Below are positions 1-27,916 of a stretch of 27,916 bases of DNA, piece by piece. The stretch lies in the IMG/VR virus record IMGVR_UViG_3300008954_000218, positions 1-27,916 of that record; one strand, given 5' to 3'. Positions within the stretch are counted from its first letter, which is position 1. Each line of letters opens with the position of its first letter. Source of the DNA: a virus. A model generated the notes under the pieces. The model saw only the letters and a list, made by a program, of their open reading frames with translations. It was not told where the DNA came from and did no database searches. The translations under genes were made by a program, and so were the position numbers.

Positions 1-119
1 GCCCCACCATAAACCCCAAGGCCGTAGGCTATAACCTTCCATGATACACCCTCAGTCCTAAGCTCCATCGCCAACGCTATATCCGCATTGGTCAGGGATG
101 GGGGTCTGCCGCGCCTCAT
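1..119 (-). CDS. Helix-turn-helix DNA-binding protein, truncated by the window edge
   Basis: The gene starts at ATG 119-117 on the minus strand and runs off the left edge, leaving 39 codons. Its start overlaps the stop of the upstream gene as ATGA, so the two are probably translationally coupled. The visible peptide opens with an RRGRPPSLT stretch, then ADIALAMELRTEGVSWKVIA and LGV. This resembles the HTH of resolvase-type and small phage regulators (GRPPxLT, then a helix, EGVSW, IAxxLGV). It is the last visible gene of a four-gene leftward operon. The role is unknown: a small regulator, or the start of a longer DNA-binding protein. The HTH reading is inferred from pattern only. Confidence 0.65.
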   Translation of the reverse strand, partial: MRRGRPPSLTNADIALAMELRTEGVSWKVIAYGLGVYGG

Positions 120-517
120 CGCCAGAGCTGGGCAATCTGCCCATATTCTTTCACCATAAGCTCCTCGGCAATGGAACTGCCCAGCCCCTTATAAACAAGC
201 TCAATAGCCTCGCCGGGGGTCACATCAGGGTCAACCTCAAACTTTCCCTCAAACTCCTTCCCGTTAATCTTGAACCTGTATTTCAGCCAGTGGGTAAAGT
301 CATCAAAAGAGTGGGACACTAACAGCGCACCGCTAAGCTCATTGTTGTCAATGCGGATTTTCTTGATAGCCCGCTGCTCAGCCTTTGCCTCCATCTCCCG
401 CAGAATCTTGATTGAGTCATCTGTGGGCGCACGGTGTTCGTTGATAGTGACTTCCTTGGCGTAAGGCACAGCCTCCGTTGTGTGTTTGTGGATAACCTGC
501 GGCGGCTTTCTAAACAT
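116..517 (-). CDS. Hypothetical leftward early protein (133 aa)
   Basis: I do not recognise this family. I chose ATG 517 (MFRKPP) over the longer option at 538 because GAGGAG lies about eight bases before it. Residues about 35-60 are charged and helical with many Glu, Lys and Arg. The middle reads like an alternating beta stretch (HWLKYRFKINGKEFEGKFE), and the C-terminus is helical. No membrane segment or signal peptide is visible. It overlaps its upstream neighbour by 8 bp and couples to the downstream HTH gene through ATGA, so it belongs to the leftward operon. It is probably a small cytoplasmic phage early protein. Confidence 0.6.
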   Translation of the reverse strand: MFRKPPQVIHKHTTEAVPYAKEVTINEHRAPTDDSIKILREMEAKAEQRAIKKIRIDNNELSGALLVSHSFDDFTHWLKYRFKINGKEFEGKFEVDPDVTPGEAIELVYKGLGSSIAEELMVKEYGQIAQLWR

Positions 518-797
518 ATTGATACTCCTCAATCCCAAGTTGTTCGTTAGTCCGCTTGCGCCATGGCTTCACTATCCAAGCCTTCGCCATGCTGGCACGT
601 TGGAACCTGCCCTCCGTCACCCGCACCAGTTCGCCCCGGTTCTCCATCCTGGCAAACGCGCCGCTGACCACGTTCTGGTTCAGCCAAGGATTTTTCTTGC
701 GTACATGCTGCAAAGACCAGAAGCTAAGCTCAAGGTTATTGACGTACTGGCTGGACTCCCGTATCAGTTGTTCCGCACTGGGTCTTACACTTTCCAC
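510..797 (-). CDS. Hypothetical small protein, possible winged-helix
   Basis: This is a 95-aa protein starting at GTG 797, with GGAGG seven bases upstream. The order helix, then SLQHVRKKNPWLNQNVVSGA, then RMENRGELVRVTEGRF resembles a winged-helix fold: a recognition-helix-like stretch followed by a short hairpin rich in Gly, Arg and Val. That suggests nucleic-acid binding, but I cannot name a family. It overlaps both operon neighbours by several bases. The weak GTG start fits moderate expression. The function is inferred from secondary-structure pattern only. Confidence 0.6.
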   Translation of the reverse strand: MESVRPSAEQLIRESSQYVNNLELSFWSLQHVRKKNPWLNQNVVSGAFARMENRGELVRVTEGRFQRASMAKAWIVKPWRKRTNEQLGIEEYQYV

Positions 798-973
798 AGC
801 AAAGCCTCCATTGTCTTGATGCGCTGGCGACAGCCCTCATCGTACTCGCTGAAGTTGCGCGGGTAGGTGTCCTTCCCGTCATTGACTATCGCAGCCTTCT
901 GGCTGTTGGTCTTGCGCAGGCGGGCTATCTCACACGCTATCGCCTGCCGGATGGTGTCTGGTCTTGCTATCAT
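785..973 (-). CDS. Hypothetical 62-aa protein, first gene of the leftward operon
   Basis: A short charged protein starting at ATG 973, preceded by GGAGGTAAGCA, a good ribosome binding site. It is predicted helical (RQAIACEIARLRK) and ends KTMEALLWKV. I recognise no domain. It is the promoter-proximal gene of the leftward operon behind the candidate promoter/operator at 998-1028, and it overlaps the next gene by 13 bp. The position behind a putative operator suggests an early or regulatory role. That is inference. Confidence 0.6.
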   Translation of the reverse strand: MIARPDTIRQAIACEIARLRKTNSQKAAIVNDGKDTYPRNFSEYDEGCRQRIKTMEALLWKV

Positions 974-997
974 TGCTTACCTCCTACAGTTGAGACT

Positions 998-1028
998 TCA
1001 TGATAGTTAATACATCATGAGCCTGCAA
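998..1028 (-). promoter_or_regulatory. Leftward promoter with overlapping 23-bp dyad operator
   Basis: Read leftward, a TTGCAG -35 (1028-1023), a 17-bp spacer and a TATCAT -10 (1005-1000) precede the gene starting at 973. A 23-bp imperfect palindrome spans 998-1020 and covers the spacer and -10. Its 7-bp arms TCATGAT and ATCATGA are perfect and separated by nine bases. An operator placed inside a promoter is the usual arrangement for repression. The repressor could be one of the small DNA-binding proteins encoded nearby (1890-2269 or 1-119), but nothing in the sequence proves the pairing. Confidence 0.55.
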
Positions 1029-1040
1029 GGATTGTTTGGA

Positions 1041-1409
1041 TTATTTTGTTACCCGCCTGCCATCAAGGAAATACTGCCCGTACTTCTCAAGGAACGTGGC
1101 GCGTATCTCGGGGGTGTCTATGAATACCTGCGTCAGGTCATCCAGTGAGGACATATCGCGGCTCTTAACTATCAGCCCATCTGGCTTGGCGTTGGCCTGG
1201 GGACTGCCGCCCCTGTCCTGTGCGCGGGCCAGCCAGCTATTCACGAACCGCTTGATGCCCCGTGGCGTTTTGCGTTTGGTGGGGTTGGCATCCAGCCAGC
1301 CGGTCATGGCGTTCAGCTCCTGAAACACATCCACGGCAGGGTATAGCTGCTGCCATTTCAGTACGTCCTCATCTTCTGGTTGCCAGTCGGTTCCGTCATT
1401 TAGAATCAT
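1041..1409 (-). CDS. Phage replication accessory protein C-terminal domain-like
   Basis: A 122-aa protein with the segment WQQLYPAVDVFQELNAMTGW, then LDANPTKRKTPRGIKRFVNS and WLARAQ (residues about 19-65). This W-x-x-LYP-x-VDV / WL-x-x-NP-x-x-RKT-x-x-GI-x-RF / WL pattern is familiar from the C-terminal parts of phage replication-initiation and helicase-loader-associated proteins. Here it stands nearly alone, without an N-terminal DNA-binding domain. A replication accessory role fits its place beside the gene-free, repeat-rich region at 1410-1889. The SD is weak (GGGAG about seven bases upstream). The role is inferred from motif resemblance; the ORF itself is solid. Confidence 0.65.
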   Translation of the reverse strand: MILNDGTDWQPEDEDVLKWQQLYPAVDVFQELNAMTGWLDANPTKRKTPRGIKRFVNSWLARAQDRGGSPQANAKPDGLIVKSRDMSSLDDLTQVFIDTPEIRATFLEKYGQYFLDGRRVTK

Positions 1410-1693
1410 TTTGTACTCCCATTATTTAAAGACATAGCTAGTCTAATGAGGGCTATTGGTGACCCCCTTCCAGATACTACTTAGTCCAAAACCATCCAGT
1501 AATCAGCAACCCGTTATACTCTGGTGGGTAAATCCAGACCCCTTACTACTTAGGTCACCGTAACGCTGTTTATCCCGCCCTCAAAGGTCGGATGGCCTAG
1601 CCCCCTATCGGCGCGGCAGCGGGCACTGCTCAGTTTGATAACCCAGGCGCGACTGGGTGGCCCTATTGGGCGCGGGGTAAACAAAAAGACGGG

Positions 1694-1785
1694 TAATTCA
1701 GAAAAACAGAACGCTATTGCTTTGATGTTCAGTTTTGCCTAATTCCACTAAATAGAACGCTATTGCTTTTGTGTTCTATTTGACG
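1694..1785. repeat. Two tandem 46-bp repeats, each with a long dyad
   Basis: The units are 1694-1739 and 1740-1785. Both begin TAATTC and share AGAACGCTATTGCTTT. In unit 1, arms at 1703-1712 and 1727-1736 pair over 10 bp with one mismatch. In unit 2, arms AAATAGAAC (1750-1758) and GTTCTATTT (1773-1781) pair perfectly over 9 bp. Both loops are 14 nt and start GCTATTGCTTT. The outer arm bases differ between copies, yet pairing is nearly kept. This can be a pair of operators, origin iterons or two RNA hairpins. Confidence 0.75.
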
Positions 1786-1858
1786 GATACTATGCCCGTC
1801 TTGTGTTGTTCACGCCTTCAAGACTACTCCCTGACCCCCCTCTGGGTCAATCCGTATT

Positions 1859-1887
1859 AGCCCCTTCCTCGCGGTTGGGGCTTTTTT
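1859..1887 (+). terminator. Rho-independent terminator, rightward orientation
   Basis: AGCCCC (1859-1864) pairs with GGGGCT (1877-1882). An inner CC/GG pair sits behind symmetrical TT bulges around a TCGC loop, and six Ts follow (1882-1887). The T run lies only on the right, so it terminates rightward transcripts; read leftward there is no U tract after the hairpin. No rightward gene ends here, so the transcript it serves would have to come from the gene-free region to its left. It also sits at the 3' end of the leftward gene at 1890. Confidence 0.75.
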
Positions 1888-1889
1888 AA

Positions 1890-2093
1890 TCACCGTTTCC
1901 GCTTCAGCCTATATCTGGCGTACTGCCCATCCCCGCCGGGCTTGTCCACCATCTCTGTTTCAATCCAGTGGCCTGCGTCCCTGAGCTTGTGGATGACTGC
2001 CGCCAAACGGAAGCAGCCGTATTCGTTGAGCGCCTGGATGGGGGTGATTGGCCCCCGCTTCAGGTGGCTGAGAATCGCATCCTTCTGGCTCAT
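1890..2093 (-). CDS. HTH_39-like winged-helix protein
   Basis: A 67-aa protein with the layout of the small phage helix-turn-helix family HTH_39: ILSHLKRGPITPIQALNEYG, then CFRLAAVIHKLRDAGH, then a basic C-terminal wing (YARYRLKRKR). The ITPxQALxxxGxxRLAAxIHxLRxxG pattern is very typical. These proteins are thought to bind DNA in phage early or control regions. It overlaps the upstream RHH-like gene by 4 bp (ATGA), so the two are co-expressed, and both could act on nearby operators. The family match is by motif recognition; the DNA target is unknown. Confidence 0.8.
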   Translation of the reverse strand: MSQKDAILSHLKRGPITPIQALNEYGCFRLAAVIHKLRDAGHWIETEMVDKPGGDGQYARYRLKRKR

Positions 2094-2269
2094 GCCGCTT
2101 TCTCCTCTTCCTGTTCAGCAATCCGCGCCAGGATAAGGTCGCGCACCCAGGCGCTGAACTTCTTCCCGTCCCGCTTGGCTGCGGCGTGGAACAGCTTTCT
2201 TTCCCACTTGTACCGCACCATGAACTGCATGGGGACATTGAGCTTTAGTTTGTCTACTACTTTACGCAT
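2090..2269 (-). CDS. Ribbon-helix-helix-like (Arc/CopG type) DNA-binding protein
   Basis: I chose ATG 2269 (MRKVVDK) because GGAGG lies about nine bases upstream; a longer reading frame exists but lacks this site. The 59-aa product has a short beta-like N-terminal segment (KLKLNVPMQF). It is followed by KLFHAAAKRDGKKFSAWVRD and LILARI, which matches the helix - turn - SxxWxRxxxxxA pattern of Arc/CopG-type repressors. Its divergent neighbour is the strong rightward promoter at 2343-2371, whose spacer carries a dyad, so autoregulation or control of the early promoter is plausible. Its own promoter is unclear; a TATAGT lies at 2315-2310 with a poor -35. Confidence 0.65.
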   Translation of the reverse strand: MRKVVDKLKLNVPMQFMVRYKWERKLFHAAAKRDGKKFSAWVRDLILARIAEQEEEKAA

Positions 2270-2342
2270 CGTGTTGGCCTCCTTGTGTGCCTGATTAAAC
2301 GACAGATGAACTATAGCACCCAAAAGAAATCATTAAAAGTAT

Positions 2343-2371
2343 TTGACACATGAAATATCATCCCCTATTAT
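2343..2371 (+). promoter_or_regulatory. Consensus sigma70-type rightward early promoter with spacer dyad
   Basis: TTGACA (2343-2348), a 17-bp spacer and TATTAT (2366-2371) form a near-perfect sigma70-type promoter. Transcription should start near 2378, 34 bases before the first rightward gene at 2412. The spacer contains the dyad ATGAAATATCAT (2350-2361), a likely operator. Several leftward and rightward small genes flank this divergent control region. Use of a host-type promoter suggests that early transcription uses host RNA polymerase. Confidence 0.8.
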
Positions 2372-2399
2372 TCGTCCTGTAACACACATCAACGCCGTA

Positions 2400-2424
2400 G
2401 GAGGCAAAGCAATGAACCAAGCAG
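2400..2424 (+). repeat. 25-bp repeated ribosome-binding/start module, copy 1
   Basis: Positions 2400-2424 (GGAGGCAAAGCAATGAACCA plus AGCAG) are identical to 2623-2647. Each copy holds the SD, the spacer, the ATG and the codons for MNQA. The two genes behind them are otherwise unrelated, so the initiation region was duplicated or is kept identical. Confidence 0.85.
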
Positions 2425-2609
2425 CTAATGAGATGAAAGTTATCCAAGTTAACGACGGAACAATCACCAAAAAGGTTGAGATTCTTGCCGACCCCAAGCG
2501 TCCCGGCCTGAAGTTGTGCCGCTGCTACGATGAAAACGGCAACCACATATCCACCCTGTGGGGTAAGTCAAACCAGGCAGAAATTGAGGAACACGAGGCG
2601 GGCGCGTAA
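2412..2609 (+). CDS. Hypothetical early protein (65 aa)
   Basis: ATG 2412 has GGAGG eight bases upstream. The small product has a beta-rich middle (VIQVNDGTITKKVEILAD, then LKLCRCYDENGNHISTLWG) and a short acidic C-terminus. I do not recognise a family. It is the first gene behind the strong promoter at 2343-2371, so it is probably made early and abundantly. Its stop codon lies inside the loop of a GC-rich hairpin. The start region repeats at the next gene. Confidence 0.65.
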   Translation: MNQAANEMKVIQVNDGTITKKVEILADPKRPGLKLCRCYDENGNHISTLWGKSNQAEIEEHEAGA

Positions 2610-2615
2610 GCGCCC
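2600..2615 (+). other. GC-rich hairpin with the stop codon in its loop
   Basis: GGGCGC (2600-2605), loop GTAA, and GCGCCC (2610-2615) form a six-pair GC stem. The TAA stop of the first early gene (2607-2609) sits in the tetraloop. No T tract follows, so it is not an intrinsic terminator. It may stabilise or attenuate the early transcript or modulate coupling to the next gene. Confidence 0.55.
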
Positions 2616-2622
2616 CTGAGTT

Positions 2623-2647
2623 GGAGGCAAAGCAATGAACCAAGCAG
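2623..2647 (+). repeat. 25-bp repeated ribosome-binding/start module, copy 2
   Basis: Identical over 25 bp to 2400-2424. It provides the SD (GGAGG, 2623-2627) and start codon (2635) of the second early gene. Confidence 0.85.
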
Positions 2648-3015
2648 AACAAGTCGCCATGCTACTCCCAGCCCTGAAAGCCCTCGCAGAACAAGTCGCC
2701 ATGCTACTCCCAGCCCTGAAAGCCCTCGCGGGTGATGAGGTGGTGGACGTAAGCATCCAGGGCCTGACCGTGCAAGTCACCCCTGAATACTGGATGGCCC
2801 ACTTTGAGACCATGGCTGGGGTTGATGTTGAGGTAACGCGCTTTAAGTACCAAGGCGATGACTATGAGGCCCGCAGTGTTGTGGTGGGTGATGAGCAGGT
2901 AACCATCAAGGCTTACATCCCTGTTGAGGCTGAACCCGACATAGAAGAACAGTGGGACGCCGCAAGGAAGGAAAGCCAAGACATTCTGGACGGCATGTTC
3001 AGGGCGGGTGATTGA
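2635..3015 (+). CDS. Hypothetical early protein with a recent 14-residue tandem duplication
   Basis: A 126-aa protein. Residues 4-17 and 18-31 are the same 14-residue helix (AEQVAMLLPALKAL), encoded by identical 42-bp DNA. A VxVSIQGLTVQVTPEYW beta segment follows, then alternating strands (MAGVDVEVTRFKYQGDDY) and an acidic helical C-terminus. I do not recognise a family. It shares a start module with the upstream gene. Perfect identity of the two DNA copies points to a very recent duplication. Confidence 0.65.
   Translation: MNQAEQVAMLLPALKALAEQVAMLLPALKALAGDEVVDVSIQGLTVQVTPEYWMAHFETMAGVDVEVTRFKYQGDDYEARSVVVGDEQVTIKAYIPVEAEPDIEEQWDAARKESQDILDGMFRAGD
2644..2727 (+). repeat. Perfect 42-bp in-frame tandem duplication
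   Basis: Copies at 2644-2685 and 2686-2727 are identical. The unit length is a multiple of three, so the frame is kept and a 14-residue helix is doubled. It could be replication slippage, or an assembly artefact if reads were short. Confidence 0.9.
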
Positions 3016-3016
3016 T

Positions 3017-3334
3017 ATGACACCCGAAGAGATTCGCAAACACGGGGCGGTACATGCCAACTTGCGCGGGGCCAACTTGGGCGGGGCCGACTTGCGCGGG
3101 GCCGACTTGCGCTGGGCCAAAGGTTTTCACCTGCTTCCCGTCCAGGACATGCGCGGCTACAGCTTTGCTCATGCGGTTGAGTGTGAGGGTGGCTGGCGCG
3201 TCCGCGCTAGTTGTCGGGACTTCAGTATTGAAGAGGCCAGGGCGCATTGGGGTGAGGATTACAAGGGCGACAGGGAGCAAGGTGATATGTACCTGTACGC
3301 AATCGACTGGCTGGAGAAGAAAATCAATGACTAA
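3017..3334 (+). CDS. Short pentapeptide-repeat-containing protein
   Basis: Start ATG 3017 (MTPEEIRKHG) follows GGGTG; GTG 3008 is an alternative. Residues about 13-34 carry the A(N/D)LxG pentapeptide pattern (HANLRGANLGGADLRGADL), about four to five repeats encoded by near-identical 15-bp units. Known pentapeptide proteins fold as a right-handed beta helix; this run is only about one coil long. The rest (GYSFAHAVECEGGWRVRASC, then RDFSIEEARAHWG) is unfamiliar and may be the functional domain. It sits in the early operon and overlaps the next gene by 8 bp. Function unknown. Confidence 0.65.
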   Translation: MTPEEIRKHGAVHANLRGANLGGADLRGADLRWAKGFHLLPVQDMRGYSFAHAVECEGGWRVRASCRDFSIEEARAHWGEDYKGDREQGDMYLYAIDWLEKKIND

Positions 3335-3479
3335 GGACTTTGTACACCTGTCCCGTGACAGGCGGGGACCGCCGCGCCCCTATTACCGCCACAGTGAGCA
3401 GCGGGGCTGGATTGGCTTTGCGTTCTTTGTCGGCATGATATTTGGGATTGTTATTTGCAGAATTGTGGGGGTTATGTAG
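3327..3479 (+). CDS. Small single-pass membrane protein (50 aa)
   Basis: Starts at ATG 3327, overlapping the previous gene by 8 bp. The N-terminal half is basic (SRDRRGPPRPYYRHSEQRG). It is followed by one transmembrane helix (WIGFAFFVGMIFGIVICRIV) ending at the C-terminus. The basic cytoplasmic N-terminus suggests an N-in inner membrane protein. Small early phage membrane proteins often act in superinfection exclusion or host takeover, but nothing here specifies which. The following gene starts on its stop codon. Confidence 0.6.
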   Translation: MTKDFVHLSRDRRGPPRPYYRHSEQRGWIGFAFFVGMIFGIVICRIVGVM

Positions 3480-4054
3480 TGAGCGAGTTGAATATTTTTC
3501 AGCGAATTAACGCGGTGCGCGAGGATGTGAAGTACATCCAAAAGGATGCCAAGGTGCAGGGCTATAGTGCCGTGACGCACGATATGGTCACTGCCAGCCT
3601 GCGGGCCTCGCTGGTAAAGCACGGTATTGTTATTGTCCCCCGGCAGACAAGCGGGCGGGTGATTGAGCCGCGTGACCCGGCGAACGGGGTGAAAATGCTC
3701 AAGTATCAGGGCGATTATGAGATTGATTTTGTCAACATGGACAAGCCTGATGAGAAGGTAACCATGCCGATACAGGCCCATGCGGATGACAATGGCGACA
3801 AGGCACCAGGCAAGTGTCTGTCCTACGCCACCAAGTCAGCAATGCTCAAGCTGTTCAGCCTGGAGACTGGCGAGAACGACGAGAGCCGCGTGGCCGATGA
3901 GGACTTGTCTGACATCACTGAGGCACTGAATGCCTGTGAGGACATGGACGCATTGCAGGCCACCTTTAAGCTGGCGTGGGCATCGTACCCCAACAGCCGG
4001 AAGGAGCTGACTGCCATCAAGGACGCGAAGAAGAAGGAGTTGGCTAGTGATTGA
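3479..4054 (+). CDS. ERF-family single-strand annealing protein
   Basis: The GTG start at 3479 overlaps the previous stop, with GGGGG about eight bases upstream; the product is 191 aa. It carries ERF signatures: an early FQRINAVREDVKYIQKDAK segment, YSAVTHDMVTASLRASLVKH then GIVIVPRQ, and GDKAPGKCLSYATKSAMLKL then FSLETGEND. ERF proteins anneal complementary single strands in phage recombination, genome circularisation and break repair. The next gene encodes a YqaJ-type exonuclease, the usual partner that makes single-stranded ends. They overlap by 8 bp, so they are surely co-translated. Confidence 0.9.
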   Translation: MSELNIFQRINAVREDVKYIQKDAKVQGYSAVTHDMVTASLRASLVKHGIVIVPRQTSGRVIEPRDPANGVKMLKYQGDYEIDFVNMDKPDEKVTMPIQAHADDNGDKAPGKCLSYATKSAMLKLFSLETGENDESRVADEDLSDITEALNACEDMDALQATFKLAWASYPNSRKELTAIKDAKKKELASD

Positions 4055-4661
4055 ACAGCTTTCGGATGATTGGTTTGCCCAACGGCTTGGCAAGGTCACA
4101 GCCAGCAGGGTCAAGGATGTCATGGCTAAGACCAGGTCAGGCCCGGCGGCATCGCGTAAGAATTACATGATGGAACTGCTTTGCCAGCGCCTTACCGGAC
4201 AGCGGGAAGAGGGATACACCAACGCCGCCATGCAAAGGGGCATTGACCTTGAGCCGCTTGCCAGGTCTGCCTATGAGGTAATCCAGGGCGTTACGGTGGA
4301 AGAGGCTGAGTTTGTCATCCACCCTGACTACCCTGACGCTGGCGCAAGCCCTGACGGCTTCGTGGGTGATGATGGGTTGATTGAGATAAAATGCCCCAAC
4401 ACAGCCCAGCATGTCGCGGTGATTCAGTCGGGCAGCTACGATGATAAATACTTCTGGCAGATGCAAATGCAGATGTGGTGTACCGGGCGGCAGTGGTGTC
4501 ACTTTGTCTCATTCGATGACCGTATGCCAGAACCCCTGCAAACCCATGTTGTCCTGCTTGAGCGGGATGACCAGGCTATCAGTGACTTGAGTACGGCTGT
4601 GCTTGAGTTCCTGGGTGAACTGGAAACACTTGAGAAGGATATGAGGGCAAGATATGAGTAA
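4047..4661 (+). CDS. YqaJ/lambda-exonuclease-type recombination nuclease
   Basis: A 204-aa protein starting at GTG 4047 with GGAG upstream. It carries the PD-(D/E)XK core of YqaJ-like viral recombinases: GIDLEPLARSAYE with Glu69, GASPDGFVGDDGLIEIKCP with Asp103, Glu113 and Lys115, and a WQMQMQMW motif after it. Such enzymes resect double-stranded ends to single strands. With the ERF annealer upstream and the SSB-like protein downstream this is a complete recombination module. Length and motif order are normal for the family. It overlaps its downstream neighbour by 8 bp. Confidence 0.92.
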   Translation: MIEQLSDDWFAQRLGKVTASRVKDVMAKTRSGPAASRKNYMMELLCQRLTGQREEGYTNAAMQRGIDLEPLARSAYEVIQGVTVEEAEFVIHPDYPDAGASPDGFVGDDGLIEIKCPNTAQHVAVIQSGSYDDKYFWQMQMQMWCTGRQWCHFVSFDDRMPEPLQTHVVLLERDDQAISDLSTAVLEFLGELETLEKDMRARYE

Positions 4662-4989
4662 TGACAAGGTTTTTGTGGACGGTCTTATCGTCAAACGCCA
4701 CGAGAACGCACCAGACTTCGTGCTGTGCAATCTCAGCATCAAGGTGGAAGAACTTATTCCGTTCCTACAGCAGCACGCCAGTAATGGCTGGGTGAACGTC
4801 CAGTGCAAGCAGGGCAAGTCAGGCAAGCTGTATGCAGAACTGGACACCTGGAAGCCTACGCACGGCGACACAGCCAGGCAGGAAGCGCCGAAGGTGAGGC
4901 AGCAGCTTGAACAGCCTGCTGGCGGGGGCGACTTCGACGAAGACATACCGTTTGCCCCCTACATGCGCGGCATGGAGTACATGGCGTGA
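4654..4989 (+). CDS. Small protein with an SSB-type acidic tail, recombination partner
   Basis: A 111-aa protein. The body (VFVDGLIVKRHENAPDFVLC, NLSIKVEELIPFLQQH, GWVNVQCKQGKSGKLYAELD) resembles a small phage family often found near recombination or replication genes and rarely assigned a function. Near the C-terminus it has GGGDFDEDIPF, which closely resembles the acidic DDDIPF tip by which single-strand binding proteins contact partners, but here ten more residues follow. The alternating beta-strand pattern is compatible with an OB-like fold. Position directly after ERF and exonuclease genes supports a single-strand-binding or accessory role. That is inference. Confidence 0.6.
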   Translation: MSNDKVFVDGLIVKRHENAPDFVLCNLSIKVEELIPFLQQHASNGWVNVQCKQGKSGKLYAELDTWKPTHGDTARQEAPKVRQQLEQPAGGGDFDEDIPFAPYMRGMEYMA

Positions 4990-5441
4990 CCTGCGCCAAG
5001 CAGATTGCTCCCGAGTGCTCGTCGGAGCACTACGCCAATGACCGGGCCTGTAAGGAGTGCAGAAAGCAGATGGTCAGGGCAAACCGCGCAGCGAACCGGG
5101 AATACTACCGGGCCTATGACCGTGGAAGGAACATGCGCCCCGATAGGGTCGAGGCAAGGCGGGAGTACATACAGACGGACGCGGGGAAGGCGTCCAAGCA
5201 GAAGGCCATTGCCAAGTACAATACCAAGAACCCCAAGAAGTACGCAGCCAAAAACGCAGTCAACAACGCTGTCCGTGATGGCAAGCTGACCAAGCCAGAT
5301 ACCTGCTCAGAATGCGGCGCGGGAGGGCGCATACATGGCCACCATGATGACTACTCAAAGCCCTTGGAGGTGCGCTGGCTGTGCCCAGCCTGTCACAAGG
5401 CCCACCACAACACACAGGGGAAGGGTGATGCGACCCTTTGA
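4986..5441 (+). CDS. Zinc-binding HNH-like protein
   Basis: A 151-aa protein starting at GTG 4986, overlapping the previous gene by 4 bp. An N-terminal cysteine cluster (C-x6-C, then CKEC) precedes a long basic helical stretch rich in Arg, Lys and Ala. The C-terminal domain has CSECG, then IHGHHDDYSKPLEVRWLC and PACHKAHH: two CxxC knuckles around an H-x-HHDD core, as in zinc-stabilised HNH-type nucleases. It may be a nuclease or only a zinc-ribbon DNA-binding protein. It ends with the NTQGKGD tail shared with three downstream genes. Confidence 0.7.
   Translation: MTCAKQIAPECSSEHYANDRACKECRKQMVRANRAANREYYRAYDRGRNMRPDRVEARREYIQTDAGKASKQKAIAKYNTKNPKKYAAKNAVNNAVRDGKLTKPDTCSECGAGGRIHGHHDDYSKPLEVRWLCPACHKAHHNTQGKGDATL
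5408..5430 (+). repeat. Gene-junction repeat, copy R1
   Basis: CAACACACAGGGGAAGGGTG then ATG. It encodes the NTQGKGD tail of the upstream gene and supplies the SD (GGGGAAGGG) and ATG of the next gene. Copies lie at 5676-5698, 5935-5956 and, degenerate, 6568-6590. Confidence 0.85.
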
Positions 5442-5703
5442 ACACGAGCCAGTAGAGTTAGTGGGTTGGGTGCAACACGGAACCATTGCAGATGGTGGGT
5501 ATAAGTATGGCTCTTGGAGCAGACAAAAGGGGCGGGTGTACGTTGTCATCAGTCAGGGAGAGGTTAGCCGTGATTATTGGGTGCAGTGCTGTAACGGCGG
5601 GACAGTGCTTCACGGGCCACGAAAAACCCTTAAAGGCGCGGAAAGGTTGGGGAATAAAGTGTTTGCAGAGGCACTCAACACACAGGGGAAGGGTGATGGA
5701 TAA
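5428..5703 (+). CDS. Hypothetical small protein between junction repeats
   Basis: A 91-aa protein starting at ATG 5428 inside repeat R1. The body is rich in Tyr, Trp and Gly (VELVGWVQHGTIADGGYKYG), then KGRVYVVISQGEVSRDYWVQ and CCNGGTVLHG, which reads like a small beta-sheet domain. The C-terminal helix ends in NTQGKGDG from repeat R2. I recognise no family. It is bounded on both sides by the same junction repeat, so it may be an exchangeable cassette. Confidence 0.6.
   Translation: MRPFEHEPVELVGWVQHGTIADGGYKYGSWSRQKGRVYVVISQGEVSRDYWVQCCNGGTVLHGPRKTLKGAERLGNKVFAEALNTQGKGDG
5676..5698 (+). repeat. Gene-junction repeat, copy R2
   Basis: Identical to R1 over all 23 bases (CAACACACAGGGGAAGGGTG plus ATG). 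It encodes NTQGKGD at the end of the upstream gene and the SD and ATG of the next. CT rather than CA precedes it. Confidence 0.85.
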
Positions 5704-5956
5704 CGACAAACAAATGATGATTGTTGACAGCGTGACTCATTCTTTCCGTATGGCCTGCGCTGAAATTGTCCAAGAACACACCAGCTATCATGCCACACTG
5801 CGCCCCCGGCTGTTTATTGACGGAAACCAGTGGTGCGCCCTTTATGGCGAAAACTTGCAAGATGGGGTGGCAGGGTTTGGGGATACCCCCTCCAAGGCGT
5901 TGCGAGACTTCAATTCTGCTATGTATAGGTCACTCAACACACAGGGGGAAGGGTGA
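5696..5956 (+). CDS. Hypothetical small protein between junction repeats
   Basis: An 86-aa protein starting at ATG 5696 within repeat R2. The N-terminus is helical (MIVDSVTHSFRMACAEIVQE). It continues with LRPRLFIDGNQWCALYGENL and QDGVAGFGDTPSKALRDFNS, a beta-hairpin plus helix. The pattern (a surface Trp-Cys strand, then a GxGxTPxxALxxF helix) resembles small phage proteins of unknown function that show the phrase GDTPxxAL near the end. The C-terminal NTQGEG comes from repeat R3. Function unknown. Confidence 0.6.
   Translation: MDNDKQMMIVDSVTHSFRMACAEIVQEHTSYHATLRPRLFIDGNQWCALYGENLQDGVAGFGDTPSKALRDFNSAMYRSLNTQGEG
5935..5956 (+). repeat. Gene-junction repeat, copy R3
   Basis: CAACACACAGGGGGAAGGGT then GA: the same as R1 and R2 but with one extra G, which turns the end of the upstream gene into NTQGEG-stop. 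The next gene then starts at GTG 5953 instead of ATG. Confidence 0.8.
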
Positions 5957-6603
5957 AAGTCTTAAACCTATACGCAGGATTAGGCGGAAACCGCAGGCTA
6001 TGGCCTGATGATGTCGAGGTGACTGCCGTTGAATATCGGGAAGATATTGCCGAGTTCTATGCCTACGAGTACATAGACGACCAGGTGATGGTTGGGGATG
6101 CACACCAGTATCTTCTCGAGAACTTCAGGGACTTCGACTTTATATGGGCATCAACACCTTGCCCAACGCACAGCCGCGCCAGGTTCTGGTCACATCAACA
6201 GCGTGACCCGGTATACCCTGACCTGAAGCTGTACGAAGAGATTCTTTTCCTGCGGCACACATTCAAGGGCTTGTGGGTAGTGGAGAACGTAAAGCCGTAC
6301 TATGAACCCCTGATAGCCCCCACAGCATCACTGGGCAGGCACCTGTTCTGGTCTAACTTCCACATTGAGCCTTACCAGGCTACAGATGCGGATATACACA
6401 CCGGCAAGCGGGACGAATGGCAAGACACACACGGGATAGATATTAGCGGCTGGACGTTCCAGGATAGGACGGACAAGTTGCTAAGAAACTGTGTTCACCC
6501 GGAACTGGGTTTGCACATATTGGAATGCGCGAGGGGCGTACCTGGTACCGTTGACCAGATGAGCCTGCTCAACACACAGGATAAAGGGGACTCGCCAGCC
6601 TGA
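5953..6603 (+). CDS. C5-cytosine DNA methyltransferase, compact
   Basis: A 216-aa protein from GTG 5953. It has motif I (LNLYAGLGG, residues 4-12) for AdoMet, the PC motif (STPCPTHSRAR, nucleophile Cys70), ENV (residues 111-113), and a motif X-like LLRNCVHPELGLHILECA. Usual C5 methyltransferases exceed 300 residues, so the target-recognition region (about residues 120-175) is minimal. The PC motif reads PCP instead of the more common PCQ. Alternatively it could be a divergent cytosine-modifying enzyme of this fold. No restriction endonuclease partner is nearby, so it is probably an orphan enzyme masking phage DNA. It ends with the degenerate NTQDKGD tail. Confidence 0.85.
   Translation: MKVLNLYAGLGGNRRLWPDDVEVTAVEYREDIAEFYAYEYIDDQVMVGDAHQYLLENFRDFDFIWASTPCPTHSRARFWSHQQRDPVYPDLKLYEEILFLRHTFKGLWVVENVKPYYEPLIAPTASLGRHLFWSNFHIEPYQATDADIHTGKRDEWQDTHGIDISGWTFQDRTDKLLRNCVHPELGLHILECARGVPGTVDQMSLLNTQDKGDSPA
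6568..6590 (+). repeat. Gene-junction repeat, degenerate copy R4
   Basis: CTCAACACACAGGATAAAGG then GGA. The first 13 bases match R2 and R3 including flank; the SD half is altered. It encodes the NTQDKGD tail of the methyltransferase, but no gene starts here; a promoter follows instead. Confidence 0.7.
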
Positions 6604-6608
6604 TAAGC

Positions 6609-6617
6609 TGGTATAAT
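6609..6617 (+). promoter_or_regulatory. Extended -10 promoter
   Basis: TGGTATAAT matches an extended -10 element (TGnTATAAT) exactly. The sequence 17-18 bp upstream (GACTCG or GGACTC) is a poor -35, as is common for extended -10 promoters. A start near 6624 gives a roughly 90-nt leader before the gene at 6712, in the largest gap of this stretch. Confidence 0.65.
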
Positions 6618-6632
6618 AAAACTCCACGGCAC

Positions 6633-6694
6633 TCGGGGACCACCATACGCCCCGACCCTAACCAGGAATGACCCACCTGGGCCACAACGGGTCA
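6633..6694 (+). other. Leader hairpins downstream of the extended -10 promoter
   Basis: TCGGGG (6633-6638) pairs with CCCCGA (6650-6655) around an 11-nt loop. TGACCC (6669-6674) pairs with GGGTCA (6689-6694), the same stem sequence as at 1832-1849. Both would lie in the 5' leader of the transcript from 6609-6617. No T tract follows either, so they are leader structures or protein sites, not clear terminators. Confidence 0.5.
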
Positions 6695-6711
6695 CTTACT
6701 TAGGGGGAAGC

Positions 6712-6831
6712 ATGGATAGGGATGAAGTATTGGACGCACTGGCGGAACTGGCAGAAGCCCTTGAGGCGCTCTCTCAAGCCGTGTGGCGCGTTGTCGAACT
6801 AGGGGAGGCTGATGACCAGCAGCCCAGCTAA
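6712..6831 (+). CDS. Small acidic helical protein (39 aa)
   Basis: ATG 6712 follows AGGGGGAAG, a strong SD. The product is almost wholly one amphipathic helix (DEVLDALAELAEALEALSQA, then VWRVVELGEADDQ), rich in Leu, Ala and Glu, and could be a small coiled coil. I recognise no family. It is the first gene behind the extended -10 promoter and overlaps the zinc protein gene by 20 bp. It could be a leader peptide as easily as a functional protein. Confidence 0.55.
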   Translation: MDRDEVLDALAELAEALEALSQAVWRVVELGEADDQQPS

Positions 6832-6979
6832 GAAGCCCAGCCAGTGCGCTGTATGCGGCGAGGACTACTATCCCGCACGACCCACCCAGGAGGTCTGTGG
6901 GAACATCAACTGCAATATCATCCAAGCAAACAGGAAAGCCAATGGCAGTGAAAAGATGCCCCGCCGACATCGCGTTTAG
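6812..6979 (+). CDS. Small zinc-ribbon-like protein (55 aa)
   Basis: ATG 6812 has AGGGGAGG about seven bases upstream, a strong SD. The product begins MTSSPAKKPSQ and has CAVCG, then PTQEVCGNINCN, a CxxC plus CxxxxC arrangement that suggests one zinc site, followed by a basic helical tail. It overlaps the following HNH gene by 38 bp in another frame. Small zinc ribbons of this kind are common beside NinG-like HNH genes in phages. The role is unknown; nucleic-acid binding is likely. Confidence 0.65.
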   Translation: MTSSPAKKPSQCAVCGEDYYPARPTQEVCGNINCNIIQANRKANGSEKMPRRHRV

Positions 6980-7322
6980 TAAGGCTGTCAGGACAGCACG
7001 CCCAGCCTGTGAGTATTGCGGCAGGACAGACACCCTGGAAGCTGCCCACATATTCGGGCGCAGGTCTAAGTCTGTTAGATGGGATACCCTGAACGTAGTG
7101 GTTCTATGTCACCATCACCACAGACACTTCACTGAAAACCCACTGGAGTTCACCCGCTGGCTTGAGGGCTACGTTGGGCGGGGGTATCTGGACATCCTGA
7201 ACGAAAAGCGCAACCAGACATTCAAGACCACAAAAGCCATACGCTCAGACATCGCCAAGCACTATCGGCAGGAACTGAAGAAGCTGGAGGCTGGGACGCA
7301 CGACCTGGTCAGCTACCAATGA
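6942..7322 (+). CDS. HNH-type nuclease, NinG-like zinc protein
   Basis: I chose ATG 6942 (MAVKRCPADI) since AGGAAA precedes it; a longer frame exists. The 126-aa product has CEYCG (Cys23, Cys26), LEAAHIFGRRSKSVRWDTLN and VVVLCHHHHRHFTENPLEF. The layout CxxC ... AHIxxR ... RWDxxN ... CxxxHxxF is typical of the phage HNH group near NinG-like recombination proteins. The basic, helical C-terminus (residues about 85-126) may bind DNA. It is tightly linked to the zinc ribbon upstream and to a second HNH gene downstream (4-bp overlap). Confidence 0.8.
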   Translation: MAVKRCPADIAFSKAVRTARPACEYCGRTDTLEAAHIFGRRSKSVRWDTLNVVVLCHHHHRHFTENPLEFTRWLEGYVGRGYLDILNEKRNQTFKTTKAIRSDIAKHYRQELKKLEAGTHDLVSYQ

Positions 7323-7843
7323 AAACCTGCACTGTCGGGGGGTGTGATAAGCCGCAGCGGCCAGGGCAGTCGGGTTATTGCCCCATGCATTACCACCGTC
7401 TTTACAGAACAGGAACAACCACAAAAGGCCCATATATCGTAAAGCCTAGAAAAGATGTAAACGGCTACATTCATTACGGGCTGGTAGCACTGCATAGGAT
7501 TGCCTACCGATACAAGTACGGCGACAACTTGCCACCCTGCTGGAGTTGTGGGAAGGAGCTATCATGGGATGATGGCAAGAAGATGCATATAGACCACATC
7601 GATGAGAATATTGAAAACAATCATATAGACAACCTTCGGGCATCTTGCTTTCTGTGCAACACCCATCGCTCGTCACACAAGCAGGGCATCTTGCTGACTG
7701 CGCGGGGGAGAACTATGAATGTCGCGTCTTGGGTGCGTGAGCCAGATGTTGTGATTAGTTACGGCGGCTTGCTTGCTCGGTTGAAACGTGGGCAAAATGC
7801 GGAAGAGGCCATCTTTGGCAAGAGGAAAACCCGCCGTGACTGA
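7319..7843 (+). CDS. HNH homing-type endonuclease with C-terminal DNA-binding repeat
   Basis: A 174-aa protein. The N-terminal zinc-like cluster (CTVGGC, then GYCPMHYHRLYRTG) is followed by an HNH nuclease core: CWSCG (Cys74, Cys77), HIDHIDEN (His90, Asp92, His93), HIDNLRASC (Asn105) and CNTH. The C-terminus (VASWV, ISYGGLLARLKRGQNAEEAI) matches the short helical DNA-binding repeat found at the end of many phage HNH endonucleases (LLxRLxRGxxxEEAI). It is probably a free-standing homing-type endonuclease. It sits directly before the methyltransferase pair and overlaps the first leader ORF. Confidence 0.85.
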   Translation: MKTCTVGGCDKPQRPGQSGYCPMHYHRLYRTGTTTKGPYIVKPRKDVNGYIHYGLVALHRIAYRYKYGDNLPPCWSCGKELSWDDGKKMHIDHIDENIENNHIDNLRASCFLCNTHRSSHKQGILLTARGRTMNVASWVREPDVVISYGGLLARLKRGQNAEEAIFGKRKTRRD

Positions 7844-7883
7844 ATCCGAAGCCTGGGCACAATGGGGGCAAAATGAGCATTGA
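7836..7883 (+). CDS. Leader ORF 1 (WAQWG peptide), possible gene remnant
   Basis: GTG 7836 opens a 15-residue reading frame, VTESEAWAQWGQNEH, whose stop lies four codons into the first DPPY methyltransferase (ATG 7873). Almost the same peptide occurs before the second methyltransferase and again at 9186, where it continues to 52 codons. It is either a coupling leader peptide or the repeated 5' end of a small gene carried along in the duplication. Confidence 0.45.
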   Translation: MTESEAWAQWGQNEH

Positions 7884-8496
7884 ATTGCTGCATATGGATT
7901 GCATGGAATACATGGTGGGCTGTGAGGACAACTCTTTTGATTTGGCGATAGTTGACCCGCCTTATGGGATTGGGGTCAATGTATCTATGGGCCGCAGGAA
8001 GGGCCAGGCCGCTAGCGGTTACAAGAAATTCCACGGTGAAGATAGGGAGCCGCCCAAACGAGAGTATTTTGACCAGCTTATGCGGGTCAGTAAGGGGCAG
8101 GTTATATGGGGGGCCAATCATTTTATTGACCTCATCCCAATCCCCAGCCCCTGCTGGCTTATGTGGGACAAGGGCTTTTCCGATGAGGTTACTTTTGCCC
8201 AGTTTGAGTTGGCGTGGACTAGCTTTAAAACCACAGCAAAGAAATACGACAAGCCACCCAATGAGAGGCATCGAATTCACCCCACCCAAAAGCCGCAGGC
8301 TCTTTATCGGTGGATTCTCGAAAACTACTCAGCCCCAGGACAGCGCATCCTAGACACCCATCTTGGCAGTGGTTCTAGCGCCATAGCCGCGCACTATTTT
8401 GGCTGTGACTTTGTAGGCACCGAACTGGACGAGGATTACTATAACGCTGCGGTTGAGCGATTCGCCAATGAGACAAAACAAGTGGCCATGTTTTGA
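7873..8496 (+). CDS. Beta-class DNA amino-methyltransferase (DPPY), first paralog
   Basis: A 207-aa enzyme with DPPY (residues 28-31) near the N-terminus and the AdoMet motif LDTHLGSGS (160-168) near the C-terminus, the beta-class order, as well as HPTQKP (136-141). Such enzymes make N6-methyladenine or N4-methylcytosine. The first about 35 residues and the last about 50 are nearly the same as in the second paralog. The middle (about 36-135), where specificity lies, is very different. No restriction partner is visible, so an orphan protective role is likely. The start lies within the repeated leader DNA and overlaps the leader peptide stop. Confidence 0.88.
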   Translation: MSIELLHMDCMEYMVGCEDNSFDLAIVDPPYGIGVNVSMGRRKGQAASGYKKFHGEDREPPKREYFDQLMRVSKGQVIWGANHFIDLIPIPSPCWLMWDKGFSDEVTFAQFELAWTSFKTTAKKYDKPPNERHRIHPTQKPQALYRWILENYSAPGQRILDTHLGSGSSAIAAHYFGCDFVGTELDEDYYNAAVERFANETKQVAMF

Positions 8497-8543
8497 CTGA
8501 AGAGGCCGAAACCTGGGCACAATGGGGGAAAAATGAGTATTGA
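8493..8543 (+). CDS. Leader ORF 2 (WAQWG peptide), possible gene remnant
   Basis: TTG 8493 opens LTEEAETWAQWGKNEY, 16 residues, overlapping the stop of the first methyltransferase; its stop lies four codons into the second (ATG 8533). It matches leader 1 at 10 of the positions before the stop and is near-identical in DNA from CTGGGCACAATGGGG on. The arrangement of stop, start and overlap is the same as in copy 1. Confidence 0.45.
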   Translation: MTEEAETWAQWGKNEY

Positions 8544-9189
8544 ATTGCTACATATGGATTGCATGGAGTACATGGCGGGCTGTGAGGATAACGCCTTTGA
8601 TTTGGCGATTGTTGACCCGCCTTATGGGATTGGTATGGATGGCGGGAGCATAGGGAAGGGGAAGGCTCACGCCAAGAAGGGGTGGGATAGAACGCCCCCA
8701 GCAAAGGAGTATTTTGCAGAGGTGGAGCGGGTTTCAAAAAATCGAATTATATGGGGGGCAAACCATTTCACCTATGCCCTAGACCCTGTAAGGGGCTGGA
8801 TTTACTGGGATAAGATGCAGGACGGATTTGGCAAGACGTTCTCTACTGGAGAGCTTGCGTGGACTAGCTTTGACAGACCAATGTCTCAAATTCGCTATCA
8901 ATGGCAAGGAAACTACTGCGGGTTTGAGGGGGCAACAACCCTGAAAACAAAGACTGGCGAAACCAGCATTCACCCCACCCAAAAGCCAATTAAGCTCTAT
9001 GACTGGCTATTAAAAACCTATGCCGAACCAGGCCAGCGCATCCTAGACACCCATTTGGGCTCAGGCTCCAGCGCTATAGCCGCCCATTACTTCGGCTGTG
9101 ACTTTGTAGGCACCGAGATAGACCCTGATTACTTCAAGGCAGCACAAGAGCGGTTTAACCAAGAAACTAAACAGGTGGCAATGTTTTGA
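8533..9189 (+). CDS. Beta-class DNA amino-methyltransferase (DPPY), second paralog
   Basis: A 218-aa enzyme with DPPYGIG (28-34), HPTQKP (147-152) and LDTHLGSGS (171-179), in beta-class order. The ends are almost the same as in the gene directly upstream (MSIELLHMDCMEYM at the start, ETKQVAMF at the end). The centre (about 35-145, GGSIGKGKAHAKKGWDRTPP and on) is unrelated or highly diverged. It looks like a tandem duplicate with an exchanged target-recognition segment, so it probably methylates another sequence. The exact target is not readable from the sequence. Confidence 0.88.
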   Translation: MSIELLHMDCMEYMAGCEDNAFDLAIVDPPYGIGMDGGSIGKGKAHAKKGWDRTPPAKEYFAEVERVSKNRIIWGANHFTYALDPVRGWIYWDKMQDGFGKTFSTGELAWTSFDRPMSQIRYQWQGNYCGFEGATTLKTKTGETSIHPTQKPIKLYDWLLKTYAEPGQRILDTHLGSGSSAIAAHYFGCDFVGTEIDPDYFKAAQERFNQETKQVAMF

Positions 9190-9344
9190 CTGACGAGGCC
9201 GAAACCTGGGCACAATGGGGCAGATACATGATGGGGGATGAACCCCCGAGGAGAAACGATGACAGCCAAGAAGAAGCAGAAAACCCAATCAGGGACAGTT
9301 ATCCACAGGATATCGAAACCAGTGGCGGTGATTCATCACGGTAA
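9186..9344 (+). CDS. Small protein with the same N-terminus as the methyltransferase leaders (52 aa)
   Basis: TTG 9186, overlapping the previous stop, opens a 52-codon frame LTDEAETWAQWGRYMMGDEP, then a Glu/Asp/Ser-rich tail. The first about 12 residues are those of leaders 1 and 2. Small phage proteins with a WAxWxRxM opening occur near Q-antiterminator-like genes, so this could be the intact original of which the leaders are truncated copies. It overlaps the lysine-rich gene at 9259 by 86 bp in another frame. I cannot tell which of the two is translated, or both. Confidence 0.4.
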   Translation: MTDEAETWAQWGRYMMGDEPPRRNDDSQEEAENPIRDSYPQDIETSGGDSSR

Positions 9345-9399
9345 AGAGCCTGCTAACGGGTACAAATGGGGCAAGTCAAAGCCTAAAGCCAAGAAGTGA
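9259..9399 (+). CDS. Small lysine-rich basic protein (46 aa)
   Basis: ATG 9259 follows GAGGAGAAACG, a strong SD. The product is very basic at both ends (MTAKKKQK, KWGKSKPKAKK) with a short middle SGTVIHRISKPVAVIHHG. It may bind nucleic acid. I recognise no family. It overlaps the next gene's GTG start by 4 bp. Confidence 0.55.
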   Translation: MTAKKKQKTQSGTVIHRISKPVAVIHHGKEPANGYKWGKSKPKAKK

Positions 9400-9839
9400 C
9401 CGACTATACCCACCTACAGCTACGCAGAATCGCCGCCTACGCGGTTAAAGAGGTCTGCCAATCCTACCCCACCACCCCCTTGGGTAATAAGGCTGTGGCC
9501 CTTATAGGGGACAATCCTGACGAGTGGGACGTATCGGGCAGCGACATCAACGCCCTGGTTGACGGTAAGGTAGCAGCCCACGTCCACATCATCGGTGACA
9601 TTGCCCTTGTGTGCGTTCCAGATTGGTACGGTTTAATACGCCCTGAGCACATCCCCGACTTTGACCCGGCTGAGCATGGCCTTGAGACCGACAGCGGCTA
9701 CAACCCCGCCACCGGCGAACCCTTTGACGATGATGAGATTGAGGTTAGAATAGACAACGTGCCAAACCTGAACGCCCCTGAAGTTTCCATACCCAGGACA
9801 CCCAGGCGGCAACCGATTCAGGTGATTGCAAGCAGGTAA
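9396..9839 (+). CDS. Hypothetical acidic protein before the terminase genes (147 aa)
   Basis: The GTG start at 9396 overlaps the preceding stop. The N-terminal half is helical (HLQLRRIAAYAVKEVCQS). The middle has a strand-rich segment with HVHIIGDIALVCVPDWYGLI, and the C-terminal third is strongly acidic (FDDDEIEVRID) before a basic tail (RTPRRQPIQVIASR). I recognise no family. Being the last gene before the packaging module, it could be late-early or packaging-related; the context does not decide. Confidence 0.6.
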   Translation: MTDYTHLQLRRIAAYAVKEVCQSYPTTPLGNKAVALIGDNPDEWDVSGSDINALVDGKVAAHVHIIGDIALVCVPDWYGLIRPEHIPDFDPAEHGLETDSGYNPATGEPFDDDEIEVRIDNVPNLNAPEVSIPRTPRRQPIQVIASR

Positions 9840-9858
9840 TGAGTAGACACTAACCACA

Positions 9859-10206
9859 ATGGCCAGAGACACAAGGACAGCCGCACAAAGGAATCGGGCA
9901 ATCCGACAGGAAGCCCTGCGCGACCAGCTTTCCAATCAAAAGCACGTTGAACATGTTGTTGATATCATTGACAAACTGCTAGATGCAGACAATGAGCTTG
10001 ACCCCACACAGGTAAACCGCCTCAAGATAGCAATGGAAGGCAAGTTCAAGCTAATCAACAAGTACCTGGCCGACATCAAGCAGATGGATGTGGATGTCCA
10101 AGCTGACGTTAATCACAACAACCTCCCCGACCTATCAGACGAAGACAAGCAGCACCTGGCTGAGATACGCAGAAAGCTAGATGAGCGCCCTCAGCAAGTA
10201 CACTGA
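9859..10206 (+). CDS. Probable terminase small subunit
   Basis: A 115-aa protein, mostly helical, with a basic N-terminus (MARDTRTAAQRNRAIRQEAL), then a repeated helical pattern (VEHVVDIIDKLLDADNELD, PTQVNRLKIAMEGKFKLINK) and an acidic, glutamine-rich end (LPDLSDEDKQHLAEIRRKL). Size, helicity and position directly upstream of the large terminase (26-bp overlap) fit a podovirus small terminase or packaging-initiation protein, which binds the packaging site. There is no obvious strong SD. Assignment is from context and composition, not a clear motif. Confidence 0.65.
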   Translation: MARDTRTAAQRNRAIRQEALRDQLSNQKHVEHVVDIIDKLLDADNELDPTQVNRLKIAMEGKFKLINKYLADIKQMDVDVQADVNHNNLPDLSDEDKQHLAEIRRKLDERPQQVH

Positions 10207-11668
10207 CGAGGAAGTCTACCGTCTGGCCATGTCCCTACCCTGGAACCCCCAGGAAGGCCCACAGCACGAAGCCTACTTCAGCCTAGCTGACCTCACCCTA
10301 TACGGCGGTGCTGCTGGTGGTGGCAAGACTGACCTGGCCATTGGCCTAGCCATACGCGAACACCAAGAAACCCTGTTCATCCGCCGTGAGTCCAAGCAGC
10401 TGGGTGCTGTGCTAGACCGCATAGCCAAGCTGATAGACCCCGAACGCAAGGGCTACTCAGGCCAAGAGGGACGCTGGATTATCCCCCCGTGGGATGGGGT
10501 AAAGCGCCAGATTGTCATCGGCTCAACCCCTAACTTAGGTGACGAGAACAGGTACCAGGGACGCCCTAGAGACCTATTGGTCATCGACGAAGCCGCCAAC
10601 ATGCTTGAGGCACAGGTACGCTTCCTGATGGGCTGGGTGCGTTCTACTGACCCCAAGCAGCGCTGTAGAACCCTGCTTTGCAGCAACCCCCCTACTGGGC
10701 CTGAGGGCGAATGGCTGATTGAGATGTTCGCGGCATGGCTGGACAGCAACTACCCCAACCCCGCTGCCCCTGGTGAGCTTCGCTGGTTTGCTATGGTTAA
10801 CGGCAAGGAACTGGAGGTTGATGGCCCTGACCCGTTTGAGGTGGACGGCGAGAAGATAATCCCGCAGTCCCGCACCTTTATCCCCGCCAAGCTGGATGAC
10901 AACCAGTACCTGCGTGATACCGGATACCGGGCTACCCTGATGGCCCTCCCTGAGCCCCTGAGAAGCCAGATGCTGTACGGTGACTTCACCGCAGGCCGTA
11001 CTGATGGCGAGTGGCAGGTTATCCCCAGCGCGTGGGTAGAGGCTGCTATGAACCGCTGGGAGGAACCCCAGTACCAGCAGGAGGATATAACGTCAGTCGG
11101 CGTAGACCCCAGCCGTGGGGGTGAGGACAGCACTGTAATCGCTGGGCGTATCGGGTGGCACTTCACATCCCCCAAGCTGTACGAGGGGCACCAGATGCCT
11201 GACGGGCCTAGTGTGGCGGCCAAGGTGATTGAGTTCTGTGGTGCCAGTCACTGCCCTGTCAACGTGGATGTGATTGGTATCGGGGCCAGTGTGGTGGACA
11301 GCCTGGCTGGGATGATGGGTGCCCGTGTTGTCCCGGTGACCAACTCAGGCAAAAGCGAGGACACTGACTTCACTGGCAACCTGAAGTTTATCAACAAGCG
11401 TGCAGAGGGCTGGTGGCGTATGCGGGACATCCTGAACCCTGCCCATGGTTATGACGTAAAGCTACCCCCTGACCAGCGCCTGAAGGCTGAACTATGCACC
11501 CCCACGTACAAGATGCAGGCGAACGGAATCAAGATTGAGGCCAAGGAGGACATCATCAAGCGCCTGGGGCGGTCAACTGACGTTGCTGACGCGTACATCA
11601 ACGCCAGTGAGAAGGCTGGGACGGGTGGAATTCGGTCAGTGAAGCAGCGCAAATCTGGGTATAACTGA
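10181..11668 (+). CDS. terL: Terminase large subunit (packaging ATPase and nuclease)
   Basis: A 495-aa protein. Walker A is GGAAGGGKT (residues 42-50), Walker B LLVIDEA (132-138) with catalytic Glu, and the coupling motif is SNPPT (168-172). The C-terminal RNase H-like nuclease has VGVDPSRGGEDS (first Asp about 308), VDVIGIGASV (about 362) and a last acidic patch STDVADAY (about 467-470). It drives ATP-powered packaging at the portal and cuts the concatemer. Length is normal for the family. It overlaps the small subunit gene by 26 bp. An AT-rich regulatory stretch separates it from the portal gene. Confidence 0.95.
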   Translation: MSALSKYTDEEVYRLAMSLPWNPQEGPQHEAYFSLADLTLYGGAAGGGKTDLAIGLAIREHQETLFIRRESKQLGAVLDRIAKLIDPERKGYSGQEGRWIIPPWDGVKRQIVIGSTPNLGDENRYQGRPRDLLVIDEAANMLEAQVRFLMGWVRSTDPKQRCRTLLCSNPPTGPEGEWLIEMFAAWLDSNYPNPAAPGELRWFAMVNGKELEVDGPDPFEVDGEKIIPQSRTFIPAKLDDNQYLRDTGYRATLMALPEPLRSQMLYGDFTAGRTDGEWQVIPSAWVEAAMNRWEEPQYQQEDITSVGVDPSRGGEDSTVIAGRIGWHFTSPKLYEGHQMPDGPSVAAKVIEFCGASHCPVNVDVIGIGASVVDSLAGMMGARVVPVTNSGKSEDTDFTGNLKFINKRAEGWWRMRDILNPAHGYDVKLPPDQRLKAELCTPTYKMQANGIKIEAKEDIIKRLGRSTDVADAYINASEKAGTGGIRSVKQRKSGYN

Positions 11669-11675
11669 CAAATTC

Positions 11676-11741
11676 TGGCAAGATTCCGTTAAAATGTGGC
11701 ATGTTTGGAAAAATATGGCATAATCGGTTAAACATTTGGCA
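11676..11741 (+). promoter_or_regulatory. TGGCA ladder with extended -10-like element before the portal gene
   Basis: TGGCA occurs at 11676, 11697, 11716 and 11737, with spacings of 21, 19 and 21 bp, close to two helical turns. GTTAAA also precedes two of them (11688-11693 and 11727-11732). The third forms TGGCATAAT (11716-11724), an extended -10-like element with one mismatch, so transcription could start near 11731. The phase-matched repeats are candidate binding sites for a regulator of the virion genes. In the third box the extended -10 TG shares its bases with the TGGCA. Confidence 0.5.
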
Positions 11742-11750
11742 GGCAAGCTG

Positions 11751-13421
11751 ATGGCTAACCAAGAACACCAAGACCTGATTGGTCGATTTAAGGGGCTTGT
11801 CTCAGAGCGCACTACGGTGCAGCAGATGTGGGATGCCATTGAAACCTACATCACCCCTTACCGTGGCAAGTTCTTCCGTGACCAGCGCAACGAACACACC
11901 ATTGACTGGTTTGAGTCCCGAGATATTTACGATTCCACCGCTGTCATGGCGGCAAAGAACTTGGCGGCAAGTATCCACGGTTCACTGACTTCCCCGACTA
12001 TTAAGTGGTTCGACATCCGTTTTCGTGATGACAAGCTGAACGATGCCAAGGCACCGAAGGAATGGTTGCAGGGCGTGGCGGATGCCATCTTCTATGAGCT
12101 ACAGGACAGCAATTTTGACCTTGAGATTAACAAGGCGTATCAAGACCTGGTTGGGTTCGGTACTGCCCTGCTGACCCTTGAGGAAGGTGACGGGCCTGCC
12201 AGTGACTGGAATGGCCTGGACTTCACCAGCGTGCCTCTGAAGGAGGCGTTCTTTGAAGAGGACTATCGCTCAGGCGTAGCGCGGTTCTACCGCAAGGTTC
12301 AATGGACACCCACCCAGTTGCTCAGCAAGTTTGGCGAGAACGGTGTACCGGAACACGTTAAGGACTTGGCCAAGGGTTCCAAGAAGGAGGCCCCGCTTGA
12401 TGTCCTGTTTGCCATCTACCCCCGCAACAACAAGGTAATGCCCTTGGGGGCCACCACAAGCCCCAGTAAGCGCCCGTACAGCTATTGTTATCTACTGCTG
12501 TCTGACGGTGAGGAAATCGAGTATGACCCGCTGCTGGGCAAGGAGATGGGCTATTACGAGATGCCTGCCTTTGCCGCCCGGTGGGATATGACCAATAGCA
12601 GCAAGTGGGGCAATAGTCCTGCCATGCTGGCCTTGGGTGATGTGCTGACCCTGAACGCGGTGGTGAAAGATACACTGAGGGCAAGGGCCAAGATGATTGA
12701 CCCGCCCCTAATGGCCAGCGAGCGTTCTGTGTACACCTCCCTGAACCTTGACCCGGCTACGGTTACGACAGTGCGTGACCCTGCCAGTGCTGTAGCCGCT
12801 ATGCCTGGCCCTGATGGGCTATCACTGGCTACTAGCAACGATGAGATTAACCGCCTGCAATCCGCCATCCGCAATTACTTCATGGTGGACAGGATTGACT
12901 TCCCCGACATGCAGCCCCAGCCGATGACAGCCACTGAGGCGCAAATTCGGTATGAGCGGATGCAGCGTTATTTGGGTGCTACCCTGGCCCACATGCGCAA
13001 TGACCTGTTAAACCCGATTATTGCCCGTTCGTTCCGCATGATGCTGCGTAAAGGGGTAATTACTGAACCCCCTGCGGCTGTACTTGAGAGTGACCCAGCG
13101 CTGGATGTTGAGTACCTTGGCAGCCTGTCCCGTGCCCAGCAGGTGGATGAGGCGGCTGTCATTGAGCGCGTGGCGATGTCTGCGGGCAACTTAGCTACCG
13201 TATACGGCCAAGACGCCCTTGACCCTGTAGACCCTGCTGAGGCTGTCAGGCAGATAGCCGTGAAGCTGAATGCCCCCGCCGCGATGATGCGCAGCAAGCA
13301 GGATGTGAAGGACAGGCAGGGTGACCGCCAAGAACAGGAAGCACAGATGATGGAAAGCCAGCAGATGCAGGCCCGTGGCGAGGGCGAGCAGGCTATGCAG
13401 GAGGCGGCAAGTGGAGGTTAG
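11751..13421 (+). CDS. Portal protein (T7-type head-to-tail connector)
   Basis: I chose ATG 11751 (MANQEHQDLI) over TTG 11736. The 556-aa product follows the T7-type connector family pattern: an N-terminal helix with LVSERTTVQQMWDAIETYIT then PYRGKF, DSTAVMAAKNLAASIHGSLT, KWGNSPAMLALGDVLTLNAV, and PMTATEAQIRYERMQRYLGA. A C-terminal Gln/Glu/Met-rich tail (QEAQMMESQQMQARGEGEQ) is typical of podoviral portals. The protein forms the dodecameric ring through which DNA enters the head. It is next in line to the terminase genes and overlaps the next gene by 11 bp. Confidence 0.93.
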   Translation: MANQEHQDLIGRFKGLVSERTTVQQMWDAIETYITPYRGKFFRDQRNEHTIDWFESRDIYDSTAVMAAKNLAASIHGSLTSPTIKWFDIRFRDDKLNDAKAPKEWLQGVADAIFYELQDSNFDLEINKAYQDLVGFGTALLTLEEGDGPASDWNGLDFTSVPLKEAFFEEDYRSGVARFYRKVQWTPTQLLSKFGENGVPEHVKDLAKGSKKEAPLDVLFAIYPRNNKVMPLGATTSPSKRPYSYCYLLLSDGEEIEYDPLLGKEMGYYEMPAFAARWDMTNSSKWGNSPAMLALGDVLTLNAVVKDTLRARAKMIDPPLMASERSVYTSLNLDPATVTTVRDPASAVAAMPGPDGLSLATSNDEINRLQSAIRNYFMVDRIDFPDMQPQPMTATEAQIRYERMQRYLGATLAHMRNDLLNPIIARSFRMMLRKGVITEPPAAVLESDPALDVEYLGSLSRAQQVDEAAVIERVAMSAGNLATVYGQDALDPVDPAEAVRQIAVKLNAPAAMMRSKQDVKDRQGDRQEQEAQMMESQQMQARGEGEQAMQEAASGG

Positions 13422-13620
13422 TCCTGAGCGCCGTGCGCGCCTGAACAAGTTTACCCGTGCGTTGAACACGGATGACGGGAAGGCACTGATGGATGAGGTG
13501 CGTGCGGCCTGGGGCGGTGACCCTACCCACAGCAACCCCATTATGTGCGGCAAGAACATTGGCCTTGGTGAGGCCCTCAAGCAGCTAGAAGAATGGCAAC
13601 GAGGATTACCTGATGAGTGA
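13411..13620 (+). CDS. Small virion-module protein after the portal, Bbp19-like
   Basis: I chose GTG 13411 (GTGGAGGTT), with GGAGG eight bases upstream, over a longer frame that would sit inside the portal gene. The 69-aa product has RLNKFTRALNTDDGKALMDE, a middle with WGGDPTHSNPIMCG, and a helical end ALKQLEEWQRG. A short helix - DG - LMDE opening and a small size right after the portal are shared with Bbp19-like podoviral proteins of unclear function. The match is loose. It overlaps the scaffold gene by 8 bp. Confidence 0.6.
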   Translation: MEVSPERRARLNKFTRALNTDDGKALMDEVRAAWGGDPTHSNPIMCGKNIGLGEALKQLEEWQRGLPDE

Positions 13621-14452
13621 AGAAACTACCGGAACCGTAATTGACCCTACTGAGTGGCACCAGCATCTACCGGATGTCCTGAAGGATTCGCCGTATCTGC
13701 GCCCTGACAAGGAGGGGAAGGTTGATACGCCTGAGAACATTGCGGCGAAGCTGGCCAACGCTGCCAAGGTGCAGGGGAATATCGGTGACACTCACTTGAA
13801 GATACCTGCCCCGGAGGCGGCTGAGGCGGACATTGAGGCGTTTCGGAAGCGTGTGATGGAGGTAGACCCTACCCTGTACCGCAAGCCTGACGATTACAGC
13901 CCCAACCCTGAGAAGCCTGAGGAGTACACTGACCCGCAGGTTGAGGGGTTGGATACTGAGGCTGTTGACCTTGAGAAGCTGAAACAGATTGCTTTCGACA
14001 GTAAGTGGAATCAACGCCAGTATGAGATGGCCCTTGAGCGCATTGCTAGCGACCAGGCGCAGGCTAAGGCAGATGGTGCCAAGTGGGCTGAGGACAACAA
14101 CGCGGCGATTGCTGAGGCGTTGGGTGCGGCGAAGGATGACCATATTGTCCGCACTGTGGCGATGCTGAAAGACAAACATCCGGCTATTGCAGAGGCGATG
14201 CAAAACGGTACAATGGACTCAGGTTCCCTTCTGGCACTGTCAGACCTGGCGCACCAGATTATCGACATGGGCGGTGAGGGAAATGAGTTCAACGCACAGG
14301 CAGGCAGTGAGGCACGTGGCCTTACCCCGCTTGAGGCAATGAACAAGGCGCAGGAGGTACGTGGCCAGTTGAAGGACATGTCCCCTGCTGACAAGCGTTA
14401 TGAACCGCTGCTTGAGAAGCTGGTTGAGTATCAACGGCTTTCAGCGGCCTGA
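13613..14452 (+). CDS. Capsid scaffolding protein
   Basis: A 279-aa, acidic, largely helical and soluble protein between portal and capsid genes, the usual place of podoviral scaffolds. The order is a flexible N-terminus (WHQHLPDVLKDSPYLRPDKE), a PENIAAKLANAAKV segment, a proline-rich linker (DDYSPNPEKPEEYTDPQ), long helices with Ala, Gln and Asp (MALERIASDQAQAKADGAK) and a C-terminal helix-turn (MSPADKRYEPLLEKLVEYQR). Scaffolds interact with capsid through basic C-terminal helices, and this one has DKRYEPLLEKL. It assists procapsid assembly and leaves before or during packaging. The role follows from position and composition. Confidence 0.85.
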   Translation: MSEETTGTVIDPTEWHQHLPDVLKDSPYLRPDKEGKVDTPENIAAKLANAAKVQGNIGDTHLKIPAPEAAEADIEAFRKRVMEVDPTLYRKPDDYSPNPEKPEEYTDPQVEGLDTEAVDLEKLKQIAFDSKWNQRQYEMALERIASDQAQAKADGAKWAEDNNAAIAEALGAAKDDHIVRTVAMLKDKHPAIAEAMQNGTMDSGSLLALSDLAHQIIDMGGEGNEFNAQAGSEARGLTPLEAMNKAQEVRGQLKDMSPADKRYEPLLEKLVEYQRLSAA

Positions 14453-14591
14453 CAGGCGGATTACGGGCGACCGTCCCTTGTAGACCTGTCAAACGTCCTG
14501 GGTGGTGACGTTAAACGCCAAGCGTAATAGCCCCCCCGCTGGGGGATTACTGGAATGCGTAAACTCTATTTAACTTACTTGGAGAATTACG
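14453..14591 (+). other. Intergenic region with two hairpins before the capsid gene
   Basis: AACGTC (14492-14497) pairs with GACGTT (14507-14512). A second stem at 14525-14549 has CCCCC/GGGGG with a short loop and outer TAAT/ATTA pairs. No T tract follows, so this is not a standard terminator. A hairpin just before a major capsid gene may protect the 5' end of its mRNA or mark processing. The capsid SD is TTGGAGAA, about seven bases before the ATG at 14592. Confidence 0.55.
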
Positions 14592-15476
14592 ATGACTAGT
14601 AATGCCTCAGTGGAAAATGTCCACATTGAAACATACGAGAGTAACGTCCGTTACCTCGCCCAGCAGATGATTTCCCGTGCCCGTCCGTGGGTGATGGAAC
14701 GTTCTACCAACGGCGAAGGCCACAACTGGGAGCGGATTGGCGATGCCGAAGCAACGCTGAAAACCCCGGTGGGTGGGCCTACAGGCCGCAACGTGCAGAC
14801 GCCTGAGGATAACTATCCTTTCAGTCGCCGCCGTTCAACGCCTGGCACCTGGCACACGGGTGACACGACTGAGCCGGAAGACCTGGTAAAGGTGCTGATT
14901 GACCCCAACAGTTCAATCGCAAACTCCCAGGCCATGGCCATGGTTCGCGCCATTGATGATGAAATCTTTGACGCGGCTGAGCGTGATGCTGATGACGGTA
15001 ACGGTGGCACTGTCGCCCTGCCTGCTGGTCAGCAGGTGGGTGACGGTTCTACCAACATCACCTACGACCTGGTAACCGAGGTAACTGAGAAGTTCCTCAA
15101 CAACGACATCGACCCTGACGAAGAAAAGGTCTGGTTCCTTGACCCTGGCAACGTTCGCAAGCTGCTGCAACTGACTGAGTTCACTTCAGCCGACTACAAC
15201 AGTATGCGTCCGCTGGAGCAGGGCCAGATTGTCAAGCACATGGGCTACACGTGGGTTCCTTCAACCCGCCTGAACATCCCTGCTGCTGGCCGTGTCAACA
15301 ACATCGTCATGACCCGCAAGGCCTTGGGCCTTCAGGTGAATGAGGAAATTGTTGCCCGCGTTCAGGAAGACCCCACTATCAGTTTCGCATGGCGCATCTA
15401 CTGCCGCGCCACGTTCGGTGCTGTGCGTGTGGAAGATGAGCACATCGTACTGGCTGACCTGGCCACTGCGGTATAA
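14592..15476 (+). CDS. Major capsid protein
   Basis: A 294-aa protein with the layout of podoviral capsid proteins of the HK97 fold: an N-terminal helical arm (VHIETYESNVRYLAQQMISR), a loop with RPWVMERSTNGEGHNWERIG, a central domain with MVRAIDDEIFDAAERDADD, a spine-like helix (DLVTEVTEKFLNNDIDPDEE), and a strand-rich end (RIYCRATFGAVRVEDEHIVL). A strong SD precedes it. It should be the most abundant virion protein. Length and position after the scaffold support the call. I recognise no cleavage site. Confidence 0.9.
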   Translation: MTSNASVENVHIETYESNVRYLAQQMISRARPWVMERSTNGEGHNWERIGDAEATLKTPVGGPTGRNVQTPEDNYPFSRRRSTPGTWHTGDTTEPEDLVKVLIDPNSSIANSQAMAMVRAIDDEIFDAAERDADDGNGGTVALPAGQQVGDGSTNITYDLVTEVTEKFLNNDIDPDEEKVWFLDPGNVRKLLQLTEFTSADYNSMRPLEQGQIVKHMGYTWVPSTRLNIPAAGRVNNIVMTRKALGLQVNEEIVARVQEDPTISFAWRIYCRATFGAVRVEDEHIVLADLATAV

Positions 15477-15483
15477 CTGACCC

Positions 15484-15514
15484 CCTCCCGAAAGGCTTTG
15501 GCTGAGTAGGGAGG
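15484..15514 (+). other. Hairpin after the capsid gene
   Basis: CCTCCC (15484-15489) pairs with GGGAGG (15509-15514) over a 19-nt loop, just after the capsid stop and 22 bases before the next ATG. No T run follows. It could act as an mRNA boundary or stabiliser. Confidence 0.4.
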
Positions 15515-15536
15515 AACTTATTGATTAGGAGTTCTT

Positions 15537-15833
15537 ATGGCTATCAAGCGAAACAGTTTCCGCGCCTCTGAGGTAATCCGTATGCGGCGTATGTCTGCTG
15601 AGGGTTACAGTGCTGAGCAGATTAGCAACGCGTGCAGTGTCATGGTTGGCAAGGTGGAATACGTTCTATCTGGCGAGTATGACAAAGACCTTGAGGTTGC
15701 GAAGAAGGAACGGATTCGTTTGGCTAAAGAGCGCCTGGAAGCCCCGCAGAAGCGTGCTGATGAAGAGGCTGCACGCTTGGGCACTGCGGTAGCGCAGGGT
15801 TTGAAAGAAGCTGGCTTAGCCCCTGCTTCCTAG
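15537..15833 (+). CDS. Small helical virion-module protein (98 aa)
   Basis: Starts at ATG 15537 with AGGAG seven bases upstream. The N-terminal half contains a helix-turn-helix-like segment (ASEVIRMRRMSAEGYSAEQI, then SNACSVMVGKVEYVLSG). The C-terminal half is charged and helical (KKERIRLAKERLEAPQKRAD, EEAARLGTAVAQGL). It could be a small DNA-binding protein or a head-completion protein. The position after the capsid gene favours a virion role, but the HTH resemblance is noticeable. Family unknown. Confidence 0.6.
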   Translation: MAIKRNSFRASEVIRMRRMSAEGYSAEQISNACSVMVGKVEYVLSGEYDKDLEVAKKERIRLAKERLEAPQKRADEEAARLGTAVAQGLKEAGLAPAS

Positions 15834-15846
15834 ACGGTGATACCTA

Positions 15847-18600
15847 GTGGCGCTAAGTAACCCCACGCTATCGAACGCCACAACAACATCCCTTGATTGT
15901 GCGGTGGACACTGACACTGCTGGCGGGACGATTTACTTTCTGGTAAGTACTGGCGCGCCTGCGGCTATTGAACCATCTGCCTGCGTGAATTTCGGGCAGT
16001 CTATTACCGGCTTTGGCACCGGCACCGTCAACCTGGGCACCTGGACTGAAAACCTGTTTCCGTCCACCACTGGCTATAACCGGCCATATTATCTGCACGT
16101 TGTCCATGACCCGCTGGATGACGGGAACCTGACCACGAAGGTCACAAGCGCGTTCCTGGCTACGCTGAACGATAACGAAATGACCGCCCCGGCATCTACC
16201 GAGCGGTTTTTCCCTGCGGGCGAGACCAGCATAAGCAGCACCGACCCGCTGATAACCGACTGGCTGGATAGTGGCGGCAATGTCACCTCTGACGACCGGG
16301 CCAACCTCCCCGCTCAGCTAACGGCTGGGCAGTACACGGTGACTTTCAGCAACCCACTATCGACCAGCCCCAACCAGCAGCGAACGCTGACAATCTCGGC
16401 GGCGCGTGGTGGCAAGAGTGGCGCGGTTAAGACGGTCTCCAAGGTTGTTACTGACGGCTCAGGGCTGACGGATAACAGCGAATTCTGGGGCGTCTACAAA
16501 TACGGGGATTACCTTTTTTGCGCCAAGGGCAACTCCGCTACCGGCACTGACCACGGTGGCATTCGCGTGTTTGATGTATCAGATGTCGCGAACGGCAACG
16601 CGCCGCTGGTGTTTAGTGACCAGACGAAATCCGAGGACGGACTGAGTGATTTGCTGGGTAACTACTTCCTCCGCACGGTACAGGTGAAGGGCACCCCCGG
16701 CCAGCCTGGTGCGGAGGCATATGTAATCTACCGCTCCAGTCCGTACACGGCAGCGGGCCAGCAGTCGATGATATACGCCTACGATGTCAGCGACCCGCTA
16801 CCCGCTAACTGGGCACTGCGGAGTCCGTGGGCAACGTCCAGCGACCATAACGGGGGCGCGGGCGCTCCCGCGTATAGTGTCGAGATGCTGTCAGATATGA
16901 CATATGACGGCACGCACTTGTATTGCTCTGTGCAGAAGTCAGGGCTAAAGAAGTACGACCCGGCAGACCTATCGACGCCGGTCGCGGTGAACCAGAACTA
17001 CACGGCAAGGCAGCACGAGACACAGGGCGGCACGGTTGACAGTGACCCGTCCGGCTATATGTACGTTGCAGCCTACCAGAACGGTGTTCGTATTGTCCCG
17101 AAATCTACGCTGTCAGATGGGCGCTACAGCACGATAACGCCGCTACGCGATGACCAGAACACTGCGCTCCGCCCGTGGGACGCGGTGCTGTCAAAAGATG
17201 AGAACTGGCTGTTCCTTTCCATCCAGTCCAGCGACCCGACCGGCACACCGTCCACCAGCGGACTCCAGGTGGTTGATGTCCACGACCCCGCAAAACCTCA
17301 GATAGTGACCACTCATATTCTGCCGGTGGCCGACCAAGATATCTTTAACGGTAGGCATGACCAGGCATGTGTCCGCATACAGCGGTTCACCTACAACACC
17401 CGCGACTATGTGGCGCTGGGCAACCTCAAAAAGGGCCTGGTTTTCTACGATGTCACCGACCCCACCCGTCCCAACTATTTGGGCACCCACACTATGTCCT
17501 TGCAGCAGGCTGGCAGTCAGCCTGATGGCATAGGTCACAGCGCGGTATGGGAGGACGGGGGTGTAACGTATATCGCTTATGGCGATTATGGTAGCCTTAC
17601 CAACGAGGCTGGCACAAAGCAACTGTATATTGATGAACTAACTTTGGAGGGTAATATGGCCTTCGTTATTGGTGTTTCCGACTACCTCAACGCCGGGACT
17701 AATACCGCTCTCAATGCCTCTAACGGCACAAAAACTGCGGGCCAGGACGCTTCACACTGGCACACAGCGTCAGCGGGTGACTATATTGACCAGGTGACTA
17801 TCAGGATAGACGCGCCTGGCCTTCGGGTAACGCGCTTCGCCCTGTATACGGTGAGCGGTGGTGTACCTGACCAGTTCGTTAATAGCTGGGAGGTGTCATC
17901 AAACTCAGGTGAAACCCGCGACAGCTATAGCACTTACCCGCTGGGCGAGCAGTACGCGCTACAGGATGGCGTGACGTACACCATCGCCGCCGTCCGCGAT
18001 GATGCGGCATCTGGGGGAACAAATACGGGGATTATTAGTGCTGACCCTGATGTAGCATTTTCCGGGCAGAACGGCACGGCGGACGGCACGGCGGCTGATG
18101 GCGTTTTCCAGAACCCCTATGGCGGCAGCCCTGCGGCTGTTGATGTTATTGCTATGGCCTTCCTTGGCGACAGTAGCGGCGGTGGTAATGGCTTGAAGCC
18201 CCCTTTGGCTGCCAACTCCAGTATTAAGCTGGGCACTGAGCAGGATAAAAAGGAGGCCACGATTGCCTCAGGTGCTCCCGGCACAGGGGCTGATGAGGTT
18301 GCTATCTGGGCGGCTGCAAGCGTGGATATTTCAAGGCGGCAATCTGTTGTTGGTACGTTCCGGTCATTGCACCGATACGCGCAGAACAATCTCGGCTCCT
18401 TGCCTGCGACTGGCCCCACCATCCTGCATGTTGATGTTGGCGGCGGTAATGGCCAGATTGAGGTTGATGGAACCCCCACGGCCAGCCAGTGTCGGCTGGA
18501 GATTGGCGCGGATATTATCACCAACCAGGAGAGCGGCAGGCTGGCTGAAACCTTCAAGCAACTGGAGCAGGTGTGGCTTGAGGCAAGTACGGGTAACTAG
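15847..18600 (+). CDS. Large virion-associated protein with LVIVD-like beta-propeller
   Basis: A 917-aa protein from GTG 15847. Residues about 1-105 are strand-rich and Ig-like; about 110-190 resemble a second small sandwich (QYTVTFSNPLSTSPNQQRTL). From about 210 to 595 come blades with the LVIVD-like signature: GGIRVFDVSD, YAYDVSDP, GLKKYDPADLSTP, GLQVVDVHDPAKPQIV and GLVFYDVTDPTRPNYLGTH, about six, consistent with a beta-propeller. A jelly-roll-like part (about 605-775) and a C-terminal domain (about 785-917) follow. I infer a decoration, head-fibre or host-adhesion protein. LVIVD domains are mainly known from bacterial surface proteins; such a domain in a phage structural gene is uncommon. 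Confidence 0.75.
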   Translation: MALSNPTLSNATTTSLDCAVDTDTAGGTIYFLVSTGAPAAIEPSACVNFGQSITGFGTGTVNLGTWTENLFPSTTGYNRPYYLHVVHDPLDDGNLTTKVTSAFLATLNDNEMTAPASTERFFPAGETSISSTDPLITDWLDSGGNVTSDDRANLPAQLTAGQYTVTFSNPLSTSPNQQRTLTISAARGGKSGAVKTVSKVVTDGSGLTDNSEFWGVYKYGDYLFCAKGNSATGTDHGGIRVFDVSDVANGNAPLVFSDQTKSEDGLSDLLGNYFLRTVQVKGTPGQPGAEAYVIYRSSPYTAAGQQSMIYAYDVSDPLPANWALRSPWATSSDHNGGAGAPAYSVEMLSDMTYDGTHLYCSVQKSGLKKYDPADLSTPVAVNQNYTARQHETQGGTVDSDPSGYMYVAAYQNGVRIVPKSTLSDGRYSTITPLRDDQNTALRPWDAVLSKDENWLFLSIQSSDPTGTPSTSGLQVVDVHDPAKPQIVTTHILPVADQDIFNGRHDQACVRIQRFTYNTRDYVALGNLKKGLVFYDVTDPTRPNYLGTHTMSLQQAGSQPDGIGHSAVWEDGGVTYIAYGDYGSLTNEAGTKQLYIDELTLEGNMAFVIGVSDYLNAGTNTALNASNGTKTAGQDASHWHTASAGDYIDQVTIRIDAPGLRVTRFALYTVSGGVPDQFVNSWEVSSNSGETRDSYSTYPLGEQYALQDGVTYTIAAVRDDAASGGTNTGIISADPDVAFSGQNGTADGTAADGVFQNPYGGSPAAVDVIAMAFLGDSSGGGNGLKPPLAANSSIKLGTEQDKKEATIASGAPGTGADEVAIWAAASVDISRRQSVVGTFRSLHRYAQNNLGSLPATGPTILHVDVGGGNGQIEVDGTPTASQCRLEIGADIITNQESGRLAETFKQLEQVWLEASTGN

Positions 18601-18602
18601 CC

Positions 18603-18875
18603 ATGCCTACGATAACGGACGCGCGCTTTGATTCATTGAGGGCATCTGGTTACACAGGTGCCACCAATGACATGTTATTGCAGTGGCTCCAGTTTGAGGG
18701 CGCTACTGCAAACAACCTGCCTGATGCGTGGCAAGAGTTCTTGGTTGCAAAGCTGGGAATTACTACAGCCGAATATCAGCGCAATGATGCGTGGTATGCG
18801 TACCTTGGCAGCTTGGGGTACACGGGGGCGGTTAATGACCGTGAGCTTCAGTTTTGGGTTAACCGGGTGCCCTGA
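18603..18875 (+). CDS. Small virion-associated protein with an internal repeat (90 aa)
   Basis: A 90-aa protein with two copies of an S-x-x-x-GYTGxxND-x-x-LQ-x-W unit: LRASGYTGATNDMLLQWL (about residues 12-29) and LGSLGYTGAVNDRELQFWV (about 68-86). Between them is a helix with DAWQEFLVAKLG. The phrase GYTG(A/S)xND plus FW is seen at the C-termini of several phage structural proteins and small proteins beside them. It may be a connector or trimerisation element for the large neighbour. It overlaps the next gene by 1 bp. Confidence 0.65.
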   Translation: MPTITDARFDSLRASGYTGATNDMLLQWLQFEGATANNLPDAWQEFLVAKLGITTAEYQRNDAWYAYLGSLGYTGAVNDRELQFWVNRVP

Positions 18876-19348
18876 TGGGTTTCGCCCCGCGCCAAGGCGT
18901 CAGCAACCTGCGGGAAATGTTCTATTACACATGGACATGGATTAACCGTACCCATAATGACCTAAGTAGCACTATTGACACCTTCTCCACTGATGGATTG
19001 CCTGGGCCACTGCTCACCGCGACCACCAGCGGCAGCGTTTGGACTGACCTTGTTGAGTACACGCTGACAGGTGGCGAGGCATACCATGGACTAATAGTGT
19101 TTGCCGCAAGCAGGATTGGTGGGAATGGCACTGCTGGCGACCCTTACTATAAAGCGAATCGCCCGTTTGTGATGTATGACGATGGCGGTGCTGACCATAG
19201 TGATACCCAGTTGTATGAGGTGGGCAATGCACAACTGGCCACCCGGATTATTAACAGCGGCCCGGACACGGTAAAGGTTCAGGTTCGTGGCAGGAACAAT
19301 CAGGACTGGGAGTGGCAGGCCTTCGTACTTCGGAGGGCGTATTGGTGA
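18875..19348 (+). CDS. Hypothetical virion-associated protein (157 aa)
   Basis: Starts at ATG 18875 on the previous stop. It opens MGFAPRQGVSNLREMFYYTW, then a strand-rich middle (GLPGPLLTATTSGSVWTDLV, EYTLTGGEAYHGLIVFAA) and a C-terminus VKVQVRGRNNQDWEWQAFVL with RRAYW. The beta-rich pattern resembles tail-accessory or decoration domains. I recognise no family. It sits among accessory virion genes after the propeller protein and overlaps the next gene by 4 bp. Confidence 0.6.
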   Translation: MGFAPRQGVSNLREMFYYTWTWINRTHNDLSSTIDTFSTDGLPGPLLTATTSGSVWTDLVEYTLTGGEAYHGLIVFAASRIGGNGTAGDPYYKANRPFVMYDDGGADHSDTQLYEVGNAQLATRIINSGPDTVKVQVRGRNNQDWEWQAFVLRRAYW

Positions 19349-19605
19349 ATATTGATGAGTATGACTTCGTTTTCGCTGAGATATACGCTGCTGCACCTAC
19401 TGACAAGGTGACGGCGGCTAGTGCGGCATTGGATGCGTTTGAGGGTGAGAATCTGCGCGGCGATGCCAGCCTGTATATATGGGTAAAAGCCTACGCGGCA
19501 GCGATAGCCAGTGGGGCGGATAGTAACCAGGCAGGCGTGGCGGCTAGTAATGCGGTGTTAGACCATGCGGAAACCATGGAAACGCGCTTTAACCGCAGCG
19601 GGTAA
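19345..19605 (+). CDS. Small helical protein before the lysis genes (86 aa)
   Basis: I chose GTG 19345 (GTGAATATT), which overlaps the previous stop and has GGAGG about nine bases upstream. The product is helical and Ala-rich (VTAASAALDAFEGENLRGDA, then AYAAAIASGADSNQAGVAAS), with a single VWVK-like strand. No membrane segment or motif is clear. It is the last gene before the lysis region. Function unknown. Confidence 0.55.
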   Translation: MNIDEYDFVFAEIYAAAPTDKVTAASAALDAFEGENLRGDASLYIWVKAYAAAIASGADSNQAGVAASNAVLDHAETMETRFNRSG

Positions 19606-19622
19606 TGGAAGGAATGAGGTAA

Positions 19623-19973
19623 ATGACCGATGGAAACAATAGCAAGTCTAGTCACATCCTTGTCCATAAGCGGGGTGTTTTGGTTGTGTGCGTCCCTGTT
19701 CTGGTTGCTATCGTTAGCAGCGTGGGCGGTGTTGTGTCTGACCTCATCCAAGCAAGCCGTGGGGCCAGCGCAGACCAAATCGCGGTATTGGCTTCACGGG
19801 TCGAGAGCCTCGGATATAGGGCAGACAGTTTCCAGGATGAGATACGCGACTGCCACGCTCGGGTTGACATCCTTGACCGCCGATACACTATCCTCAGAGG
19901 AGACTTTGAGGCGCAGAAGCGAGGACGCGCCGAGGGAGACGGTGCGGGTTACCATACCGGGCGCGGCGGCTGA
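19623..19973 (+). CDS. Single-TM coiled-coil protein, i-spanin-like (Rz-type) candidate
   Basis: A 116-aa protein. One transmembrane helix at residues about 18-41 (GVLVVCVPVLVAIVSSVGG) is followed by a heptad-like coiled coil (IAVLASRVESLGYRADSFQD, EIRDCHARVDILDRRYTILR) and a basic Gly/Arg-rich end. An N-terminal TM plus a periplasmic coiled coil is the architecture of Rz-type inner-membrane spanins. It precedes the endolysin gene. AAGGA lies nine bases before its ATG. A second frame (19630-19992) overlaps almost completely and has its own SD and start. By codon pattern (many GNN codons) this frame looks more protein-coding. Confidence 0.6.
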   Translation: MTDGNNSKSSHILVHKRGVLVVCVPVLVAIVSSVGGVVSDLIQASRGASADQIAVLASRVESLGYRADSFQDEIRDCHARVDILDRRYTILRGDFEAQKRGRAEGDGAGYHTGRGG

Positions 19974-19992
19974 ACAGGTGATATTTAAATGA
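19630..19992 (+). CDS. Overlapping out-of-frame membrane protein (lysis candidate)
   Basis: A 120-aa frame that overlaps the 19623-19973 gene in another phase. ATG 19630 has GAGGT nine bases upstream. Residues about 6-40 are strongly hydrophobic (LVTSLSISGVFWLCASLFWL, LSLAAWAVLCL), one long or two short TM helices; the rest is polar. It ends in ATGA with the endolysin start, a translational coupling not seen for the other frame. No lipobox or proline-rich tail is present, so it is not an obvious Rz1. It could be a small holin or antiholin. It may also be a chance overlap. Confidence 0.4.
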   Translation: METIASLVTSLSISGVFWLCASLFWLLSLAAWAVLCLTSSKQAVGPAQTKSRYWLHGSRASDIGQTVSRMRYATATLGLTSLTADTLSSEETLRRRSEDAPRETVRVTIPGAAAEQVIFK

Positions 19993-20342
19993 AGTGGCCG
20001 ACACCCTACTTCACCCGCGCTGAATTCGCCTGCAAGTGCGGTTGTGGGTTCGACACGGTTGACTATGGCCTTGTGGCTGCACTGGACAAGATACGGGCGC
20101 ACTTTGGCGTTCCTGTGACCATAACCAGCGGGTGCCGTTGTGAGTCCCACAATCGTGCTGTAGGCGGTTCTGAGGCATCCCAGCACCGGAGGGGCAGGGC
20201 GGCAGATTTCACAGTTCAGGGCATCCCCCCGTCCAAAGTTGCGGAATATGTTGAGGGGCTTGGACTTGGGGGCATTGGCATCTACAAGACATGGATACAC
20301 ATAGACACACGACACGGAAAAGCGAGGTGGGATAAGCGATGA
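19989..20342 (+). CDS. Endolysin, M15-type D,D/L,D-carboxypeptidase
   Basis: A 117-aa protein of the Peptidase_M15 group that cuts the peptide part of peptidoglycan at lysis. It has an N-terminal FACKCGCG, then VTITSGCRCESHNRAVGGSE with SQHRRGRAADFTV (first His and Asp zinc ligands), then WIHIDTR with the last ligand pair HxD. Length and motif order are typical of the short phage M15 enzymes. No signal peptide is present, so it needs the holin for export. It overlaps the membrane ORF before it and the next gene after it by 4 bp each (ATGA). Confidence 0.9.
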   Translation: MKWPTPYFTRAEFACKCGCGFDTVDYGLVAALDKIRAHFGVPVTITSGCRCESHNRAVGGSEASQHRRGRAADFTVQGIPPSKVAEYVEGLGLGGIGIYKTWIHIDTRHGKARWDKR

Positions 20343-20755
20343 ACAGACTGGAAGGAAGTGTAACGCTGTTTGGCGGGCTGGTACTGGTTGGCCTGATGAT
20401 GACGCTCAGTATGTGTGTGAGTGCGTCCACTATTGATGTTCGGTGGCCTGATGACTACGCAGGCGACCAGGCTTTACCAGACGGCGAGTACAACCATTTC
20501 CAGCGTTACAGCTACTACACGGTACCGTATGCGGAATTGTTGTACGGCGGCCTGTGGGTGCCCCCTACGCGCCCTGTTCCGGTGTTCCCTCCTGCTGAGC
20601 CTGAGTGCGATATTGCGGTGAGTCCTTCGTATGGGTGCGTGTATGAGGTGGAAACGAACGAGGTTCCATTGCCCCCTGCGGCGTGGCTGTTCCTGTCGGC
20701 ACTGGCTGGGCTGGGGTGGGTGAAGCGAAGAGGCAGTGATGAGCTGGCTAGGTAA
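20339..20755 (+). CDS. Secreted protein with a VPLPA/PEP-CTERM-type sorting tail
   Basis: A 138-aa protein starting at ATG 20339 in overlap with the endolysin stop. Residues 1-31 look like a signal peptide: MNRLEGS, then VTLFGGLVLVGLMMTLSMCV, with an SAS site. The mature part is acidic, rich in Pro and Tyr, with Cys90 and Cys100. The end has VPLPPA (109-114), a hydrophobic helix (AAWLFLSALAGLGWV) and KRRGSDELAR. This three-part tail matches the PEP-CTERM/VPLPA-CTERM signal that exosortases process in Gram-negative exopolysaccharide producers. It sits between endolysin and holin genes. The tail class is clear by pattern; the role is unknown. A phage carrying one is unexpected. Confidence 0.8.
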   Translation: MNRLEGSVTLFGGLVLVGLMMTLSMCVSASTIDVRWPDDYAGDQALPDGEYNHFQRYSYYTVPYAELLYGGLWVPPTRPVPVFPPAEPECDIAVSPSYGCVYEVETNEVPLPPAAWLFLSALAGLGWVKRRGSDELAR

Positions 20756-21176
20756 GCTGTTTGGCACTGATAACGCGGTCGAACAGGTAATCTCCACGGG
20801 GGAGCGCCTGTTGGACGATGCGTTCTACACTGACGCTGAGAAGGCGGAGGACACGGCGCGTGACCGGAGTGAAGTGCGAACAATGGTTGTCGAGTGGATG
20901 GCAAACACACAAGGCCAGAATCTTTCTCGACGGGTCATTGCCCTGTCAGTTACGGGGGTCTGGTTACTCATGTACATGCTGTCCACTGTTTTGGGACTCG
21001 GCGCTGTCTGGGTTGACGCGTCACTCAACGCCCGGTTACTTGAATCTATCGCCATCCTTGATGAGCGAAATGACGCAATGACGGGCGCGGTGATGTTGAT
21101 ACTCGGTTTCTACTTCGCGGCCCCCAAGATAGGCCAGATTGCTGACGCGGCTATGGCGAGGTTTAGCAAGCAATGA
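20739..21176 (+). CDS. Holin with three transmembrane helices (GTA_holin_3TM-like)
   Basis: I chose ATG 20739 (MSWLGKLFG); an upstream GTG is in frame. The 145-aa protein has an N-terminal amphipathic part (AVEQVISTGERLLDDAFYTD, EKAEDTARD), then TM helices VIALSVTGVWLLMYMLSTVL (with GLGAVWV) and AMTGAVMLILGFYFAAPKIG, and a short C-terminus. Layout and phrases (WLxKLFG, AFYTxxEK) fit the GTA_holin_3TM group of small phage holins that let endolysin reach the peptidoglycan. It is placed just after the endolysin region. It overlaps the PEP-CTERM-like gene by 17 bp. Confidence 0.78.
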   Translation: MSWLGKLFGTDNAVEQVISTGERLLDDAFYTDAEKAEDTARDRSEVRTMVVEWMANTQGQNLSRRVIALSVTGVWLLMYMLSTVLGLGAVWVDASLNARLLESIAILDERNDAMTGAVMLILGFYFAAPKIGQIADAAMARFSKQ

Positions 21177-21463
21177 TTAACAAGGCAGGCAGGGAAACGG
21201 TAGCGTGGGCATTGGGTGCCATAGCCACCCTGATTGCCATATGGGGATATGTTGACGCTCAGCACGAGCCTAGCGGCACGGTGGCGGCTGCGCTGGAGGT
21301 GATGCTGGGCGTGGTAGAGGACGACCGCGCGGCTGACCTGTACTGGCTGAACGAGAAAGAGAAAAATGAGGGCTTGACCCCGCATGAGGTGGGCCGGAAG
21401 GGTTCCATTGAGGCGGGGTTGAGGCGTATTGAAAGAAAACAAAGGGCGCTTGATGATGAGTGA
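21173..21463 (+). CDS. Single-pass membrane protein, spanin-like candidate (96 aa)
   Basis: Starts at ATG 21173 in overlap with the holin stop. One N-terminal TM helix (VAWALGAIATLIAIWGYVDA, residues about 10-29) is followed by a periplasmic helical segment (AALEVMLGVVEDDRAADLYW) and a charged end (KGSIEAGLRRIERKQRALDD). Type II topology in a lysis region makes it a possible inner-membrane spanin or lysis regulator. I recognise no family. It overlaps the next gene by a few bases. Confidence 0.6.
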   Translation: MINKAGRETVAWALGAIATLIAIWGYVDAQHEPSGTVAAALEVMLGVVEDDRAADLYWLNEKEKNEGLTPHEVGRKGSIEAGLRRIERKQRALDDE

Positions 21464-21704
21464 CGGAATAGCCAAGAACTGGGAAAAGGTGGCTGAGGGC
21501 TGGCGGCTTACTTTCGCTGAGTGGCGGAGGTCGGACATTCCTGAGACACGGGCGGATATTCGGCGGGGTGATTACCTGCGGGCGCTGCACAATGCCAGCG
21601 GCCTCCTGTCTACGATGTACAAGCACACGTATCGGACTACGTTCTACCTGACCCCCTTGCGGTGGGCGGCGTATTGGTGTGCGGTGCTTTACCTGGTGAC
21701 CTAA
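21456..21704 (+). CDS. Hypothetical small membrane-associated protein (82 aa)
   Basis: Two adjacent ATGs (21453 and 21456) overlap the preceding stop; I chose 21456 (MSDGIAKNW). The product is helical and Arg/Trp-rich (KVAEGWRLTFAEWRRSDIPE, then RADIRRGDYLRALHNASG). It ends with an aromatic segment that could be a short TM (RWAAYWCAVLYLVT). It lies downstream of the holin gene in the lysis cluster. Function unknown. Confidence 0.55.
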   Translation: MSDGIAKNWEKVAEGWRLTFAEWRRSDIPETRADIRRGDYLRALHNASGLLSTMYKHTYRTTFYLTPLRWAAYWCAVLYLVT

Positions 21705-21880
21705 TGACCATCATAGAGGCTATTGTTATCATATTCGTACTGGCCACGCTGGGCGGTGTTGCGGGCAGTGATGCGGAGACTGAGGCGGAAGCCTGCTTGA
21801 TATGCGTAGAGATACGCAAGACAACTAACGCTTCCCATGATTCGGATGAAAACCATGAGCAACCTCCGCAGACTTTCTAG
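21704..21880 (+). CDS. Small membrane protein, 3' end overlapped by the antisense HNH gene
   Basis: ATG 21704 overlaps the previous stop as TAATG. One N-terminal TM helix (IIEAIVIIFVLATLGGVAG) precedes a polar tail with two cysteines (EACLICVEIRK) and a His/Asp/Glu-rich end. Its last 56 bp overlap the 3' end of the antisense HNH gene, so the native C-terminus may have been replaced when that gene arrived. Function unknown, probably inner-membrane. Confidence 0.5.
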   Translation: MTIIEAIVIIFVLATLGGVAGSDAETEAEACLICVEIRKTTNASHDSDENHEQPPQTF

Positions 21881-22310
21881 CGCAGCACGCCTCAAAGAAG
21901 TCGTCGTGCCTGCCAAGGTGGATTGTTTTGCCGTGGTATATAGAGGCGCGCCACTTTCTAGCCTCTTTGTCCCAGGCAACCCCCACCACTCCGCTGGCGT
22001 TGCGCTTACTTCTAGAGGCGTTGCGCATGTTTTCGCTTTGGCTCACATCTCTCAGGTTTTCCCAGCGATTATCCAGGGGGTTCCCGTTGATGTGGTCAAC
22101 GCCCTGCTTCGGCCAGTCACCCGTCATATACAGAAAGGCGAGGCGATGAAGCGTGTAGACGCGCCCCTTTATCATCATTCGGTAATATCCCCGCTTGAGG
22201 CTTCCTGCGATGGAACCGCACCTCGCGCCCTGTCCTGCCAGCCTAGTAAAAACCCCAGTATCAGGACAGTAATGCAGGACGGATTTAAGGTAAGATTGAG
22301 TCAGTTCCAT
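21825..22310 (-). CDS. Antisense HNH endonuclease with C-terminal AP2 domain
   Basis: The gene runs leftward against all neighbours. I chose ATG 22310 (MELTQSYLKS); GGAG lies nine bases upstream. The 161-aa product has an HNH core: TLHRLAF (His55), VDHINGNPLDNRWENLR (Asp72, His73, Asn75, Asn85), then SQSENMRNASRSKRNASGVV, a typical linker, and an AP2 DNA-binding domain (GVAWDKEARKWRASI to about residue 150). These are free-standing mobile endonucleases of phages. It has its own promoter (22377-22369) and fills the gap between lysis and tail genes. Confidence 0.9.
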   Translation of the reverse strand: MELTQSYLKSVLHYCPDTGVFTRLAGQGARCGSIAGSLKRGYYRMMIKGRVYTLHRLAFLYMTGDWPKQGVDHINGNPLDNRWENLRDVSQSENMRNASRSKRNASGVVGVAWDKEARKWRASIYHGKTIHLGRHDDFFEACCARKSAEVAHGFHPNHGKR

Positions 22311-22337
22311 GAGGCTCTCCATAAGCTGATTGGAATA

Positions 22338-22366
22338 GTGACTGGGGGTTGCCGCCCCCAAGTCAC
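22338..22366. other. Strong hairpin between the HNH gene and the tail operon
   Basis: GTGACTGGGGG (22338-22348), a TTGCCG loop, then CCCCC, one bulged A and AGTCAC (to 22366). The stem has 11 pairs. It lacks a T tract on either strand. It lies at the 5' end of the leftward HNH transcript and upstream of the tail tubular gene, so it could insulate either. Confidence 0.6.
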
Positions 22367-22368
22367 GC

Positions 22369-22377
22369 ATTATAGCA
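22369..22377 (-). promoter_or_regulatory. Leftward extended -10 promoter of the HNH gene
   Basis: Read leftward, TGCTATAAT (22377-22369) matches the extended -10 form. The -35 position reads GCGGCA, poor, as expected for this class. Transcription would start near 22362 and give a roughly 50-nt leader containing the hairpin before the ATG at 22310. The rightward tail gene starts at 22391, so the -35 zone lies inside it. Confidence 0.6.
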
Positions 22378-22390
22378 CGGAGATTTACTG

Positions 22391-24751
22391 ATGCCGCAGT
22401 GGGAGCGTATACAAGATTCGTTCAGCGCGGGCGAAGTCGGACTCAGACTCTTTATGAAGGAGTCTGACCCCGGTTTTCGGAGCGCCCTGCTTGAATGTGA
22501 AAACTTCTATCCGGGCTTGCAGGGTTCCGCCATCCGCACGCCGGGAACTAGGTATGTCTACACCGTACCCAACAGTGACACGGCGGTTCGGATTATCCCG
22601 TACAACACCCCTAGAAACACACAAGCCTTGGTTGAGATTACTGAGGGCCAAATGCGGGTAGTTGATGATATTGGTCTGGGTATCAACGATGACATAGTGT
22701 CTGGTGGCACTAGCTGGAAAAATGTTACAAGCAACTACCAGTGTCGCTCAACATTCTTCCCGTGGGACATGGAGCCGCAGGGCGAGGTGGCGGCTGGTGG
22801 CGACAACCTGGGCTGGACTATCATCCCCGGCAGGTTCTCCGGTACAGCGCGAATCAGCCAGTCTGAGGCTGTGCTGACTACTTGCTCAATGGAGAACGAG
22901 TGTAATCCGATACCTGAGGACGCGCCGAACGGTGTGCTGCTTCAGGTGGATTTGCAGTATGCCAATAACTTTGCGGTGGGCAGTAATCCTGAGGATGAGA
23001 AGATTGCCCGCATTGAGATACGTGATGCCCCGAATGGTGGTGGGACGCTGTTCTATGAAGAGGACTTGGATTACCTGCAAGTGGGGCAGTCATTTGCGGC
23101 CATCCTGAATATCGGCGGTTCCTACTTGGCGGGACAGGTGTTTTACGTCCGGTTCTGGTTCCAGGCTACCCGCGATGATGAGAAGGATACTGCCAGTACC
23201 CCCAATTTCCTTATTAACCAGCTAGGCATCCGCGCACCCGTGGCTGTGGCTGTGGTTCCTGATGTTGTTACCGGGACTATCCCTTGGCTGGAAAGCGAGC
23301 TAGACGATATCCAGTTTGTTCAATCCCCGTATCCCGATAGCAGTCAGGGGAATCTCTACGGCAAGCAGGTAGTCTTTACCCACGGCAACCACCCTCCCCA
23401 AGAATTGATATTCACGGGTTCTGAGTACCAGCTTAGGCCGATATTCACCGATGAGGTGACACAGCACTATGAGCAGTGGCAGTGGGACACGCAGGGCTAT
23501 CCTGCGGCCTGTAGTAGCTACCAGGGTCGATTGGTGTTGGCGGGTAGCAACCTTGAGGTAGCTGACAGTCCGACTGGTACGAACAGTGAGAACGTCTGGG
23601 CTACTGAGTCCCGTAGGTGGTTTGCCTTCACTGACCCGGAAAGCGGTGAGGTGCCTGATGCGGCTGACTCGGTAGACTTCACTGCAATTTACCGCAGCCC
23701 TATCCAATGGGTGTTTGGCCAGAAATCACTGCTGATTGGTGCTGAGTCGATGGAGTATGCGGCTACGTCAGACAACGTGTTTGCCCCGAATGATTTGGGG
23801 ATATTCATGCAGTCCACACACGGCAGCTCAAGGGTTCAGCCTGCAGGGTTTGGTAGCTTTGCCCTGTTCGCTGGTGAAGCTGGCAGAAAACTAAGGGCGA
23901 TGCAGTACGTGGATGAGGACGCTGGCTGGGTATCGCCTGACCTTGGACTACAGCATCCGACCCTGTTCGATTCGGGTATCCGCCGGATTATCCGTATGCG
24001 CAACCCGCAACAAATGGCTGTGGTTGTCCGGGGTGATGGGCAACTGGCGCTCCTGCACTATGACACCAACGCCAACATTTTGGGGTGGTCGCGTATCCGC
24101 CTGAACGACCCGGTTATTGATGCTTGTATTCTTCCTGATGACACGGGCGCTGATGTCCTCATGTTGGCTGTTCGGCGCAGGATTAACGGGGTTTGGAAGA
24201 TTACCATCGAGGGTATAAACAGGTGGTATGACGGTGAGGAACAGACATACCTGAACAGCGGGGTTCTTGGGGTGAATAACCCAGCCTCCCCGACTATCTC
24301 AGGGCTTGACCACCTTGAGGGCGCGTATGTGCAGGTGGTGGGCGATGGTGCCTTCCTTGGGACTTACCAGGTATCGGGCGGTTCGGTGACGGTGGATGAG
24401 AAGGCCCCGGGCGTCCCCCGTAATATCACGTGGTTCAATGCTGGGCTGGCGATGACTGCCCGCCTGCGGACTATGCCTTTGGTGACTTCAGACCCGTCCA
24501 GCAAGAAGCGGTATCCAAAGATTTCAGTGGCTTGTATCAACAGTTCCCGCCCCATTATAAACGGGGAGCGGCCTGATGACCGTAGTCCTATAAGCAGTAT
24601 GAATATCAGCCAACCCCGAGATATAATCGCTTATAACGAAGTGGCTAATCTCGGCAGCGATGAAACCCAAGTAATAACCATTGAGGAGAATCTGCCAGTT
24701 CGCACTGAGGTAATCGGCGTATTTGGCAAGGTAGCAGGTAATTCAGTATGA
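22391..24751 (+). CDS. Tail tubular protein B (T7 gp12-like nozzle)
   Basis: A 786-aa protein. The N-terminus has the family pattern DSFSAGEVGLRLFMKESDPG, then LECENFYPGLQGSAIRTPG and TRYVYT. Later blocks include AACSSYQGRLVLAGSN, SPIQWVFGQKSLLIGAESME, and FGSFALFAGEAGRKLRAMQY, all typical of gp12-like proteins that form the tail nozzle as a multi-bladed propeller. It is the first gene of the tail block, just after the HNH region. Length is near that of T7 gp12. It overlaps the fibre gene by 4 bp. Confidence 0.9.
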   Translation: MPQWERIQDSFSAGEVGLRLFMKESDPGFRSALLECENFYPGLQGSAIRTPGTRYVYTVPNSDTAVRIIPYNTPRNTQALVEITEGQMRVVDDIGLGINDDIVSGGTSWKNVTSNYQCRSTFFPWDMEPQGEVAAGGDNLGWTIIPGRFSGTARISQSEAVLTTCSMENECNPIPEDAPNGVLLQVDLQYANNFAVGSNPEDEKIARIEIRDAPNGGGTLFYEEDLDYLQVGQSFAAILNIGGSYLAGQVFYVRFWFQATRDDEKDTASTPNFLINQLGIRAPVAVAVVPDVVTGTIPWLESELDDIQFVQSPYPDSSQGNLYGKQVVFTHGNHPPQELIFTGSEYQLRPIFTDEVTQHYEQWQWDTQGYPAACSSYQGRLVLAGSNLEVADSPTGTNSENVWATESRRWFAFTDPESGEVPDAADSVDFTAIYRSPIQWVFGQKSLLIGAESMEYAATSDNVFAPNDLGIFMQSTHGSSRVQPAGFGSFALFAGEAGRKLRAMQYVDEDAGWVSPDLGLQHPTLFDSGIRRIIRMRNPQQMAVVVRGDGQLALLHYDTNANILGWSRIRLNDPVIDACILPDDTGADVLMLAVRRRINGVWKITIEGINRWYDGEEQTYLNSGVLGVNNPASPTISGLDHLEGAYVQVVGDGAFLGTYQVSGGSVTVDEKAPGVPRNITWFNAGLAMTARLRTMPLVTSDPSSKKRYPKISVACINSSRPIINGERPDDRSPISSMNISQPRDIIAYNEVANLGSDETQVITIEENLPVRTEVIGVFGKVAGNSV

Positions 24752-26514
24752 CTATTAATTCTAGCTACAGCCCTGAGCTACGCCCGATTAACCCTTCGCG
24801 GGTGTATAACTTCAACTTTCAGGCGATTACGGGGACGGTGTACGTTTTTGAGGTGGACGCTGATGGGGTTCAGACCCCGGCCAGCAATATCTCGATTGTT
24901 TACAACGGCAGTGCTCCCATCTATGACGGTGGCCAAATTACGTTCAATGACCCCCATACGGCGGGCACTGTCAACGTACTCATCACCCGCAGCACTGACC
25001 AGACTCAGTTGGTGGACTTTCAGCCATATTCGGATTTCCCGGCTGAGTCGAATGAGTTTGCGCTGGATAAACTAACGCTTATTGACCAGGAGAACACTGG
25101 CGGCACAGGTGGCGGTGGTGGCGGTGGCGACATTGACGGCGCTACCAACATTGGTGCCGGTGAGGGTTTGGTGTTCAGTCAGGAGGTGAATGGGGAGCTA
25201 CAGTTTCGCACCCTTCGCGCTGGTTCATCCAACGTCACTATCACCACAGGTGCCAATGAAGTCACTATTGACGCAGTTGGCGGCGGTGGCCCTGGTGACG
25301 GCTTGGCCCGTGACGGTTCTGAGACCATGCAGGGCGACATCCGCTTTGAGTCAGGGTTGGGTTCCTACGGTGTTGTTTACCAGGAAGGCACGGGGACGGG
25401 CATGGGCTGGGGCACTGACTCAGGCAACCTAGACGCTGTGCTTGACCGCACGATTGACGGTGGCGCATCCACTAAATTGCGGATGTGGGAACAGACGGGC
25501 ACTGAGATACAGTTTGCTGTCGGTGAAACCACCCCCTCACTGGCGGACTACAGTTGGCGGTTCAAGGACTCCAGCGCAAACTTTATCGGCTACGGTGCAA
25601 CGGAACTTGATTCGGGTATCACTGTTGAATGGCTTGACCGCTCCAATGCTGATGAGTTGCAAATGTCGCTGGCCATGGGCATTGATGATATCGCCCGGTT
25701 GCAGTCGCATAACGGTGCTGAGTTGCAGTTGTCCGCCCAAAACGGCGCGACCATGACGCTAGGTTCGTCCAATATATCCACCAACTCCGGCATCGCACTC
25801 GACTACAACGCGACATCACTCCCCGGCTCTTTGACCATGCAGGCGAATAGCACGGTTCAGCTTACCGGGCTGTCAGCGCGGCTAGGCACAGAGGGCAGTG
25901 CTGAGTACATCATAAACGCACTCAACGGGCGCGCATCTGTCAACACTACTGATAGGTTTACAGTGTCGGGTGGTGACTTGTGGTGCGGTAGTGGTGTGGC
26001 AATCAACATCCCCAATGCCTCGCACCAGATACGCTATGCCAGTGTGCCTGGTGGTGGTAGTGGTCTCACCCTGTCATCCAACGGTGGAACCATCCAGATG
26101 TCCACTATTGGCATTTACCTGAATGCCCAAGCTAACTGCGAGGTTGTGAATAGCCCGTCAGACCCGCACTATGCTACCGCTTTCAACCCGCCCATTTCTG
26201 ACCGCAGGCTGAAGGAGAACATCGAGACCCTTCAGTACGGGCTTCAGGAGATAGTCCAGCTTCGCAGTTGCACGTTTGACATTATTGATGGTGAGCGTGG
26301 CCGGTGGGGATACATAGCGCAGGAAGTTGAGGAGATTATGCCTGAGCTTGTTGTGCCTGCTGCGGAGGAGGGTTACTTGACGGTTCAAGAGAGCCGGGTT
26401 GTGCCTGTGCTGGTGAACGCAATACAAGACCTTGCATCCGAGAACGTCAGGATGCGCGACAGGCTAACGTCCCTTGAGGACAGGTTGGCAATACTGGAGG
26501 GTTCCAATGTCTAG
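24748..26514 (+). CDS. Tail fibre with T7-type N-terminus and S74 chaperone C-terminus
   Basis: A 588-aa protein. Residues about 10-115 match the T7 gp17-like anchor (RVYNFNFQAITGTVYVFEVD, NGSAPIYDGGQITFNDPHTA, SDFPAESNEFALDKLTLIDQ), which binds the tail. A Gly-rich linker (about 117-130) leads to a strand-rich shaft (about 135-470). The C-terminus is an intramolecular chaperone, Peptidase_S74: ISDRRLKENIETLQYG (Ser484, Lys489 dyad), GRWGYIAQEVEEIMPELVV, and a trailing coiled coil (LTSLEDRLAILEG). It trimerises, then self-cleaves before Ser484. The receptor-binding specificity lies in the shaft. It shares its last 8 bp with the next gene. Confidence 0.92.
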   Translation: MTINSSYSPELRPINPSRVYNFNFQAITGTVYVFEVDADGVQTPASNISIVYNGSAPIYDGGQITFNDPHTAGTVNVLITRSTDQTQLVDFQPYSDFPAESNEFALDKLTLIDQENTGGTGGGGGGGDIDGATNIGAGEGLVFSQEVNGELQFRTLRAGSSNVTITTGANEVTIDAVGGGGPGDGLARDGSETMQGDIRFESGLGSYGVVYQEGTGTGMGWGTDSGNLDAVLDRTIDGGASTKLRMWEQTGTEIQFAVGETTPSLADYSWRFKDSSANFIGYGATELDSGITVEWLDRSNADELQMSLAMGIDDIARLQSHNGAELQLSAQNGATMTLGSSNISTNSGIALDYNATSLPGSLTMQANSTVQLTGLSARLGTEGSAEYIINALNGRASVNTTDRFTVSGGDLWCGSGVAINIPNASHQIRYASVPGGGSGLTLSSNGGTIQMSTIGIYLNAQANCEVVNSPSDPHYATAFNPPISDRRLKENIETLQYGLQEIVQLRSCTFDIIDGERGRWGYIAQEVEEIMPELVVPAAEEGYLTVQESRVVPVLVNAIQDLASENVRMRDRLTSLEDRLAILEGSNV

Positions 26515-27127
26515 TAATGGCCCAATGGTCAGTGAGGTCAGCATCTGTAACCAGGCGCTGACTTGGCTGGGGCAAGACCCCATTAGCTCGCTGGATGACC
26601 GTTCAGCAACGGCGGAATGGATGCGCAATAACTACCCATTTCTCAGGGACGCGGTGCTTGAGGAAAGGATGTGGACGTTTGCCACTGCCCGTGACACGTT
26701 TGTGACTGCTGCACTAGACCCGTTTGGTGCCCAGTACAGCCACGACATCCCCAGTGACTGGCTGGCTGTCTACCGGGTGTGGCGTAGTGTAAATGGTTCT
26801 GAGCCTAGCTACTGGCAGGTGTCTACCGGTTGGCGGCGTGAGGGCAATAAGATACTGGCTGATGATGCCACTATCTACGTGTGGGGTTTGAAGCGGATTG
26901 AAGACCCTGGTCATTTCTCCAGCCTGTTTGTACAAGCGCTGGCGGCACGACTGGCGGCAGATGCCTGTATACCCCTGACTGAGAACCGTGCGTTACAAGT
27001 TGATATGTGGAACCTTTACCAGACGAAGCTGCGTGAGGCGGCTGCAAGGGATGGCCAGCAGGGCGGGCCTGAGGAACTGGGTTCCAACAAATATACCGTG
27101 GCTAGATACCGTGGAGGGTTTGGTTGA
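26507..27127 (+). CDS. Tail tubular protein A (T7 gp11-like gatekeeper)
   Basis: I chose ATG 26507 (MSSNGPMVSE), with GGAGG six bases upstream. The 206-aa product has the family pattern VSICNQALTWLGQDPISSLD, ATAEWMRNNYPFLRDAVLEE and RMWTFATARD. A second helical part (FVQALAARLAADACIPLTEN, YQTKLREAAARDGQQGG) follows. The protein links portal and nozzle and closes the head after packaging. In T7 this gene precedes gp12; here it comes after the fibre gene. It overlaps both neighbours by a few bases. Confidence 0.9.
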   Translation: MSSNGPMVSEVSICNQALTWLGQDPISSLDDRSATAEWMRNNYPFLRDAVLEERMWTFATARDTFVTAALDPFGAQYSHDIPSDWLAVYRVWRSVNGSEPSYWQVSTGWRREGNKILADDATIYVWGLKRIEDPGHFSSLFVQALAARLAADACIPLTENRALQVDMWNLYQTKLREAAARDGQQGGPEELGSNKYTVARYRGGFG

Positions 27128-27705
27128 TGGCTGATTCCCGCCTGACAGGTGCGATAGGTGGCGCCGGACAGGGTGCCGCGATTGGTGCGCAGTTTGGCGG
27201 CGCTCCTGGTGCTGTTGTTGGTGGCGTCATTGGTGCTGTCGGTGGTTTCCTTGGCGGTGGCGGTGAGGATGAGGCCAAGGAACTGGCGAAAGACCAAGCC
27301 CGCCTGATGCGCCGTACAGCCCGCGAGAACCGCCGTAGACGGATGCAAGAACTTAGGTTGCAGACAGGCATGATGACCGCCCAAACGGCCGCCAGCAACG
27401 TGGCAGGTGGTTCTATGGACAGGTACCGTAGTGCGGTAGAGGCTGAGTACCGCAGTCAAATAGATTGGGACTTTGGCACTGACCTGAAGAACGCCAACCT
27501 GGTGCAGAAGGGCGGGCAGGCTGCTGCCACACAAATACAAACAGCGGGGATTGGCCAAGCCATTGGCGGCCTGACAGCTATCGGTGCGGCGTATGCGGGT
27601 GGCGCATTCAAGAAGCCCAACTATGTGTACAAGGGTTCCAATCGCAGCCTTGGGGCATTTGGTTCAACAGACATGCCAGGTGATGCTGGCTATATACCGT
27701 TTTGA
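27127..27705 (+). CDS. Internal virion protein (T7 gp14-like)
   Basis: I chose ATG 27127 (MADSRLTGAI), next to a TTG. The 192-aa protein has a Gly/Ala-rich hydrophobic N-terminus (IGAQFGGAPGAVVGGVIGAV, residues about 18-40), a charged coiled stretch (KELAKDQARLMRRTARENRR, then RRMQELRLQTGMM), then Ala/Gly-rich helices (GIGQAIGGLTAIGAAYAGG). Small phage ejection proteins of the gp14 type have such a pore-like, glycine-rich and helical character and insert into the outer membrane during DNA entry. Position after the gatekeeper gene supports it. Confidence 0.75.
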   Translation: MADSRLTGAIGGAGQGAAIGAQFGGAPGAVVGGVIGAVGGFLGGGGEDEAKELAKDQARLMRRTARENRRRRMQELRLQTGMMTAQTAASNVAGGSMDRYRSAVEAEYRSQIDWDFGTDLKNANLVQKGGQAAATQIQTAGIGQAIGGLTAIGAAYAGGAFKKPNYVYKGSNRSLGAFGSTDMPGDAGYIPF

Positions 27706-27716
27706 TGGGTGACTAG

Positions 27717-27916
27717 ATGAGATTACAGGGCGTAACCTTCAGCGCGGCTAGTACCCCCCAATCCGAATCACCCCAGCGTGCGGTGAATGAGGCGGCACAG
27801 CGCAGGGACATTGTGAACCAGGTGGTTCAGGGTGCCCAGGAAATTGGCGAGGCCCGTAGGAACTTTGTATCCACCAGGGCGCTGGCGGCTTACAACGAAG
27901 AGAACGCTGCCTTTCG
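27717..27916 (+). CDS. Start of a further internal virion protein, cut by the window edge
   Basis: ATG 27717 (MRLQGVTFSA) follows GGGTGA at about six bases. The frame stays open to the window end (66 codons). The visible part is soluble, Gln/Ala/Glu-rich and helical (AVNEAAQRRDIVNQVVQGAQ, then VSTRALAAYNEENA). In related phages a gp15/gp16-like ejection protein follows the gp14-like gene, which is the likely identity here. It cannot be confirmed from the fragment. Confidence 0.65.
   Translation, partial: MRLQGVTFSAASTPQSESPQRAVNEAAQRRDIVNQVVQGAQEIGEARRNFVSTRALAAYNEENAAF

Follow-up and report, generated by a model that had tools for sequence, protein, structure and literature searches.

The exosortase substrates known so far are biofilm-linked proteins of cells, and their biochemistry is poorly defined. 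Among them, PEP-CTERM proteins have been proposed to be read by exosortase (Haft et al. 2006, PMC1569441), and their classical genes mostly form operons of one gene and share an upstream element, an arrangement that is typical and not obligatory (PMC1569441). In the part of the literature that was covered, no paper tying PEP-CTERM proteins or exosortase to phage-encoded substrates was found. On the side of phage lysis, no spanin has been identified in about 13% of the analysed phages, and the outer-membrane step of Gram-negative lysis is often unaccounted for (PMC6139136). The gene described here lies on the plus strand at 20339-20755 of a viral DNA stretch of 27,916 nucleotides from IMG/VR, hereafter the window, and ORF detection, codon use and a match to the VPLPA-CTERM model TIGR03370 predict that it encodes a secreted protein of 138 amino acids with a VPLPA-CTERM tail. 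The reading followed below, to which we assign about an even chance, is that of a phage-encoded, host-processed VPLPA-CTERM/exosortase substrate made together with the lysis genes.

The ORF is intact and represents a real gene, as indicated by the ORF list and by codon use, with a codon log-odds of 0.094 in its own frame against -0.38 and -0.46 in the other frames of the same strand and about -0.21 on the reverse strand. It is preceded by an endolysin of the M15 family (19989-20342, plus strand), recognised by its matches to phrog_894 and PF08291, whose TGA stop shares the string ATGA (20339-20342) with the ATG of the 138-aa ORF. On the other side, a holin-like membrane protein (phrog_9646; 20736-21176, plus strand) begins inside the ORF, at GTG 20736 or, more probably, at ATG 20739, ahead of the ORF stop at 20753-20755. 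The earlier note had placed the gene in a lysis cluster, overlapping the endolysin stop and the holin start, and these coordinates bear it out. A ribosome-site-like string, GAGGTGG, can be read from the sequence at 20324-20330 (plus strand), 8 nt 5' of the ATG; together with the overlaps on both sides, it indicates that the protein is probably translated with the endolysin and the holin-like protein. A sequence scan found no sigma-70 promoter or terminator setting the gene apart from its neighbours. The single-gene organisation of PEP-CTERM genes is not seen here, as the gene overlaps others on both sides, and its place inside a lysis operon, unlike that of classical PEP-CTERM genes, weakens the exosortase-substrate reading.

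The other genes of the region are small. The phrog_9646 protein, which is called holin-like by position and topology and has no curated name, shows 46-50% identity to proteins that, in phages of Shewanella and Vibrio, are encoded directly 3' of lysis enzymes. It is followed by a protein of 96 aa that has a single membrane segment near its N-terminus and an i-spanin-like topology (21173-21463, plus strand), and for which a lipobox scan found no strict-lipobox protein as an o-spanin partner; indeed, the same scan detected a strict lipobox in no ORF of the lysis region of the window. On the 5' side of the endolysin, a 116-aa protein with a membrane segment and a helical part (19623-19973, plus strand) has a weak coding signal, and its ORF overlaps another one in a different frame (19630-19992).

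Farther from the lysis genes, a 23-nt repeat is found at 5408-5430, 5676-5698, 5935-5957 and 6570-6592 of the window, with two identical and two partial copies; it lies at successive gene ends, accompanied by the start of the following gene and a ribosome-site-like string, forming a repeated gene-junction module. Two adjacent and related methyltransferase-like genes (7873-8496 and 8533-9189) have the common start MSIELLHMDCMEYM and similar ends, and a small protein with pentapeptide-like repeats (GANLGGADLRGADLRWA) is encoded at 3008-3334.

The 138-aa protein starts with MNRLEGS and a hydrophobic stretch, followed by VSA|ST, so that hydropathy, with the cleavage site chosen by inspection, predicts a signal peptide at residues 1-29 (20339-20425, plus strand). 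In a hydropathy scan, strongly hydrophobic 19-mers were present only at residues 3-34, and no membrane segment was seen between signal and tail. The intervening residues 30-108 (20426-20662, plus strand) constitute the predicted periplasmic or exported part, which is rich in Pro and Tyr and contains Cys 90 and Cys 100. A single-sequence structure model has low confidence (mean pLDDT 62), with two weak strands at 31-63 and disorder at 70-105, and a fold search with this low-confidence model gave no match at E < 0.001. The tail occupies residues 109-132 (20663-20734, plus strand; VPLPPAAWLFLSALAGLGWVKRRG), at the C-terminus of the protein, and consists of the VPLPA-like motif VPLPP, a short hydrophobic helix and the basic cluster KRRG, after which six further residues, SDELAR, are found. 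A three-part tail behind a signal-peptide-like N-terminus, as the earlier note described, is therefore confirmed by TIGR03370 and hydropathy.

The best NCBIfam match of the protein is TIGR03370 (E 8.8e-5), covering model positions 1-24 of 25. With the curated cut-off at 25.35 bits, the two search modes straddle it, the protein scan yielding 22.4 bits and a six-frame search of the window record 25.5 bits (E 6.1e-7); this, and the six residues following KRRG, weaken the exosortase-substrate reading. The match is nevertheless the only strong one to any family and falls exactly at the C-terminus, which favours that reading and agrees with the VPLPA-CTERM identity initially assigned to the tail. 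The second-best match, to the flocculation-associated PepA (NF033554), concerns the tail only and reaches 16.3 bits, far below its cut-off of 80. A rule describing the tail architecture was satisfied by none of 95,400 shuffled ORFs. The tail thus exceeds chance, yet it is borderline for the curated family, and the protein is a candidate, unconfirmed member of the VPLPA-CTERM group. It has in common with TIGR03370 and PEP-CTERM (TIGR02595) substrates the signal-like N-terminus, the lack of an internal membrane segment, the VPLP motif, the short helix and the C-terminal basic cluster; it differs in being phage-borne, in its location within a lysis operon and in a score that lies at the cut-off.

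The strongest rival to this assignment, one absent from the earlier note, is an atypical unimolecular spanin, with the N-terminus lipidated at Cys 26 and held in the outer membrane and the C-terminal helix in the inner membrane, which we regard as rather improbable; the collapse of the periplasmic part, and the resulting fusion of the membranes as the last step of lysis, would be just as improbable. The comparison is with gp11 of phage T1, which is also the product of a lysis-cassette gene, has the same layout of signal, periplasmic domain and C-terminal membrane helix and is of similar length (133 versus 138 aa). Residues 23-26 of the window protein, within the signal peptide, read LSMC, a lipobox-like string that resembles the T1 lipobox LSGC (PMC6139136); however, it is off consensus, since the Met at -1 falls outside [LVI][ASTVI][GAS]C. 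A periplasmic Cys occurs in none of 58 catalogued u-spanins (PMC6139136), gp11 included, against two in the window protein, and the latter has no sequence similarity to gp11. For the beta-rich periplasmic domain expected of a u-spanin, the low-confidence structure model offers two strands at 31-63, with the remainder disordered. The C-terminal helix, although present in a lysis-cassette gene, is far less hydrophobic than the long helix of gp11: its hydropathy (KD15 1.73, KD19 1.32) resembles that of other PEP/VPLPA tails, as opposed to 3.14 and 2.97 for the T1 helix, and this difference speaks for the exosortase-substrate reading. Used as a control, gp11 matched neither TIGR03370 nor TIGR02595, even at E 10. 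A spanin would fill a place in a lysis region where no ORF has a strict lipobox and where the sister phage L252 encodes, in the corresponding region, an Rz-like protein with an embedded Rz1-like lipoprotein; it would leave the VPLP motif unexplained.

The gene has a very narrow distribution. In IMG/VR, its only other copy is on one near-identical contig, and tblastn with the protein as query gave no match in 50,697 phage records. Residues 30-108 had no match in 369 genomes, in a search run without a positive control, and the short tail queries found none among phages, where low-complexity filtering may mask matches. The neighbouring tail protein, used as a query, led to seven further sister phages; nine records of sister or syntenic phages were searched, and all of them lack a VPLPA tail. 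The check for homologs in other phages that the earlier note proposed thus yielded the near-identical contig alone; the lack of an independent homolog and of the tail in these nine counts against an exosortase substrate. In sister phages the corresponding slot is taken by other genes, such as those for a 67-aa lipoprotein-like protein in L248 and a 98-aa secreted protein in L251, so that the 138-aa gene is an accessory of the window phage.

Such a pattern, in which unrelated small secreted proteins occupy one slot within the group and the gene in question is an orphan missing from the sisters, would also suit an ordinary secreted accessory protein anchored by its C-terminus, whose VPLPA-like tail arose by convergence or belongs to a captured host gene and undergoes no exosortase step. 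The borderline TIGR03370 score is in line with this explanation, and anchored phage proteins can weakly match CTERM models: T1 gp11 touches Firmicu-CTERM at E 7e-4 (19.5 bits, cut-off 50), so that scores near this value prove little by themselves. Nonetheless, we consider it unlikely, given the match to 24 model positions at the exact C-terminus, the shuffling result and the recurrence of far better tails in other phages.

These tails emerged from two surveys of IMG/VR. A degenerate DNA pattern for VPLP[AP]AxWL retrieved 50 stretches, and a real VPLPA-type tail ends the proteins of 13 contigs besides the near-identical one, corresponding to about eight unrelated proteins. A canonical PEP-CTERM DNA pattern retrieved 82 contigs (L067-L148); in all 80 tabulated contigs, and likewise in the remaining two, the motif stands at the end of an ORF whose terminus is basic. 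The 75 longer PEP-CTERM proteins group into 14 families, and a crude criterion assigns a signal peptide to 58 of these proteins; the largest family, with 46 members, includes phages of about 41 kb in which the gene is located between the portal and the major head protein. Several tails exceed curated cut-offs: VPLPA scores are 32.2 bits in L011 and 27.6 bits in L025, TIGR02595 gives 26 in L119 (cut-off 16), and L106 and L142 are likewise above. L009 scores 32.8 bits for VPLPA and 63.8 for the FxDxF family (cut-off 50). The PEP-CTERM gene of L142 is flanked by a head-and-packaging protein and by neck and sheath genes, that of L078 by the portal and the major head protein, and such placement among structural genes indicates that they are phage-borne, more than host flanks. 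In L051, the VPLPA gene has as neighbours a holin-like gene, the gene of a small lipoprotein and that of an M15 endolysin with 41% identity to the endolysin of the window. No match to the L119 PEP protein was found in phages and 385 genomes.

Other records added further cases. The L003 and L009 phage contigs have tandem PEP/VPLPA-CTERM-type genes, with the second L009 tail being VPIPGALPLFVSGLGGLWWLSRQRKKKQQ and two TIGR03370 matches in the L003 record. L011, L014, L019 and L022 encode a phage protein of 94-102 aa that has a strong VPLPA tail (32.2 bits) and no signal peptide. A PEP-CTERM ORF at 198-953 on the minus strand of L165 (TIGR02595 18.4, cut-off 16) lies on a contig of a Rhodospirillales MAG that also carries a related terminase; the genome has no exosortase match. 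The VPLPA gene of L196 was set aside as a phage gene, since its neighbours look chromosomal.

The phage-borne genes (L067-L148, and L009, L011, L025, L051 and L142) are similar to that of the window in being phage-encoded, mostly with a signal peptide, and in the C-terminal position of the PEP/VPLPA tail. They differ in having unrelated exported domains and, where the context was read, in residing mostly in capsid or tail modules; among these phage genes with PEP- or VPLPA-type tails, that of the window is the one seen to overlap endolysin and holin. Independent cases, on 82 PEP-CTERM and 13 VPLPA contigs, thus lend real support to the proposal that exosortase-type substrates are made by phages, and the existence of bona fide substrates in other phages, some above curated cut-offs, favours the same reading for the window gene. 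The presence of PEP/VPLPA-CTERM proteins in many unrelated phages suggests, at the level of sequence, that phages can borrow the exosortase machinery of the host, and this recurrence of candidate substrates outweighs the window gene in importance.

As for the enzyme, no exosortase gene is present in the window, and a motif scan limited to two short patterns confirmed no viral exosortase in 2.9 million viral contigs. Any sorting enzyme must therefore be that of the host, and the absence of a viral one is what would be expected if the host supplies it. On the host side, 274 Gammaproteobacteria (in the GTDB sense) were sampled; an exosortase match was found in 84 and a TIGR03370 match in 55. Exosortase is present in 46 of the 55 genomes with a VPLPA tail versus 38 of the 219 without it (odds ratio 24, p 3e-20, uncorrected for kinship of the genomes), which makes the tail a fair indication that a genome has an exosortase; that it predicts the enzyme in Gammaproteobacteria is a further point for the exosortase-substrate reading. 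Relatives of the window TerL, with at most 53% identity, occur in beta-, alpha-, gamma- and deltaproteobacterial and other genomes. An exosortase above cut-off is encoded by only 16 of 45 host genomes of these relatives, which detracts from the reading; with an identity of 53% at most, the TerL relatives spread too widely to point to a host, and this route was dropped.

From these data we infer a host exosortase, a cleavage, a location and a role for the 138-aa protein. Late in infection, it would be translated along with the endolysin and the holin, and its predicted signal peptide would carry it across the inner membrane by Sec. The tail may then park it in the inner membrane, through the short helix and with KRR inside, where the VPLP motif, facing the periplasm, could be read by a host exosortase, which would cut the tail and hand over the Pro/Tyr-rich domain to the exopolysaccharide or the outer envelope. 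As the gene is coupled to lysis genes, the product would most likely be of use at the surface of the cell near the time of lysis, for instance by making the envelope and the matrix looser so that virions can leave. The interpretation in the earlier note is supported in part, and the roles that it named, altering exopolysaccharide, blocking superinfection or aiding outer-membrane disruption at lysis, are putative. A superinfection-exclusion or surface-masking protein, coating the cell by the same exosortase route instead of aiding lysis, appears very improbable: an exported, surface-bound product of the phage would suit such a role, and the PEP-CTERM genes of other phages are found in late structural and not in lysis modules, but direct evidence is absent and exclusion would be of little use, since late expression follows from the overlap with the lysis genes.

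For phages as a class, we put forward, tentatively and with somewhat less confidence than the reading of the window gene itself, that unrelated members infecting hosts with an exosortase may exploit this enzyme through late PEP/VPLPA-CTERM proteins of their own that modify the outer envelope of the host, a strategy that in the window phage would be joined to the lysis programme. If so, phage-borne substrates would be host-range markers for bacteria with an exosortase, and they would suggest that display at the surface through the exosortase route matters during infection. Substrates encoded by phages without the enzyme would represent small natural probes of the exosortase pathway, and one coupled to endolysin and holin would give Gram-negative lysis an unexpected element.
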